In this document: piece after piece, positions 1 to 64,000 of the stretch
Layout: every line of letters begins with the position of its first letter
Position numbering within the stretch: position 1 is the stretch's first letter
Assembly: GCF_900109825.1 (NCBI RefSeq)
Contig: NZ_FOBL01000010.1
Location: 1 to 64,000 of the forward strand
Length of the DNA: 64,000 nucleotides
Direction of reading: 5' to 3'
DNA from: Alkalibacterium putridalgicola
GTDB lineage: Bacteria; Bacillota; Bacilli; Lactobacillales; Carnobacteriaceae_A
The notes under the pieces: model-generated
Databases searched by the model: none
What the model saw: the letters and a program-made list of their open reading frames with translations, nothing else
Told to the model about the DNA's origin: nothing
Translations under genes and position numbers: made by a program

Positions 1-153
1 TCACTAAACGGCTATTGCGACTACTTCCTGGAGAATTATAATATGAACTGGTCACTAAACGGCTATTGCGACCACTTCTTGAAGAATTACAGCATAAACT
101 GGTCACTAAACGGTTATTGCGACTACTTCTTGAAGAATTACAGCATGAACTGG
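1..153. repeat. 51-bp tandem repeat array, three copies, cut by window edge
   Basis: Three head-to-tail copies of a 51-bp unit lie at 1-51, 52-102 and 103-153; the array probably continues left of the window. The copies differ at eight positions, all transitions. Each contains CTATTGCGAC, a core shared with the 52-bp array near 38.2 kb. Because 51 is a multiple of three, plus-strand frame 1 stays open through all copies to a TAA at 187-189 and would encode a 17-residue repeat (S-L-N-G-Y-C-D-Y/H-F-L ... N-W). One minus-strand frame is also open, so coding is uncertain. It may be the 3' end of a repeat-protein gene or a non-coding minisatellite. Confidence 0.9.
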
Positions 154-195
154 TCACAATACCTTCAGAGAACACTTTACCTGGACTAAACTAGC

Positions 196-271
196 AAAGA
201 AGCTGGGAGTTTAGTGTAACCTCAAAAAGTTAGACTTTCTGAGGTCACTATACTTTCTTCCCAGCTTCTTT
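196..271. terminator. Large hairpin downstream of the dehydrogenase gene
   Basis: Perfect 13-bp inverted arms at 196-208 and 259-271 enclose a second nested stem (213-216 with 246-249, 219-224 with 240-245, 226-230 with 234-238). It lies 24 bases beyond the stop of the minus-strand gene at 296. The trailing U-run on the minus strand is short, so termination is plausible but not certain. The arm core GCTGGGA/TCCCAGC resembles the GGGAC/GTCCC hairpins at 37952 and 38529. Confidence 0.5.
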
Positions 272-295
272 AACTTTAAAATACAATTTGCTACC

Positions 296-1165
296 CTATT
301 CGTTTTCCCACCACAATTTGATGAGTGCTTGCGTTCCATCTTCTGCATGGCCCTTCTGACTCAATTGCTCGTATAATTCTTTTGCTAACTTAGTGGACGG
401 TAAGTTCAATCCCATCTTCTCTGCTTCATCCAGCGCTATACTCAAATCTTTTATAAAGTGTTTGACAAAAAAACCAGCCGAATAATCCTCTTTTAATATC
501 CTCGGAGAATAATTTTCCAGCGACCAGTTACCTGCTGCACCGCCACTCAACGTTTTCACTACTTTTTTTAGATCCAGCTCAGCTTTTTCTGCATACACAA
601 GCATCTCTGTCAGCCCAGTCATTGTGCCTGCGACCATTATCTGATTAGCCATTTTTGTATGCTGACCACTACCAGCAGGTCCATGCAGTTCCAGTGACGA
701 TGAGAAGAGCTGGAAAATCTCTTTCATATCATTGAATACTTGTTCATCCCCACCGACCATTATCGTAAGCGTTCCTTTTTTCGCACCGAGGTCTCCACCG
801 GAAACCGGTGCATCCAAGGCCTCTGCATGCTTTTCTTTTGCTGTCTGATTGATCTTTTCTGCCAGAGAAGGTGTACTGGTCGTCAAATCGATCAGGACTT
901 TATTCGCTACATCCGCCTTGAATATGCCTTTTTCTCCATAATAGACATCTTCTACATCTACAGGATACCCTACCATCGTAAAAATGATATCCGATGTTTC
1001 CGCAACATTCTGAGGGGTTTCAGCCCACACCGCACCTTTGGTTAAAAGTGTTTCGGCTTTTGCCTTTGTACGGTTATACACAGTAACGGCGTGATCATTT
1101 TTTAGCAGGTGCTCAACTACAGAAATTCCCATAACGCCTGTTCCTATGAATCCGATATTAGTCAT
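296..1165 (-). CDS. NAD(P)-dependent oxidoreductase, beta-hydroxyacid dehydrogenase family
   Basis: A 289-residue protein with an N-terminal Rossmann fold (GFIGTGVMG, residues 5-13), a substrate-binding signature DAPVSGG around 118-124, and the family's catalytic lysine in the GSGQHTKMANQ motif near 166-176. Members of this family (3-hydroxyisobutyrate, tartronate semialdehyde and related dehydrogenases) reduce or oxidise short beta-hydroxyacids with NAD(P). The exact substrate cannot be told from sequence. ATG start at 1165 is preceded by AGGAGTG with 6-7 bases spacing. It lies 67 bases after ptsI on the same strand with no strong terminator seen between them, so read-through from ptsHI is possible. 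Length is typical for the family. Confidence 0.88.
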   Translation of the reverse strand: MTNIGFIGTGVMGISVVEHLLKNDHAVTVYNRTKAKAETLLTKGAVWAETPQNVAETSDIIFTMVGYPVDVEDVYYGEKGIFKADVANKVLIDLTTSTPSLAEKINQTAKEKHAEALDAPVSGGDLGAKKGTLTIMVGGDEQVFNDMKEIFQLFSSSLELHGPAGSGQHTKMANQIMVAGTMTGLTEMLVYAEKAELDLKKVVKTLSGGAAGNWSLENYSPRILKEDYSAGFFVKHFIKDLSIALDEAEKMGLNLPSTKLAKELYEQLSQKGHAEDGTQALIKLWWENE

Positions 1166-1232
1166 ATGCTCACTCCTGTATTTTTAATATAGAAAAACAG
1201 ATTGAGCTCCAAATGGAACCCAATCTGTCTGA

Positions 1233-2957
1233 TCAATCTTTTACATATTGGTTAACTAACTCAATAACTTCATCCACCGTTGTGCATTCTGTAACAGCTT
1301 TATGAGACAATTCTTTCATTTCATCAGAATCCAGCTTTTTAAGCAGACTTCTGGTTTTAAGAATACTTGTTGCACTCATTGAGAATTCATCTAATCCCAG
1401 TCCGATCAGTAATGGAACTGCGATTTGATCTCCAGCCATTTCTCCGCACATGCCGGCCCATTTACCTTCGTTATGAGCAGCATCTATAACCATTTTCACA
1501 AGACGCAGAATAGATGGGTTATATGGTTGATACAGGTAAGAAACCTGCTCGTTCATTCTGTCCGCAGCCATTGTATATTGAATCAAATCATTTGTGCCGA
1601 TACTGAAGAAATCCACTTCTTTAGCGAACTGATCAGCTAACACTGCTGCAGCAGGAATTTCGATCATTATTCCGACTTCGATCGAATCAGAAACTTCCAC
1701 ACCTTTTTTGATCAACAAAGTTTTTTCTTCTTCCAGTATAGCTTTTGCTTCTCTAAACTCCTGCAGGGTCGCGATCATTGGGAACATGATACGTAGCGTT
1801 CCATGAACAGAAGCGCGAAGCAACGCTCTTAACTGGGTTCTGAAAATAGAATCCTGATCTAAACTGACGCGGATAGCGCGGTAGCCAAGGAACGGATTCA
1901 TTTCTTTAGGCAATTCTAAATAAGGAAGCTCTTTGTCCCCACCGATGTCCATCGTTCTCACGACGACCGGCTTACCTTCCATACCTTCCAGAACTTTTTT
2001 ATACGCTTCATACTGATCCTCTTCTGTAGGAAGTTCAGCAGAATCCATATATAAGAATTCTGTACGATATAGACCGATACCTTCTCCGCCGTTGTCTTTG
2101 ACACCGACTAAGTCTTTTGGTGTGCCGATATTTGCAGCCAATTCGACATGTTTGCCGTCTTTGGTCACACTCGGCTCATTTAACAGCTGATCCCATTCCA
2201 GTTTCAGCTTGTCATAGTCTTCAGCTTTCTTGTTGAATGAAGATATTTCCTCTTCAGAAGGATTGATGTAAACATCCCCTTCTAAACCATCAACGATAAG
2301 CTGGTCATTTTCAGACACGCGTTCAGTGATATCTTTTGTCCCAACGATCGCTGGGATTTCAAGCGATCTGGCCATGATAGCAGAATGAGATGTACGTCCG
2401 CCGACATTCGTGACGAATGCTTTGACATATTTCTTATTTAACTGAGCTGTGTCACTCGGTGTTAAATCTTCTGCAATGATGATAACTTCTTCTTCAATGG
2501 TTGCTGGTGAAGGCAAGGTCACATTCAAGAGATTTGCGATCACACGTTTTCTGACATCGCGGATATCGGCAGCACGTTCCTGCATGTATGCGTTATCTTC
2601 CATCCCCTCAAACATAGTGATGAATGTATTCGTCACCTGTTTAAAAGCATATTCCGCATTTACGTTCTCACTGTCGATAACAGCTTTTGTCTGATCCATT
2701 AGATCTGGATCTGACAACACCATGATATGAGCATCGAATACTTGTGCTTCTTCTTCGCCTAACGATTCAGCAGCAATAGCTCTGATTTTAGTTAATTGTT
2801 CTTTAGCTTTATCAGTTGCTTCTGTTAAACGTTTCATTTCAGCATCAGTATCAGAAATTTCATTTTTCTCGATTGTTAAGTCTGGTTCAACGAGTAAGTA
2901 GGCTTTTGCGTGAGCGATTCCATCACTTGCTGCAATTCCGGATACTTTTGAAGTCAT
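1233..2957 (-). CDS. ptsI: Phosphoenolpyruvate-protein phosphotransferase, PTS Enzyme I
   Basis: This 574-residue cytoplasmic protein transfers phosphate from phosphoenolpyruvate to HPr, the first step of PTS sugar uptake. The phosphorylated histidine is His191 in [13 protein letters not shown]. The C-terminal PEP-binding barrel shows the RTEFLYMD and RTMDIGGDK motifs and the conserved active-site cysteine in [11 protein letters not shown]. Its ATG overlaps the TAA stop of ptsH by one base (TAATG), so the two genes are translationally coupled, as in other Firmicutes. Full length for the family. Confidence 0.97.
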
Positions 2958-3223
2958 TATTCAGCCATTCCCTCATTTTTAATTGTTTCTTCGATTCCTG
3001 CGATGGCTTCTTTTTCGTCAGCTCCATCAGCTGTGATCGAAACTTCTGCACCTTTACCTACGCCTAAAGACATAACGCCCATGATAGATTTCAAGTTAAC
3101 AGACTTACCTTTATAATCTAATGTAATATCTGAGTTGAATTTGCTTGCCTGCTGTACTAACAACGTTGCGGGTCTAGCGTGGATCCCTGTGTCTGCAATA
3201 ATCGTGTATTCTCTTTTTTCCAT
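2957..3223 (-). CDS. ptsH: Phosphocarrier protein HPr
   Basis: An 88-residue HPr. His15 (in [10 protein letters not shown]) receives phosphate from Enzyme I, and Ser46 (in [12 protein letters not shown]) is the site that HPr kinase/phosphorylase modifies for carbon catabolite control in Firmicutes. The ATG at 3223 was chosen over an in-frame ATG at 3316 because it has AAAAGGAGC eight bases upstream and gives the conserved N-terminus MEKREYTI; the longer form would add 31 residues not found in HPr. First gene of the ptsHI operon. Confidence 0.97.
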
Positions 3224-3347
3224 TTGAACTGCTCCTTTTAAAAAAGTTTTTTTATTATGAAAAGAATAGAACCTCAGTCTGTTATGGATGTGTACTTTTT
3301 TTCCGTACTTTTCCATTAAACCGCCATTTTATTCTTTCTTCCTATAC

Positions 3348-3376
3348 AGATTACCACTTTTCTCCTTTACCTACAA
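3348..3376 (-). promoter_or_regulatory. Probable sigma-A promoter of ptsHI
   Basis: On the minus strand TTGTAG (3371-3376) and TAATCT (3348-3353) are separated by 17 bases, leaving a leader of roughly 115 bases before ptsH. It is close to, and diverges from, the clpE promoter region. Confidence 0.6.
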
Positions 3377-3406
3377 CTGTTTTTTCTCAACTCATATAAC
3401 TTATCC

Positions 3407-3435
3407 TTGAAAGTCAAAAATGGTCAATGTATAAT
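3407..3435 (+). promoter_or_regulatory. clpE promoter P1
   Basis: TTGAAA (3407-3412), a 17-base spacer and a perfect TATAAT (3430-3435). The first CtsR box occupies almost exactly the spacer, so repressor binding would block RNA polymerase. Confidence 0.8.
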
Positions 3436-3464
3436 AAATCTATCAAAGGTCAATATTGGTCAAG
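3412..3464 (+). promoter_or_regulatory. Two CtsR operator boxes upstream of clpE
   Basis: Two direct heptad repeats match the CtsR consensus RGTCAAA-N3-RGTCAAA: AGTCAAA-AAT-GGTCAAT (3412-3428) and GGTCAAT-ATT-GGTCAAG (3448-3464). A degenerate reverse-oriented element with two TTTGAAC half-sites lies at 3488-3506 by promoter P2. CtsR is the class III heat-shock repressor of clp genes in Firmicutes; ctsR itself is not in this window. Confidence 0.85.
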
Positions 3465-3493
3465 CTTTTTCGTGTGAACTCAAACCCTTTGAA

Positions 3494-3522
3494 CTGACCT
3501 TTGAACAGATAATACGTATAAT
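3494..3522 (+). promoter_or_regulatory. Possible clpE promoter P2
   Basis: CTGACC (3494-3499), a 17-base spacer and TATAAT (3517-3522). It would start transcription close to the ribosome-binding site (GAAAGGAAG). The -35 is weaker than that of P1. Confidence 0.5.
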
Positions 3523-3560
3523 AAAATTAGAACTTTATATAGAAAGGAAGTTTTCTTATC

Positions 3561-5822
3561 ATGATATGTCAACGCTGTATGGAGCGACCTGCAACAATTC
3601 ATTTAACCACAAGCGTCAATGGACGACGACGAGAAATTGACCTTTGTCAGAAATGTTATCGTGAAATAAAACAGCAAGAACAGCAAGGACGTTTGAATCA
3701 GGGAAACAGCCAGGATCCGTTTGGCTTCAATCAATTTGATGACCTCTTCCGTGCCCTGTCTCAGAATCAGAATCCAAATACAGAGAGACCCACTCCCCCT
3801 AACAGGCAGTTCTCCGGCAATAATCAGCAGCCTCCGATAAACGGCGGAGGACGTGGCGGTTTACTTGGTGAATATGGTGTGGACCTCACTCAAATGGCTA
3901 AGGACGGGAAGATAGACCCGGTGATCGGGCGTGACAAGGAAATCGAACGTGTCATTGAAATTTTGAACAGACGAACTAAAAATAATCCTGTTCTAACGGG
4001 TGAAGCCGGCGTGGGTAAAACTGCCATCGTCGAAGGTCTTGCGATGAAGATAGTCAATGATGAAGTGCCGCATAAACTGCAGGATAAAGAAGTTATCCGT
4101 CTCGATGTTGCCTCCCTTGTTCAAGGAACAGGAATCAGAGGTCAGTTTGAAGAGCGTATGCAACAGTTGATGAATGAATTGAAAGATAACGACAACATTA
4201 TCTTGTTCATCGATGAAGTGCATGAAATCGTCGGTGCCGGTTCTGCAGAAGGCAGCAGCATGGATGCCGGGAATATTTTAAAACCCGCTTTAGCCAGAGG
4301 CGAACTTCAAATGGTCGGTGCGACGACTTTAAACGAGTATAGAAAAATCGAAAAAGATCCCGCACTGGAACGCCGTTTACAACCTGTCAGAGTTAATGAA
4401 CCGACCATAGAAGAAACACTGACGATTTTAAAAGGTATCCAGAAACAGTATGAGGATTACCACCACGTTAAGTATTCAGATAAAGCGATCAAAAGTGCAG
4501 TAGAATTATCTCACCGTTATATCCAAGACCGTTTCCTGCCTGATAAGGCGATCGATCTGCTGGATGAATCCGGATCTAAAAAGAATCTGACGATTCAATC
4601 TGTTGATCCGAAATCACTGGAAGAAAAAATTGATGAAGCAGAAAAGCAGAAACAGGAATCCTTAGAAAAAGAAGATTATGAAAAGGCTGCTTTTTATCGT
4701 GATCAAGTCACAAAATACAAAGAAATGATCGAACAGCAGACTCCTCAGTCCGAACAGCCCGAAGTGACAGAACAGGATATTATAAATATCATCGAAATAA
4801 AAACAGGTATCCCTGTAGGTGAGTTAAAAGAAAAAGAACAGGCTCAGCTGAAAGATCTGGACAAAGCGCTCAGACACCATGTCATTGGTCAAGATGAGGC
4901 TGTTGACAAAGTAGCTAAAGCCATCCGCCGGAACCGTATTGGTCTCAGACAGAAAAACCGCCCGATCGGTTCATTTATGTTCGTGGGGCCTACTGGTGTC
5001 GGAAAAACAGAATTGGCAAAAACTCTCGCTCTTGAATTGTTTGGAAGCAAAGATGCTTATGTTCGGCTGGACATGAGCGAATATATGGAAAAACACAGCA
5101 CATCCAAACTGATCGGTTCGCCTCCAGGCTATGTTGGCTATGATGAAGCAGGACAGCTTACTGAAAAAGTCAGACGTAATCCATATAGTCTGATCCTGGT
5201 CGATGAAGTGGAAAAAGCTCATCCAGACGTCCTGCATATGTTCCTGCAGATCCTGGACGATGGACGCTTGACAGATGCTCAAGGGCGTACAGTCAACTTC
5301 AAAGAAACGATCATTATCATGACAAGCAATGCCGGAACGACCAATGTCGAATCAAGCGTAGGTTTTGGAGCTCAGATAAGCGGAGAACAGCATTCGATAA
5401 AAAATCGTCTTCAGGATTATTTCAGACCCGAACTGTTGAACCGCTTTGACGGAATCGTTGAATTCCATCCGCTCTCAAAAGAAAATCTGCTGGAAATCGT
5501 GGATCTGATGCTTGAAGATGTCAATGAAGCATTGAAGCAGCATGATATAACGGTACACGTCGATCAGTCAGCTAAAGAGAAACTTGTCGACTTAGGGTAT
5601 GATCCTAAGATGGGTGCACGTCCTTTAAGACGGGTTATAGAAGAACACATCGAAGATAAAATCGCTGAGTTTTATATCAACAATCCAGAACCAGGTAAAA
5701 TATCAGCAACAGTCGAAGATGATGCCATTGTGATCACTAAGAAATCAAAAGAACAGTCATCTAACGGCGAGTCGCAGAAAGCAAATGAAGAAACGAATAA
5801 AACTGACAGCACTGAACAGTAA
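3561..5822 (+). CDS. clpE: ATP-dependent Clp protease ATPase subunit ClpE
   Basis: A 753-residue HSP100 unfoldase that partners with ClpP to degrade misfolded proteins under heat or disulfide stress. The N-terminal zinc finger that defines ClpE is present (Cys3, Cys6, Cys29, Cys32), followed by a Gln/Asn-rich linker. Two AAA+ modules follow, with Walker A motifs GEAGVGKTA and [10 protein letters not shown], separated by a UVR-type coiled coil. The C-terminal tail is acidic and low-complexity. The ATG at 3561 follows GAAAGGAAG. The gene stands alone between its CtsR-controlled promoters and a bidirectional terminator. Confidence 0.97.
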
Positions 5823-5850
5823 CCGACTTCCTGAAATTTAAAATAAAGTA

Positions 5851-5909
5851 AAAAACACATATCCCCTTCCGGTTCAGATGAATGAACGTGAAAAGGGATA
5901 TGTGTTTTT
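5851..5909. terminator. Bidirectional terminator between clpE and prfC
   Basis: 15-bp perfect arms (5851-5865 and 5895-5909) are bordered by A-runs on the left and T-runs on the right, so the hairpin can end both the plus-strand clpE and the convergent minus-strand prfC transcript. Confidence 0.85.
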
Positions 5910-5917
5910 CTGTTTTT

Positions 5918-7510
5918 TTATAGTAGAGAGGTCAATTCTACTTCAGGATATTTATCACTGAACCATCTCTCAGCAAACTTATTTTCGAATAAGAACAACG
6001 GCTGATCGAAACGGTCTCTGACAAGCATATTACGGCTCGATCCCATGTTCTCATCCAGTTGATCCGGATTTACCCAGCGGGCAATACGGCTGCCGATAGA
6101 GGTCATGACGACTTCAGAATTATATTCATTGCGCATGCGGTGCTGGAAGACTTCAAACTGGAGCTGGCCTACCGCTCCGATGATATAGGTTTCGGTGTGA
6201 TACGATCTATACAGCTGAATGGCACCTTCCTGAACCAGCTGGTTGATCCCTTTGTGGAACGACTTCTGTTTCATTACATTTTTTGGTTCTACCTTCATGA
6301 AAAGTTCTGGTGTAAACTGTGGCAGTTCCTGGAATTCTATTTCATCTTTACCTGCGTACAGCGTATCTCCTATCTGGAAATTCCCTGTGTCATAAAGTCC
6401 GATGATATCTCCAGCAACTGCATCTGTCACTGTTTCTCTACTCTCTGCCATAAACTGAGTGGAATTGGACAACCTGATTTTCTTCCCAGTACGCGGCAGA
6501 GTAACGTCCATTCCCCGTTCAAATTTTCCAGAACAGATTCTCAAAAATGCAATACGGTCACGATGACGTGGGTCCATATTGGCTTGTATTTTGAAAACAA
6601 ATCCAGAAAATGTTGGTTCTGTCGGTTTAATGATATCGTTCGCTCTCGTTTCGTGAGCAGACGGTTCTGGAGCAAACTGCAGGAACGTTTCAAGAAAAGT
6701 CTGGACCCCGAAATTAGTCAAAGCCGAACCAAAGAATACGGGGCTCAATTTCCCTGCAGCGATTGCTTCAGTTGAAAATTCGTTCCCCGCTTCTTTCAGG
6801 AGTAAAGCTTCTTCAAGCACTTGATCATAGAGTGATTCCTTTTTGATCCTGTGCTCTCCCTCTATCTCTCCCTCTTTATTCAACGGGATGAAACGTTCGC
6901 CATTATTGGTTTCTTCAGGTCTGAATGCTTCGATCCGATTGTGATAAAGGTCGTATAAGCCCAAAAGTGTCTTTCCGGAACCGATCGGCCAGTTCATGGG
7001 GTAGGCATCGATTTCAAGAACTTCTTCCAGTTCTTCTATCAGCTCAAGGGGTTCTCTACCGTCTCTGTCTAGTTTATTCATAAATGTAAAAATAGGAATG
7101 CCTCTCATTCGACAGACTTTGAATAGTTTTTTCGTCTGTTCTTCGATACCTTTTGCGCTGTCCACGACCATGACAGCCGCATCGACAGCCATCAATGTAC
7201 GATAGGTGTCTTCAGAGAAATCTTCATGCCCCGGAGTATCCAGGATATTGATCCGTTTATTCTGATACTCGAACTGCATGACAGAACTCGTTACTGAGAT
7301 CCCTCTTTGCTTTTCGATTTCCATCCAGTCAGATTTGGCGAATTTACCCGATTTCTTGGCCTTTACAGTTCCAGCCTGTCTGATTGCTCCGCCAAACAGA
7401 AGCAGCTGTTCGGTAATTGTCGTTTTCCCTGCATCCGGATGGGAGATGATAGCGAATGTCCGTCTTCTTTTTACTTCTTTAGTCAATTCATTACTTTTAT
7501 TATCAGTCAA
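5918..7510 (-). CDS. prfC: Peptide chain release factor 3
   Basis: A 530-residue translational GTPase that recycles RF1/RF2 after peptide release. The G domain is at the N-terminus: P-loop SHPDAGKTT, switch [10 protein letters not shown] and the NKLD guanine-specificity motif. RF3 is found in Lactobacillales and staphylococci but not in Bacillus subtilis. The start is TTG at 7510 (Met-Thr-Asp-Asn), with AAGGAC about nine bases upstream; no ATG fits the conserved N-terminus. It begins 11 bases after the AI-2E family gene, suggesting co-transcription. Confidence 0.95.
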
Positions 7511-7521
7511 TATAAACGTCC

Positions 7522-8640
7522 TTACTCTTTAAAATTATTTTTGTCTATTGAATACTTAATCAGTTTCTGTTCATGATACATTTTGATCAGGTATGTCCCG
7601 ATCGTTTTCAGGATCGCAAAAACAGGGACCCCGACCAGCATACCGATAAGCCCTGCTATATTGGCAGATGCCAGCAGTACCAGTATGACAGTCAGCGGAT
7701 GGATAGCCAGGGACTTCCCGACAAGGAACGGTGTGAATAAGTTACTATCCAGCTGCTGTGCAACGAGTACAAAAACAGCAGCCAGTATGGCCCGTGCAGG
7801 AGATTCGATCAGTCCGACAACGATTGCTGGTCCTGCTCCGATAAACGGACCGACATATGGTATGAAATTAGTGATAGCGGCAAAAAATGACAGCAGGAAA
7901 GCGGAAGGCAAACCTATGATGGAATACATAAAAAAGAGCAGTGCCCCAACCAGTAAAGAGGCCAAACCTTTTCCGCTGATATAGCTTGAAATGGTATTGT
8001 CTGTCTGAATGATCATTTCTTTTATATTTTTTTTGTATTTTGCAGGAGTCATGTCTACTACAAGAGGCAAAAATTTATGACCATCATGAAGCATATAGAA
8101 TAAGATCACCGGTACTGTAATAAATAGAAAAGCCAGTTCCGTGAAGGCCTGGATAGCACTGCCGACACCTGAAGCCATTCCAGACAGGAAACGCGATCCG
8201 ATATCTCTCAACCATATTTCAAGATTGTCAAGAGCCATAGTGATATCGATCTGCTGCATCCATGGCTCTTCAGCTAAACGATTAGCGTATATTTCCAGTT
8301 CACTGATAAACATTGGTATACCGGAAATCAGATTGGAAGTCTGTTCAATGAGCATAGGTATGCCGAGAAGGATCGATAGAGCAATAAATCCGATCAGTAA
8401 GATCATCACGACAGCCACGCCGATGATCCGTTTTACTCTAAAACGTTCCAGCAGTTCGACTAAAGGATTCAATAAATAATACAGAAATCCCGCTATCAGC
8501 AGTGGCATAAATAACGCAGTTAGAATGCCGACTAAAGGATTTAATATAAAATCAATACGTTGAAGCACGTAAATGAGTATGGCTGCTGCTAAGAGCCATA
8601 CTGTCCAGAACATTAATTTAGATTCTCTCCAGTTGATCAC
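7522..8640 (-). CDS. AI-2E family transporter (YrrI/PerM-like membrane protein)
   Basis: A 372-residue polytopic membrane protein with about seven or eight hydrophobic segments, grouped at residues 10-95 and 150-345, and the family's charged loop in between. The AI-2E family includes E. coli TqsA, an autoinducer-2 exporter, but many members transport other compounds, so the substrate is unknown. The start is GTG at 8640 after a strong GAGGGGG. The gene is just upstream of prfC. Confidence 0.85.
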
Positions 8641-8719
8641 TTTATCCCCCTCTTTTACTTGTTTCTCTTACATTATAAGCGACACAGCCTTCTATTGAAA
8701 GAGTAAGTTCGGTGATACA

Positions 8720-8748
8720 TTGACGACAAACGTAAATATTGCTATAGT
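8720..8748 (+). promoter_or_regulatory. Promoter of the GNAT gene
   Basis: TTGACG (8720-8725), a 17-base spacer and TATAGT (8743-8748), 29 bases before the ATG at 8778. Confidence 0.75.
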
Positions 8749-8777
8749 AAGACATAATTTCAGAAAAGAGGGATAGT

Positions 8778-9212
8778 ATGGATTTTAAAACAACCACAGA
8801 TATATTATCTGAAGTCTATCGTGATTCAATCGCTATCAGAGCAGAAGTATTTATCGAGGAACAAAAAGTGGATCCGTCCTTGGAGATAGACGAATTAGAA
8901 GATCAGACGCTGCATATCGTCGGTTATGAAGATGATAAACCTGTCTGTACCGCTCGTTTACTGAAAAAGGCTGATAATTCTGTCAAGGTTCAGCGGGTAG
9001 CCGTTCTTTCACCTTATCGTAAACGAGGTATGGGAAGACTGTTGCTTAAACATATCGAGAAAATCGCCAAAGAGCAGTTGCATGGTTCAAGCCTTATTCT
9101 GGATTCACAAGACCACGCCATTTCTTTCTATGAAAAAGAAGGATTTACAGTCCACGGTGAAGGTTTTTTAGATGCCGGCATCCCTCATCATTTTATGCAG
9201 AAAAAAATATAA
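8778..9212 (+). CDS. GNAT family N-acetyltransferase (YjcF-like)
   Basis: A 144-residue single-domain acetyltransferase. The N-terminal RAEVFIEEQKV segment and the EIDELEDQTLH segment, the acetyl-CoA loop YRKRGMG, and the end FLDAGIPHHFM are all like the B. subtilis YjcF/ElaA-type group. The acceptor substrate is unknown. It has its own sigma-A promoter and an AGAGGG ribosome-binding site. It ends one base before the convergent DUF3006 gene, and I see no clear terminator. Confidence 0.88.
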   Translation: MDFKTTTDILSEVYRDSIAIRAEVFIEEQKVDPSLEIDELEDQTLHIVGYEDDKPVCTARLLKKADNSVKVQRVAVLSPYRKRGMGRLLLKHIEKIAKEQLHGSSLILDSQDHAISFYEKEGFTVHGEGFLDAGIPHHFMQKKI

Positions 9213-9476
9213 TCAGTGTTTATCCGGTTTCTTATTAAGTGACTTATTAAGAAGCCTTTTTCTTTTACAGCGGTTGACCTCAAGTCTTCTTTCTTTTTCT
9301 TTGATATCTCTCTTCAAGTAAACAGCTGCCCGGTCCTGTTTCTTCTCAACGAGAAAAACATCCCCGAGTTCGTAATCTTCGGGGAGTTCCCCAACCGGTA
9401 CATATAGAGGCTCTTTAGATGAATCGGGAACGAGACGGGCGGTTTCGCCTTCTATTTCTTCTAACACCACATACAT
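9213..9476 (-). CDS. DUF3006 family protein
   Basis: An 87-residue protein with a small beta-rich N-terminus (MYVVLEEIEGETARLV) and a very basic C-terminal tail. It matches the DUF3006 type, which in Firmicutes is often encoded next to a ComEC-like metallo-hydrolase. No biochemical role is known. The ATG at 9476 overlaps the TGA of the upstream hydrolase (TGATG), with GGAGG inside that gene, so translation is coupled. Confidence 0.75.
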   Translation of the reverse strand: MYVVLEEIEGETARLVPDSSKEPLYVPVGELPEDYELGDVFLVEKKQDRAAVYLKRDIKEKERRLEVNRCKRKRLLNKSLNKKPDKH

Positions 9477-10468
9477 CAGTTTCCCTCCTCAGTTAAAATC
9501 TCCAGCTGATCATCCTTTGTCACGTTGATTTGGATCGTCCCATGTGTGTCTGTTCCAAATAACGCAGCGGAACGATCAGTAAATTTCTCTATCGTTTCTT
9601 TGTGAGGATGGCCATAATGATTATCAGGGCCTGCCTGATAGTCAGCCACTCTAGGCTCAACTGCTTCCAGCCACTCTATACTTGTACTGGTGCTTGAGCC
9701 GTGATGCCCTAAAACCATGATATCCGACTGCAGCGAGGCTGGATTATCTAATATCATGCGTTTTTCCACTTGCGCATCCACATCTCCAGAATGCACAAGA
9801 GATGCATCCCCTATTGCGATTCGCGTAACGATCGACTCGTCATTCTGATTCTCTTCTGTTTCATTTAAAAGAGGATGCAGGACCTGAATCGAGAAAGGTC
9901 CCACTTCGGCTTCATCTCCGGCTTTGGGTTCTCTGTATGCTACGTCTGTGTCCAGCATTGCATCCAATACATCACTGTAGGTTTGAGAGGTATGATCCAT
10001 GCCATTCATCCAAACTTCTTCTACTTGAAAATATTCCAGGACGATATCCCCATTACCAATATGATCGGCATCATTGTGAGTGAAAATCATAAGGTCGATC
10101 TTACCCCCTACACCGATCTCATCATTAAGATAATTGATGATCCTAGGCTCGCTGTCATCATATCTTCCGGTATCGATCAGAATAGTTGTTCCGTCATGGG
10201 CCTGCAGCAGTGTCGCTGAACCTTGGCCAACGTCAAAAAAATGCAGTTCAGCTGTATTTCCTTTTATCTCATCGTCAGTAAATGGAATAGGGATGGACCT
10301 TATATACACTTTTATTTCACTTACATAAGTATCGATCCATTGAAAGGATAGGTTACTCCTTTCTGCCCACGATCCCAATAAAAAAGCAACACTAACAAGT
10401 AGTGTTGTCAGCAGAACAGATCGTTTGCCACTTTTCGTTGTTTTTTTTCGTTTAACTTTTCTTTTCAC
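9476..10468 (-). CDS. ComEC-like metallo-beta-lactamase-fold hydrolase, membrane-anchored or secreted
   Basis: A 330-residue protein with a basic N-terminus and one hydrophobic segment at about 18-34, then a metallo-beta-lactamase domain: FFDVGQGSA, the metal motif THNDADHIGN and GHHGSSTSTS. The domain resembles the C-terminal part of the DNA-uptake channel ComEC but lacks the channel. The N-terminal segment predicts an extracellular location; a nuclease or phosphodiesterase role is inferred, not shown. The start is GTG at 10468 with GGAGAG upstream. It overlaps the preceding pseudouridine synthase by 17 bases. Confidence 0.82.
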   Translation of the reverse strand: MKRKVKRKKTTKSGKRSVLLTTLLVSVAFLLGSWAERSNLSFQWIDTYVSEIKVYIRSIPIPFTDDEIKGNTAELHFFDVGQGSATLLQAHDGTTILIDTGRYDDSEPRIINYLNDEIGVGGKIDLMIFTHNDADHIGNGDIVLEYFQVEEVWMNGMDHTSQTYSDVLDAMLDTDVAYREPKAGDEAEVGPFSIQVLHPLLNETEENQNDESIVTRIAIGDASLVHSGDVDAQVEKRMILDNPASLQSDIMVLGHHGSSTSTSIEWLEAVEPRVADYQAGPDNHYGHPHKETIEKFTDRSAALFGTDTHGTIQINVTKDDQLEILTEEGN

Positions 10469-11369
10469 TGCTCACACTCTCCAATTGATTAGATAATCTC
10501 TTTAAATCATCTGGTAAGGGGGATTCCACTGAAAGTTCTTTGCCAGTGAATGGATGGTCAAAAACGACTTTAGCACAATGAAGAGCCTGTCTGTCTATCC
10601 ACTTTTCAGCCGATCCCGGATTATAAAGGGTGTCCCCCAGCAAAGCATGGCCGATATCAGAAAAATGCACTCTGATCTGATGTGTGCGTCCCGTATGCAG
10701 TTGAATTTTAACCAGTGTCGAGTCCCTGTACCTCTTTTTTACCCAGTATTCAGTTTTTGAAGGTTTTCCGGTTTCAACCACTTGTCTTTTTATTATAGAA
10801 TCCTCCATACGACCGATCGGTCTGTCTATGAGGTCCCATCGTTTCTCGAGTTTCCCATTTACAAACGCAACGTATTCCTTGTATAATTCTTTTCCTTTTA
10901 AGAGCTGGTCCAGATAAGAGTGTGCTAAGCCATGTTTGGCAAAAATCATAACTCCTGAAGTATCTTTATCTAATCGTGTAACGATGTGTATCGTTTTATG
11001 ACGATAATCCTTTTTTTCAATATAACCTTTTACCCGGTTAGCCATCGTGTGATTCCTGTAAAGTGATGAGGGTACAGAAGGAACGTTGCTTGGCTTGTCG
11101 ACCAGAAGAAAATGTTCGTCCTCAAACAAGACAACGATTTTCTTGTCTGAGATCTCCAAGTGGTCATTTGCAGGCTCATCCGGCAAGCTAAGAGAAACGA
11201 GATCCCCTTCTGACACCTGTTTTCTGACCCTGCTCAGCTCCTGATTAACTTCCAGACGACCTCCCTGAAACTTGACTTTCGCAAGCAGACGCTTGGAAAT
11301 ACGTTTCGTTTTTAAAAATGATTTTAATGTCATAGGGGACTGACTAGTGACTGTCCATTCGATTTTCAT
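10452..11369 (-). CDS. RluA-family pseudouridine synthase
   Basis: A 305-residue enzyme converting uridine to pseudouridine in RNA. The catalytic aspartate lies in VTRLDKDTSG, the RluA/RluD family signature. The N-terminal region (LLAKVKFQGGRLEVNQ) is an S4-like RNA-binding domain. In B. subtilis the equivalent gene, yjbO, lies in the same order after yjbM (relQ) and yjbN (nadK). The target uridine is not predictable. The start overlaps the end of nadK by 26 bases. Confidence 0.9.
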   Translation of the reverse strand: MKIEWTVTSQSPMTLKSFLKTKRISKRLLAKVKFQGGRLEVNQELSRVRKQVSEGDLVSLSLPDEPANDHLEISDKKIVVLFEDEHFLLVDKPSNVPSVPSSLYRNHTMANRVKGYIEKKDYRHKTIHIVTRLDKDTSGVMIFAKHGLAHSYLDQLLKGKELYKEYVAFVNGKLEKRWDLIDRPIGRMEDSIIKRQVVETGKPSKTEYWVKKRYRDSTLVKIQLHTGRTHQIRVHFSDIGHALLGDTLYNPGSAEKWIDRQALHCAKVVFDHPFTGKELSVESPLPDDLKRLSNQLESVSSEKKS

Positions 11370-12171
11370 TATTCGTTTTAGCTCCTAAAAATGCGTCTTC
11401 CACACGATCCCAGAAATGCGTATGCTGATATTGAGCAAATCGGATACGTTCTTTTGCAATTTGAAAACGTATGTAATCAACATCAGTTTCTGATGAAACT
11501 AACTGATCTATCGTTAAAGTGAATGTGTTCGTATCGATCGGTTTGATTTTTATCCATTCATCCGGTGCTATGATCATCGGCGAACTGAGTGTTCGAAAAA
11601 TGCGATTATTCAAAGACGCGATTTCAGTCAGCTGTAGGGCTTCCAGTCTTGGATGGAGGACTGCTCCACCGATCGATTTATTATAGCCGGTTGAACCTGT
11701 TGGCGTAGAAATACATAAGCCATCACCTCTAAACCGCTCAAAGTGTTCTTCTTTGATATAGACATCTCCAACAAGTGTGCCGTCAGTGATTTTGACGATG
11801 GATTCATTCAATGCCAGAAAATGCTTATTCTTGTGTCTACTTTTATATACGACCTCAACATCCAGAAGCGGATACTGGATGAATTCACCGTTATCGTTTT
11901 CCAGACTGTTGACTAGTTCTTTCAGGTTGTACTGTCTCCAATCGGTATAGAACCCTAAATGTCCTGTGTGCACACCGATGAAACGAACACTGTCCAGTAA
12001 ATGTGCGTAACGGTGAAAAGCGGACAATAACGTCCCGTCTCCGCCAACTGAAATGATGATATCCGGTTTTTGAGTTACGATTTCCAATTCTGATTCATTT
12101 AGCAGTTCTCTAAGCTGCCTTACGACAGGTAATGATTCCTGAGTATTATTCTGTACAATGGCTATTTTCAC
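11344..12171 (-). CDS. nadK: NAD kinase
   Basis: A 275-residue enzyme that phosphorylates NAD to NADP. The GGDGT motif (residues 43-47, catalytic Asp45) and the STPTGSTGYNKSIGG motif of the NAD-binding domain are intact. The start is GTG at 12171, with GGAAGG nine bases upstream. It sits between relQ (25-base gap) and the pseudouridine synthase gene. Confidence 0.95.
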   Translation of the reverse strand: MKIAIVQNNTQESLPVVRQLRELLNESELEIVTQKPDIIISVGGDGTLLSAFHRYAHLLDSVRFIGVHTGHLGFYTDWRQYNLKELVNSLENDNGEFIQYPLLDVEVVYKSRHKNKHFLALNESIVKITDGTLVGDVYIKEEHFERFRGDGLCISTPTGSTGYNKSIGGAVLHPRLEALQLTEIASLNNRIFRTLSSPMIIAPDEWIKIKPIDTNTFTLTIDQLVSSETDVDYIRFQIAKERIRFAQYQHTHFWDRVEDAFLGAKTNNENRMDSH

Positions 12172-12196
12172 GTTGATTTTCCTTCCTTTACGTCAA

Positions 12197-12817
12197 TTAC
12201 TCTTGAGAATAACGGAAGTTTTTTTGGATTTCTTTGATTTCTTCTCTGATCGTAGACATTTCTTCATCTAACTGAAAAGCTGATTCTGCCGCTTTCTGTA
12301 ATCGGGTATTGATTTCTTCAGGAAATTCTCCCTGATATTTATAATTCAGCGAGTGCTCGATGGAAGCCCAGAAGTTCATAGCAAGGGTTCTGATTTGGAT
12401 TTCCACTAAAACCACTTTTACTTCATCGATCAGCTGGACAGGATATTCACATATCAGATGGTAGGAACGATACCCGCTGTCTTTTTTATTGGTGACATAA
12501 TCTTTTTCATAAACAACTGTTAAATCATTCCGGTTCTTCAGCATAGATACGACGTCATGAATATCTTCCACGAACGGGCACATGATCCTTATGCCTGCCA
12601 GATCCTCCATATCAGTCTCCAGTTTATCTAAAGAAATACCTCTTGTTCTTGATTTCATTATAATACTTTTTATCGGTTTCACTCTTCCGGTGACGAATTC
12701 AATCGGCCCGTGTTCTTTCCTCAACTGATACATTCCTCTCAGGCCGCGAAGTTTAACTTTCAGTTCATCCACTGTCTGTCTGTAAGGAAGCAGGAAAAGT
12801 TCCCAATCTCTATTCAT
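12197..12817 (-). CDS. relQ: Small alarmone synthetase RelQ (GTP pyrophosphokinase)
   Basis: A 206-residue single-domain (p)ppGpp synthetase, about the length of B. subtilis RelQ/YjbM. It has the substrate-binding motifs DLAGIRI, KDSGYRSYHL and VEIQIRTLAMNFWASIEH, and lacks the hydrolase and regulatory domains of Rel. It makes the starvation alarmone from ATP and GDP/GTP. A possible extended -10 (TGTTACAAT, minus strand 12863-12871) lies upstream. First gene of relQ-nadK-pseudouridine synthase, divergent from the CYTH gene. Confidence 0.95.
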   Translation of the reverse strand: MNRDWELFLLPYRQTVDELKVKLRGLRGMYQLRKEHGPIEFVTGRVKPIKSIIMKSRTRGISLDKLETDMEDLAGIRIMCPFVEDIHDVVSMLKNRNDLTVVYEKDYVTNKKDSGYRSYHLICEYPVQLIDEVKVVLVEIQIRTLAMNFWASIEHSLNYKYQGEFPEEINTRLQKAAESAFQLDEEMSTIREEIKEIQKNFRYSQE

Positions 12818-12912
12818 ATCCTATACCTTCTTTACTTTAATTTAGTCAATATTATTGATATCATTGTAACATATTTTTAAAAAATACCGTAGCAAGGGGT
12901 TTAATAATCAAT

Positions 12913-13491
12913 ATGAGACAAGAAGTAGAAATCGAGTACAAAAACCTTTTAACTCAGCAGGAATACGATAAACTAAAGACCATTTTTTTTGCTGATGTGT
13001 CCTCTCCTGTTATTCAGGAAAATTATTATTTCGATACGCAAGACGCCAAGTTAAAAGATGCACGTTGCGCACTCCGTATCCGTATAAAAGAAAGCTCAGC
13101 TGAAATGACGCTCAAAACACCTTTTGAAGGACATCACACTGAAACGACCCTGGATATGACTCCAGTAAAAGCCAGGGAACTGATTACAGCCGGATCATTT
13201 TCTCTTCCTGAAGCTATTCACAACGTTCTGGTTCAGGAAGGTATTAAGATCGATCAGGATGTTTTCAAGATTGCCCAGCTTAAAACCGAACGTCTTGAAG
13301 CTGAAAACCCCCATTCCATTATTGTACTCGATAAGAGTTATTACTCGAATCAGATCGATTATGAACTTGAAGTGGAATCCGATTCAAAATCTACGGGTGA
13401 AAAATTGTTTGCTCAGATCCTAAAAGAACATGCTATTCCAAAAAGAGAGACTCAAAATAAAATTGCCCGTGCCTTTAATGCTGCCCACTAG
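12913..13491 (+). CDS. CYTH domain protein (YjbK-like)
   Basis: A 192-residue protein with the CYTH signature ExExK near the N-terminus (Glu6, Glu8, Lys10) and paired basic and acidic residues through the predicted tunnel fold (RIRIKESSAEMTLKTP, YELEVES). CYTH enzymes bind triphosphates with divalent metal; the physiological substrate here is unknown. B. subtilis yjbK also neighbours relQ. ATG start after AAGGGG. Confidence 0.88.
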   Translation: MRQEVEIEYKNLLTQQEYDKLKTIFFADVSSPVIQENYYFDTQDAKLKDARCALRIRIKESSAEMTLKTPFEGHHTETTLDMTPVKARELITAGSFSLPEAIHNVLVQEGIKIDQDVFKIAQLKTERLEAENPHSIIVLDKSYYSNQIDYELEVESDSKSTGEKLFAQILKEHAIPKRETQNKIARAFNAAH

Positions 13492-13769
13492 ATTTCATAC
13501 ATTTATGATGTTTGTGACATTTTAGTCACAATAACAGTCTTTTTTAGGCTGTAATCAAGCAGAACATTACAAAATACCTGATATATTTGTTAGTCTATAT
13601 AATGTAATCAACAAGATTTTACAGCTTACATTAAATAATCGAAACTCTATTACTACTGCCCGAGAATCCGTTTCATTTTAATCTGTTGGGTATCGGAAGT
13701 ATATTAAGCAACCATTAAGAATCACAACTGTTATGACTGACAAAAATACAAATTAGGTGTGTGCTAAAG

Positions 13770-14390
13770 ATGTTTTTTAATAATATGATCGAAGTTTTCT
13801 TATTTGTAAATCCCTTGGGGACAACATGTTATGAAACCGAAAAAATTATAGAGTCATTTTCCAATGAACGAGACGAAAAAGTTAAGGTGCGTTTTATTCC
13901 ATTACTCAATTTCCATACAATAGGTAATATTATGAAAGAAAAAGAGAACCAAACGTTATCCAATCGCAATCAGCTTTACACTGATTCTTTTCATGCCAGC
14001 TTAGCTTTTCAGGCCGCTTCGATGCAGGGCAAGAAAAAAGGCAGAAAATTCCTGATGGCGCTGCAGGATAAAGTCATCAATGAAGGCAAAGATGTTACCA
14101 AAGAATTATTTACTCAGATCGCCGAGTTGATCAAACTGGATCTGGAAATGTTCGAAGAAGATTTCGAATCAGATTTTACAAAAGCAGCATTCAAAAAAGA
14201 TCAGAAACTGGCACAGGAAATGGATATACAAAACGCTCCCTCCTGTGTATTGTATCCTAGTGGCGATGACGAATATGGTTATCGTTTAGATACCGTCATT
14301 ACTAAACAGATACTTCACGGTTTCTCTGATGAAAAGATCCAGCTCAAGAAAACGACGCCAAAGCATCTGTCACTGATTCAGATGGTATAG
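13770..14390 (+). CDS. spxH: SpxH/YjbH-like ClpXP adaptor for Spx
   Basis: A roughly 206-residue DsbA-like thioredoxin-fold protein beginning with a hydrophobic strand and NPLGTTCYETEK. SpxH binds Spx and delivers it to ClpXP. In B. subtilis the matching segment holds a CxxC; here the first cysteine position appears to be glycine, leaving one cysteine. An alternative GTG at 13761 would add three residues; ATG at 13770 is better spaced from AGGTG. Neighbours pepF, coiA, mecA and spx match the Bacillus cluster. The 278 bases upstream hold only weak promoter-like sequence (TATAAT at 13598-13603). Confidence 0.85.
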   Translation: MFFNNMIEVFLFVNPLGTTCYETEKIIESFSNERDEKVKVRFIPLLNFHTIGNIMKEKENQTLSNRNQLYTDSFHASLAFQAASMQGKKKGRKFLMALQDKVINEGKDVTKELFTQIAELIKLDLEMFEEDFESDFTKAAFKKDQKLAQEMDIQNAPSCVLYPSGDDEYGYRLDTVITKQILHGFSDEKIQLKKTTPKHLSLIQMV

Positions 14391-14412
14391 GATCATTGAT
14401 CTAAATATATAA

Positions 14413-14458
14413 AAACAACCCGCCTCAGCTATTGCGATCAGCTCGAGACGGGTTGTTT
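14413..14458. terminator. Bidirectional terminator between spxH and pepF
   Basis: Perfect 10-bp arms (14413-14422 and 14449-14458) extended by an inner imperfect stem. A-runs and T-runs flank both sides. The loop contains GCTATTGCGA, the 10-mer also found in both tandem arrays. Confidence 0.8.
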
Positions 14459-14511
14459 ATTGTGTTCAAAAGATATAAAAGAGAAAACTAACTCATTGAT
14501 GATTTAATGAG

Positions 14512-16323
14512 TTAAATAGAGTCCAGCGCTTTTTCCAGTTCATCCAGTCGTTCTTCAAAGACTTTCATGGCTCTTTCCAGATACTCTCTTTCCGTCATAT
14601 CCACGCCTGCTTTTTTCATTACTTCGATTGGATAGTCACTGCTTCCTGCTTTCAGGTAAGACAGATATTTATCCAATGCCCCTTCTTCTTTGTTAAGGAT
14701 CTTATCAGCCAAAGCTGTCGCGGCACAGAAGCCTGTAGAATATTGATAGACATAGTAGTTATAGTAGAAATGCGGGATACGCGCCCACTCATATTGAATG
14801 GCCTCATCTTTTTCAACAGCATCACCATAATACTTGCTGTTCAGTTCTCTGTAACTTTCGCTCAAATAATCGGCTGTAAGCGGCGTGCCTTTTGCAGCTT
14901 CTTCATGCATAAAATGTTCGAATTCTGCAAACTGTGTCTGACGGAATACCGTTCCTTTAAACCCATCCAGATAATGGTTCAGCACGTAAGCTCTTGCTTT
15001 AGGGTCTTCTGTTGTCTCCAAGAGATAGTCAGTCAGCAGATTTTCATTGGTCGTTGAAGCAATTTCAGCCAGAAAAATCGAGTAGTTCCCATAAACATAA
15101 GGCTGATTTTTTCTCGTGAAGTAGCTGTGGGCACTATGTCCAAGCTCGTGGACGAGTGTATATAGATGATTGAGTGAATCATGCCAGTTTAGCAGGATAT
15201 ATGGATTAGTATCATACATACCTGAAGAATAGGCACCACTGCGCTTCCCTTTATTTTCAACGACATCGATCCAGCGGCTGTTGAAGGCATCGTCGAGTAC
15301 AGCTCTGTATTCAGGACCAAGAACATCCAGTCCCTCAAATGTTTTGTCTCTTGCTTCATCGTATGTGAACTTCAGGCTGGCTTCACCGGTGATTGGTGTA
15401 TATAAGTCATACATATGCAGTTCATCCAGTTCCAGGACCTGTTTTCTCAGATCCATGTATCTGTGCAGCAGCGGCAGATGATCATTAACGACTTCTATCA
15501 GTGTATCATGCACAGCCTCTGGGATGTGATTGTCTGACAAGGCACTTTCTCTTGCAGAATTATAATGATGGACTTTAGCCTGATAATTATGATGCTTGAC
15601 ATTTGCTGAGAGCGTGCTGGCAAATGTATTCTTGAAACTTTCGTAAACCTCGTACATTTTTTCAAAGGCTTCTTTTCTTACTTCTCTGTCCGTGCTTTCC
15701 AGAAGTTCTCCATACATCCCATGAGACAACTGGACCTCTTCCCCGTCTTCTCCTTTGACCATTGGAAATTTCAGATCTGCGTTGTTCAGCACACTGAAGG
15801 TCTGACTGGAAGAGGTCAGGACTTCACTTGCTGCAGCCAGCAGTGCTTCCATTTCTGCTGAAAGAACATGTGCTTTGTTTGCAGTCAGCTGGGTAATATA
15901 ATGTTTATATTGTTTCAGTTCTTCCTGTTCATCAAAATAACCGGATAGCTGTTCTTCAGGCAGTGCGATCAATTCAGGTTCAAACCAGGACGTCGCTTCC
16001 TGAGACAAGGCTGCAAGGTAGCGTGCCCGGTCATTCATCGCCTGATATGTACTATTCGCTGTATCCTGATCATTTTTAAGGTGCGCATAGACATAAAGAG
16101 CGCTTACTTTTCTTGACAGATTCAACATCGCTTCAAGTGCTTCAAGGAAAGTCCCGCTGCCGGAAGCTAATTGACCCTGATAGGCTTTCACTTCTTCTAC
16201 TGATTTTTGAGTCTCATTAAAGTCTTCTTCCCACTTCTCATCGGATTTATAGATGACAGTAAGATCCCAAGTCTGTTCGACTGGTATTTCTTCTCGTAAG
16301 GGTAAAGCTTTTGATTCAGCCAT
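14512..16323 (-). CDS. pepF: Oligoendopeptidase F
   Basis: A 603-residue M3-family zinc metallopeptidase that cleaves short peptides in the cytoplasm. The zinc motif HELGHSAHSYF is near residue 390 and the third ligand is the glutamate of FLAEIAST some 25 residues later. Length matches PepF/YjbG. The gene follows coiA in the same order as in other Bacilli, separated by about 115 bases of AT-rich sequence. The ATG at 16323 is preceded by AGGAGG. Confidence 0.96.
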   Translation of the reverse strand: MAESKALPLREEIPVEQTWDLTVIYKSDEKWEEDFNETQKSVEEVKAYQGQLASGSGTFLEALEAMLNLSRKVSALYVYAHLKNDQDTANSTYQAMNDRARYLAALSQEATSWFEPELIALPEEQLSGYFDEQEELKQYKHYITQLTANKAHVLSAEMEALLAAASEVLTSSSQTFSVLNNADLKFPMVKGEDGEEVQLSHGMYGELLESTDREVRKEAFEKMYEVYESFKNTFASTLSANVKHHNYQAKVHHYNSARESALSDNHIPEAVHDTLIEVVNDHLPLLHRYMDLRKQVLELDELHMYDLYTPITGEASLKFTYDEARDKTFEGLDVLGPEYRAVLDDAFNSRWIDVVENKGKRSGAYSSGMYDTNPYILLNWHDSLNHLYTLVHELGHSAHSYFTRKNQPYVYGNYSIFLAEIASTTNENLLTDYLLETTEDPKARAYVLNHYLDGFKGTVFRQTQFAEFEHFMHEEAAKGTPLTADYLSESYRELNSKYYGDAVEKDEAIQYEWARIPHFYYNYYVYQYSTGFCAATALADKILNKEEGALDKYLSYLKAGSSDYPIEVMKKAGVDMTEREYLERAMKVFEERLDELEKALDSI

Positions 16324-16438
16324 TAAATATCCTCCTAAAATTTTATCAACATATTAATGATAACATAATTTGAAAACGAATAGAATATCTTTTTGTTTGT
16401 TAATCTTTTCGTTATCTTCACTCATTAAATATTCATAG

Positions 16439-17515
16439 TTATAAAATCGTTTCAGTGCGGACCCATTTACGCTCAGCTATTTCATCCAGATAACCTTTGT
16501 TACACAAAAGATCCATGAACTGAAACAATGGCTGGATCAGGACACTGTGCTCTATATCCGGCAAATAATGAAAAATGATTTCTCCCTCGTTCTCCCATTC
16601 TTTTATCTTTCGGCTGAGACCGGCGTCTGTAATGACCTGCGTCGGGTGCAGTTCGTCCAACCACAAAACGAGTATCAGTTTCCATTGATACGATAAGGTC
16701 CTGATGAACCATTCCTTTGATACACTGTAAAATAGTACATCAGGTAAGGTTTTTATATGCATATCATTACAATAGAGAAGTTCAAAAAAACGTCTTGCTC
16801 TTTTATCTTTATAAAATGAAAGTCGGTATAAGTTCTTTTCCTCATTTATTCTGGACTTTACAACAGGAACCCTGTTGTGGTTTGGTTGCTCAACTATTTT
16901 TAACATATAGACGATATCATCATCAAAATCGACTCTGCTTCTCTTAAATGCCTGTCCTGCATTGGAACATCTAATATCTGTAATAACTTCAAGCTGCTGC
17001 TTTTTTTCATTGAGCTGAAACAGAGTGAATGCCCCACTTTTATTCACGAAAAGATAGTCATAGTGACGCGTGGAAAGTGTATTATTCACTTTTAATTTTT
17101 CCCCAAGTATCCAGATCACTTTTATATTATTCTGTACATACCCAGCTGTCCTGCTTCTGATTTTTTCTATTGAGATAGGACTGCACTGGTACTCGACCGC
17201 CACAGAAACGCCGTTATATTGAATCAGCAGATCTGGTCTCTGATTCAATACAGGTAGATAGGCTTCCAGCTCAACTGTGATTTCTTCCTTTTTAAACCAG
17301 TGATACAGAAGTAATTTCCCCTCAATGTGTGCTGCTGTCTCACCTTCCGAGAACATCTGGCAGCGACTGTTGTTTTTATGAGCAAAATGAGCCTGATAGA
17401 TTTCACCTTTTTTGAATATCACTTCTTCCCGGCATCCCGGGCAGTAGCATTGACTCTCTCTGGTGTACTCGTTCGCTGTTACTAAATTATGCTGCTTATC
17501 CACTGCTGTAAACAT
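16439..17515 (-). CDS. coiA: Competence protein CoiA-like nuclease
   Basis: A 358-residue protein with an N-terminal zinc-binding cysteine cluster (QCYCPGC, residues 22-28), a histidine pair (AHFAH) and a restriction-like nuclease core (RPDLLIQ ... VAVEYQCS) around residues 93-115. CoiA is required after DNA uptake during natural transformation in streptococci. It lies between mecA and pepF as in Bacillus. Start ATG with AAGGGA upstream. Confidence 0.88.
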   Translation of the reverse strand: MFTAVDKQHNLVTANEYTRESQCYCPGCREEVIFKKGEIYQAHFAHKNNSRCQMFSEGETAAHIEGKLLLYHWFKKEEITVELEAYLPVLNQRPDLLIQYNGVSVAVEYQCSPISIEKIRSRTAGYVQNNIKVIWILGEKLKVNNTLSTRHYDYLFVNKSGAFTLFQLNEKKQQLEVITDIRCSNAGQAFKRSRVDFDDDIVYMLKIVEQPNHNRVPVVKSRINEEKNLYRLSFYKDKRARRFFELLYCNDMHIKTLPDVLFYSVSKEWFIRTLSYQWKLILVLWLDELHPTQVITDAGLSRKIKEWENEGEIIFHYLPDIEHSVLIQPLFQFMDLLCNKGYLDEIAERKWVRTETIL

Positions 17516-17585
17516 GCTATCCCTTCTTCACATTTTATTATCTTCACTTATTAATATTTACTGTTTATTTATTTTTTAACGAAAA

Positions 17586-17618
17586 AAGATCCCGCAGAAA
17601 TAAATTCTGCAGGATCTT
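17586..17618 (-). terminator. Terminator of mecA
   Basis: 14-bp arms with a single G-T pair (17586-17599, 17605-17618), followed on the minus strand by a T-run. It separates mecA from coiA. Confidence 0.85.
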
Positions 17619-17632
17619 CATTGATTTTCAGT

Positions 17633-18274
17633 TTATTTGAAGTAATAGCGTGTCAATTCCAGTGCGTTTGTTTCCATTATTTTTTCAGCATATTCATTTA
17701 ATACTTCAGGTGTTGTTTTGGTCTTGTTTCCATACTCAAGAGCAACTGCCAGTTCTTCATCACTTGTCTTTTCGACCATTTCTTCGACAAAGAATGTTAT
17801 GTGGAGGTAATACTTGTTTTTATAGCTGTAAAGAGTCGACATCCCGCTTTCCAAATACAGAGATTTAGATAAAGCTATCAGTTGTTCAAAACTCTCTAAA
17901 GCAACCACTACTTCTTTGGTCGGGTTATTACCTTTAGTGTATTCATCAATTTCATCTAGTGTTTCCTCATTCTGATTAGCGTTCTTATTTAACTGGTCCT
18001 TCAGCGTGTCCAAAGAATTAATTTCCTCTTTAAAATTGGTCCCTTTACTGATAAATAATTCTAACCCATTATTATTCGGCATGACTTGAAAAGTGACTGC
18101 TTCAGATTCCTGAAATTCTTCATCGATATCCACTTCTTCTAATATACTATAAAAGAATTTTTCGATCTGTTTCTGATTTCCCAGCAGATCAAGAAAAGTG
18201 ATACCACGTTCTTCTAAATCAGTATTTTCAATGACTACACGAATCGTATCATCGTTGATATGTTCAATTTCCAT
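17633..18274 (-). CDS. mecA: Adaptor protein MecA
   Basis: A 213-residue adaptor that links substrates (ComK/ComX-type competence regulators) to the ClpC ATPase. The N-terminal substrate-binding region is MEIEHINDDTIRV, then an acidic linker, then the C-terminal Clp-binding domain (VVALESFEQLI ... ALEYG). The ATG at 18274 was chosen over an in-frame ATG at 18376: the longer form would add 34 non-conserved residues and begin at the promoter. GAGGTG lies upstream of the chosen start. Confidence 0.95.
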   Translation of the reverse strand: MEIEHINDDTIRVVIENTDLEERGITFLDLLGNQKQIEKFFYSILEEVDIDEEFQESEAVTFQVMPNNNGLELFISKGTNFKEEINSLDTLKDQLNKNANQNEETLDEIDEYTKGNNPTKEVVVALESFEQLIALSKSLYLESGMSTLYSYKNKYYLHITFFVEEMVEKTSDEELAVALEYGNKTKTTPEVLNEYAEKIMETNALELTRYYFK

Positions 18275-18367
18275 TATTCCACACCTCACATTTCCTTGGA
18301 ATAAACGTCCCTGTGGGATAAATTTTCTTGTCTGGTAATGTACAGTCGAAAAGACTGCACTCCAATT

Positions 18368-18396
18368 ATTATACAAAAGGTACAGTTTAAATACAA
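18368..18396 (-). promoter_or_regulatory. Promoter of mecA
   Basis: On the minus strand TTGTAT (18391-18396), 17 bases, then TATAAT (18368-18373). The leader contains a small hairpin (18340-18347 with 18353-18360, one G-T pair) of unknown role. Confidence 0.75.
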
Positions 18397-18436
18397 GTCA
18401 CAACTTTCGTAATTGTCATAGCTTTCTCATTTTTAT

Positions 18437-18471
18437 AAAAAGAATCGGCAATTGATTTGCCGATTCTTTTT
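18437..18471 (-). terminator. Terminator of spx
   Basis: Fifteen-base arms (18437-18451, 18457-18471) with GC-rich core GAATCGGCAA and a U-run on the minus strand, six bases after the spx stop codon. Confidence 0.88.
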
Positions 18472-18476
18472 TATAT

Positions 18477-18884
18477 TCAGCTTTGTTTTAGTGCTACCAA
18501 CTGCTGTGCTTTTTGAAGTTCTATTTCTCTGATTGCTCGAGGCACGAATTGGCGGATCTCATCTTCGTTATAACCGATCTGTAATCTTCTGTCATCGAGG
18601 ATTATCGGTCTTCTGATCAAAGTCGGGTTTTCCTGGATCAGAACAAACAATTCTTTCATTGAAAGTTCGTCTATATCGATGTTCAGATCTTTAAACGCTT
18701 TTGAACGTGTAGATATGATATCTTCCGTCCCATCCTCAGTTAAACGCATGATTGCTTTGATTTCATTGATTTCGAGTGGTGTGTGGGCCATGTTTTTCTC
18801 TGTGTAAGGGATATCGTACTCCTCTAACCAGGCCTTTGCTTTTCGACAAGATGTGCAGCTGGGTGTTGTAAATAATGTAACCAT
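18477..18884 (-). CDS. spx: Transcriptional regulator Spx
   Basis: A 135-residue ArsC-like protein that binds the RNA polymerase alpha C-terminal domain and redirects transcription during thiol stress. The redox switch CTSC is intact (Cys10, Cys13), and the conserved RRPIIL segment is present. Its turnover by ClpXP uses SpxH, encoded about 4 kb away. Flanked by its own promoter and terminator, so monocistronic. Confidence 0.95.
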
Positions 18885-18945
18885 TATGTATTTCTCCCTT
18901 CGCTTGTTTGATTAATAGTTTCTAATGAATCTGTCTACAGTTATA

Positions 18946-18974
18946 ATAGTAGCTTAAATGTGACAAAATGTAAA
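18946..18974 (-). promoter_or_regulatory. Probable promoter of spx
   Basis: On the minus strand TTTACA (18969-18974), 17 bases, TACTAT (18946-18951). The rest of the 292-base interval up to 19176 is AT-rich and holds only the lplA terminator. Confidence 0.55.
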
Positions 18975-19122
18975 CCCCTATTTGTCTTTTTTTTGTCAAA
19001 TTTACATATTGATTTTATATTATTTTTAAAAAAACCTTAACAACGGCGTTTATAAAATCAAATTTAAATTTGCGTGTTTTAACTATTTATAATTATTATA
19101 AATAAACGCCTATTCAAATAAA

Positions 19123-19159
19123 AAGAGGTGTACGCGACAGTCCATCGAATACACCTCTT
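19123..19159 (-). terminator. Terminator of lplA
   Basis: 10-bp perfect arms AAGAGGTGTA/TACACCTCTT (19123-19132, 19150-19159) with a T-rich minus-strand tail. Confidence 0.8.
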
Positions 19160-19176
19160 CTTATTTTTATTGACGA

Positions 19177-20196
19177 TCAGTAAAAGAGATCGACTAACTC
19201 CTCAGTTTCCACTTTACCGAAATATTTATTCACATCTACTTTACTGATTGCATCTCTTATCGCTTCTTTGGTATAGGGTATACCTTGCAGTTCTTTTTCT
19301 ACGTCTTCGATTTCACCTAAGCCAAAGAAATCTCCGAAGATGCGGATATCTTCGATTTTACCTTTTCTGACATTCATCTTCACTTCCACTGTCCCTACAG
19401 ATAGACGTTCGCTGCGCTCCATATCAAATGCAGGTGACTTGCCGTAATTCCAATTCCAGTTAGCTGTATATTCAGCAGCAAACGCATCGATTTTTTCCCA
19501 GTCTTCTTCTGTCAGGACATACTCCTTCACATTTTCTTTGGAATCTGTATCGTAGATATGCAGAAGCAGCTGTTCTCTGAAATCCTTGGCATTCATATAC
19601 TGATATGAATCATCAAGGAAGGGTTTGATGTTCGTCACACGGCTGCGGATGGATTTTATACCTTTTGATTCCAGCTTATGCTTTTTGGGTTTCAGTGCTT
19701 TAACGACTGCCTCGATTTGAGAATCAAACATCAAGGTTCCATGCGCAGTCATTCTACCATTCTTGGAATACATGGCATTACCGGAGAATTTTTTCCCATC
19801 TATGATCAGATCATTTCTACCTTTTAATTCAGCCCCTTCTACCCCCATCTGGTGCAGAGCATCTATCACTGGCGATGTGAACTTTTTAAAGTCCCGGAAA
19901 GAATTACCATCATCTTCAGTAATGAAGCAGAAACATAAGACGCCCATGTCATGATACACGGCCCCGCCTCCGGAAAATCGACGGACAACATCTACTCCGT
20001 TCTCTTCCACATAAGCTGTATTGACTTCTTCATATGTGTTCTGGTTTCTTCCTATAATGATCGAATTGTCATTGATATAAAAGAGCAATATCGGTTCATC
20101 CAGTTTCACTTCATTGAGCAGATAATACTCTATAGCTAAATTTAATTTAGGATCGTGTATTTCCTTACCGTCACGTTCATTCTTAACATAATACAT
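19177..20196 (-). CDS. lplA: Lipoate-protein ligase A
   Basis: A 339-residue enzyme that activates lipoate with ATP and attaches it to E2 or GcvH proteins. The lipoate-binding RRFSGGGAVYHD motif and the catalytic-lysine region DGKKFSGNA are present, and the C-terminal accessory domain is complete. The ATG at 20196 follows AGGAGAG; an in-frame extension to 20367 would overlap yhfI and is not conserved. Paired with yhfI as in B. subtilis (lplJ). Confidence 0.95.
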   Translation of the reverse strand: MYYVKNERDGKEIHDPKLNLAIEYYLLNEVKLDEPILLFYINDNSIIIGRNQNTYEEVNTAYVEENGVDVVRRFSGGGAVYHDMGVLCFCFITEDDGNSFRDFKKFTSPVIDALHQMGVEGAELKGRNDLIIDGKKFSGNAMYSKNGRMTAHGTLMFDSQIEAVVKALKPKKHKLESKGIKSIRSRVTNIKPFLDDSYQYMNAKDFREQLLLHIYDTDSKENVKEYVLTEEDWEKIDAFAAEYTANWNWNYGKSPAFDMERSERLSVGTVEVKMNVRKGKIEDIRIFGDFFGLGEIEDVEKELQGIPYTKEAIRDAISKVDVNKYFGKVETEELVDLFY

Positions 20197-20210
20197 CCAT
20201 ATCTCTCCTC

Positions 20211-20954
20211 TTAAATAGTTACTGTCATATCTTTTTGTGCCAGTTGTACCGACACATCCGGTGCTTCTTCCCTTGCCTCTGCGACCAGCTGGTTCAGATC
20301 GCCTTTTTGCGGCAAATGAGTAAGCATCAGGTTCTGCACTCCGGCCCGAGCTGCAATTCTGCCACATTCTTTAGCCGTCATGTGGACAGAATGGTTTTCC
20401 ATCCCTCTGAAGAAATTGCTGTCTGCAAGGAGTAAGTCAGCCTTTGTTGAAAAGGCTATAAAATCTTTTTTATAACCTGAATCAGCTGTGAACACTAATG
20501 CTTTACCTGTTTTTTCCTCCGTGATCCGAAAAGCATAGCAGGGTACAGGGTGAATCGTTTTCATATGTTCTATTTTAAATGGTCCGATCGTCAGCTCTGG
20601 TTCTTTTGTATAAGCAATTCCCTGACTGACATTTTCAAATGTCATTTTTGCAAAACTATCTTTATCTTCATCGTGACAATATATTGGCAGCAGATGGGGT
20701 TTATTCCCATGCTCGTCTTTTTTTAGTAATCGTGTGAACTGCAGAACACCCAGATCAGCAATATGGTCATGATGATAATGAGAGATCAGAACAGCATCCA
20801 GTTTTATAGGATCGACATATTTTTCCAAGGCAAGCAGACTTCCACTGCCGGCATCTAAGAGAAGATGAAATCCCTCTGATTCAATTAGGTAAGCACTCGT
20901 CCCCACGCCTTTGGTAGGATAACCACCATAGTAACCCAGCACTGTTAACTTCAT
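20211..20954 (-). CDS. yhfI: MBL-fold metal-dependent hydrolase (YhfI-like)
   Basis: A 247-residue RNase Z-like metallo-hydrolase with the metal motif SHYHHDHIADL and later conserved histidines (TIHPVPCYAF, LTHLPQ). Substrate unknown. The ATG at 20954 follows AAGGGAC and gives the conserved MKLTVLGYYGG; the longer in-frame start at 21017 runs into the terminator hairpin of the previous gene. Fourteen bases before lplA. Confidence 0.88.
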   Translation of the reverse strand: MKLTVLGYYGGYPTKGVGTSAYLIESEGFHLLLDAGSGSLLALEKYVDPIKLDAVLISHYHHDHIADLGVLQFTRLLKKDEHGNKPHLLPIYCHDEDKDSFAKMTFENVSQGIAYTKEPELTIGPFKIEHMKTIHPVPCYAFRITEEKTGKALVFTADSGYKKDFIAFSTKADLLLADSNFFRGMENHSVHMTAKECGRIAARAGVQNLMLTHLPQKGDLNQLVAEAREEAPDVSVQLAQKDMTVTI

Positions 20955-21005
20955 AATATTGTCCCTTCTTTCCTTTATCTCTATTACTAGAATACGTTTC
21001 AGCAT

Positions 21006-21058
21006 AAAAAAAAACAACTAAATCTCTTTTTCTTACAGAGAATTAGTTGTTTTTTTTC
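21006..21058 (-). terminator. Terminator of the cgoX-like gene
   Basis: Long arms (about 21006-21027 and 21036-21058, one mismatch) with an A-run on one side and a T-run on the other; on the minus strand it ends in a U-run. Confidence 0.85.
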
Positions 21059-21088
21059 CATTCAACTCAATATCACGCTATAAAAATA

Positions 21089-22486
21089 CTATATTGTTTT
21101 TTTAAGGTGTTCGAGAGCCTGCTGGCTAACTTCGTTCGCTTGAGCTATACAGTTATTGATTCCAAATCCTTTGATTCCATTCCCGGCCAAATATAGACCA
21201 GGATATTTTTCACTCAAAAACTCGAACAAGTTCTTTCTTTTTTCTTCGTGTGTCAATGTAAACTGAGGAATAGCATTCGGCCAGCGCTTAATTATCTTGT
21301 AGTTGGGTTCACTATCGATTTTTAACATGCTGGACACATCTTGGATGATTTCTTCTTCTATTTGCTTGTTACTTAAAGACATCATGACCCCGTCTACGCT
21401 ACGCCCGAAGTAAATCCCCAAAAGCTCTTCGTCCTTATCTTTAAAATGGTTCCATTTTCTATTCAGCCACACAATGCTTTGAATATATGAATTATTCCTT
21501 CTGACAGACAGGACCCCGTTGCCTTTAGGCGGATTCTTCAAGGAACCTTTTGGAAAGCTGAGCAGCAAAAAACCCACGGACCCCATCTTGATTTCTTTGA
21601 AGTAATCACTTAACTCGATGTCTATGAACAGTTCATTATAAGATCCAGGATCCGTTGCCACAACGAGGGAATCTACTCTCAACTGCTCTTTCTTATTTAT
21701 ATCAAGGATGTACGTATTGTTGATACTTCTTTTTATTTCAGTGACCTTTTTGGAAAATCTTATTTTTCCGCTTACTTTATCGGTCAATTCTCTGGTCAGT
21801 GTTTCCAGTCCCTCTTTGAATGTAGCATACATACCATCTCTATCACGCATGTCAGGATGGTTCTCCAGAACTTTTGTCCAGGTTCCGTATTCCTGTTCCA
21901 GTTCTACGATGGGTTCATTGAATCCATGGATCCCGATCTCATCAATATCACTTGTATAGATTTTAGCAAAGTACGGTTCGGCTGCATATTCAGCCATTTC
22001 TTCCCCGATACGTTGTGCGAGGTACTCTTTGGTTGTGATTTCTTCATTCGCTTCTTTTCCGGAAAAATATGTATTCCTTAAAAAATCCAATTTCCCTTGG
22101 AACGAAATCAAGTCAAGCTTCCATATATCTGTCCGCCTGACGGGAATCCCTTTATACGTAGGACAATCAAAGTTATACAACTTATTGAAAGCATACACAT
22201 CCTGTTTGCCATTCTGACTTAACTCTATCTCATCCTTGAGGCCTAATTCTTTAATCAGTTCCATTGCTTCAGGTAGCCGTGTATCGATCGACTCGGCTCC
22301 TAAATCAATAAACTCTTCTCCAAACTTCATGGTATACAGTTTTCCTCCAGAACGGATGGATGATTCTAAAACGATTATTTCCACAGGTAGCTCTTCCTTA
22401 TCGACCTGCTGCTGTAAGCGATACGCAATAGTGAGGCCGGTCACTCCGCTCCCAATAATGGCGATTCGTTTTTTGTTTTTGTCCAT
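21089..22486 (-). CDS. Coproporphyrinogen/protoporphyrinogen oxidase-like FAD protein
   Basis: A 465-residue flavoprotein of the HemY/CgoX family with the dinucleotide-binding IIGSGVTGLTIAYRL at residues 9-23, a mid-protein EYGTW segment, and the C-terminal FAD motif YLAGNGIKGFGINNC. In Firmicutes, CgoX oxidises coproporphyrinogen III in heme synthesis. No hemE, hemH or hemQ gene is nearby, so the protein may act on another substrate or on imported precursors. It is flanked by terminators and is monocistronic. Confidence 0.82.
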   Translation of the reverse strand: MDKNKKRIAIIGSGVTGLTIAYRLQQQVDKEELPVEIIVLESSIRSGGKLYTMKFGEEFIDLGAESIDTRLPEAMELIKELGLKDEIELSQNGKQDVYAFNKLYNFDCPTYKGIPVRRTDIWKLDLISFQGKLDFLRNTYFSGKEANEEITTKEYLAQRIGEEMAEYAAEPYFAKIYTSDIDEIGIHGFNEPIVELEQEYGTWTKVLENHPDMRDRDGMYATFKEGLETLTRELTDKVSGKIRFSKKVTEIKRSINNTYILDINKKEQLRVDSLVVATDPGSYNELFIDIELSDYFKEIKMGSVGFLLLSFPKGSLKNPPKGNGVLSVRRNNSYIQSIVWLNRKWNHFKDKDEELLGIYFGRSVDGVMMSLSNKQIEEEIIQDVSSMLKIDSEPNYKIIKRWPNAIPQFTLTHEEKRKNLFEFLSEKYPGLYLAGNGIKGFGINNCIAQANEVSQQALEHLKKTI

Positions 22487-22698
22487 TCGTCATACCTCAC
22501 ATACTATAATGATATTTTTACGATTCTACTTCATTACTAAAATCAATCCAGGCTTTCTTTATCTTATCTTAGAGCATTTGATTCTAAGAGGATTTTGAAA
22601 AGCACTTATAATTGAAGCAATCTTTTCTATTATACCATGAAGCAGATAAAATACATTAAAGTTATTTTACTATACGGTTAACATTATATTAATAAAAA

Positions 22699-22739
22699 AC
22701 CATATGACTTTGAGCATTCGATGCTCAAAATCATATGGT
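22699..22739 (-). terminator. Terminator of the infC-rpmI-rplT operon
   Basis: 19-base arms (22699-22717, 22721-22739) with one mismatch and a T-run on the minus strand, ten bases after the rplT stop. Confidence 0.9.
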
Positions 22740-22748
22740 CCAGTTTTA

Positions 22749-23108
22749 TTATTTGTTTAATGCGTCTTTAGCTTGATCTGTCAATGATGTGAATGCTGCT
22801 GCATCATTGATCGCCAAGTCAGCCAGCATTTTACGGTTCATATCGATGCCCGCAACTTTTAGTCCGTGCATGAATTTAGAGTAGCTCAAACCATTCATAC
22901 GTGCCGCTGCATTGATACGTGCGATCCATAATTTACGGAAGTTACGTTTGTTTTGCTTACGGTCTCTGTAAGAATACATATATGATTTCATTACTTGCTG
23001 TTTTGCAACTTTGAACAAGCGATGTTTTGCACCATAATATCCTTTAGCTAATTTTAATACGCGATTACGGCGTCTGCGAGTGACGACTCCACCTTTTACT
23101 CGTGCCAT
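22749..23108 (-). CDS. rplT: 50S ribosomal protein L20
   Basis: A 119-residue basic ribosomal protein ([23 protein letters not shown] start). It helps assemble the 50S subunit, and in Firmicutes represses its own operon by binding the leader RNA. Last gene of infC-rpmI-rplT, 40 bases after rpmI. Confidence 0.99.
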
Positions 23109-23148
23109 TGTTTTTCCTCCTTCAATACAATCCTAGAAATCTAAATTT

Positions 23149-23349
23149 TTATTTCATGTAAGCTAATTGCTGTTTGATGCGTTTGTAATCACTGTCTGAA
23201 ACCATAGCAGATTTACGTAATTTACGTTTTTGCTTCTGCGTTTTGTTCGCAAACATATGGCTACGTTTTGCGTGACTTCTTTTTAGTTTTCCAGAACCTG
23301 TTCTTTTGAAACGTTTTGCTGATCCTCTATGCGTTTTTTGCTTAGGCAT
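23149..23349 (-). CDS. rpmI: 50S ribosomal protein L35
   Basis: A 66-residue, strongly basic L35 ([20 protein letters not shown] start, [10 protein letters not shown]). Typical length. It lies between infC and rplT. Confidence 0.99.
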
Positions 23350-23418
23350 TATACTTTTCCTCCAATACTCTTCTCTAAAATTTTAAGCAGAATCATAAAG
23401 TGATGATTCTATTGCTTA

Positions 23419-23934
23419 TTACTTCTCACTTTTCGGTGCGAGCATCAAGAACATGCTGCGGCCATCCATTTTAGCTTTAGATTCAACTTGTGAAATATCA
23501 GATGTTTCTTCCGCCATACGTTCTAATACTTCACGTCCAATTTCCTTATGAGTAATAGCTCGACCTCTAAAACGAATAGAAACTTTTACTTTATCGCCTT
23601 TATCCAAGAATTTACGAGCGTTACGCAATTTAGTGTTGAAATCGTGGTCATCAATGGTTGGGCTCAAACGAATCTCTTTAACATTGACGATTTTCTGATT
23701 TTTTCTTGCTTCACGTTCTTTTTTCTGTTGTTCATAGCGATATTTTCCGTAATCCATTATACGAGCCACTGGGGGTTTAGCATTAGGAGAAACAAGAACC
23801 AGGTCCATACTGGCATCTTCTGCTAATCTCAATGCTTCGTTACGTGAAATGACTCCTATCTGTTCACCGTCTTTACCTATCAACCGTACCTCATTAGCGC
23901 GAATACGATCGTTGACAATCATGTCTTTAGCTAT
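23419..23934 (-). CDS. infC: Translation initiation factor IF-3, apparent AUA start
   Basis: A 171-residue IF-3 that keeps ribosomal subunits apart and rejects non-canonical start codons. N-domain, basic linker ([13 protein letters not shown]) and C-domain (ending RSMFLMLAP) are complete. The best start is ATA at 23932-23934: GGAGG (23943-23947) lies eight bases upstream. An in-frame TTG at 23949 precedes the Shine-Dalgarno, and the first ATG (23922) is 20 bases from it. IF-3 genes often use rare starts such as AUU as part of autoregulation. Confidence 0.93.
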
Positions 23935-23949
23935 GGTGGTCACCTCCAA

Positions 23950-24123
23950 AGTATTTGCGAGAAAAACACAGAAAAAGACGACATTTCTATTAGCTATAGA
24001 AATCCCGCCTTATCTCCGCATAAAAACACAAGTCATTGCGTTTAATTATATATACGTTCATATCTGCCCAGAGATTTGCATCACTTAGGCGAGAAGCGGG
24101 GGCTTCTGCTTTGTTTTCTCAAC
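23950..24123 (-). promoter_or_regulatory. Probable L20-type leader of the infC operon
   Basis: About 170 bases of structured leader lie between the promoter and infC. It contains an AGAAGC-CCCC-GCTTCT hairpin (24092-24107) typical of Firmicute infC leaders, and near the gene an 8-bp stem (23983-23990 with 23996-24003) followed on the minus strand by a U-run, which could act as an attenuator. In B. subtilis the infC-rpmI-rplT leader is bound by L20. Assignment is by position and resemblance only. Confidence 0.55.
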
Positions 24124-24129
24124 TTTCTA

Positions 24130-24158
24130 ATAATACCATCAATGATCTGTGTTGTCAA
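24130..24158 (-). promoter_or_regulatory. Promoter of infC-rpmI-rplT
   Basis: A perfect TTGACA (24153-24158), 17 bases, TATTAT (24130-24135) on the minus strand. It begins just upstream of and overlaps the last codons of thrS. Confidence 0.85.
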
Positions 24159-24174
24159 ATCATTATTTAACTCT

Positions 24175-26106
24175 TCATTTTTTACCTTCTGTTTTCAGTT
24201 TCTCAATGAATGCATCCAATGCGACAGTCTCTGTTTTATTCTCACCATACTTACGTACAGCAATCGTGCCCTCTTCCATCTCATTGTCACCAATGACAAG
24301 CTGATAAGGGACCTTGAGTGTCTGAGCTTCTCTTATTTTATAACCCATTTTCTCATTACGCATATCTACTTCCACACGCAGACCTTGTAATGACAATTTT
24401 TCCTGCAGGTCTTTGGCATAGTCGCCGTGGATATCCAGATTAACAGGAATGATTTTAGCCTGGACTGGTGCCAGCCAAGTAGGGAATGCCCCTTTGTAAC
24501 GTTCGATCAGGTAAGCCACAAAACGTTCCATTGTCGAAACGATCCCTCTGTGGATAACGACTGGACGGTGATTGTCCTGGCCATCTTCCCCGACATATGT
24601 CAGATCAAAGCGTTCAGGGAGCAGGAAGTCCAGCTGAACGGTGGACAATGTTTCTTCTGTGCCTAAAGCTGTTTTCACCTGTACATCGAGTTTAGGACCG
24701 TAAAAGGCAGCTTCTCCCATGGCTTCAAAGTATTCCAGACCCATTTCGTCCAGAGTATCTTTCAGCATGGATTCTGCTTTCAGCCACATGGCATCGTCGT
24801 CGAAATACTTTTCAGTATTCTCAGGATCACGATAACTCAGGCGGAAACGATAGTCCGTTATATCGAAATCTTCGTATACAGCCAGCATCAAATTGACCAC
24901 ACGTCTGAATTCTTCCTTGATCTGATCTGGACGGACAAAGACATGCGCATCGTTCAGGGTCATTTCACGTACTCGCTGCAGACCGGATAGCGCCCCGCTC
25001 TTTTCATAACGGTGCATCTGACCAAGTTCGGCAATTCGGATAGGCAAGTCTCGGTAACTGCGAACATCATTTTTAAAGACCATCATGTGATGTGGACAGT
25101 TCATTGGACGCAGGACAAGCATTTCTCCATCACCCATGTCCATCGGCGGAAACATGTCTTCATGATAGTGATCCCAGTGACCTGATTTTTTATAGAAATC
25201 CACGTTGGCCATAATCGGTGTGTAGACATGTTCATATCCAAGGTTGATTTCTTTATCTGTAATGTAGCGCTCGATGATACGTCTGATCGTTGCCCCTTTA
25301 GGCAGCCAGAAAGGCAGACCAGAACCGACTTCCGGATTGAGCATAAACAGGTCCAGCTCTTTACCCAGTTTGCGGTGGTCTCTCTGCTTCGCTTCTTCAC
25401 GCATCTTCAGATATTCTTTCAGTGCTTTTTTATCAAAAAAGGCAGTACCGTAGACGCGCTGCATCATTTTATTATCTGAATTACCTCTCCAGTAGGCGCC
25501 TGCCAGAGAAAGAAGTTTAAAGACCTGGATCCGTCCTGTCGACGGAACATGCACCCCACGGCAGAGATCGGCAAACTCACCTTGTACGTAAATCGAGATG
25601 ACTTCATCTTCCGGCAAGTCATTGATCAGTTCCGTTTTATATGGATCATTTTTAAAAAATTCTAATGCCTCTTCCCGGCTGATTTCTTTTCTTACGATAG
25701 GAAGATTCTCTTTAACGATCGCCATCATTTCATCTTCGATCTTACCTAAATCTTCATCTGTGATGGGTTCGCTCGTATCTGTATCATAGTAAAAACCATT
25801 CTCGATAGCCGGGCCCACTCCAAATTTCGCATCCGGATACAGGCGCTTGATCGCCTGGGCCATCAGATGAGCTGTTGAATGGCGAAGGACTGACAAGGCA
25901 TCTTCATGATCTTGTGTGATGATCTCGAGCATCCCGTCTTCGTCTAAAGAACGGCTGAAGTCTATGAGTTCACCATTCCATTTGGCGGCCAGCCCCTTCT
26001 TTTCTAAAGACTTGGCAATACTCCCGGCTATATCTTTCGGTGTTGAGCCCTGTTCCACTTCTTTAACTGTACCGTCAGGCAGTGTGACATTGATTTGTTC
26101 GACCAT
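24175..26106 (-). CDS. thrS: Threonyl-tRNA synthetase
   Basis: A 643-residue class II synthetase: TGS domain (1-62), editing domain with HSTAHLMAQ and the downstream zinc/editing cysteine ([10 protein letters not shown]), catalytic core with zinc ligand in [10 protein letters not shown] and motif 3 [13 protein letters not shown], and an anticodon-binding domain. It charges tRNA-Thr. Expression is controlled by the T-box upstream. Full length. Confidence 0.98.
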
Positions 26107-26124
26107 TTTTATTCCTCCTTATAT

Positions 26125-26386
26125 ATAAAAAACGTCCCATTGAATAAGTTTACCTCATTCAATGGGACGTCAGAATCATACGCGGTTCCACCCAAAATTT
26201 ATAGAAAAGTACACGTGTACTTTCTATCTTCATTACTCGATAACGCTGAGGCTGCGACTATTTTTACTCAGGATTCAAAATAGTACTCGAAAGGGGTCTG
26301 CGGCAGTTAGTCTTAAGAATGTCCCAGCAGTCATTCTCTCTCTGAAAAGCTACGCTGTCACAGCTGTCTTTCTCTTCGTTTTATTG
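26125..26386 (-). promoter_or_regulatory. T-box riboswitch controlling thrS
   Basis: The minus-strand leader contains the T-box core GGGTGGAACCGCG (26181-26193) followed by a terminator with 14-bp arms (26132-26145, 26157-26170) and a U-run just before the thrS ribosome-binding site. Stem I, with an AGAGAGAAUG-like segment, lies at about 26285-26345. Uncharged tRNA-Thr would stabilise the antiterminator. An ACU triplet in stem I (around 26309-26311) is a possible specifier, but the loop was not folded. Confidence 0.92.
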
Positions 26387-26391
26387 TAATG

Positions 26392-26420
26392 ATCGTATCA
26401 TAAGTTCATTCGTTTTACAA
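26392..26420 (-). promoter_or_regulatory. Promoter of the thrS T-box leader
   Basis: TTGTAA (26415-26420), 17 bases, TACGAT (26392-26397) on the minus strand, just beyond the dnaI stop codon. Confidence 0.7.
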
Positions 26421-26430
26421 TACTCTCACC

Positions 26431-27360
26431 CTATTTATGTCTTCTGTTTTCTCCGGACATCTCTACTTCTTCAGCCAGGAATCTGATTCTTTCCATGATA
26501 CGCTTCGCCTTCAGCGGTTCGTTTTCTCCACGCTGTGAAAAAGTCAGGTGTTCATTCTCCAGCTGGTCCATATCGAAATTCGAAGTAAAGAACGTCGGAA
26601 GTTCTTCCTGCATACGGTATTGAAGGATCACACCTAAAACATCATCTCTGATCCAGGACGACATGGAGTCTGCTCCAATATCATCGATCATTAGGAGTTT
26701 AGCCCTTTTGAAGCTATCTAACTTGTCTTCTGTGGTATTTTTACCAATAGAATTTTTCATTTCAACAGCGAATGTTGGAAAATGGACGATTGTTGATGCA
26801 AATCCTTTTTCTGACAACTCGTGTGCGACAGCCCCGAGCAAATATGTCTTGCCAACACCGAAAGATCCATGAAGGTATAGTCCTTTGTGGAAAGCTTTAG
26901 GATTGCTAACGTATCTTCCAGTAAACTCCGTTGCTTTTCTTAAAGCAAGACGGCGATTTTTTGTTACTTCAAAAGAATCGAATGTTGCATTTTTTAAATC
27001 CTTCGGTAAAAAGACAGAATTGATTCTATTCTTGATTTTTTCTTCAGTTCGTCTGTTGATCAATTCAGGGGTGGGCTCATACGTCACATCTATACGATGA
27101 TTATTCAAAATCAGCTTTGGCTCATACCCCGGAGCAAGACCCCCACTCATGTTTTCTGCTTTCTGCTTTTCAGAAACGAATTCATACAGTTTTGAGGCAC
27201 TTCTTTCGATCGCGGATTTATCCAGTACCTCTTTATTTTCGGCAAGGAATCTTCTGACCTCAGGATCTTTAAATACCTGATTTTTCATTATATCCTGATA
27301 GGTTTGGTTTAATTTATTCTGATCCATCATTTTTCCAAGTTGATCTTTTAAGCTCTCCAT
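26431..27360 (-). CDS. dnaI: Primosomal protein DnaI (helicase loader)
   Basis: A 309-residue AAA+ ATPase that loads the replicative helicase. Walker A GSFGVGKTYLLG is near residue 165, Walker B LLMIDDIGAD follows, with an arginine-containing C-terminal segment. Its ATG overlaps the dnaB stop by one base (27360). Order dnaB-dnaI-thrS is conserved in Bacilli. Confidence 0.95.
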   Translation of the reverse strand: MESLKDQLGKMMDQNKLNQTYQDIMKNQVFKDPEVRRFLAENKEVLDKSAIERSASKLYEFVSEKQKAENMSGGLAPGYEPKLILNNHRIDVTYEPTPELINRRTEEKIKNRINSVFLPKDLKNATFDSFEVTKNRRLALRKATEFTGRYVSNPKAFHKGLYLHGSFGVGKTYLLGAVAHELSEKGFASTIVHFPTFAVEMKNSIGKNTTEDKLDSFKRAKLLMIDDIGADSMSSWIRDDVLGVILQYRMQEELPTFFTSNFDMDQLENEHLTFSQRGENEPLKAKRIMERIRFLAEEVEMSGENRRHK

Positions 27361-28757
27361 TAAATGTCACCACTTTTCATTTCACGAATTTTTCTTAACT
27401 CTTCTCTGAAAGCTTCTTCCTCTTCTTTACTGACTCTCTCATCTTTCTGCTGATCTTCCTTTGCCCATGAGGGGAGTGTTTCTTTTCTACTGCTGGCAGA
27501 AGATTTATAGCCCGCTTTGTAGCTGGACTTAGACCGGGATTGTTTCTGACTGCTTTTATCCCGGGCCGAATCGTATAGTTCCTTGACTTTCAGCATAGCT
27601 TCTTCGGGCGAACTCACTTTATTCTGAGCCCAGTCATTTGCGATTTTACTGGCCAGATTTTTCTCCAGCATCGGAGCGTTTTTCACGACCAGTATATAAT
27701 TCATCAATATATTGATCACAGCTGTGGATAAGGGGGCCTGTTCAACCAGTTCCTTTAACAGCCATGTTTCATTCGACGTGACATAGCCGCCTTTCTGCTG
27801 TTTGATGGATTTCAAGTATGCATAAGGTTGTGTCTTTTCAGCATGTAGAACGATTTCGATTTCTTCCTTTTTAAATCCTTTTGCTTTCAGTTCCTGAGCT
27901 CTTCTCCCTTCATCAGGGCTACCTTTAGAAGATGATTTAAGTTGTTTCGATTTACCTAAAAAATGATTATGGATAATGCGGGTCAGATTTTTTTCACTGA
28001 CTTCTCCAGAAGTAATATCTGCTGATTCCATAACAAACTTCTGCATATCCAGTTCATTGATAGCATAGATCGAATGAAAGGTCTCGATCAGTTTTTTTAT
28101 ATCAGGGGTAAGTGATCTGGAACGGATAAAGTGTTTGTTTAATCCTGACATGAAAAAGTCCCAGTCAAAATCACTGTCTTTTAATACATCGTCCACCAGA
28201 GAGCGTTTTGTCGTTTGACTGGGCATATCGATAGAATTAAATGTTTCAGTATAGTTTTCCATATTGAAATGGACCACTTCATGGAAAGACTTTGTTATTT
28301 CCTGGTATCGATCTGTTGAATGAGCCGTTTTGATGTATTTTTTCTTTAATTCAGAAACGAGACGCTCCCCCACTTTTTCAGTAAGCAGCATTCTCAGCAT
28401 CGTGTCCTGGAAGAACTGCTTGGGACTCAGGGGGGCTTCGATATTTAATAAATAAGTCTCTTCATTCTCCTTGTGCTTGTAGACTTTCAGCAGTCCATAG
28501 GCTTCAAGTTTGATACGTGACTCGTAATATTCCCGCAGGCCTATATCCAGTTGAGTGATGACATCTGAAAGGGTCAACTCTCTGACTTCAGATGTATCCA
28601 GATACTCTTTGATCAGCAGATACAGACTTGCTGCGTGCACGCCCATTAAAGGCTGATACAAAGAGAGAACAGTCGATACATTTAAATCAGATAAAATGTC
28701 TGTCTTACTCAGTATCAAACTGTCTTTCGGGCGAAGGTTTTTCCATGGGTAACTCAT
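27360..28757 (-). CDS. dnaB: Replication initiation and membrane attachment protein DnaB
   Basis: A 465-residue protein of the Firmicute DnaB (not helicase) family, which acts with DnaD and DnaI to load the helicase at the origin. It has the N-terminal winged-helix region (LSKTDILSDLNVSTVLSLY), the DDBH2 module near residues 300-380 (YLKSIKQQKGGYVTSNE) and a basic, Ser/Lys-rich tail. Coupled to dnaI. Confidence 0.93.
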   Translation of the reverse strand: MSYPWKNLRPKDSLILSKTDILSDLNVSTVLSLYQPLMGVHAASLYLLIKEYLDTSEVRELTLSDVITQLDIGLREYYESRIKLEAYGLLKVYKHKENEETYLLNIEAPLSPKQFFQDTMLRMLLTEKVGERLVSELKKKYIKTAHSTDRYQEITKSFHEVVHFNMENYTETFNSIDMPSQTTKRSLVDDVLKDSDFDWDFFMSGLNKHFIRSRSLTPDIKKLIETFHSIYAINELDMQKFVMESADITSGEVSEKNLTRIIHNHFLGKSKQLKSSSKGSPDEGRRAQELKAKGFKKEEIEIVLHAEKTQPYAYLKSIKQQKGGYVTSNETWLLKELVEQAPLSTAVINILMNYILVVKNAPMLEKNLASKIANDWAQNKVSSPEEAMLKVKELYDSARDKSSQKQSRSKSSYKAGYKSSASSRKETLPSWAKEDQQKDERVSKEEEEAFREELRKIREMKSGDI

Positions 28758-28776
28758 TATGTGTTTATCCTTTCAC

Positions 28777-29244
28777 TTACTCTTTGTCTTTTCTCTTTTT
28801 CTCCAGTTCCTTCATCTCCTGCATGAAGACTTCGATATCTTTGAACTGACGGTATACACTTGCAAAACGAATATAAGCGACATCATCAAGATCGACAAGT
28901 TCTTCCATAACATATTCACCGATTTTTGTTGAAGGGACTTCACTAAGTCCAAGATCACGAATCTTCCGCTCTACTTTGTTTACGATATTTTCCTGATCTT
29001 CTGCTGTCACCGGACGTTTTTCACATGCTCGTCTAATACCTCTGAGCAACTTTTCTCTGCTGAATTCTTCACGGTTGCCATTCTTTTTGACAACTAAAAT
29101 CGCACTTTGTTCGATTCTCTCAAATGTAGTAAATCTAAACGAGCAGTTCTCGCATTCACGCCGTCTTCTGATAGCCCGGCCATCGTCAGCCGGTCGACTG
29201 TCTATCACTCTGCTTCCATTGTGCTGACATCTAGGACAATGCAT
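28777..29244 (-). CDS. nrdR: Transcriptional repressor NrdR
   Basis: A 155-residue regulator of ribonucleotide reductase genes. The N-terminal zinc ribbon uses Cys3, Cys6, Cys31 and Cys34, followed by an ATP-cone domain ([20 protein letters not shown]) that senses ATP/dATP. Located between coaE and dnaB as in other Bacilli. Confidence 0.97.
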
Positions 29245-29293
29245 ATATTTCAGCCCTTTACTTTGGATTTCTTAAGGTTATTATACCATATGA

Positions 29294-29902
29294 CTAAAGT
29301 GGTGACGAATAGTCATTTTTTGTCAACCAGTCATCGATCTGCTGCTTTGTCTGCTCGCGTGTCCCACTGTTGTCGATAACGACATCCGCTTTATCTTTTT
29401 TTGATTTTAATGGTTCTTGCGCTTCTATGCGTTTGACAGCCGCTGATTCTGTCAGCTGATCTCGTTTCTTTAATCGACTCAGCTGGGTTGAATAATCCAC
29501 ATACACCACCATGACTTCATCCACTGCCTGATCATAACCGGCCTCATACAAAAGGGGGATGTCAAGAACGATCAGTTTATGTTCGTCTGCACTCAATTCA
29601 CTCTTCTTCTTCATTATTTCAGCGAAAATCTCTTTTTGTACAAGCGCATTGAGCTGCTTCAGCTTCTCGCTGTCATTAAAAACGATATCCCCTAATGTCT
29701 TTCTATCTATGGACCGGTCCTTGTTCAGGATCTCCCGACCAAAGCATTCAATGACTTTTAAATAGGCAGGTTCTCCCGGTTCCATGACTTCTCGGGCGAT
29801 CACATCCGCATCAATGACAGGAAAACCTGATTCTTTCAAATATCGGCTGACTGTGGATTTCCCGCTGGCAATGCCTCCCGTCAATCCTAATACGTGTGCT
29901 AT
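29294..29902 (-). CDS. coaE: Dephospho-CoA kinase, apparent AUA start
   Basis: The last enzyme of coenzyme A synthesis, phosphorylating dephospho-CoA. The P-loop GGIASGKST is intact. The family normally begins with a short strand, M-x-x-V-L-G-L-T-G-G; here that frame reads ATA-Ala-His-Val-Leu-Gly-Leu from 29902, with AGGGAG eight to nine bases upstream and an in-frame TGA just before. The only standard alternative, TTG at 29884, would remove the first beta strand and has no spaced ribosome-binding site. The ATA overlaps the mutM TAG stop (ATAG). Full product about 202 residues. Confidence 0.88.
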   Translation of the reverse strand: MAHVLGLTGGIASGKSTVSRYLKESGFPVIDADVIAREVMEPGEPAYLKVIECFGREILNKDRSIDRKTLGDIVFNDSEKLKQLNALVQKEIFAEIMKKKSELSADEHKLIVLDIPLLYEAGYDQAVDEVMVVYVDYSTQLSRLKKRDQLTESAAVKRIEAQEPLKSKKDKADVVIDNSGTREQTKQQIDDWLTKNDYSSPL

Positions 29903-30738
29903 GGCTTGTCACTCCCTGCTTTTTGGCATTGCGGACAATAATGAGTCCCCCGCTGGCCAACTTTGATTTTTCTGATCGTATGCTGACATCGCGGACACAC
30001 TTCTTCGGTTTTTCCATAAACCGAAAGATAATTCTGGTAACTGCCCTCATCTCCATAAGCATTTGAATACGTACGGATGGTCGTTCCACCTTTTTCGACG
30101 GCTTTGTTCATGATACTGATGATCGAATCTCTCAGTCGCTTGATTTCACTTTCATTCAGTTCTTTTCCTTTTCTTTCAGGATGGATATAAGCATCATAAA
30201 GGATTTCATCAGCGTATATATTACCTATTCCCACTACGATCTTCTGATCAAGCAGACAGGCTTTTATGGGACGCTCCGTTTTTTTCAAAGCGTTTATTAA
30301 ATAGGCTGTTTCCAAAGTATCATCTGTGGGTTCAGGGCCCAGATCTTTCATCGATGGATGCAACTCCAAGTCAGCTTTTTCAACTAGACTCATCTTTCCG
30401 AATTTCCTTACATCCAGATATCTCAATTCTTCCCCGCTGTCAAGTTCAAAGACGACGTGTGTATGCTTAGTCAAGGGGACTTCAGGTCTTTCCAGACGGT
30501 ACTTCCCTTCCATCCTCAAATGACTGATCAGAACGTCACGACTCAAGACAAACAATAAAAACTTGCCTCGACGGCGGATGTCCTCGATTTTCTGTCCCTG
30601 TATCCTCTGCTGAAATTCAGAAACCTGAGGATCTTTAATTATATTATCCCACAGTACTCGGGTATTGACGATCCTTTTGCCGATGATCAGCTTTTTTAAT
30701 CCGTTTCGAACATTTTCCACTTCGGGTAATTCAGGCAT
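29899..30738 (-). CDS. mutM: Formamidopyrimidine-DNA glycosylase
   Basis: A 279-residue bifunctional glycosylase/AP lyase that removes 8-oxoguanine. Catalytic Pro2-Glu3 (MPELPEVE), the central GIGNIYADEIL helix-two-turn-helix and the C-terminal zinc finger (CPRC ... CPQC) are complete. Lies between polA and coaE. Confidence 0.97.
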   Translation of the reverse strand: MPELPEVENVRNGLKKLIIGKRIVNTRVLWDNIIKDPQVSEFQQRIQGQKIEDIRRRGKFLLFVLSRDVLISHLRMEGKYRLERPEVPLTKHTHVVFELDSGEELRYLDVRKFGKMSLVEKADLELHPSMKDLGPEPTDDTLETAYLINALKKTERPIKACLLDQKIVVGIGNIYADEILYDAYIHPERKGKELNESEIKRLRDSIISIMNKAVEKGGTTIRTYSNAYGDEGSYQNYLSVYGKTEEVCPRCQHTIRKIKVGQRGTHYCPQCQKAGSDKP

Positions 30739-30773
30739 ATTTTCAACTCTTTCTCTAGTGTTAAATTCAATAA

Positions 30774-30800
30774 AAGAAGCGGGAATCGATCCCGCTTCTT
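30774..30800 (-). terminator. Terminator after polA
   Basis: 11-bp perfect arms AAGAAGCGGGA/TCCCGCTTCTT (30774-30784, 30790-30800) with a minus-strand T-run, between polA and mutM. It may reduce read-through into the rest of the cluster. Confidence 0.85.
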
Positions 30801-30807
30801 ATCTTTA

Positions 30808-33471
30808 TCATTTTGCGTCGTACCAGCTGTCTCCATAACTGCTGTCGACCTTCAAAGGCACAGAGAGCTGTACTGTATTTTCCATGACTTCTTCTACAAG
30901 TTTTTCCAGTTTTTCGATCTCGGCTTCAGGCACTTCAAATATCAGTTCATCGTGGACCTGCAGAAGCATCGTCGCCTGCATCTTTTCTTCTTTGATCCGT
31001 TTATTCATTTCGATCATTGCCATTTTCAGTATATCCGCAGCGCTTCCCTGTATAGGTGTGTTCATAGCGGTACGCTCAGCAAAGGAACGTAAATTGAAAT
31101 TCCTTGAATTGATATCCGGCAGATAGCGTCGGCGATGGAACAGCGTCTCGACATAGCCTTGTTCCTTGGCCTGACGGATTATTTCATCTATGAATGTCTT
31201 CACGCCAGGAAAACGTTCAAAATAGGTGTCGATATACTCTTTTGCTTCTTTCCTCGTGATGTTCAGATTCTGTGACAAACCATAGTCACTGATACCATAG
31301 ACGATACCAAAATTCACGGCTTTTGCGTCACGACGCATGTTGGGAGTGATCTTTGAAGCATCATCCACATCAAATACTCGCATAGCAGTCGTGGTATGAA
31401 TATCCTCGTCATCATTAAAGGCTTTGATGAAATGCTCGTCTTCTGAAATATGTGCCAGAATGCGCAGCTCGATCTGAGAATAATCGGAAGCGTATATTTT
31501 CCACCCTTTTTCTCTAGGCACAAAGGCCTGGCGGATTTTCCTGCCCTCTTCCAGTCGGATCGGTATGTTCTGCAGGTTAGGATCCACCGAACTCAACCGG
31601 CCGGTCCGCGCAACAGTCTGCAGGTAACGGGTGTGTATCTTGCTCGTTTCCGGGTCGATCACTTTCAAGAGACCTTCGATATAGGTCGATTGAATTTTAG
31701 AAATCTGACGATATTCCAGAATATACTCAACGATCGGTGCCTGGTCTCTCAATTTCTCAAGGACATCCTGAGCGGTTGAATAGCCTGTTTTCGTTTTTTT
31801 GATCACTGGATAGCCCATTTTCTCAAAGAGAATCACACTCAACTGTTTGGGTGAATTGATATTAAATTCTTCTCCAGCCTCTTTAAATATCTGCTTTTCG
31901 ACTCTATCAAGGGTTTCCTGGAACTCACCTTTCATTTTTTCCAGTCGCTCAGCATCTGCTGTAATCCCTTGAATCTCCATTTCTGCGAGCACCATGGCAA
32001 GCGGCAGCTCCATTTTCTTCAGTAGATCTTCCTGTTCGTTTTCTTTCAGTTCTTTGTCGAGCGTTTCTGAAAGAGTATTAATAGCTAAAACTTTTCGGGC
32101 TAAGTGATCATGCATCCGCGATTCGTCTTCCGGCCTGCTGATTTTCTTGCCTTTTCCATAAACCATTTCATCCGGCGAAACACCCTGATAATCATGTTTG
32201 ACTGCAACATCCACAAGGTCACCACTGCTGCTGTCCTCAGCGGTGAGCAGATATGACGCCAGCATGATATCGAAGCTTATTCCCTTTATGGTCAACTCAT
32301 TTCTATTCAGTGCAACATAGGTCTGTTTTGCATCATAGACGACTTTTTGCATGGCTTCGTCTTCGATCCAGTTTTTGAATGCGTCAGACTGGAAAACGGT
32401 CTTCGGATCTGCAACATATACATTGTCCTTGTTTCCCCAGGCCACACATATTATCTCCGAATGATGATAGTTCTCATCAAGCATTTCTGTATAAAGCGCC
32501 ATACCATCTTTGAACATGGACGCATCGATTTCTTCCACGAAAGTAGAATCGATCTCCGTGAGCTCTTCAGCCAGTTCTTCCATATAGTCGGTCGTATCCA
32601 GCTTGCTTAAATGAGAATTGAAATCCATTTCCTTGTAAAAAGAGATGAGGGCTTCCATGTCCTGACCATCATAATCCAGCTCATCCAGAGAGATCTCAAC
32701 AGGTGCATCCCGGTCTATCGTAGCAAGTTTCTTGCTTAAAAAGGCCGTTTCTTTTTCATCTATCAGATACTCTTTACGTTTTGATTTTTTCATTTCATCA
32801 ATATGTTCATACAGATTTTCAACGGATCCATATTCATGCAAAAGTTTAAGTGCTGTCTTTTCTCCGATTTTAGTGACCCCGGGTATATTGTCTGAAGCAT
32901 CACCGGCTAAACCTTTCATATCGACGATCTGCTCAGGCGTTATCCCCATCTCTTCCTGAATGGAATCTTTTGTGTGTTCTTTAAGGTCTTTGACACCTTT
33001 TTTGGTTATATCGATACGCACGTGGTCAGAAGCCAGCTGGGTCAAATCTCTGTCTCCTGTCAGAACGACGACCTCGAAGCCTTTTTCTTCCGCTTCTCGG
33101 GCCAATGTGCCGATAATGTCATCCGCTTCATAATCCGGCAGTTCATAGCTTTTCAGACCGAACCCCTTTAAAAGATCTTTCATATAGGGGATCTGTTCAG
33201 CAAACTCAGAGGGCATTTTAGAGCGTCCGCCCTTATACTCTTCAAAATATTTATGTCTAAAAGTGGTCTTCCCGGCATCGAATGCGACGAGTGCATGCGT
33301 CGGTTTTTCCTTGTCCACAATGACTTCAAGCATGTTATGAAAACCGTATAACGCATTGGTGTGCAATCCATTCCTGTTCTTCATTCTTTCCAGTTGGCTA
33401 TGCAGTCCATAGAATGCGCGAAAAGCTACGCTATGCCCATCTATCAATAGCAGTTTTTTATTATCGGTCAA
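30808..33471 (-). CDS. polA: DNA polymerase I
   Basis: An 887-residue polymerase for repair and Okazaki fragment processing. The 5' nuclease domain (LLIDGHSVAFRAFYG; DYEADDIIGTLA) and the polymerase motifs A (SDYSQIELRILA), B (RRDAKAVNFGIVYG) and C (QVHDELIFEV) are intact. The middle 3'-5' exonuclease domain lacks the DxE signature (MALYTEML instead), as usual in Bacilli, so proofreading is probably absent. The start is TTG at 33471, with GGGAG nine bases upstream. Confidence 0.97.
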   Translation of the reverse strand: MTDNKKLLLIDGHSVAFRAFYGLHSQLERMKNRNGLHTNALYGFHNMLEVIVDKEKPTHALVAFDAGKTTFRHKYFEEYKGGRSKMPSEFAEQIPYMKDLLKGFGLKSYELPDYEADDIIGTLAREAEEKGFEVVVLTGDRDLTQLASDHVRIDITKKGVKDLKEHTKDSIQEEMGITPEQIVDMKGLAGDASDNIPGVTKIGEKTALKLLHEYGSVENLYEHIDEMKKSKRKEYLIDEKETAFLSKKLATIDRDAPVEISLDELDYDGQDMEALISFYKEMDFNSHLSKLDTTDYMEELAEELTEIDSTFVEEIDASMFKDGMALYTEMLDENYHHSEIICVAWGNKDNVYVADPKTVFQSDAFKNWIEDEAMQKVVYDAKQTYVALNRNELTIKGISFDIMLASYLLTAEDSSSGDLVDVAVKHDYQGVSPDEMVYGKGKKISRPEDESRMHDHLARKVLAINTLSETLDKELKENEQEDLLKKMELPLAMVLAEMEIQGITADAERLEKMKGEFQETLDRVEKQIFKEAGEEFNINSPKQLSVILFEKMGYPVIKKTKTGYSTAQDVLEKLRDQAPIVEYILEYRQISKIQSTYIEGLLKVIDPETSKIHTRYLQTVARTGRLSSVDPNLQNIPIRLEEGRKIRQAFVPREKGWKIYASDYSQIELRILAHISEDEHFIKAFNDDEDIHTTTAMRVFDVDDASKITPNMRRDAKAVNFGIVYGISDYGLSQNLNITRKEAKEYIDTYFERFPGVKTFIDEIIRQAKEQGYVETLFHRRRYLPDINSRNFNLRSFAERTAMNTPIQGSAADILKMAMIEMNKRIKEEKMQATMLLQVHDELIFEVPEAEIEKLEKLVEEVMENTVQLSVPLKVDSSYGDSWYDAK

Positions 33472-33531
33472 TTTACTCCACTCCCAGTTGTTATTCCTAT
33501 GACTATAGTACCAAAATTTCAGGGATAGAAA

Positions 33532-33600
33532 AAGAGAACGTACCTCGGAGCAGGAAACATCTCGAACACGCTAGGCGTTCCAGATACTCCGTCTTCTCTT
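33532..33600 (-). terminator. Long imperfect hairpin after murC
   Basis: Nested stems: AAGAGAA/TTCTCTT (33532-33538, 33594-33600), CGGAG/CTCCG (33546-33550, 33587-33591) and inner ATCT/AGAT and GAAC/GTTC pairs, followed on the minus strand by TTTTTC. Probably the murC terminator, though larger than usual. Confidence 0.6.
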
Positions 33601-33620
33601 CAGTACCTTCTCTAAATATT

Positions 33621-34949
33621 TTAATTCACAGCTTCAGACTGACTCAAAATCCGTTCAAAAGCATGTTCGAATTTTTCGACATCTCCTGCCCCCATAAAAA
33701 TAACGACCTCATTTTTATGTTTTAAAAGTGGGGACATATCGTCTTCTGATATGATCTCTTTTCCTTTTTTTGTCTTTTCCAGCAGATCTTGGATAGTGAC
33801 TTCACCATTCTGCTCTCTAGCAGATGTAAAAATGTCACACAGATAAACGGCATCTGCCAGATCGAGGGCTTCTCCGAATTCATCCATCAAAGCGATCGTC
33901 CGGCTGAATGTATGTGGCTGAAAAACAGCGACGATTTCTTTATCCGGATATTTCTGATGGGCAGCATCCAGAGTCGCTTTGATTTCAGCAGGATGATGGG
34001 CGTAATCATCAATGATCACAGTGTCCATCACCGTTTTTTCAGTGAAACGTCTTTTGACTCCTGCAAAAGACATCAGACGTTCTTTAACTTTGTCCTGATC
34101 CAGACCGTCATAGTGGGCAAAGGCAATAACGGATAAGGCATTCTGGATATTATGCTTACCGAACGAAGGGATAGTGAAGCGTCCATAAAAGTCGCCGCGC
34201 ACGTAGACATCAAACGATGAACCGTGTGTCGACCGTTCAATATTTTTTGCCTGAAAATCATTATATTCATCAAAGCCATAATAAACGATAGGTACAGAAG
34301 CATGTAACTTCTGCAGTCTTTCATCATCCCCGCAGGCAAAGATCGCTTTTTTTATCTGCTGTGAAAACTGTAAAAAGGCGTCCTGAACATCATCGATACT
34401 CTTATAGTAATCTGGATGGTCAAAATCTATATTGGTGATGATTGCGTAATCTGTCGCATAAGCCAGGAAGTGTCTTCTGTATTCACAGGCTTCCAGAACA
34501 AAGTATTCCGCATCTTTCACACCACTGCCGGTTCCGTCGCCTATCAGGTAACTGGTATCTTTGATGCCGCTTAACACATGGGAAAGCAAACCGGTCGTAC
34601 TGGTTTTACCGTGTGCCCCTGTGACAGCGATACTGGTATACTGATTACTTAACTCGCCCAAGAAGTCATGGTAACGTTTGATGGGCAGGCCCAGTTCTTT
34701 TGCACGGACGATTTCTTCATGCGAATCAGGGAATGCATTACCGGCAATAATGGTCATCCCTTCTTTGATATTATCCTTATCAAAAACGAACATCGGAATA
34801 CCGGCTTCTTCTAGATTCTTTTGAGTGAAAAAATATTTCTTTACGTCAGATCCCTGTACGTCATAACCTTTATCATGCAGAATCAGTGCCAGCGCACTCA
34901 TACCTGACCCTTTAATTCCAACAAAATGGTATAGCGTATTTTGTATCAT
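33621..34949 (-). CDS. murC: UDP-N-acetylmuramate-L-alanine ligase
   Basis: A 442-residue Mur ligase adding L-alanine to UDP-MurNAc in peptidoglycan synthesis. N-terminal UDP-binding [14 protein letters not shown]-binding [14 protein letters not shown] near residue 108, and the C-terminal [13 protein letters not shown] motif are present. Own promoter likely upstream. Confidence 0.97.
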
Positions 34950-34994
34950 TTTTGTAGTCCTCCAATTATCTCTAACAAGCTAAAATCACATCGT

Positions 34995-35022
34995 TATATA
35001 CTATATGACAAATGAATGATAA
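34995..35022 (-). promoter_or_regulatory. Candidate promoter of murC
   Basis: TTATCA (35017-35022), 16 bases, TATATA (34995-35000) on the minus strand, in the 140-base gap before murC. Confidence 0.45.
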
Positions 35023-35089
35023 AAGCTAGTCCTCAGATTCTAAAGTTAAAATATGCTAATGCGTTTGTAAAATCTCCGATACAATAGGA

Positions 35090-35659
35090 CTACCGATCCT
35101 TTTTGTTTTCAAATAATCCGGGAACGTTCCGTCTATTCCGGTTATTCCCGCCTTTTTCCTCTTCCATGATCGCTTCCAGCGTACGGTTTAGGCCATAGGC
35201 TTTTCTGGTCATCTTTTTCTTCTTATTCAACCCTGGCTTGCTAGTCCTATCCTGTTCTGGAGGCTGTTCAACTTTCGCTTTTTCTGTGCGCCACTCATTT
35301 TCAAGTTCTTCTGTCAGGAACTCTTCGTATACAATCAGATCACGGGTCTCTTTTTTCATTTCTTCTTTTAATCTCTCGTAATCCACAGCCGGTTTCGTCT
35401 CTTTTTTTGGTTTATGGTAGCCATAGATAGGTGAAGGCACTTTGCTCACTTCAAAAGGAGGAGTAATATAACCTCTACGTCTATCTTCCTCTTTATGACT
35501 CAAGTATTCTTTAAACCCTTTTTCTACGGTTTCTCTGCTTTTGACATGCTTAGGAAGTGAATAGGCGTCATCAAAAGATACCTGTTTCGTCTTTTTGTTT
35601 TTCTGATTTTTTTCTGCTTTACTGCTGGTTTCAAAAAAATCTGTATATTTGGAAGACAT
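35090..35659 (-). CDS. Short protein in the sftA position with SftA-like linker motif, no FtsK motor
   Basis: A 189-residue, highly charged protein, predicted disordered or helical. Residues around 67-77 read FEVSKVPSPIYGYHK, like the conserved VPSPIYGF-type segment that I recall in the N-terminal linker of SftA/YtpS DNA translocases. In other Bacilli the gene between ytpR and murC is sftA, of 700-950 residues; here only a short protein is encoded and no Walker motifs follow before murC. It may be a reduced SftA remnant or an independent protein. Later segments (TRKAYGLNRTLEAIMEEE) are not recognised. A good ribosome-binding site (GAGGGAAACG) precedes its ATG. Confidence 0.7.
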   Translation of the reverse strand: MSSKYTDFFETSSKAEKNQKNKKTKQVSFDDAYSLPKHVKSRETVEKGFKEYLSHKEEDRRRGYITPPFEVSKVPSPIYGYHKPKKETKPAVDYERLKEEMKKETRDLIVYEEFLTEELENEWRTEKAKVEQPPEQDRTSKPGLNKKKKMTRKAYGLNRTLEAIMEEEKGGNNRNRRNVPGLFENKKDR

Positions 35660-35693
35660 CGTTTCCCTCCTCTATCTTAATGGAATGACTGGT

Positions 35694-36299
35694 TTAGAGT
35701 TTGAATTCAGCACCCGTTTCACGGTCATCATCCAGAACCATGATTCCTTTTGACTCCTGGGGAAGGCCGAGTTCTCTTGCTGAACATACCATTCCTTCAC
35801 TCTTGACTCCTTTGAGTTCTCCAGGCCAGATGATCATTCCGTCGGGCATGACTGCGCCAACCTTTGCAACCACAACTTTCTGTCCTTCAGCAATATTGCC
35901 CGCACCGCAGACGATCTGAACGATTTTACCGTCATTGATTTCAGTTTGAGTGACATTTAAATGGTCAGAACCTTCTACCGGTTTACATGTTTGAACATGA
36001 CCAACGACAAAGTTTGGTCCCTCCTGCAGTTCAAGTGTCACATTGAAGCCAGCTTTTTCGATCAACTTATTCAGTTCAGCGACATCTTCTTCTGATAAAG
36101 AAACTGGCCCGTTCGTCAGATCATTTATAATAGACGAAGCATTAAATACGTTGTAACCAACGACTCTTCCAGTTTCTTTATTCGTGATTTCGACCAGATC
36201 GTCGACTCTTTTGAATTCCTGTACATCACTTTCACTTTTTTCAAGTAAAACCATCAATACATCTTTCAAACCGTTATTATTATACGTACTTACAAACAT
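35694..36299 (-). CDS. ytpR: YtpR family tRNA-binding domain protein
   Basis: A 201-residue protein with a C-terminal OB-fold tRNA-binding domain of the type in the PheRS beta subunit (VVGHVQTCKPVEGSDHLNVTQ, VCGAGNIAEGQKV, SEGMVCSARELGL). The N-terminal half is YtpR-specific. Exact function unknown. Lies between the M42 peptidase gene and the SftA-like gene, as in other Bacilli. Confidence 0.93.
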   Translation of the reverse strand: MFVSTYNNNGLKDVLMVLLEKSESDVQEFKRVDDLVEITNKETGRVVGYNVFNASSIINDLTNGPVSLSEEDVAELNKLIEKAGFNVTLELQEGPNFVVGHVQTCKPVEGSDHLNVTQTEINDGKIVQIVCGAGNIAEGQKVVVAKVGAVMPDGMIIWPGELKGVKSEGMVCSARELGLPQESKGIMVLDDDRETGAEFKL

Positions 36300-36330
36300 T
36301 TTATGTTCTCCTTTAATCTTCTGTATTTTA

Positions 36331-37416
36331 TTATTTCAGCTTTAATGTTTCCAGTGTGGAACGATCGAAGGCCTTTACGACACGATAAACCATTTCCCGC
36401 GCAGCTTCATAATCATCGATTCGAAACAGTGACTGGTGGGTATGGATATAACGTGCCGGAACACCAATGACAGCACTCGGGATCCCCTGATTCAGCTGAT
36501 GTGCCGCAACTGCGTCTGTTCCGCCTTTTGAGACAAAATACTGATAAGGGATATCGTTCGTCTCAGCTGTATCAAGTAGAAACTCTTTCATTTCTTTCGA
36601 CAATATCATCCCAGGGTCCTGGATCCTCAGCAAGAAGCCTTCACCCAAGCGTCCAAAAGCTTCCTTGTCACCATTTAAATCATTAGCAGGTGAACAATCC
36701 ACAGCAAAAAAAGCATCTGGATCAAATTTCCTTACTGCCCCCTTTGTTCCACGGAGACCTACTTCTTCCTGAACATTCGCACCCGCGATCAGCGTACTCT
36801 TGAGTGATTCATCTTTCAGCATTTTAAGCAGTTCCAAGACCAAGGTGACACCAAAGCGATTATCCCAGGCTTTACCAATGAAGGATTTGCCATTTGCCAT
36901 TTCTATCGTCTCTACGTCCGGTACAAGTGCATCTCCAGGTCTCACGCCAAACGACTCTGCTTCTTCTTTGGATTCAAAGCCACCGTCAAACAGGATATCT
37001 TCAATAGATAACTTGGATGCCTCTTTATTTTTCAGCAGATGTGGCGGGACTGAGGAAGAAACGACAGGGTAATTCCCCATACGGGTCTGTAGTGTGAACC
37101 GTTGAGATGAAACGACGTAAGGATTCCATCCACCCAGAGGCAGGACTCTGATCAGCCCTTTTTCCGTGATCGAAGAGACCATAAAGCCTACTTCATCCAT
37201 ATGAGCTGCCACCATCAGTTTTGGTGCCTCTTTTTCCGATGATTCTTTCACGCCAAAAAGTCCACCAAGTCCATCATAATCGATGCTGTCCACGTAGGGG
37301 GTCATTTCGTCACGCATAAACGCTCTCACATCATGTTCAAATCCACTTGTTCCCTGTAATTCAGTCGTCTTTTTTATAAGTTCTCTCGTATTCAGATCTG
37401 TGTGTGTTGATGTCAT
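36331..37416 (-). CDS. M42 family glutamyl aminopeptidase (YtoP-like)
   Basis: A 361-residue co-catalytic metallopeptidase. Metal ligands and catalytic residues are visible in MVAAHMDEVGF, KAWDNRFG, VQEEVGLRG and the final RYIHTHQS. M42 enzymes form large tetrahedral complexes that trim peptides from the N-terminus. It precedes ytpR (31-base gap). Confidence 0.93.
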   Translation of the reverse strand: MTSTHTDLNTRELIKKTTELQGTSGFEHDVRAFMRDEMTPYVDSIDYDGLGGLFGVKESSEKEAPKLMVAAHMDEVGFMVSSITEKGLIRVLPLGGWNPYVVSSQRFTLQTRMGNYPVVSSSVPPHLLKNKEASKLSIEDILFDGGFESKEEAESFGVRPGDALVPDVETIEMANGKSFIGKAWDNRFGVTLVLELLKMLKDESLKSTLIAGANVQEEVGLRGTKGAVRKFDPDAFFAVDCSPANDLNGDKEAFGRLGEGFLLRIQDPGMILSKEMKEFLLDTAETNDIPYQYFVSKGGTDAVAAHQLNQGIPSAVIGVPARYIHTHQSLFRIDDYEAAREMVYRVVKAFDRSTLETLKLK

Positions 37417-37575
37417 TTATCTGTTTCCTCTCACTAAACATAGTATTGTACCTATTCTTAATTATTATACACAAAAATCTGTTGGATTTTAAGCTTTCCT
37501 ATTCCTTTTCTATTACACTTCACTCACTTGTGTGATAAAATAGACCTAACCTATAATTTTAAAGGAGGAGTCGCT

Positions 37576-37929
37576 GTGTTTCAGTCAGAAAAAATGAAAG
37601 GGTCCCGTTATTCTTCGCAAGAATGGGCACTGCTTTCCCTCGTTCTTGTGTTGTCCTTTCTAATTGGTGCTCTATCATTCAGACAATACAGTAAGAAAAA
37701 AGCTTTAAAAGCCGATGATATCTTAAAAGATGTTAAAAAGGATTTCCTCGAAGAAGGCCCATTAGACGGATCCTGGATAGAACTGACAAAAGTACCGTGG
37801 AAAAAATTTGCGCACAAAACAGATGTTTACTATGGCGGGATATCCCGTTATGAAGAGAACAAACTTGTCCAGTATGAATTCATCGCTGATGCCTACACAG
37901 GCAGTATCATCGATATCTACCGTGTGTGA
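37576..37929 (+). CDS. Small membrane-anchored protein, PepSY-like/COG5584 type
   Basis: A 117-residue protein with one hydrophobic segment at about 18-35 (ALLSLVLVLSFLIGAL) and a small extracytoplasmic domain whose end (YEFIADAYTGSIIDIYRV) resembles a PepSY-like fold. The start is GTG at 37576, six bases after AAAGGAGGAG; the upstream in-frame extension to 37528 covers the promoter region and is unlikely. Lone plus-strand gene between the M42 gene and the repeat array. Function unknown. Confidence 0.75.
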   Translation: MFQSEKMKGSRYSSQEWALLSLVLVLSFLIGALSFRQYSKKKALKADDILKDVKKDFLEEGPLDGSWIELTKVPWKKFAHKTDVYYGGISRYEENKLVQYEFIADAYTGSIIDIYRV

Positions 37930-37951
37930 CAAAATTTATGAGCAGTTAGAG

Positions 37952-37979
37952 AGAGGGTGGGACTTTTGTCCCACCCTCT
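37952..37979 (+). terminator. Terminator of the small membrane protein gene
   Basis: 12-bp perfect arms (37952-37963, 37968-37979) around TTTT with GGGTGGGAC/GTCCCACCC, 22 bases after the stop. The same GGGAC-loop-GTCCC type occurs after trmB. Confidence 0.8.
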
Positions 37980-38153
37980 TCTGCATTTACTTATGTATAA
38001 TCGCTAGCATTTATTTTCAACCCTTCATAGAATGCTCTGCACCAACTCACTACAACGGATTTGGCCTATTTAAATAAAAAATGCCGTTTCCAGCACTATC
38101 TTCTATCCTACCCTTACTCAAATCCTATGGATATATCTTTCGAGATCTGTTGT

Positions 38154-38413
38154 GACAAGTTTTGTTGCCGCTCCTCACAAAAAGGTGTGCCTATTTCGCT
38201 TTTGCGACAAGTTTTGTTGCCGCTCCTCACAAAAAGGTGTGCCTATTTCGCTATTGCGACAAGTTTTATCGTCGCTACTCGTAAAAAGGTGTGCCTATTT
38301 CGCTATTGTAACAAGTTTTGTCGTCTCTACTCGTAAAAAGGTGTGCCTATCTCACTATTGTGACAAGTTTTGTCGCCGCTACTCGTAAAAAGGTGTGCCA
38401 ATGGCCTAGATCG
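38154..38413. repeat. 52-bp tandem repeat array, five copies
   Basis: Five units begin at 38154, 38206, 38258, 38310 and 38362, exactly 52 bases apart. Each begins near an inverted repeat GCGACAA-GTT-TTGTCGC (variably mutated, often by G-U compatible changes) followed by AAAAAGGTGTGCC. The unit is not a multiple of three, and the open frames crossing it are shadows. It shares GCTATTGCGAC with the 51-bp array at 1-153. The flanking 37980-38153 and 38414-38528 hold no gene that I can support. Confidence 0.92.
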
Positions 38414-38528
38414 ACTGGTTCACTAGCAGATAGTAGATGGCTGCAATCTTACAGCAGGCATCGTACGGCCAGCTAACAAAACAGGCCGAATCAAGTTGAG
38501 CGGTACTGTGCTGATTTTAAAAAAAACG

Positions 38529-38562
38529 AAAGGAGCCTCGGACAAATGTCCCAGACTCCTTT
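38529..38562 (-). terminator. Terminator of trmB
   Basis: 15-base arms (38529-38543, 38548-38562) with one mismatch, and a T-run of eight on the minus strand, just after the trmB stop. Confidence 0.88.
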
Positions 38563-38569
38563 CCTACGT

Positions 38570-39217
38570 TTATTCAGAGCTGTCAAAAGTAAGAACTGCT
38601 TTATATATCCTGTTGCCTTTTTTAGAGAATTTTTCTTCATACTCAGTCATGACGTTGTCTGTCACATCACTGTTGTGCAGATCAAGATACACTTCGTTCA
38701 GTTTTGCAGAATAATGCGAGAAGCTGACCAGAGAGTATTCAAACAGTTTCTGATTATCTGTTTTAAAATGAAGTTCGCCTTCCGGATTCAAAATCGTTTC
38801 GTATACCTTTAAAAACGACTTGTAAGTCAAGCGTCGTTTTTCATGACGGTTTTTTGGCCAAGGATCAGAAAAGGTGAGATAGATACGATCGACTTTATTT
38901 TCTTCAAAATACTCTGCCAGATCACTTGCATTTGCTTGAAGCAGCTGTACATTCGGCAAGTCTTCTTCTATCTGTTTCTCCAGAGCAGTGACGATGACAC
39001 TAGTCTGCAGTTCGATACCAATAAAGTTTATTTCGGGATGCTGTTTCGCCATATTGATGATGAACTGGCCTTTTCCGCAGCCTATTTCCACATGTATCGG
39101 ATTTTCATTCCCAAATCTTTCCTGCCAGCGTCCTTTAAGTCCTAACGCTTCTGTGACAACATACTGATCATACTCTGCCAGTTTCTCTTTAGCGTATGGT
39201 TTGTGACGTAATCTCAT
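38570..39217 (-). CDS. trmB: tRNA (guanine-N7-)-methyltransferase
   Basis: A 215-residue enzyme forming m7G46 in tRNA. SAM-binding VEIGCGKGQFI at about 44-54 and the catalytic FSDPWPKNRHEKRRL motif are present. Downstream of the kinase-like gene (59-base gap), as in other Bacilli. Confidence 0.96.
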   Translation of the reverse strand: MRLRHKPYAKEKLAEYDQYVVTEALGLKGRWQERFGNENPIHVEIGCGKGQFIINMAKQHPEINFIGIELQTSVIVTALEKQIEEDLPNVQLLQANASDLAEYFEENKVDRIYLTFSDPWPKNRHEKRRLTYKSFLKVYETILNPEGELHFKTDNQKLFEYSLVSFSHYSAKLNEVYLDLHNSDVTDNVMTEYEEKFSKKGNRIYKAVLTFDSSE

Positions 39218-39276
39218 TTGAATTCTCCTTTAGTACTCATTAAAAAAGAGGCCAGATTGAAAGACCTGACCCAATT

Positions 39277-40068
39277 TTATGTTTTTATACGATTTAAGAC
39301 TGTATTTAATTTAATCAAATCATTGTTCATTCTGATATAATCCTGTTTTTTATGATTATGTTTCAAGTCATTAAGCAGATTCAGCAGGCTATACCAGTAT
39401 ACTTTTTCTTTCGCATACCCTTCTGCAGCAAATTCGACTGATTCCAGCCAGGCATCCCATTTCTCTGGATGGATATACCGCTCCATAAGCTGACTGATAT
39501 CATGACAAGGATCCGAGATAACGACAGAATCCCAATCCACGAGATAGAGATGATTATCAGTGGAAAGAAGTAAATTCTTGTGCGAGATATCGCCATGACA
39601 GACGACTTTATTCTCGGTACTTGTTTCATCAGGTAGATTCTCTTTTAAATAAACGATGGCTTCTTTGATTAAAGGATGGATTCTGAGGTCTGGAGCTAAA
39701 TCGGCAAGCGATTGATTATAGAGATCAGTTGGATTTAAAACATTGCCCCCAAGTCGCATCAGCATGCGTTTTAAACTTTGGGATCCATGAACCTTGCGAA
39801 TAATATTGAATACACTCGTCATGTGCATTTCTTCTTTATGAAGCGTACGCCCGCTGCACCATTCCTGAGCAGTCAGTACATCTCCGTTTCCTATTCTCTT
39901 TGTCCAGACGAGTTTAGGTGATATACCTTCCAGCGATAAAGCTGCTAAAAATGGAGAAGAATTGCGCTTTAAAAATAACCGTTCTTCATTTCGCGTCCCC
40001 ATATATGCCTGACCTGTTTCTCCTCCGATAGGATGCAGTTGCCACCCCGATTCTCTCTCCAGCTCCAT
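39277..40068 (-). CDS. ytmP: Aminoglycoside phosphotransferase/choline kinase-like protein (YtmP-like)
   Basis: A 263-residue protein with the phosphotransferase active-site loop VCHGDISHKNLLL and metal-binding LVDWDSV. Substrate unknown. The ATG at 40068 was chosen; a GTG two codons upstream (40074) is also possible. Order dat-ytmP-trmB matches other Bacilli. Confidence 0.85.
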   Translation of the reverse strand: MELERESGWQLHPIGGETGQAYMGTRNEERLFLKRNSSPFLAALSLEGISPKLVWTKRIGNGDVLTAQEWCSGRTLHKEEMHMTSVFNIIRKVHGSQSLKRMLMRLGGNVLNPTDLYNQSLADLAPDLRIHPLIKEAIVYLKENLPDETSTENKVVCHGDISHKNLLLSTDNHLYLVDWDSVVISDPCHDISQLMERYIHPEKWDAWLESVEFAAEGYAKEKVYWYSLLNLLNDLKHNHKKQDYIRMNNDLIKLNTVLNRIKT

Positions 40069-40130
40069 ACTCACTCAATCCTTTTTTATCTCATTAGTCA
40101 AACAATGGTAAAGACATTGATGCACCTTCT

Positions 40131-40159
40131 ATTGTAGAAAGAAAATCAGTTATCGTCAA
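40131..40159 (-). promoter_or_regulatory. Promoter of ytmP-trmB
   Basis: TTGACG (40154-40159), 17 bases, TACAAT (40131-40136) on the minus strand. Confidence 0.78.
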
Positions 40160-40212
40160 GCGCATGCATGTTCTTTTTTATTTTTCAGTGTAGAAATGTC
40201 TCCATTAATTCG

Positions 40213-41073
40213 TTAATTCGTTAATTCGCCACATTGTTTAACGATCTCTTTTTCATAACAACTCTGTAACAAGCGAGTGATCGAGCCTTTTTTCGATACA
40301 TCAAACGTTTTATCATCGATTTTACTGATCGGCATGACTTCTTTTGTTGTACTTGAAATGAACACTTCATCTGCATTCAGAAGTTCTTCGGTCGTAAAGG
40401 CTTGCTCATAGACTGGGATGTTCAACTTTTCTGCACAGGATTTCCAGACGATTTTAGTGATGCCGGGTAAAATAAGGTTGCCATCAGGATGCGTATATAT
40501 AGCACCGTCTTTGACCATCGCAACGTTTGAAGACGAACACTCTGTGATGATATCGCCTCGGTGCAGAATGGCTTCATCTGCATTCTTTTTATGCGCTTCG
40601 TGTTTAAGCATGATGTTTCCGAGCAGGGAAATCATCTTAATGTCACATCTCAACCAGCGTATATCGTCTTCAAGGGTAGTTCTCATACCATTTTTCATTT
40701 TATCGATTTTTCTTTCACTTGCTGTTATAGATCCTGTCAGAAGCGGGACAACATCCTGAGACGGATAAGAATGATCTCTTGGTGAAGCATTCCCTCTCGT
40801 CATTTGAATGTAAATAGATCCATTTTTCACTGCAGACTCCCTTAGAAGATCCGTGATCAAAGCTTTTAATTCAGCTTTTGTAAGCGGCATGCGCATCTCT
40901 ATTTTTTCTGCACTTGTAAAAAAACGATCGATATGTTCATCAACACAAAAATAGGTATGATTATATATTCTAATGACTTCATATACTCCGTCACCGAATT
41001 GGTAACCTCTATCTTCAAAATCGATATTAACTTTGTCTCTGTCTATTATTTCTTTTCCCCAAATGACTTTCAT
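40213..41073 (-). CDS. dat: D-amino-acid transaminase
   Basis: A 286-residue class IV PLP aminotransferase, making D-glutamate from D-alanine and 2-oxoglutarate for the cell wall. The PLP lysine lies in CDIKMISLLGN near residue 145 and the cofactor-ring glutamate in ITECSSSNV. Branched-chain enzymes of the same fold are less likely, given context and length. The stop codon lies inside three 8-bp direct repeats. Confidence 0.9.
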   Translation of the reverse strand: MKVIWGKEIIDRDKVNIDFEDRGYQFGDGVYEVIRIYNHTYFCVDEHIDRFFTSAEKIEMRMPLTKAELKALITDLLRESAVKNGSIYIQMTRGNASPRDHSYPSQDVVPLLTGSITASERKIDKMKNGMRTTLEDDIRWLRCDIKMISLLGNIMLKHEAHKKNADEAILHRGDIITECSSSNVAMVKDGAIYTHPDGNLILPGITKIVWKSCAEKLNIPVYEQAFTTEELLNADEVFISSTTKEVMPISKIDDKTFDVSKKGSITRLLQSCYEKEIVKQCGELTN

Positions 41074-41088
41074 ATAAAAATCCCCTTT

Positions 41089-42294
41089 TTATTTTTTTAA
41101 TCGTCTCGGCATATAAATATAAGTAAAGAACAGGCTGAAGATACCATTCAGCAACAGTAACCTCATAAATGCCAGGATACCGCTATTGACAGAAGATATA
41201 CTATAAATAATAGACCCACCTGTCAGTAGCAGCAAAATTAATTTTTGAATAGTTTTTATTTTATCAGTATCTGTATTAGGATACAAATTGAAATACACCG
41301 TTTTTTTGAATGTTTGTCTTAACGGTATCAGCTGGAACCCGATCAGATACAAAAAAAGTATGCTGATTAGACTATTGATGATCCAGTTCTCAGAAAAATA
41401 AATAACAACACCTCCAATCAGCAGCAGTCTTAGATACAAGCCGCTGAAATTGTAGTTTCTGACAAACATGCGCGACAGAAAATACATTTCGGTATTCCGG
41501 TCAAGTACAGGAAGTGTATACAAAAAGTCCATAAATTTTAGCCGTTTCACCTTATATTTTGAATAAGGGGTTTCTATAAACAGGTTGATGATGGAATATA
41601 TCTTCTGTATTCGTCTCTGTTCCGTTTCGATCAGCGTTTCCCAGTTCCAGCTGTCTGACTGACTATATTGAAACACAAATAAAAAGAATAGTCCCAGCGT
41701 GACAACTGAAATAAGAAATCCTGTTATAACGGAAATAAAAAGACTCACCATGATACCCACTATAGAAACCGATCCAATGATGAGGCGGATAGTTCTGCCC
41801 CTTTCACTTCTGTGCTGCTTCAGTGAATAATAAGCATGGATGCCATGAATGACTTTCCAGCATACCAGCGTCAGCAGCCAGAAAACAAAACCATTGCTCT
41901 CCATATGACCGATCGCTGAAAGTAAAGGCGCAGCTAATACGCCTATTAACAAAGTATAGAAACTATGAAAAATAAGACTGTAGATCAGATTTTTTTTCAT
42001 CACCTTATCAAAGGCTTTTTCTTTAGGCAAGAGGAACACGGCATCCGCAGGTTCAACAAGCGTGCGGATACTACCAGAAAAAACCGTGAGTCCGATAACT
42101 ATAAGAAGCAGGAGCCTGGGAACCAACGCATTATACTCGACAGCTTCCAGATAGTTCTGGTAAGCCAGACCTGTAGCCCCGCCCAGAAAAAGCAGTAAGA
42201 TGACAAAGTGATCATTCAAGACATATTTAAGATATTTACTCATTTTTTTGTAATAAATAGATTGTCTTGTTTTGAATAAATCTCCTATCGTCAT
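41089..42294 (-). CDS. ecsB: ABC transporter permease EcsB
   Basis: A 401-residue integral membrane protein with about eight hydrophobic segments, in a basic, aromatic-rich context. It pairs with EcsA, whose stop it overlaps by four bases. Ecs in B. subtilis and staphylococci affects protein secretion, regulated intramembrane proteolysis and competence; the transported molecule is still debated. Confidence 0.9.
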   Translation of the reverse strand: MTIGDLFKTRQSIYYKKMSKYLKYVLNDHFVILLLFLGGATGLAYQNYLEAVEYNALVPRLLLLIVIGLTVFSGSIRTLVEPADAVFLLPKEKAFDKVMKKNLIYSLIFHSFYTLLIGVLAAPLLSAIGHMESNGFVFWLLTLVCWKVIHGIHAYYSLKQHRSERGRTIRLIIGSVSIVGIMVSLFISVITGFLISVVTLGLFFLFVFQYSQSDSWNWETLIETEQRRIQKIYSIINLFIETPYSKYKVKRLKFMDFLYTLPVLDRNTEMYFLSRMFVRNYNFSGLYLRLLLIGGVVIYFSENWIINSLISILFLYLIGFQLIPLRQTFKKTVYFNLYPNTDTDKIKTIQKLILLLLTGGSIIYSISSVNSGILAFMRLLLLNGIFSLFFTYIYMPRRLKK

Positions 42295-43031
42295 TTTAAA
42301 AAACCTTCTTTATCCGCCAGCTGGGTATACATTTCATCCAGCGTGGCTCCCGGCATGCTAAATTTTTCACGCAGCTCATCTAGAGTCCCTTGAGCATAAA
42401 CTTCTCCATTGTCGATGATCACAAATTTATCGCAGATTCGTTCTGCATTTGCCAGCACATGCGTCGACATCAGCAGCGAAGCCCCTTCTTTCTTCTTCTG
42501 TTCCATCATCTGGATAAGATCTCTGATCGCTATAGGATCAAGTCCTAAAAAAGGTTCATCAATGATATACAGCGACGGTTCAATGATGAAGGCACACACG
42601 ATCATCACTTTCTGCTTCATGCCTTTCGAAAAATCGCTGGGAAACCATTCTAAACGGTCGGTCAGGCGAAATTTATCCAATAGAGGCATCGCTCTCTCCA
42701 TAACTGTAGAAAGTGGCACATCATAGGCCATTGCCGTTATTTCGATATGTTCTTTCAAAGTCAGCTCATCATAAAGTAAGGGTGTTTCAGGAATGAACCC
42801 TATTTTCTTTCTATAAAGAGGAGGATCCTCTTTCAGCGTTTTACCATCCAACTGTATCTGCCCTTCAAAAGGATCCATCAATCCGATGATGTGTTTGATC
42901 GTCGTACTTTTGCCAGCCCCATTCAATCCGATCAGACCGATCAGCTCGCCATCGTCTAAATCGAACGATATACCTTTCAGGACAGGCGTCCGACTGTATC
43001 CACCTGTCAGGTTCGTGACTTTAAGACTCAT
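42291..43031 (-). CDS. ecsA: ABC transporter ATP-binding protein EcsA
   Basis: A 246-residue ATPase with Walker A GLNGAGKSTT, a variant signature FSKGMKQKV instead of LSGGQ, and Walker B LYIIDEPFLGLD. Works with EcsB. Divergent from hit, the arrangement seen in B. subtilis. Strong ribosome-binding site GGAAGGAACG. Confidence 0.94.
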   Translation of the reverse strand: MSLKVTNLTGGYSRTPVLKGISFDLDDGELIGLIGLNGAGKSTTIKHIIGLMDPFEGQIQLDGKTLKEDPPLYRKKIGFIPETPLLYDELTLKEHIEITAMAYDVPLSTVMERAMPLLDKFRLTDRLEWFPSDFSKGMKQKVMIVCAFIIEPSLYIIDEPFLGLDPIAIRDLIQMMEQKKKEGASLLMSTHVLANAERICDKFVIIDNGEVYAQGTLDELREKFSMPGATLDEMYTQLADKEGFLK

Positions 43032-43171
43032 TTAAACGTTCCTTCCTTGCATTTATTGTAATTATTTTACCATATCTCAACAGGGTAAAATGGATTTTAG
43101 GCTTCTTTTTATTATTTACCACTATTATATGATAAACTGAGTGTATACAAAATGACTGAAAGAGGGATTAT

Positions 43172-43597
43172 ATGGACGATTGTATTTTCTGCAAAATCAT
43201 TGAAGGAGACATCCCTTCCCGTAAAATATATGAAGATGAAGATGTTATTGCGATTCTGGATATGTCTCAAGTCACCAAAGGTCATACACTGGTCATATCT
43301 AAAGAGCACGTCAGGAATATCCTGGACTACTCAGATGAACTGGCAGCTCGTGTTTTTTCAAAAGTACCCAAAATAGCCAGAGCAGTAAAATCCTTTGATC
43401 CGGACTGCAAGGGACTGAATGTGCTGATGAACAATGAAGAGATAGCCAGTCAGAGTGTTTTTCACAGTCATGTCCACTTACTGCCGAGATACGATGAGAC
43501 TGATGGTTTTGGTTTGAAATGGGAAACCCATACGAATGATTATTCAGACGAAGACCTGGATCAAATCATGCACGCCATCAAAAAAGAATTGAACTGA
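43172..43597 (+). CDS. hit: HIT family nucleotide hydrolase
   Basis: A 141-residue Hint/HIT protein: active-site HSHVHLLPRY (HxHxH) and an N-terminal zinc-type CxxC (Cys4, Cys7). HIT enzymes hydrolyse AMP-linked compounds; the substrate here is not established. ATG start after AGAGGG; followed 15 bases later by ytxH. Confidence 0.95.
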   Translation: MDDCIFCKIIEGDIPSRKIYEDEDVIAILDMSQVTKGHTLVISKEHVRNILDYSDELAARVFSKVPKIARAVKSFDPDCKGLNVLMNNEEIASQSVFHSHVHLLPRYDETDGFGLKWETHTNDYSDEDLDQIMHAIKKELN

Positions 43598-43612
43598 AAG
43601 AGGAGGATTTAA

Positions 43613-43960
43613 ATGAAACATTTCATATTAGGAAGTTTATCCGGTTTAGTCGCCGGGGGAATCTACGGATTGATCAAAACACCACGCTCGGGAAAAGAAA
43701 ACCAGCAGGCGCTGAGAAATTATGCAGATGAAACATCAGACCACCTGCAGGATGTCTCGGATAAAGTGAGTGATTTAAAAGATTCCATCAACCAGTTAAA
43801 AGCTGAAGTATCATTCGTTCAAAATGATGTCATGGATGAAATGACACTCATTGCCAAAGAATTCCAGCATGAAGCTGAACCTCGTTTACGCAGGATTCAG
43901 GAAAAAACAAAAAAAATACAGACAGAAGCTCAGGAAACGACAGACAATATCAACTACTGA
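43613..43960 (+). CDS. YtxH domain protein
   Basis: A 115-residue protein with a glycine-rich hydrophobic N-terminus (ILGSLSGLVAGGIYGLI) and a long heptad-rich coiled coil. YtxH-type proteins are membrane-associated general stress proteins in Bacilli, without a defined activity. Strong GAGGAGG ribosome-binding site, likely co-transcribed with hit. Confidence 0.85.
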   Translation: MKHFILGSLSGLVAGGIYGLIKTPRSGKENQQALRNYADETSDHLQDVSDKVSDLKDSINQLKAEVSFVQNDVMDEMTLIAKEFQHEAEPRLRRIQEKTKKIQTEAQETTDNINY

Positions 43961-43979
43961 CAATTAACTATGGTCATAA

Positions 43980-44035
43980 AAAACACCTTTTCACTTTCAG
44001 CAGTTTACTCAAGCTGAAAGGTGAAAAGGTGTTTT
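43980..44035. terminator. Bidirectional terminator between ytxH and prsA
   Basis: 22-base arms with one bulged G (43980-44001, 44013-44035) and A/T runs on both sides, serving the convergent ytxH and prsA. Confidence 0.9.
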
Positions 44036-44059
44036 ACGTTTGTTACGCTACTTCATTTA

Positions 44060-45076
44060 TTACTCTGCGTCTTCTGTGTCTTCTTCCGATGTTTCTGTGT
44101 CTTCTTCCGATGTTTCTGTATCTTCTGCAGGTTCTTCATCTTCTTCTATAGCTGCATCCGGTGATTCTTCAGCGGGTTCTTCCACTTCAGGCATTTGCAT
44201 GAACTGCTGCATAGCGCCTGATAATTCGTCGTCAGCAATCTGGACATTAGCATCCTGAACGACTTGGCTGATAGCCTGCTGGACCATTTCCTGATCCTGC
44301 ATATAGCCTTCGATGATCATTGTTTCGATATTTTCACGTTCTTCTTCAAGTGTACCTTTCTCCCCTTCTTCTACCATTTTAATAATATGGTAACCGAATT
44401 GAGATTTCACTGGTTCTTGAGTGATTTCGCCTTCTTCAAGCTTTAATGCTGCTTCTTCAAATTCTGGAACAAAACGTCCAGGTTCAAGTGGTAATTCGCC
44501 ACCGGCTTCAACTGTACCTGTATCGGTTGAGTATTCAGCTACGAGTTCACCAAAATCAGCGCCCTCATTCAATTGATCGATGATATCTTTAGCCAGTTCT
44601 TCTTCTTCGACAAGAATATGAGCAACTGTAGAATTAACAACATACTCGTCATATGCAGCCTGAACATCCTCTTCGGTCATTTCAGTATGCTGCATGATTG
44701 CTTCTTCCACATACAATGACGTGCGTATGTTCTCTTTTACATCATCAGCAGACATGCCTTGTTGAGTCAACATTTCTTCAAAAGCCTCAACGCCGCCATA
44801 CTGTTCTGCTTCTTCTTCAAACGCTGCATCTACTTCTTCATCTGTGACATCTTCTTTAAATTCATTTTCAAGGATATCTTCTAAAAGAATTTGCTGAAGC
44901 ATTTGCTCGCCGTATGTCATGCCGCCTTGGGTAGGTTCGCTTTTCATACGTTCATATAATTCACTTTCACGAACTCTTCCAGCTTCAGTTGATGCAACTT
45001 CTTCGCCTTCACTATTTGCGCAGCTTGCCAGCAATAAGCCTGAACAAGCCATAGCGCCTACTAACCATTTTTTCAT
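44060..45076 (-). CDS. prsA: Foldase lipoprotein PrsA (peptidyl-prolyl isomerase)
   Basis: A 338-residue extracytoplasmic folding factor. It has a signal peptide with lipobox LASC (Cys19), an N-terminal SurA-like helical part and a parvulin domain (VAHILVEEEELAKDI ... FGYHIIKMVE). The last roughly 45 residues are a very acidic tail with two exact 21-bp repeats (44074-44094, 44095-44115) encoding TSEEDTE-type units, unusual for PrsA. The Shine-Dalgarno AGGA is 15 bases from this ATG but five bases from a two-codon upstream ORF (45078-45086). Upstream to 45232 is AT-rich, with TATATT as a possible -10. Confidence 0.93.
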   Translation of the reverse strand: MKKWLVGAMACSGLLLASCANSEGEEVASTEAGRVRESELYERMKSEPTQGGMTYGEQMLQQILLEDILENEFKEDVTDEEVDAAFEEEAEQYGGVEAFEEMLTQQGMSADDVKENIRTSLYVEEAIMQHTEMTEEDVQAAYDEYVVNSTVAHILVEEEELAKDIIDQLNEGADFGELVAEYSTDTGTVEAGGELPLEPGRFVPEFEEAALKLEEGEITQEPVKSQFGYHIIKMVEEGEKGTLEEERENIETMIIEGYMQDQEMVQQAISQVVQDANVQIADDELSGAMQQFMQMPEVEEPAEESPDAAIEEDEEPAEDTETSEEDTETSEEDTEDAE

Positions 45077-45232
45077 ACTAACTCATACACATCCTATTAT
45101 ATTCTTTTATTTCCTCTTATTAACGGATTAACAAGCGGTACCTAGATAAATATACCATAGGTCATTTAAAAATGAAAACGTATAAATCAAACTTTTGATT
45201 TTTTCATTAACAATTCATAAATCCTTCTTTTT

Positions 45233-46198
45233 TTATTTAGAATCTGAAGCTGGATTTATATACGTTTTCTTGTAGAATGAACGGTTATTCATTGCCCAGA
45301 CGCGCTCTGAAAACTCACCTGGTTCTGTTTTTCTGAGAGCCGAAGAAATCATGTTCATTTTTGCATCGATCTGATCGATATAATGGATCATTTCTGCTTC
45401 AGGTATGAGTGGTCGTACGGGTGATCCATACTCCAGTTCCCCGTGATGGGCAAGGACTGTATGTTTCAGGAGCAGGACATCCTCGTGATCCTCATCGATT
45501 TTCAGTTCTCTGCATGCTCTGACAATGTCTTCATTGATCATCACGATATGTCCGATCAGTTTCCCTTCCAGAGTATAGTCAGTAGCCGTTGGACCACTGA
45601 GTTCGACTACTTTACCTACATCATGCAGGATGACCCCAGAAAACAGCAGTGAAACATCCAAGTCGGTGTAGATTTCGGAAAGTGAACGCGCGATACGCAG
45701 CATACTGACTGTGTGATATGCCAGTCCGCCCATAAAGGCATGATGATTGGTCTTGGCTGCCGGGCTCTGAAAAAAATCATGCTGATACTTTTTCATGATG
45801 AAACGAACGATACGATTCATATTGGCATTTGTGATATCAAAGAGAGCATGATTGAACTCTTCCACCATTTTATCTTTGTTGATCGGTGCCCGTTCGACGT
45901 AGAGTTCTGGATTGTTCGGTTCATCTTCTTTGGCAGGACGGATGGCATTGATGCGGATCTGAGGATTCCCTTTATATTCTTCACGTTTGCCTTCAAGTCT
46001 TATGACCGTCCCCGGCTTGAATTTTTCAATATCTTCAGGGGTGACATCCCAGTAATTGGCACTTATTTCACCGCTTGTATCCTGAAATGTAAAAGACAAA
46101 TAAGGTTTATTGGTACGTGTTATTTTCTCGTCTGCTGATTTTATGAGCACATACAAATTGACTTGATCATCTTTTTGATAATCATAAATTTTCTTCAT
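45233..46198 (-). CDS. yhaM: 3'-5' exoribonuclease YhaM
   Basis: A 321-residue nuclease: N-terminal OB fold (YVLIKSADEKITRTNKPYL) and a C-terminal HD phosphohydrolase domain (ILHDVGKVVELSG). In B. subtilis it trims RNA and single-stranded DNA 3' ends. Its start overlaps yhaN by 17 bases. Confidence 0.95.
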   Translation of the reverse strand: MKKIYDYQKDDQVNLYVLIKSADEKITRTNKPYLSFTFQDTSGEISANYWDVTPEDIEKFKPGTVIRLEGKREEYKGNPQIRINAIRPAKEDEPNNPELYVERAPINKDKMVEEFNHALFDITNANMNRIVRFIMKKYQHDFFQSPAAKTNHHAFMGGLAYHTVSMLRIARSLSEIYTDLDVSLLFSGVILHDVGKVVELSGPTATDYTLEGKLIGHIVMINEDIVRACRELKIDEDHEDVLLLKHTVLAHHGELEYGSPVRPLIPEAEMIHYIDQIDAKMNMISSALRKTEPGEFSERVWAMNNRSFYKKTYINPASDSK

Positions 46199-49013
46199 GG
46201 ATCATCTCTCCTTTTCCAGCTTGTTTTGTTAAGTATACGCACTTATCTTCCTCGATGAAAGCCTGTATTCGAGAATCAAAAGAAAAGTAGATGACTTGAA
46301 CGTCAGGATCAAATTCACTAAGGAGCTGATACATTTTTCTGACACGCTCATCATCAAGGTTGACAAAAGGATCATCGATCAATACAGGAAATCGTATGCT
46401 TTCTTTAGTCGCTTTTATAAAAGCCAGTCTCATCGAAATATACAGCGGTTCGACTGTTCCTCTGGATAAATCGTCGCTTCGCCATCTGCTGCCGAATCGG
46501 TCGATGATATACAGTACGTCATCCTCAAAAAACAATTTCTGATACCTGCCATTTGTCAAAAAACTGAAAAAGGATTCAGCAACTGAGAGTGCCTGAGGCA
46601 GTTTATCTTCTTTAGCATAATGCAGAGTTTTTTCGATGATCCCTGCTGCCGTTTTCAGTGATGACCATTTAGTTACCACTTCCTGATAATAGCTCTTTTC
46701 GTTTTCAAATTCCTGAAGAAGTTCAGTATATACTCCGCCATCTTCTAGCCGTCTGATCTTCATTTCATCCGTCATGATTTCTTTCATGCATTCTTTCTGT
46801 CGTTCACTTAATTTCTGATGCTGTTCGTTTAATTCATTCATATTTTTATTCACATCATTCAGTTTATATTGAATAGTTTCCTCGCCGTCTTTAACAGGGA
46901 CTTTCGCTGACAATACAGACAACCTGGCTTCTTTTCCCTGTTTTTCTTTCTGTGTAGCGTAGAGTCTGTATACGTCTTCTTCGTTTACACTACTCAGCGA
47001 ATCAATAAACTGCCGCTTGGTCTTTTTCAGTTCATTCAACTTCTGTACATAATAATTGATTTCATGCTGAACTGCTTCTGTCTGTTTGATGTACTCCTTC
47101 ATTCCGCGCTGTTCTCTCTTTATCTCTCTAAAAATACTCCGCATTTCTTTGAATTTTTCAAGAACATTTCCAGACAGGAACTTACGGGCAAAGGCTTCTT
47201 CAAAAGCATCCAGTTGTGTCTTCAGTCTAGTTTCAATGTCGTCAGTCTGCTGTTGTAATGCAGATTTTCTTTTTTCAAGTTCTCTGAGTTTCTGATAAAC
47301 AGTCCACTTGTCCTCGACGTCATCAAGAGCGACTTTCACTGAAAATGAATGGTTCAGTTTCCATTGGTTAAAGTCCTCTTCGATCGATGCTTGTGTCGTT
47401 TTTATGTTATCAAGTTCCTTGACGATATCTTCCTGTTTTGACTGATAATCATCATTCATGGCAAGAAGCTCTTTCCACTGATCACGCAAGTTTCTCTGCT
47501 GATAAAACAGATCCCGCTGATTATCAGAAGTGCTTTTTGAGGCTGTATTTTTTGTTCGAAAACCGGTATAAAAGGCTATTATGAGCACAAGTAATGAAGT
47601 CCCCAGACCTACCATCACATCTACTGTGATCAAATAGGCACTCAAAAGAAGAGCAGCTGAAAATACCGCCATTACAGGAAAATTAGTATTCTTCTCTTCT
47701 TTCTTAAGCTCCGAATCCTCTTCCATTGCATCGAGGGAATTGAATTCTGAAAGAGACATTAGTTTTGGTTCGATTTTATCCATCATATCATTATTTATGT
47801 TGATTCGATGCATGAGGTTTCGTTTGTCTTCCTCAAGCGCCAGGCGTTTCTTTTCCAGTTCCTTCCTCCGATTGCGAGTACTGTTCAGATAACTGATACC
47901 CGACTGTTCCAGTGCAGGTGGAATCTCGTCCGCAAGAGAGATATCTTCTCGGATTTTGATTTCAGTTATCATCTGTTCGAGATTTGATAAATCTTTCCTT
48001 TTCAGCTGCAGCGCCTGTACACTATCTTCCCAGCGATCCAGTTCTTTTTCGAACTGGCTTAATTCCTCTTCATTCTGCTGATACAGGATAAGTTCTTTAG
48101 ACGGTTTGTATTGATGCTGCAAGGTTTTCTGTTTATCCTGCAGTTCATTGATTTTCTGCTGATATGTTTCGACTTCACTGTTTGTCTGCTTCAACTGATA
48201 AAGTCCATCTTCGGGCAGATCTGGATCCGGCATCTTTTTCAACTGATTTTTGAGCAAATCGATTTCCTCTAAGGTCTCTTTATACTTCGATAGCTCATTC
48301 AAGTGGTTCAGTTCATCCAGGGTACTGGCCAGTTCCTTTTCTATTTCTTTCATCGTTTCCTGTTTAGATAAGTGAGACTTTATCAGATTGATATAGGATT
48401 CATTCTTCTCTTTAGCTTTTTCTACTCCACGCTGCTTTTCTTTCAATTTCAGTTGCAGCTGATTGATTTCAGGTTTTCTTCCCATCGGCTTAAATAATTT
48501 TCCCGCCTGGACATGATAATGGTCCGCCTGCTTTAAGTATTTCTCATGGCCGAGTGCTCCAATACTCAAGAAAAAGCGATTCAACTGTTCTTTGCTTAAA
48601 TCCTGAACATTTTCGATACCTTTCAGGTCAAATGAATAAATGTTTTCATAAAAAGAGCGGGACTTGCTGTAAAAGAGCATGGCTAACATTGCCTCATCAC
48701 CGGTCGTCCCGTCCTCAAGCGTTACAGTGACATCCCCGGTCACTTTTCCAGAAACACGTTCAATGCTGACTTCCCCAAACCGTTCATCCTGGATGATTAT
48801 TTTACCACCGTAACGGCTGCTTTCTTTTGGTTCGTAACGCTTGGCGGAGCTGTGCCGCGTGGGAAAGCCAAAAAACATACTATGGATGAATGACATCAAT
48901 GTCGATTTCCCTGCTTCATTTTCTCCCATGAACAAATGAAAAGGAGCTTGTATATCAAACTCAGTATCGATCCATTTGCCATAGCCATAAATAATCAATT
49001 TCTTAATTATCAT
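46182..49013 (-). CDS. yhaN: SbcC/Rad50-like ATPase YhaN with central membrane segments
   Basis: A 943-residue ATPase with Walker A GENEAGKSTLMSF near residue 35, very long coiled coils, and a C-terminal Walker B/signature region (SRGTVEPLYISMRLA, PVLIDDPFVNLDD). Two hydrophobic helices near residues 440-485 sit where Rad50/SbcC proteins carry a zinc hook, so the tips of the coiled coils may be membrane-embedded. Partner of YhaO nuclease; overlaps it by 11 bases. Confidence 0.92.
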   Translation of the reverse strand: MIIKKLIIYGYGKWIDTEFDIQAPFHLFMGENEAGKSTLMSFIHSMFFGFPTRHSSAKRYEPKESSRYGGKIIIQDERFGEVSIERVSGKVTGDVTVTLEDGTTGDEAMLAMLFYSKSRSFYENIYSFDLKGIENVQDLSKEQLNRFFLSIGALGHEKYLKQADHYHVQAGKLFKPMGRKPEINQLQLKLKEKQRGVEKAKEKNESYINLIKSHLSKQETMKEIEKELASTLDELNHLNELSKYKETLEEIDLLKNQLKKMPDPDLPEDGLYQLKQTNSEVETYQQKINELQDKQKTLQHQYKPSKELILYQQNEEELSQFEKELDRWEDSVQALQLKRKDLSNLEQMITEIKIREDISLADEIPPALEQSGISYLNSTRNRRKELEKKRLALEEDKRNLMHRININNDMMDKIEPKLMSLSEFNSLDAMEEDSELKKEEKNTNFPVMAVFSAALLLSAYLITVDVMVGLGTSLLVLIIAFYTGFRTKNTASKSTSDNQRDLFYQQRNLRDQWKELLAMNDDYQSKQEDIVKELDNIKTTQASIEEDFNQWKLNHSFSVKVALDDVEDKWTVYQKLRELEKRKSALQQQTDDIETRLKTQLDAFEEAFARKFLSGNVLEKFKEMRSIFREIKREQRGMKEYIKQTEAVQHEINYYVQKLNELKKTKRQFIDSLSSVNEEDVYRLYATQKEKQGKEARLSVLSAKVPVKDGEETIQYKLNDVNKNMNELNEQHQKLSERQKECMKEIMTDEMKIRRLEDGGVYTELLQEFENEKSYYQEVVTKWSSLKTAAGIIEKTLHYAKEDKLPQALSVAESFFSFLTNGRYQKLFFEDDVLYIIDRFGSRWRSDDLSRGTVEPLYISMRLAFIKATKESIRFPVLIDDPFVNLDDERVRKMYQLLSEFDPDVQVIYFSFDSRIQAFIEEDKCVYLTKQAGKGEMIHEENL

Positions 49014-50235
49014 AACTGATCTCGTCTCCTAAATCCTGCACCAGTAACTGCTTGGCTGCATCAATGCTGTCATTTTTTATTTTTTCCTGATCATCATCAA
49101 CATACCTGGCATAAGCATGCTGAGAAAACAGCTCCTGAGTCATTTCCTGAAACGTTTCGTCTTTGCTGACATCACTCACAGCCTTTTCCCAAGCGGAGGG
49201 AAAGGAACTTTCAAGCGAAAGCACCTGTTGATCAGTATTATTCACTTTGATTCGGGCTGAAACGATATAAACGAATGCTGACGGGCCGATTTTTTGGAAA
49301 ACCTGATAAAAAGCTTCATCTTCCAACTTCTGAATAACTGTCTGCGGAGTATCTGGTGAAATTGACAGATTAAGACTGATCAGCGAATTGGTTAACTCTT
49401 CATTAGCCAGACCTTCTTTTATTTCATCAAAAATCCCGTTCATAGATTCATGAGAGGTGACATCCAGATCCACTGTCTGCCATCTGATATCTGCAGTTGG
49501 GATAAACGTCACGTCTTCATGAGATTTTGTCAGTTCCACGAGCAGACATCCTTTTTCACCGGCTTCATTTTTGTGTCTCCCTTGAGTATTTCCGCTGTAA
49601 TAGACAAGCGGATCCTGTGAGAGCTGCTGTCGTTTGTGGATATGCCCCAGTGCCCAGTAGTCATAATTCTTTTCCTTAAGCTCTGACAAGCTAAAGGGAG
49701 CATACCGTGCATGTTCTGCGGCCTGACCTTCCATGAAGCCATGAAGCATTCCTATATGGAAATCGCATTTTACATTCCTGGATGGATAGTCGCTGATTTT
49801 TCTTTCTTCTATCCAGTTCCGGTCATAACTGAAGCCACTGACTGCCACATTTTCATGACTCGCTGTCTCCAGTATCTTCGTTTCGACTTCCGGACCGAAC
49901 ACAACGACATTCTCCGGCAGCGCAAGGTGTAGTTCATCATTGGTCAAAAAATCATGATTACCATGTATGAGAAAAACACTGATATCAGCTTCATTCAAAC
50001 GGTCCAGTTCCTTTCTCAGGTGGACCTGTGCACGGATACTACGGTCTTCTATGTCGTAAATATCACCTGCAAGCAGAACAAAGTCGACGTGATGGGAAAG
50101 GGCTGCATCGACAATATTTCTTAGTGATTCAAATGTCGATGCTTTAATTTTGTTGAAAAGCTCTTCTGGTATGTTTATTAATCCTTTGAAAGGACTGTCT
50201 AAATGTAAATCAGCTGCATGTATGTATCGAACCAT
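49003..50235 (-). CDS. yhaO: SbcD/Mre11-like metallophosphoesterase YhaO
   Basis: A 410-residue calcineurin-like nuclease with ADLHLDSPF, GDIYD, GNHD and GHIHKRQ metal-binding motifs. With YhaN it forms a putative Mre11-Rad50-like DNA-repair complex. ATG at 50235 chosen (MVRYIHAADLHL) with AAAGGA nine bases upstream; in-frame starts reach 50259 (GTG). Confidence 0.93.
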   Translation of the reverse strand: MVRYIHAADLHLDSPFKGLINIPEELFNKIKASTFESLRNIVDAALSHHVDFVLLAGDIYDIEDRSIRAQVHLRKELDRLNEADISVFLIHGNHDFLTNDELHLALPENVVVFGPEVETKILETASHENVAVSGFSYDRNWIEERKISDYPSRNVKCDFHIGMLHGFMEGQAAEHARYAPFSLSELKEKNYDYWALGHIHKRQQLSQDPLVYYSGNTQGRHKNEAGEKGCLLVELTKSHEDVTFIPTADIRWQTVDLDVTSHESMNGIFDEIKEGLANEELTNSLISLNLSISPDTPQTVIQKLEDEAFYQVFQKIGPSAFVYIVSARIKVNNTDQQVLSLESSFPSAWEKAVSDVSKDETFQEMTQELFSQHAYARYVDDDQEKIKNDSIDAAKQLLVQDLGDEISYDN

Positions 50236-50283
50236 TTTCATCCATCCTTTTTCGGGCACGTATGTTCTTTATAGTTTTCAGGA

Positions 50284-50312
50284 AAAGGACTCACTCCACG
50301 AGTAAGTCCTTT
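50284..50312 (-). terminator. Terminator of yheA
   Basis: 12-base arms with one mismatch (50284-50295, 50301-50312) and a T-rich tail on the minus strand. Confidence 0.7.
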
Positions 50313-50322
50313 CTAAAAACTC

Positions 50323-50664
50323 TTATTGATACAATTCTCTGACAGGTTTCAGAACTGTCTGATTGATATCATCGATCATTTGTCCAACACTTTTTTCAGC
50401 TTCGAGCAAGTTAGTGATCAGTTCGTTCTCACCGATCTTATTTGAAACTTCCTGTGCCTGTTGAGCTTCTTCTTCAGTGATTTCCTGACCACTCATTTGT
50501 TTCTGTTGAATCAGTTGCTGAACTTGTCTGAACTCATTGAATACCTGATTTGCTTCTTCATCTTCTTTTACAGCTTTGAATGCTGCATCAAGTTTTTGAA
50601 ATTCATCAGTTTTTCTTAAATCTTGTTCCAATTGGTTAGCCGTGTCATAAATATTTACGGACAT
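50323..50664 (-). CDS. yheA: YlbF/YmcA/YheA family regulator (UPF0342)
   Basis: A 113-residue all-helical, Gln/Glu-rich protein of the YlbF/YmcA superfamily, closest in length and context to YheA, which neighbours yhaO in staphylococci and bacilli. Paralogs guide RNase Y; the role of YheA itself is not defined. Confidence 0.9.
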   Translation of the reverse strand: MSVNIYDTANQLEQDLRKTDEFQKLDAAFKAVKEDEEANQVFNEFRQVQQLIQQKQMSGQEITEEEAQQAQEVSNKIGENELITNLLEAEKSVGQMIDDINQTVLKPVRELYQ

Positions 50665-50769
50665 ACTATCATCCCTTCAGTTTTCGTTCCTATACGAACG
50701 TTTTTTCTTCCTTTACAAGTGTATCATGAATAGAAAACAGATACCAGAAAAGATTCATTTTCGCTTTAC

Positions 50770-52887
50770 CTACTCGTTTTGTGTTCTGTTTCTGAATCGT
50801 TCGAACAGCTCGCTGGTTTTATCTTTAAAGAGAGAGGCTCCCTCTTTTATTATTTCCCCAGCTTCTTCCATTCCGCCGGTGAACTGTTCAAAAATGGTTG
50901 AATCCTGTTCTTGCTGATAGCCTTCACCAGCCTCTTCAACTAAGAAAGTGGACTGTTCAGTGTGAGGAAGGATCCCTTCCATTTGAGCCTTTAACACCAT
51001 ACCGATACCTTGTGAACTATAAGTAGTCAGATGGTAGGCATTGCGGTCATAACCCGTCCAGCTTGCCAGCACGATATCAGGTGTATAGCCGACGATCCAT
51101 TGATCATTGGAACCGACACCGGTTGCTGTCTGGGTAGTTCCAGTTTTGCCGGCAACTTTAAAGCCATCAGGCTGATTATTTCTTGCTGTACCTGATTCAA
51201 AGACACTCAACAGCATACTGTTCATTTCACTGGTCACATCCTTGGACAGGACACGTGTCATATTTGCTTCTGTATTGTCTACGATGATAGCCCCGGTAGC
51301 ATCCACGATTTTTGTAATGAAACGCGGTTCGGCTCGCAGTCCGTCATTCGAAAAGACACTGTAGGCACTTGCGATCTCCAGTGGAGAAACGCCTTTATGC
51401 CATCCGCCGCCTAACGCAAGGGTACCAAGGGTCCGTTCCCCTTCTTCAACATCGATACCGAATCGTTCCAGTTTTCTGACACTTTTATCGATGCCTATTT
51501 CATTGAGCAGCCAGACTGTCGGTGCGTTCAAACTTCTGGATAAGGCATTATACATTGGGACTTCTCCCTCATATGTTCCAGATAGATTCGTAGGGGTATA
51601 CTCTGTTTCTCCATATGACAGTTCTTCATCTACCAGCATGGAATAGGGATCATACCCTTCTTCCAGAGCAGGAGCATAAACACCAAGCGGCTTGATGACA
51701 GATCCTGGCTGCCTGTAACTCTGTGTCGCTCTGTTCAGACCTCTAAACGTGTACTCGCCACGCCCGCCAACAACAGCTGTCACCCCTCCCGTTTTCGGGT
51801 TCAATGCTATGGAGGCGCTTTGTGCTATCGTGCCATCTGGAGCCGTCTCAAACAGGCGGTTATTTTCATAGACAGCATCCATCTGCTGCTGATGTGTCTG
51901 ATTGAGTGAAGTGTAGATCGTATAACCATTGTTCAGCAGATCTTCTTCTTCGATTCCATAGTCATTACTGGCTTCATTGATCACCGCATCAAAATAATAC
52001 GGGTAACGGTAATTATCCTGCCTGTTATAGCCGTCTGACAAATCCAGCTCTGTTTTCTGATAAGCCAGTTTTTCCTCTGTGGTTATAACTTCTGTATCTT
52101 CCATTAATTTCAGAACGACATTTCGCCGTTCGATCGCCCGTTCATAGTCATCGATCGGGTTATAGTGACTCGGCGCTTTCAGCATAGCTGCTAGAGAAGC
52201 GGCTTCCGGAACCGTCACTTCATCAGCCGATTTCCCAAAATATTTAAGCGAGGCATCTTCCACGCCCCAAACGCCATTTCCGAAGTAGGCATTGTTCAAA
52301 TACATTTCAAGGATATAATCCTTGTTGTAATTCTTTTCTATTTCGATGGCTAGGAAAAGTTCTTTCAGTTTCCTCATGATCGTCTGGTCAGCTGATAAAT
52401 AAGCATTTTTTGCCAGCTGCTGCGTAATGGTACTCCCGCCACCGACGATTCTACCTCGGTTGACCACATAGCCTATTGCTGCCCGACCCAGACCGATAGG
52501 ATCGAATCCTCTATGTTGACGGAATCGCTGATCCTCAGTAGCAATGACGGCATCGGTTATATTTTTCGATATTTCATCGATTTCACTATATGTTCCTTTT
52601 TGTGCATAAAGCTGTCCCGCTTCTTCTCCCGAGTCATCAATGACCGTTGTGGGCTGAGCCAGACCGGCGTGCAGAGAATCCACATCTGCCGCTTCTGCCA
52701 GGATGGCTAAATAAACACTAAATACTAAGGCTACTGTCAATCCGAAAAGCATCAGCAATTTAGTCATATGCAGCTTTTTCCACTTTCTTCTTAAAAGAAG
52801 GAACATGCGCTGGAGTCCTGGTGATACGTATGCATGGACTCGACTGAAACCTTTTTTAACCCTGTTCTTCATTTCATTTTTAGTCAT
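50770..52887 (-). CDS. Class A penicillin-binding protein (PBP1A/2A type)
   Basis: A 705-residue bifunctional peptidoglycan synthase. A cytoplasmic basic tail, one membrane helix (about 43-65), glycosyltransferase domain (IATEDQRFRQHRGFD, GGSTITQQLAKN) and transpeptidase domain with SVIK (active serine), SLN and KTGT motifs. It lacks a long Gly/Pro tail. Monocistronic. Confidence 0.95.
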   Translation of the reverse strand: MTKNEMKNRVKKGFSRVHAYVSPGLQRMFLLLRRKWKKLHMTKLLMLFGLTVALVFSVYLAILAEAADVDSLHAGLAQPTTVIDDSGEEAGQLYAQKGTYSEIDEISKNITDAVIATEDQRFRQHRGFDPIGLGRAAIGYVVNRGRIVGGGSTITQQLAKNAYLSADQTIMRKLKELFLAIEIEKNYNKDYILEMYLNNAYFGNGVWGVEDASLKYFGKSADEVTVPEAASLAAMLKAPSHYNPIDDYERAIERRNVVLKLMEDTEVITTEEKLAYQKTELDLSDGYNRQDNYRYPYYFDAVINEASNDYGIEEEDLLNNGYTIYTSLNQTHQQQMDAVYENNRLFETAPDGTIAQSASIALNPKTGGVTAVVGGRGEYTFRGLNRATQSYRQPGSVIKPLGVYAPALEEGYDPYSMLVDEELSYGETEYTPTNLSGTYEGEVPMYNALSRSLNAPTVWLLNEIGIDKSVRKLERFGIDVEEGERTLGTLALGGGWHKGVSPLEIASAYSVFSNDGLRAEPRFITKIVDATGAIIVDNTEANMTRVLSKDVTSEMNSMLLSVFESGTARNNQPDGFKVAGKTGTTQTATGVGSNDQWIVGYTPDIVLASWTGYDRNAYHLTTYSSQGIGMVLKAQMEGILPHTEQSTFLVEEAGEGYQQEQDSTIFEQFTGGMEEAGEIIKEGASLFKDKTSELFERFRNRTQNE

Positions 52888-52984
52888 AATAATCCCTCTA
52901 TAGCTTTTATCATCTCTTATCTCAAGGTTACCATATTCACCGCATTAGTCTATCAGACCTTAGGATGATAAATGATGCGATCGA

Positions 52985-53950
52985 TCAAACACTTTCCCTG
53001 AGCTCTTTTAGAATATCTTCTATTTCACCCATATCTTCCGCATGGGCACCGCTTGCCAGAGGATGGCCTCCACCGCGATGCTGTGAGGCTACGGTATTGA
53101 TCACTGGTCCTTTAGATCTTAAGCGGGCGCGGAAAGCTCCTTCTGGCTGTTCCACGAATACAGCCCATATTTTAACACCTGCGATTTTTCCAAGAAAAGG
53201 CACGATCGGATGTGTATCTCCATCTTCATTTCCAAGTGACTTCAATATATCCTGTGTGAGAATGATATGTCCTACGCCATCTTCAGACAAGGTGAAATTT
53301 TCTAGAGCATACCCCATCAGTTTACTCGTATGCGGCTGGATCTCGTTCATTTTATTGTTCAATTCTGTATGTGAGAAATCAAACGTCATCAGTTCACTGG
53401 CTACCTTCATCGTATAAGGCGATGTCCCGTCATATAGGAAACGGTTCGTATCGCCGACGATCCCTCCATAAAGAAGGCGTGCCGCTTTACTGGTCATCGT
53501 TATTTCATCCGGGAATGTCAGCCATAAGTCGGCGATCATTTCACTGCAGCTGCTTGCTTGTGTGTTGACCCATTCGACTTCTCCATAAGGATCATCGAGC
53601 GGATGATGATCGATTTTGATCCACTGTTTGGCCAGTTTATAATGATCACCATCAATACGCTTTATGTTCGCTGTATCCGTTACAATGACCAGTGCCTCAT
53701 CGTAAAGGTCCTGTTCGACATAATCCATTGTATCCAGATAATTCAAGTCATCCACTGAAGCTCCAGCAGCATAGACTGTTTTTTCAGGAAAATTGGCTTT
53801 TATGAGTTCCTTTAGTCCACATTGAGAACCAATAGCATCCGGATCAGGTCTGACATGCCGATGAATGATGATCGTATCCCATTTTTTTATGATATCCCAG
53901 ACCGCTTTCTTCAGATCGAGATCCTGTAAATTCTCAGATTTCAATTTCAT
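52985..53950 (-). CDS. nrnA: Bifunctional oligoribonuclease and pAp phosphatase NrnA
   Basis: A 321-residue DHH-DHHA1 phosphodiesterase that degrades nanoRNA and pAp. Metal motifs HRHVRPDPDAIGS, VTDTAN, DHHP and the DHHA1 glycine motif GGGHPLASGAH are intact. Follows ytoI (21-base gap). Confidence 0.95.
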   Translation of the reverse strand: MKLKSENLQDLDLKKAVWDIIKKWDTIIIHRHVRPDPDAIGSQCGLKELIKANFPEKTVYAAGASVDDLNYLDTMDYVEQDLYDEALVIVTDTANIKRIDGDHYKLAKQWIKIDHHPLDDPYGEVEWVNTQASSCSEMIADLWLTFPDEITMTSKAARLLYGGIVGDTNRFLYDGTSPYTMKVASELMTFDFSHTELNNKMNEIQPHTSKLMGYALENFTLSEDGVGHIILTQDILKSLGNEDGDTHPIVPFLGKIAGVKIWAVFVEQPEGAFRARLRSKGPVINTVASQHRGGGHPLASGAHAEDMGEIEDILKELRESV

Positions 53951-53971
53951 AGATATTGCTCCTTTTTCCTG

Positions 53972-55276
53972 CTATTTTTTTTGGATAAGCTGACATACGA
54001 CCAGTGCTTTGGCCGCCAGTACTTTTTCTGAATAAACCTGCACATCCAATCGTGCTGAACGCCTGTTTTCATCAAATACAAGAGGTTTGATCGTCAGCGC
54101 GTTCCCTAAGTGTATCATATTGAAATAATGCAGGTTCATCTGTTCAACAACCAGATTTTTCTTTTTTAATTTTGATAAGTAATTGTACACAGACTCCGTG
54201 ATCACTTCACTCAATACCCCGAAAGATATAGTTCCCATGCTATCTGTCGATTGTGGGGTGACTTGAAAAACATAACTTTCGTCATCCGATTCTTTGATCA
54301 TCTGATTGATCTGATCGGCAATAGTATCACCAGACTGGGGCTGTTTCTGAACAGACTGCATGGCTTTCATGATATCCTGACGAGATATGACACCGACCAG
54401 TGTCATATCATCCGACACGACCGGCATGACCTCTAAACCGTCCCATATCATTGTATGCGCAACGGAAGCTACGCTCATATGTTTTTTTGCATAAGCCGGA
54501 TTTCTTGTCATCACTTTCTCTATCTGAACAGAATCATCCTGTCCAACAACATCTTTCGCAGTGACAATGCCTGCCAGTCTCATATCCGGAAGTACCACAG
54601 GGAATCTGGAATGGGTGCTTTCCTGATTGAGCATGCGATACGTATAGACAGTGTTTTCTTTTTTCAGGTACTGCGTTCGTTCAAGGGGAGTGTATATATT
54701 GTGTATACGTAGTATTTCCTTTTTTATTAACTGATCCGTCATTGCCCGATTGATCATTGTTCCAACAGTAAAGGTATCATACGACGTACTGATCAGCGGC
54801 AGTTCTTTTTGATTTGCCAGCTGGATAACATGCTCACTCGGCTTGAATCCTCCAGTGATCAACACAGCTGCGCCGTGAAGTAATGAGAGTTCCTGAGCTT
54901 CGTCCCGGTTCCCGATGATCATCAGTGATTCCCCAGAGATATAGCGAAGCATCGCTTCTTCCGTCATGGCTCCAATGACAAATTTAGCCAATGTTTTTCT
55001 CAGTCCCCGAAAGCCGCCGTGAACCTCGCCATCAATGATTTTCACGATTTCTTCGTAAGTCAGATTCTCGATATTCTCACTATTTTTTGATTCGATCCGA
55101 ACGGTCCCGACGCGTTCGATCGTTGAAACCAGGCCGAGATTGTCAGCTTCTTTGATCGCACGGTAGGCTGTCCCTTCACTGACATTCAATTCTTTAGCGA
55201 TCAGACGTACAGATAATTTTTCGCCGACCGGGAGTGCTTCAATAAATGTTAAGATCTGCTCATGCTTAGTTTTCAT
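53972..55276 (-). CDS. YtoI-like regulator: HTH, DRTGG, CBS pair, thioesterase-like domain
   Basis: A 434-residue multidomain protein: N-terminal winged helix (VRLIAKELNVSEGTAYRAI, about 22-40), a DRTGG domain, two CBS domains (LAGIVTAKDV, LVGVISRQDI), and a C-terminal hot-dog thioesterase-like domain (YFNMIHLGNALTIKPLVFDENR). CBS and DRTGG domains suggest nucleotide sensing; regulated genes are unknown. Same position next to nrnA as B. subtilis ytoI. Confidence 0.9.
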   Translation of the reverse strand: MKTKHEQILTFIEALPVGEKLSVRLIAKELNVSEGTAYRAIKEADNLGLVSTIERVGTVRIESKNSENIENLTYEEIVKIIDGEVHGGFRGLRKTLAKFVIGAMTEEAMLRYISGESLMIIGNRDEAQELSLLHGAAVLITGGFKPSEHVIQLANQKELPLISTSYDTFTVGTMINRAMTDQLIKKEILRIHNIYTPLERTQYLKKENTVYTYRMLNQESTHSRFPVVLPDMRLAGIVTAKDVVGQDDSVQIEKVMTRNPAYAKKHMSVASVAHTMIWDGLEVMPVVSDDMTLVGVISRQDIMKAMQSVQKQPQSGDTIADQINQMIKESDDESYVFQVTPQSTDSMGTISFGVLSEVITESVYNYLSKLKKKNLVVEQMNLHYFNMIHLGNALTIKPLVFDENRRSARLDVQVYSEKVLAAKALVVCQLIQKK

Positions 55277-55278
55277 TT

Positions 55279-56421
55279 TTAATCAGTATTCCTTTCATCA
55301 GGAAATTTTTGCCATAAAGGCAAGGGGATATTTTCAAAGACAACGGAGTCTAAACCAGTAACCGTTATTCCCAGGAGCCTAACACTCAAGTCCAGGCTTT
55401 CCTCTTCCCAGATGGAGACGGCGATCTGAAACAACTCCTCTTCATCATCAATATAATCAGGAAAAGTCCGCCGTCTGGTATAGGTCTGAAAATCTTCATA
55501 ACGAATCTTCAGGACCACGGTTTTCCCATGTTTCTGCTTTTTACTCATATTCCTCATTACTTTAGCTGATAACTCTCTTAAAGCACCTATGACTTCATTT
55601 TCAGAAATCAGATTATGAGCAAAGGTCGATTCTTTACCTATGGACTTAGGTTCGCGGTCATTTTTCACTTCACTGTTGTCGATGCCTCTCACTTTTCTGT
55701 AGAGGGAATGTCCCATTTTCCCGAAATGCCTGACCAGCTCAAGTTCTTCTTTATCAAACAGATCCTGCCCGTTGTAAATACCTATGGCATGCATTTTTTC
55801 TACAGACTTCTCTCCGACACCATGGTATTTCTCAATGGGGAGATGAACCAGAAAATCATGCGCTTTATCCGGTGGAATCACCGTGATCCCGTTCGGTTTG
55901 TTGTAATCGGAGGCCAGCTTAGCCAGGAATTTATTATAAGAGACCCCGGCCGAACAGGTTAAGTTCAGTTCGGAGTGGATCTCTTTTCTTATCCTCTCCG
56001 CAATAAGCGTCGCACTTTTCTGATCGATACGATTAGTCGTTACATCCAGATAGGCCTCATCCAGGGATAGAGGCTGTATTTTATCTGTATAGCGCCTGAA
56101 AATCTGATGCATCTTGCTGGATGCTTCTCTGTACAAGTCAAAGTTAGGGGGAACAAACAGCGCTTTCGGACACAATTCGAAGGCTTTCTGTGCACTCATT
56201 GCAGAATGGATACCGTATTTTCGCGCTTCATAATTGGCTGTGGTCACCACTCCCCTTCCGCCAGTATCCTTAGGATGTCTGGCTATGACCACAGGTTTGT
56301 TTTTCAGAGAAGGGTCTTCCCTTATTTCTACTGAAGCATAAAAGGCATCCATGTCGATATGAATGATTTTTCGCGATGTATCTTTTTTTGGTTCATCGAA
56401 TGTCAGGATGCCATAGCGCAT
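55279..56421 (-). CDS. dinB: DNA polymerase IV
   Basis: A 380-residue Y-family translesion polymerase with catalytic IHIDMDAFYASVE and SLDEAYLDVT motifs and a complete little-finger domain. The C-terminus lacks an obvious QLxLF beta-clamp motif (ends IPLPLWQKFPDERNTD, where PLWQKF may serve). Two bases from ytoI, so probably co-transcribed. Confidence 0.94.
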   Translation of the reverse strand: MRYGILTFDEPKKDTSRKIIHIDMDAFYASVEIREDPSLKNKPVVIARHPKDTGGRGVVTTANYEARKYGIHSAMSAQKAFELCPKALFVPPNFDLYREASSKMHQIFRRYTDKIQPLSLDEAYLDVTTNRIDQKSATLIAERIRKEIHSELNLTCSAGVSYNKFLAKLASDYNKPNGITVIPPDKAHDFLVHLPIEKYHGVGEKSVEKMHAIGIYNGQDLFDKEELELVRHFGKMGHSLYRKVRGIDNSEVKNDREPKSIGKESTFAHNLISENEVIGALRELSAKVMRNMSKKQKHGKTVVLKIRYEDFQTYTRRRTFPDYIDDEEELFQIAVSIWEEESLDLSVRLLGITVTGLDSVVFENIPLPLWQKFPDERNTD

Positions 56422-56528
56422 TGTTCTCCCTCCCTGCCTTACTGCTTACACGTATTATACTAAAAATTTGTCGAAATAACGAACCTCTCAAAGGAATGAC
56501 CCGTTGATTTTTATCTGATATAAGAAAA

Positions 56529-56559
56529 AACAAGCAGAGTCATAAACGCTCTACTTGTT
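56529..56559 (-). terminator. Terminator of yajC-comN
   Basis: 11-base arms with one mismatch (56529-56539, 56549-56559) and a T-run on the minus strand, 13 bases after the comN stop. Confidence 0.75.
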
Positions 56560-56571
56560 CTTGTTTAGTTA

Positions 56572-56853
56572 TTAGCTTAACAAATCATCGAATTCCATCT
56601 CATCAAGGGATGAGACACTATATACTTGAGCTTTAAGTGACGCATAATTAAAGTAATCATTAGCATTAATAGACATAATATCATTAACTTCCTGGTAATA
56701 TCTCTCACGCTTATGATGTTTCCACATGAAACAAAGGCAGTATTCCCATAAGTCATCGAGACTGACCTGATCGTATCCATGCTTTTTGAATTCATTTAAT
56801 TTCTGATTTAACCACACATCATATCGGGAAAAATCTTTGGATGTCATGTCCAA
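56572..56853 (-). CDS. comN: Post-transcriptional regulator ComN-like
   Basis: A 93-residue acidic protein resembling ComN, a B. subtilis post-transcriptional regulator of the comE competence mRNA that is encoded near yajC and ruvAB. TTG at 56853 was chosen because GGAGG is seven bases upstream; an ATG at 56847 is too far. Last gene of the ruvA-comN cluster. Confidence 0.8.
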   Translation of the reverse strand: MDMTSKDFSRYDVWLNQKLNEFKKHGYDQVSLDDLWEYCLCFMWKHHKRERYYQEVNDIMSINANDYFNYASLKAQVYSVSSLDEMEFDDLLS

Positions 56854-56906
56854 GAATTTACCTCCTTCACTTAATAGAAAAGGGAGTAAAACACGTGTCC
56901 CTCGAT

Positions 56907-57242
56907 CTATTCGCCGTCAACTGAGTCTTCTGGAGTATTTGTTCCCAGCTCTTCAGTTTGTGTTGCCGTTGCGGTTTCTCCTTTTGTAACGATTCGTGCA
57001 ATGGCACGACGTTCAAATGTCAGGTAGATCCCTTCGCAGTCGATCACGACTGTATTGTTTGCTTCAACGACTTCATCAACGATCCCGTGCAGGCCACCGA
57101 TAGTGACGACTGAGTCACCTTTTTTAAGAGAACTCAACATGTTTTGCGTTTCTTTTGCTTTCTTCTGTTGCGGTCTGATCATCAGTAAATACATCAACCC
57201 CATAATAACGATAAAGGGCAGCATTGCTCCTATTAGTTCCAT
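56907..57242 (-). CDS. yajC: Preprotein translocase subunit YajC
   Basis: A 111-residue protein with one N-terminal membrane helix (about 3-20), the RPQQKKAKE motif and the KKGDSVVTIGGLHG beta domain. Accessory to SecDF in protein export. Strong GGAGG. Confidence 0.95.
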   Translation of the reverse strand: MELIGAMLPFIVIMGLMYLLMIRPQQKKAKETQNMLSSLKKGDSVVTIGGLHGIVDEVVEANNTVVIDCEGIYLTFERRAIARIVTKGETATATQTEELGTNTPEDSVDGE

Positions 57243-57376
57243 TTAAACATTCCTCCGTTAATTTGTTGATTTATATTCGTCAGTCTTAAACTGCGTACAG
57301 ATTAATCTGTTTGATTAATGTGTCATTACTTACCTTAGCAAATTTCCATATGAATTACTAGGACAAATAGTAAACT

Positions 57377-58522
<1,146 letters not shown>

Positions 58523-58533
58523 TTACTATTCTC

Positions 58534-59589
58534 CTAATCCTCTTTATACTCTTTTTTCTTAACAAACATGGCATCCCCAAAACTGAAGAATCTGTATTTC
58601 TCCTTCACGGCATGGTTATATGCCTGCAGTACGAACTCTCTGCCGGCAAACGCGCTGACCAGCATGATCAGTGTGGATTTAGGCAGGTGGAAATTGGTCA
58701 GGAACCCATCCACGACGCTGAATTCATACCCTGGAGAGATAAAAATATCTGTCCAGCCGCTTGTTGCTTTCAATAGGCCGTCGTTCGCTTTGCCAATGGT
58801 TTCCAGTGTCCGTATGGATGTTGTCCCCACAGCGATGATACGTCCGCCGCTCTTTCTTGTTTCATTCAATTCTTCTGCTGCCTCTTCTGACAGCTGATAA
58901 AATTCTGCATGCATTTTATGTTCATCGATATTCTCAACACTCACAGGACGGAAAGTACCCAGTCCGACATGCAGCGTCAGAAAGACGATTTTAACATCTT
59001 TAGCTTTGATTTTATCGAGGATGGCTTCAGTAAAGTGCAAACCGGCAGTCGGAGCAGCAGCAGAACCGTTTTCTTTTGCATAAACGGTCTGATAACGTTC
59101 CTGGTTTTCCAGACGCTCTTTGATATACGGCGGTAAGGGCATTTCTCCTAAAGATTCCAGAGTTTCCAGAAAAATCCCTTCATAAGAAAACTCCACCATT
59201 CGTCCGCCATGTTCCAGTTCTTCAACAACGGTTCCTTTAAGTCTACCGTCTCCAAAAGAAATAACTGTCCCTTTTTTGGCTTTTTTTGCCGGTTTCATCA
59301 GTGTTTCCCATGTATCGCCTTCAGTATTTTTTAATAAAAGGACTTCGATGTGGGCATTCGTTTCTTCCTTCGTTCCATATAAACGTGCCGGCAGGACGCG
59401 TGTGTTGTTCATGACCAGTGCATCCCCGGGATTGAGTTCATCCACGATATCTTCGAACTGCTTATCTTCTATTTTTTTCGTTTCTGTAGTCAGTACCATC
59501 ATTCGTGATGATGATCGATCTTCTAATGGTGTTTGAGCAATCAGCTCATCGGGTAATTGAAAATCAAAATCTTTTGTTGATAAGGTCAT
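58534..59589 (-). CDS. queA: S-adenosylmethionine:tRNA ribosyltransferase-isomerase
   Basis: A 351-residue enzyme converting preQ1-tRNA to epoxyqueuosine-tRNA. Typical starts [13 protein letters not shown] and [10 protein letters not shown] and [13 protein letters not shown] motifs. Between ruvB and tgt. Confidence 0.98.
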
Positions 59590-59609
59590 CCTGTTTCTCC
59601 TTTTATAAA

Positions 59610-60623
59610 TTAATCTGTCATTAAATGTGCCAGTTCCAGATGTTCGTAGGCTTTAGCTGTAGCCATACGCCCTCTGGAGGTACGCTGGATAAAGCCTTCC
59701 TGAAGCAGATAAGGCTCCACCATATCTTCGATGGTATCGACCTCTTCTCCGATATTGGCTGAAAGAGTATTCAGTCCCACCGGCCCCCCATTATAAAGTT
59801 TAATAAGGGTGGACAGGAATTTCTGATCCACGATATCAAGTCCCTCATGATCCACTCGCAGGAGATCGAGGGCCAAAGCTGCGATCGGCTCCGTTACGAC
59901 CCCTTCACCTTTGACTTCTGCATAGTCGCGGACACGCTTTAATAAACGGTTAGCGATCCGAGGGGTTCCTCTGGATCGGCGGGCTATTTCATACGCGCCT
60001 TTTGTGTTTATGTCTGTCTGGAGGACACTCGCCGACCGAAGGACGATATCCTTAAGCTCATCTTTATGATAGTACTCCATATGAGCCAGTATGCCGAAAC
60101 GGTCTCTCAAAGGCGCAGAAAGCGAACCGGCTCGGGTCGTTGCACCTATCAATGTGAACGGCGGCAGCGGAAAGTGCACCGGATGTGCCGTGTCACCTTG
60201 ACCGATAATGATGTCGACATAGAAATCTTCCATTGCAGAATACAACATTTCTTCGGCGATACGCGGCATGCGGTGTATTTCGTCTATGAAAAGAATGCCG
60301 CCTGGCTCCAGATCGTTGAGCAACGCAACTAAGTCGCCTGGCTTTTCGATAGCCGGACCGCTTGTTGTTCTTATATCGGCATCCATTTCGTTGGCAATGA
60401 CCATAGCCATAGTTGTCTTACCCAACCCTGGCGGACCATAAAGAAGGACATGGTCCAGCGCTTCTTCTCGCAGTCTTGCTGCTTCGATATATATCGCTAG
60501 CTCTTTTTTTATTTTCCCCTGACCAAGGTAATCGGCCAGCGTCTGGGGTCTTAGCGACCGCTCGAGAGAGTATTCATTCTCATTCAGTAGCTGGTCAGAA
60601 GTGACGTGCTGATTTTCTTCCAT
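59610..60623 (-). CDS. ruvB: Holliday junction helicase RuvB
   Basis: A 337-residue AAA+ motor. Walker [12 protein letters not shown] near 63, Walker [10 protein letters not shown], sensor [10 protein letters not shown] and C-terminal winged helix. Downstream of ruvA (31-base gap). Confidence 0.98.
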
Positions 60624-60654
60624 ATCTTTCTCCTTTTAAACGAGTAGGACAGCT

Positions 60655-61263
60655 TTACTTTTTCATCAGTTTGCTTAATGCTTCTCTTATATAGGCATCT
60701 GTCGTGAGCTCTGAATCTGTATCCAGCTGCTTGCGTACCTTTTTCACATCACGGCTGGTATAGCCTAGAACAAGCAGTGCTTCCATCGCTTCTTCAAAAG
60801 CTGCATTGCCGGAATCGTCCGTTCGCTCTACAGAGATGTGTGTCTTGGTTTCTGATGTATCGAATTCCGACAGTTTCCCTTTCAGATCCAGAACGATCTG
60901 AGCCGCTGTTTTCTTGCCGACGCCTGGAAATTTCGTTAGATAGGTTTTATTTTCGTCTTCGATCGCCTGGACGAAGCCGTTGTGATCTTCATTAGCTAAA
61001 ATGGCCAGCGCAGATTTTGGACCGATCCCTGAAACGTTGATCAGTTTTAGAAAAAGGTTCTTTTCCTGAAGCGAAACGAACCCGAACAGATTCATGGCGT
61101 CCTGTTTCACGTCATGGTATATATAGAGTGTTTCTTCATTATTCAGCTTTTCAGAGTAACGGAAAGGGTTGGCCATCAGTATTTTATAACCGATATTGTT
61201 TGCTTCCAGAACAACATAACCCGGGTAAATATGCTCGATCGTTCCTTTTATGTATTCGTACAT
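60655..61263 (-). CDS. ruvA: Holliday junction DNA-binding protein RuvA
   Basis: A 202-residue protein: OB fold (MYEYIKGTIEHI), helix-hairpin-helix motifs (VSGIGPKSALAIL, FPGVGKKTAAQIV) and a C-terminal domain that contacts RuvB. Possible extended -10 (TGTTATAAT) at about 61302-61310. First gene of the cluster. Confidence 0.97.
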   Translation of the reverse strand: MYEYIKGTIEHIYPGYVVLEANNIGYKILMANPFRYSEKLNNEETLYIYHDVKQDAMNLFGFVSLQEKNLFLKLINVSGIGPKSALAILANEDHNGFVQAIEDENKTYLTKFPGVGKKTAAQIVLDLKGKLSEFDTSETKTHISVERTDDSGNAAFEEAMEALLVLGYTSRDVKKVRKQLDTDSELTTDAYIREALSKLMKK

Positions 61264-61311
61264 ATCATTTCCTCATTCCACTTATAGTCAATCTATAATA
61301 TTATAACATAA

Positions 61312-61350
61312 AAACATCTGTTCATTAAACAACTCTATGAACAGATGTTT
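61312..61350 (-). terminator. Terminator of msrB
   Basis: 14-bp perfect arms AAACATCTGTTCAT/ATGAACAGATGTTT (61312-61325, 61337-61350) with a T-run on the minus strand. Confidence 0.85.
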
Positions 61351-61368
61351 CTATATTTCTAGTTTCTA

Positions 61369-61809
61369 TTATTCAAATTCAGCTAAATATTCTTCATATC
61401 CTTTTTCTTTCAACTCAGATTTCGGAACGAATCTCATTGCCGCAGAGTTGATACAGTACCTCAGCCCGCCTTTATCTTGCGGTCCGTCCGTAAACACGTG
61501 TCCCAGATGAGAATCTGCTTCTTGACTCCTCACTTCTGTCCGTTCCATACCAAAAGTACGGTCTCTTTTTTCTTTCACTGTGCGTTTCTTTATAGGTTTT
61601 GTAAAAGATGGCCAGCCACATCCGGCATCATATTTATCGTTTGAGGAGAACAGCGGCTCTCCGCTAACGACATCGACATAAATGCCCTCTTCGAAAAATT
61701 CATCATATTCCCCTGTGCCTGGTCGTTCTGTCGCGTTGTTCTGAGTCACTTCATATTGAATCGGAGTGAGTTTTTCTTTCAACTTTTCTTTATCTTGAGA
61801 TCCTGCCAT
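61369..61809 (-). CDS. msrB: Peptide methionine-(R)-sulfoxide reductase
   Basis: A 146-residue MsrB. The catalytic cysteine lies in RYCINSAAM; the resolving region is DAGCGWPSF. The zinc CxxC pairs of many MsrB proteins are absent. It repairs oxidised methionine. Twelve bases after the DUF937 gene. Confidence 0.95.
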
Positions 61810-61820
61810 AGTAATTCTCC

Positions 61821-62435
61821 TTACTTGTTGAATAGATCGCCTAAAGCGTCTTTTGCCTTATCGACAGCACTATTGCTGCCTGAGCTGTTTTTATTATCAG
61901 ATGAACCGCCAAGAACGGAAGACAAGATATCTCCATAACCAGAACTTGATGACTGCTGCTTCACATTATCTGTCAAACCGCCAAGCAGCTGGGAAACACC
62001 TGAACCAGTTAGTGACTGGCTATTCGTGCTTCGTTTAGCCACCATGCTCAATGCCAGAGGTGCAAGCATGGACAAAACAGATTTGACTTTAGATGAATCT
62101 GTGCCTGTTTTTTCAGCTACGCGTTTTTCTACTTCCTGTTCATTGGATCCGAATGCCATGTTCAGCAGGCGGTTCCCTTCGTTTTCGTCCGTGTTCTGCA
62201 GCAGGTGGTTCAGATTGTCTGTGTCATCGTCAGCATGTCGTGATGCGGTGCTGGCCAGTTCCTCTGAGGCTTTGGAATCTTCAGAAGTTCGCTTGTTCAA
62301 GCCGTCCATGATCATTGGCAGTCCCATTTGTGCAATCTTCTGCACGGTCGATGTATCCGTGTTGGCTCTTTTCGCTACTGAATCTACACTATTCTGGTTT
62401 CCTAACTGGCTCATGATCATTGATACGATATCCAT
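61821..62435 (-). CDS. DUF937 family protein
   Basis: A 204-residue protein of the DUF937 family: helical repeat region ([20 protein letters not shown] ... [12 protein letters not shown]) and a Ser/Gly/Asn-rich tail ending DALGDLFNK. Function unknown. ATG at 62435 with GAGGG eight bases upstream is preferred over the in-frame start at 62510. Confidence 0.82.
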
Positions 62436-62552
62436 AGTTGATTCCCTCTTTCTTATAATTTGTCTAAACGCTCTACTATAATTGTAAGTGAACAGCAGGC
62501 GAAATAGCAATTAAATCAACTTTTTACAGATCAAATAAAGAGGACCCTCGTT

Positions 62553-64000
62553 TTAATGAGGATCCTGGATACGTTTAAACATTTTCTCCATATCATTCGT
62601 TGTGAAGTTCACTGTGACCGGTCTGCCGTGCGGACAGTTATACGGGTTTTTTGTGTGTCTCAGCTGCCTCAGCAGTTCTCTTGCTTCTTCATCAGACAAA
62701 TGATGATTGGCTTTTATCGAACGTTTACAGCTCATCATGATCGCTGTCGCTTCTCGAAATTTATTCACAGTCAGCGTTGACTTTTCAAGGAAAAAGTCGA
62801 TCATTTCTTTTATCGTCTCTTCGACTTGTCCAGCAGGCATCCACGTTGGATGATGCCTTATGATGAAACTGTTCTGACCAAAATCTTCAAGGAAAACGGA
62901 AGCTTCGGCCAGCTTGTCTTTATTCTCTCTGATCGTGATCGCTTCGTTGGAAGGATACTCGACGACTATCGGTATAAGCAGTTCCTGAAGTTCCGTTCCG
63001 GACTGATCGATGGTGTCTCTGTAATATTCGTACTTGATTCGTTCCTGAGCAGCGTGCTGGTCAATGATATACAAGCCTTCCTCATTTTGAGCAAATAAAT
63101 AAGTCCCGTGCATCTGCCCGATATACTCTAAATCCGGGAACTGTTCAATTTGTCCATTGAAACTATTCACTTTCTCTACTGTCTTAAGTACCGGTTCTTC
63201 ATGAGTGTCCGCTTTATTTTCAGAAGGGAACCTGTATGTCTGGCTACTCTCTTGACCAGTGTCTTCGTAACTTCTAGAAGCCGATTCATCTACAAAATGC
63301 TTAAATGCCTGAGGCGTTGAATCCGACTCTTCTTTATCAGGATCATCTTGTTGAGGGATGTCGGATTCACCAGCTGATGTCTGAGAAACAGCCGATGTGT
63401 CTTCGCGGTCGAAAGTGAGCCGTGTCTGTTCATCTTTCGGATACTGCACTGAACGGTTTGTGCGCTGAGTCAGATTGTCCAGCGCATTCGGTATCCTGAC
63501 TTCCTGATCCATTCTCTTTTCTATGGCCGAACTGATCAGCTGTCCAAGTTCTTTCTCATTACTGATACGGATCTGCTGTTTGGTCGGATGCACATTGACA
63601 TCCAAAAGCTGTGGATCGAGCGTGACATTGATGACCGCAATGGGATAACGTCCGATCATCAGCTTGGATCCAAAACCCTCCACGATGGCTTTATTTAAGA
63701 TAAAGTTCTTGATATACCTTCCATTGATGATCACCGTGATATATTTGTTGTTGGACCGGGTGATTTCCGGCAGAGATACATATCCTGTCACGTCAAAATC
63801 AAAAGATGTTTCTTTAATTTCACGCATCTTTTTAGCGATACTCACCCCGTACACACCGGCGACAGCCTGTTTCAGATCACCATTTCCGACCGTCTTGATC
63901 ATGGTATTTCCATCTGAAACCAGTCTGAAGGCGATTTCCGGATGGGAAAGAGCCAATCGATTGACGGTATCATTAATGTGAGCCAGCTCAGTCTGCAAAG
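62553..64000 (-). CDS. mutL: DNA mismatch repair protein MutL (5' part outside window)
   Basis: The C-terminal roughly 482 residues are present; the gene enters from the right edge, so the N-terminal GHKL ATPase motifs are missing. Visible are the transducer fold (VNVHPTKQQIRI), a variable linker, and the dimerisation/endonuclease domain with DQHAAQERIKYE, MSCKRSIKANHHL and CPHGRPV. The DQHA(X)2E(X)4E-type motif marks an endonuclease-active MutL. Confidence 0.95.
   Translation of the reverse strand, partial: LQTELAHINDTVNRLALSHPEIAFRLVSDGNTMIKTVGNGDLKQAVAGVYGVSIAKKMREIKETSFDFDVTGYVSLPEITRSNNKYITVIINGRYIKNFILNKAIVEGFGSKLMIGRYPIAVINVTLDPQLLDVNVHPTKQQIRISNEKELGQLISSAIEKRMDQEVRIPNALDNLTQRTNRSVQYPKDEQTRLTFDREDTSAVSQTSAGESDIPQQDDPDKEESDSTPQAFKHFVDESASRSYEDTGQESSQTYRFPSENKADTHEEPVLKTVEKVNSFNGQIEQFPDLEYIGQMHGTYLFAQNEEGLYIIDQHAAQERIKYEYYRDTIDQSGTELQELLIPIVVEYPSNEAITIRENKDKLAEASVFLEDFGQNSFIIRHHPTWMPAGQVEETIKEMIDFFLEKSTLTVNKFREATAIMMSCKRSIKANHHLSDEEARELLRQLRHTKNPYNCPHGRPVTVNFTTNDMEKMFKRIQDPH

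Follow-up and report, generated by a model that had tools for sequence, protein, structure and literature searches.

Introduction

Bacillus subtilis and related species have a known DNA translocase, SftA (YtpS). Its gene lies directly upstream of murC, between ytpR and murC, and the protein consists of an N-terminal module with the motif PFxxxxVPSPIYG and no membrane segments, followed by an acidic linker and a motor of FtsK alpha, beta and gamma domains. In B. subtilis, SepF and FtsA help to keep SftA at the Z-ring, and in an ezrA mutant of this species overproduced SftA blocks division (PMC11790237, citing Saaki et al. 2022); SftA and SpoIIIE reportedly do not co-localize (PMC5357621).

In Streptococcus pneumoniae, the gene immediately 5' of murC encodes ZapJ (Spd_1350), with a mass of 23,844 Da and a pI of 9.11 (PMC8687745). 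In that study, ZapJ was pulled down with ZapA and contacted ZapA directly in a two-hybrid assay, it was found at midcell, its loss caused the same phenotypes as loss of zapA, and its authors called it confined to streptococci. The open PMC literature, to which our search was limited (subscription papers lay outside it), yielded no report of a motorless SftA or of a link between SftA and ZapJ. Here we describe a 189-aa protein, referred to as X, that is encoded in a 64,000-nucleotide stretch of Alkalibacterium putridalgicola DNA (the window; NZ_FOBL01000010.1, positions 1 to 64,000).

Results

Gene and protein

An earlier note on this DNA had claimed an intact frame with a good ribosome-binding site, a gene in the sftA position and a product with no FtsK ATPase, and all three claims held (Table 1). 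The frame is free of internal stops, and ytpR and murC flank it on the same strand. Because no Pfam family reached its cut-off and no NCBIfam family appeared at E ≤ 10 in searches with X, the protein lacks an FtsK motor. The sporulation inhibitor of replication, SirA, was the best Pfam match (E 0.016), but its 16.1 bits stayed below the cut-off of 26 and it appeared at E ≤ 1 in 2 of 12 members, and this identity was dropped. A solved-structure search with X gave no match at E ≤ 1. X has a computed pI of 9.46 and 0 transmembrane segments, and its C-terminal VPGLF may resemble the tail of FtsZ. AlphaFold2 modeling from 13 sequences (mean pLDDT 63.5, pTM 0.18) gave helices at residues 42-54, 94-101, 117-130 and 161-170 and otherwise loops; as modeled, X is likely a mostly extended, largely disordered chain that carries short conserved motifs.

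Table 1. Coordinates of X, its motifs, its neighbors and other features of the window.
Feature	Position	Strand	Remarks
X gene, motorless SftA N-module protein	35090..35659	-	ATG start, 189 codons, internal stops absent
Ribosome-binding site AGGAGGG	35665..35671	-	5 bases ahead of X ATG
ytpR, upstream of X	35694..36299	-	gap 34 bp; NCBIfam YtpR 194 bits, cut-off 100
murC, downstream of X	33621..34949	-	gap 140 bp; TIGR01082 434 bits, cut-off 335
Motif M0 MSSKYTDFFE, X N-terminus	35630..35659	-	replaces xYDGPSFF start seen in relatives
Motif M2 PPFEVSKVPSPIYGY, X residues 67-81	35417..35461	-	common to SftA N-termini
Motif M3 YERLKEEMKKETRDLIVYEEFLTE, X residues 94-117	35309..35380	-	common to family f2 SftA
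Motif M4 helix GLNRTLEAIMEEEKG, X residues 156-170	35150..35194	-	common to family f2 SftA
C-terminal VPGLF, X residues 179-183	35111..35125	-	
Tandem array	38150..38399		52-bp unit, 4.8 copies, 91% matches; between ORF 37528-37929 and trmB
Tandem array at window start	1..157		51-bp unit, 3.1 copies
Protein resembling cell cycle regulator CcrZ	39277..40074		E 9e-60, 202 bits, cut-off 400

Elsewhere in the window, ORFs inside the larger of the two tandem arrays look like repeat by-products, and the CcrZ-like protein is a candidate divergent CcrZ, which as such would lie near another division gene.

Similarity of X to SftA N-termini

Families of Lactobacillales are coded f1 to f9 below; f1 includes Alkalibacterium and Marinilactibacillus, and the taxon names of f2 to f9 are tentative and therefore used with "like". 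To compare X with SftA, HMMs were built from the N-termini of full-length SftA proteins, with no X sequences in the models, and were run against 4615 sequences, which comprised every ORF of 60 aa or longer from either strand of the loci compared and 50 shuffles per X. The f2 SftA model matched X with an E value of 5.4e-17 (60.2 bits), the best shuffled decoy among the matches listed scoring 18.6 bits. The model from all SftA N-termini gave 1.5e-14, and the one restricted to Bacillaceae/Paenibacillaceae SftA gave 1.5e-8 (32.6 bits; best decoy among the matches listed, 13.1 bits). A profile of X built from Alkalibacterium and Marinilactibacillus (189 positions) matched all seven f2 SftA proteins (7/7), its positions 7-186 aligning with residues 66-245 of a 943-aa f2 SftA that has FtsK alpha, beta and gamma domains, with FtsK_alpha beginning at residue 477. 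An Alkalibacterium-only profile missed the f1 genomes G012 and G017, where position and motifs revealed the gene. Plain regular expressions written for the motifs failed to pick up many members because of their strictness, so that profile results were used instead.

Profile-profile comparison of f1 X with f2 SftA gave 99.6% over 136 columns, with column-shuffled controls at or below 0.5%, and comparison with Bacillaceae and f7 SftA gave 95.3% over 35 columns around PSPIYG only. Across five sets of column-shuffled alignments with 100 trials, the maximum was 1.3%. Motif order is the same in X and SftA, and the module is basic in both (pI 9.8 for residues 1-250 of f2 SftA and 9.5 for X). The acidic linker of f2 SftA (residues 251-470, pI 4.2) is missing from X; in two f2 genes (L106 and L109) the linker between N-module and motor contains very long EP or EVLEPE repeats. 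These profile-level comparisons show X to be a homolog of the N-terminal module of SftA, a soluble DNA translocase. The earlier note had based this resemblance on the segment around PSPIYG, which proved to be part of a motif common to SftA N-termini; similarity to the SftA profiles extends beyond it to a near full-length alignment with f2 SftA, and a similarity confined to the motif, or an unrelated family matching over the whole length, was looked for and did not occur. Thus, X shares with SftA the module and the place between ytpR and murC but, unlike SftA, has neither acidic linker nor motor and therefore cannot pump DNA.

Motors left in the genome

All 48 candidates in the A. putridalgicola genome were scored, and one FtsK_SpoIIIE match was found at E ≤ 0.001. 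This 788-aa FtsK has FtsK alpha, beta and gamma domains and four hydrophobic windows within its first 175 residues, features by which the sole FtsK_SpoIIIE-type motor of the genome is of the membrane SpoIIIE/FtsK type. It is encoded in exactly one copy, away from the X locus, and unlike X it combines membrane segments with a motor; a check for a second full FtsK or SftA in the genome found none besides it. Among the 27 f1 genomes searched, each had one match below 1e-60, and further motor matches were weaker and mostly in frames of 330-530 aa, with one of 22.8 bits in an 829-aa frame. A quick-method tree of 54 motor rows, for which the program warned that long branches meet, had one branch (SH-aLRT 100) that separated 24 murC-locus motors from 30 SpoIIIE motors; in this tree the SftA motors are one clade, apart from the SpoIIIE motor clade.

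Conservation of X

X was present in all 12 genus genomes searched, and 32 of its positions are invariant among these members. Compared with its nearest relative, A. subtropicum, X had a dN/dS of 0.23 (dN 0.086, dS 0.37), other pairs being at or near synonymous saturation. X is under purifying selection and, in the same species pair, evolves faster than its neighbors ytpR (0.15), murC (0.03) and trmB (0.02).

The slot upstream of murC across Lactobacillales

The DNA upstream of murC was surveyed in 107 Lactobacillales genomes (60 + 28 + 19); in a further f1 genome, G020, no murC was obtained. The slot held a full SftA in 20 genomes (f2, 7/7; f7, 4/4; f9, 9/18, one of these split over two frames), a motorless ORF in 49 (f1, 14/14; f5, 23/23; f6, 1/1; f8, 8/8; f9, 3/18), a small ORF in 22 (all from the Streptococcaceae-like f4, 22/22), and neither in 16 (f3, 10/10 at murC; f9, 6/18). 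Among named Bacillaceae/Paenibacillaceae SftA loci, motifs and motor occurred together in 9/9, and murC followed in eight, the ninth having no following ORF of at least 150 aa in the DNA shown.

The motorless class does not rest on the same evidence in every family. The f8 ORFs were not separated from shuffled decoys by the SftA-only HMM, one f8 protein scoring just under a decoy; profile-profile comparison with f2 SftA gave 45.1% for f8 alone and 97.1% over 227 columns for f8 with f3. The 23 f5 ORFs were assigned by position and a family profile (98.2%) rather than by individual scores, several of them lacking M2 and M4, and the three f9 ORFs were assigned from a profile match of 84.4% in 35 columns. 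In f3, the f8 profile detected the module in 21 of the 22 genomes, with E values ranging from 3e-46 to 1.2e-9, and inspection of 11 module loci placed two directly upstream of murC and nine elsewhere. Thus, f3 keeps the module mostly away from murC, and linkage to murC is therefore not needed.

The six f9 loci without SftA and module at murC (L154, L155, L157, L158, L159 and L170) indicate that some lineages can do without the module; in L154, L157 and L158, ytpR lies at most 30 bp from murC. The split f9 case (L163 of genome G221, 3158-5580 in murC-oriented coordinates) has its SftA motor divided between a 741-aa and a 65-aa ORF just before murC, a possible step toward motor loss or a sequencing error.

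Direction and number of motor losses

A MurC tree of 63 rows was rooted on five Bacillaceae/Paenibacillaceae rows, taken from five of the nine named loci; the f1 row L095, with no murC ORF, was left out. The outgroup state was full SftA, and three changes between full and motorless were needed. On a quick tree with 21 full rows, a constraint placing the 27 motorless rows in a single clade was rejected at p-AU 2.9e-48. In a careful MurC tree, f1 fell outside a 95/92 branch holding f5, f8, f6, f3, f4 and f9, and f9 formed one clade at 100/95 that includes nine full SftA loci, so that motor loss in f1 was separate from the losses in f9 and in the f5/f8 block. These trees show more than one origin of the motorless state in the MurC phylogeny. 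Because full SftA is the outgroup state and the SftA motors are one clade, the changes read as repeated motor loss, probably at least three times and with the N-module kept, a count that is approximate given the weak backbone (83/67) and the use of a one-gene tree. One f1 row, L171 (G012, genus g2), had been coded empty in this tree, and its slot was later found to hold an f1-type module after ytpR. The MurC of this row is on a long branch beside f4 rows, apart from other f1.

Intermediates between the module family and ZapJ

In f4, the slot proteins of genus g12 (L252-L262) are 205 aa long with masses of 23,679-23,787 Da and pI values of 8.8-9.45, which fit ZapJ. In four basal f4 genera (g67, g69, g70 and g73) the slot is clearly occupied by modules of the f3/f8 type, the comparison of f8/f6/f3 X with basal f4 X giving 99.5%. 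The slot ORF of genus g68 gave 97.5% against the basal f4 set, and short ORFs in g65, g66, g71 and g72 share the N-terminal FPxxxDDExL...LLT stretch. With the whole protein, the ZapJ profile gave 28.7% against Lactococcus-like ORFs and 4.7% against basal f4, values below significance, with shuffles reaching up to 6.7%. With the first 90 residues of ZapJ, the comparison gave 92.6% (E 4.6e-7) against the pooled other f4 genera, 71.5% against the basal and g68 set without the Lactococcus-like ORFs, 40.6% against the Lactococcus-like set, and 6.6% against f8/f6/f3 with basal f4; shuffles reached the score in 0 of 60 trials in each.

X showed no direct profile similarity to ZapJ (3.8% for the f1 X profile against the ZapJ profile), and three streptococcal slot sequences gave 0.1-0.6% in profile comparison, with 0.1% against f1 X. 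The link emerged only after the basal f4 genera were added. The chain of intermediates and the exact position in 22/22 f4 loci make it likely that ZapJ is orthologous to the module family. ZapJ resembles X in being small, basic and motorless and in having its gene immediately 5' of murC, and intermediates occur in other Streptococcaceae-like genera. The two differ in the motifs kept: the chain to ZapJ depends on an FRFP-type motif, of which ZapJ retains a remnant and which X lacks, whereas X has the PSPIYG, LLFE and RSLxxIM motifs.

Discussion

The homology of X to the SftA N-module, the loss of the motor and the retention of the module are best read together, and we consider it probable that X serves as a Z-ring accessory or docking protein without a pump. 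In this model, the SftA module, freed of linker and motor, would work alone at the Z-ring. X would dock on early divisome proteins, with ZapA, SepF and FtsA as candidates (SepF, as well as EzrA, is encoded in the A. putridalgicola genome), and would help to hold the ring together, while SpoIIIE alone would clear the septum of DNA. By analogy with ZapJ, which would be the same gene as judged from its position and the intermediates, X may be found at midcell with similar partners and a similar effect on the ring; the ZapJ link makes targeting of X to the division site more likely. By way of ZapJ, X would also be likely to share with ZapB of Escherichia coli a role as a partner of ZapA.

X might instead act in trans as a targeting or loading subunit of the remaining SpoIIIE/FtsK motor. 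Such a role would suit a module that was once part of a translocase, in a genome with one FtsK left and a family with one strong match per genome, and FtsK is present in pneumococcal EzrA complexes (PMC8687745). However, SpoIIIE has its own membrane anchor, B. subtilis SftA and SpoIIIE are described as not co-localizing (PMC5357621), and our analysis found no motor contact or co-varying site, and we regard this role as unlikely. Less probable still is that X couples division to the supply of cell-wall precursors through MurC. Its position directly 5' of murC, repeated in 49 motorless and 20 SftA loci, is what such coupling would predict, but the gene is not beside murC in nine of the 11 f3 loci inspected.

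That X is a decaying, functionless remnant appears very unlikely and is contradicted by the purifying selection on X. The missing motor, the faster divergence of X than of its neighbors, and the f9 genera without module and motor could all be expected of decay, but not the presence in 12/12 genus genomes, the 32 invariant positions or the dN/dS of 0.23. Retention has also been repeated in other families, including 21 of 22 f3 genomes, mostly after the gene had left murC, so that the earlier note's view of a retained module rather than simple decay stands. Finally, a chance occupation of the sftA slot by a protein unrelated to SftA, to which low direct BLAST-level similarity outside f1 and f2 and the charged, low-complexity character of much of X might point, has almost no remaining likelihood and is refuted at the sequence-profile level by the SftA-only HMMs, the profile comparisons with shuffled controls and the shared motif order.

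Returning to X as a docking module without a pump, we somewhat favor a broader reading in which one old family of Z-ring accessory modules exists in Bacilli. SftA would be its motor-bearing form, the pump would have been cut off independently in most Lactobacillales families with the docking module kept, and ZapJ would be one descendant. Lineages that drop the translocase yet keep the N-module imply that the module has its own task at division. If the one-family reading is true, the ring task (contact with ZapA, SepF or FtsA) would predate the DNA pump of SftA and be the more needed of the two, and the N-module of B. subtilis SftA is predicted to contact ZapA. This reading also suggests where ZapJ, a protein described as limited to streptococci (PMC8687745), came from, and it would give a first function-bearing name to the unannotated gene upstream of murC across Lactobacillales.
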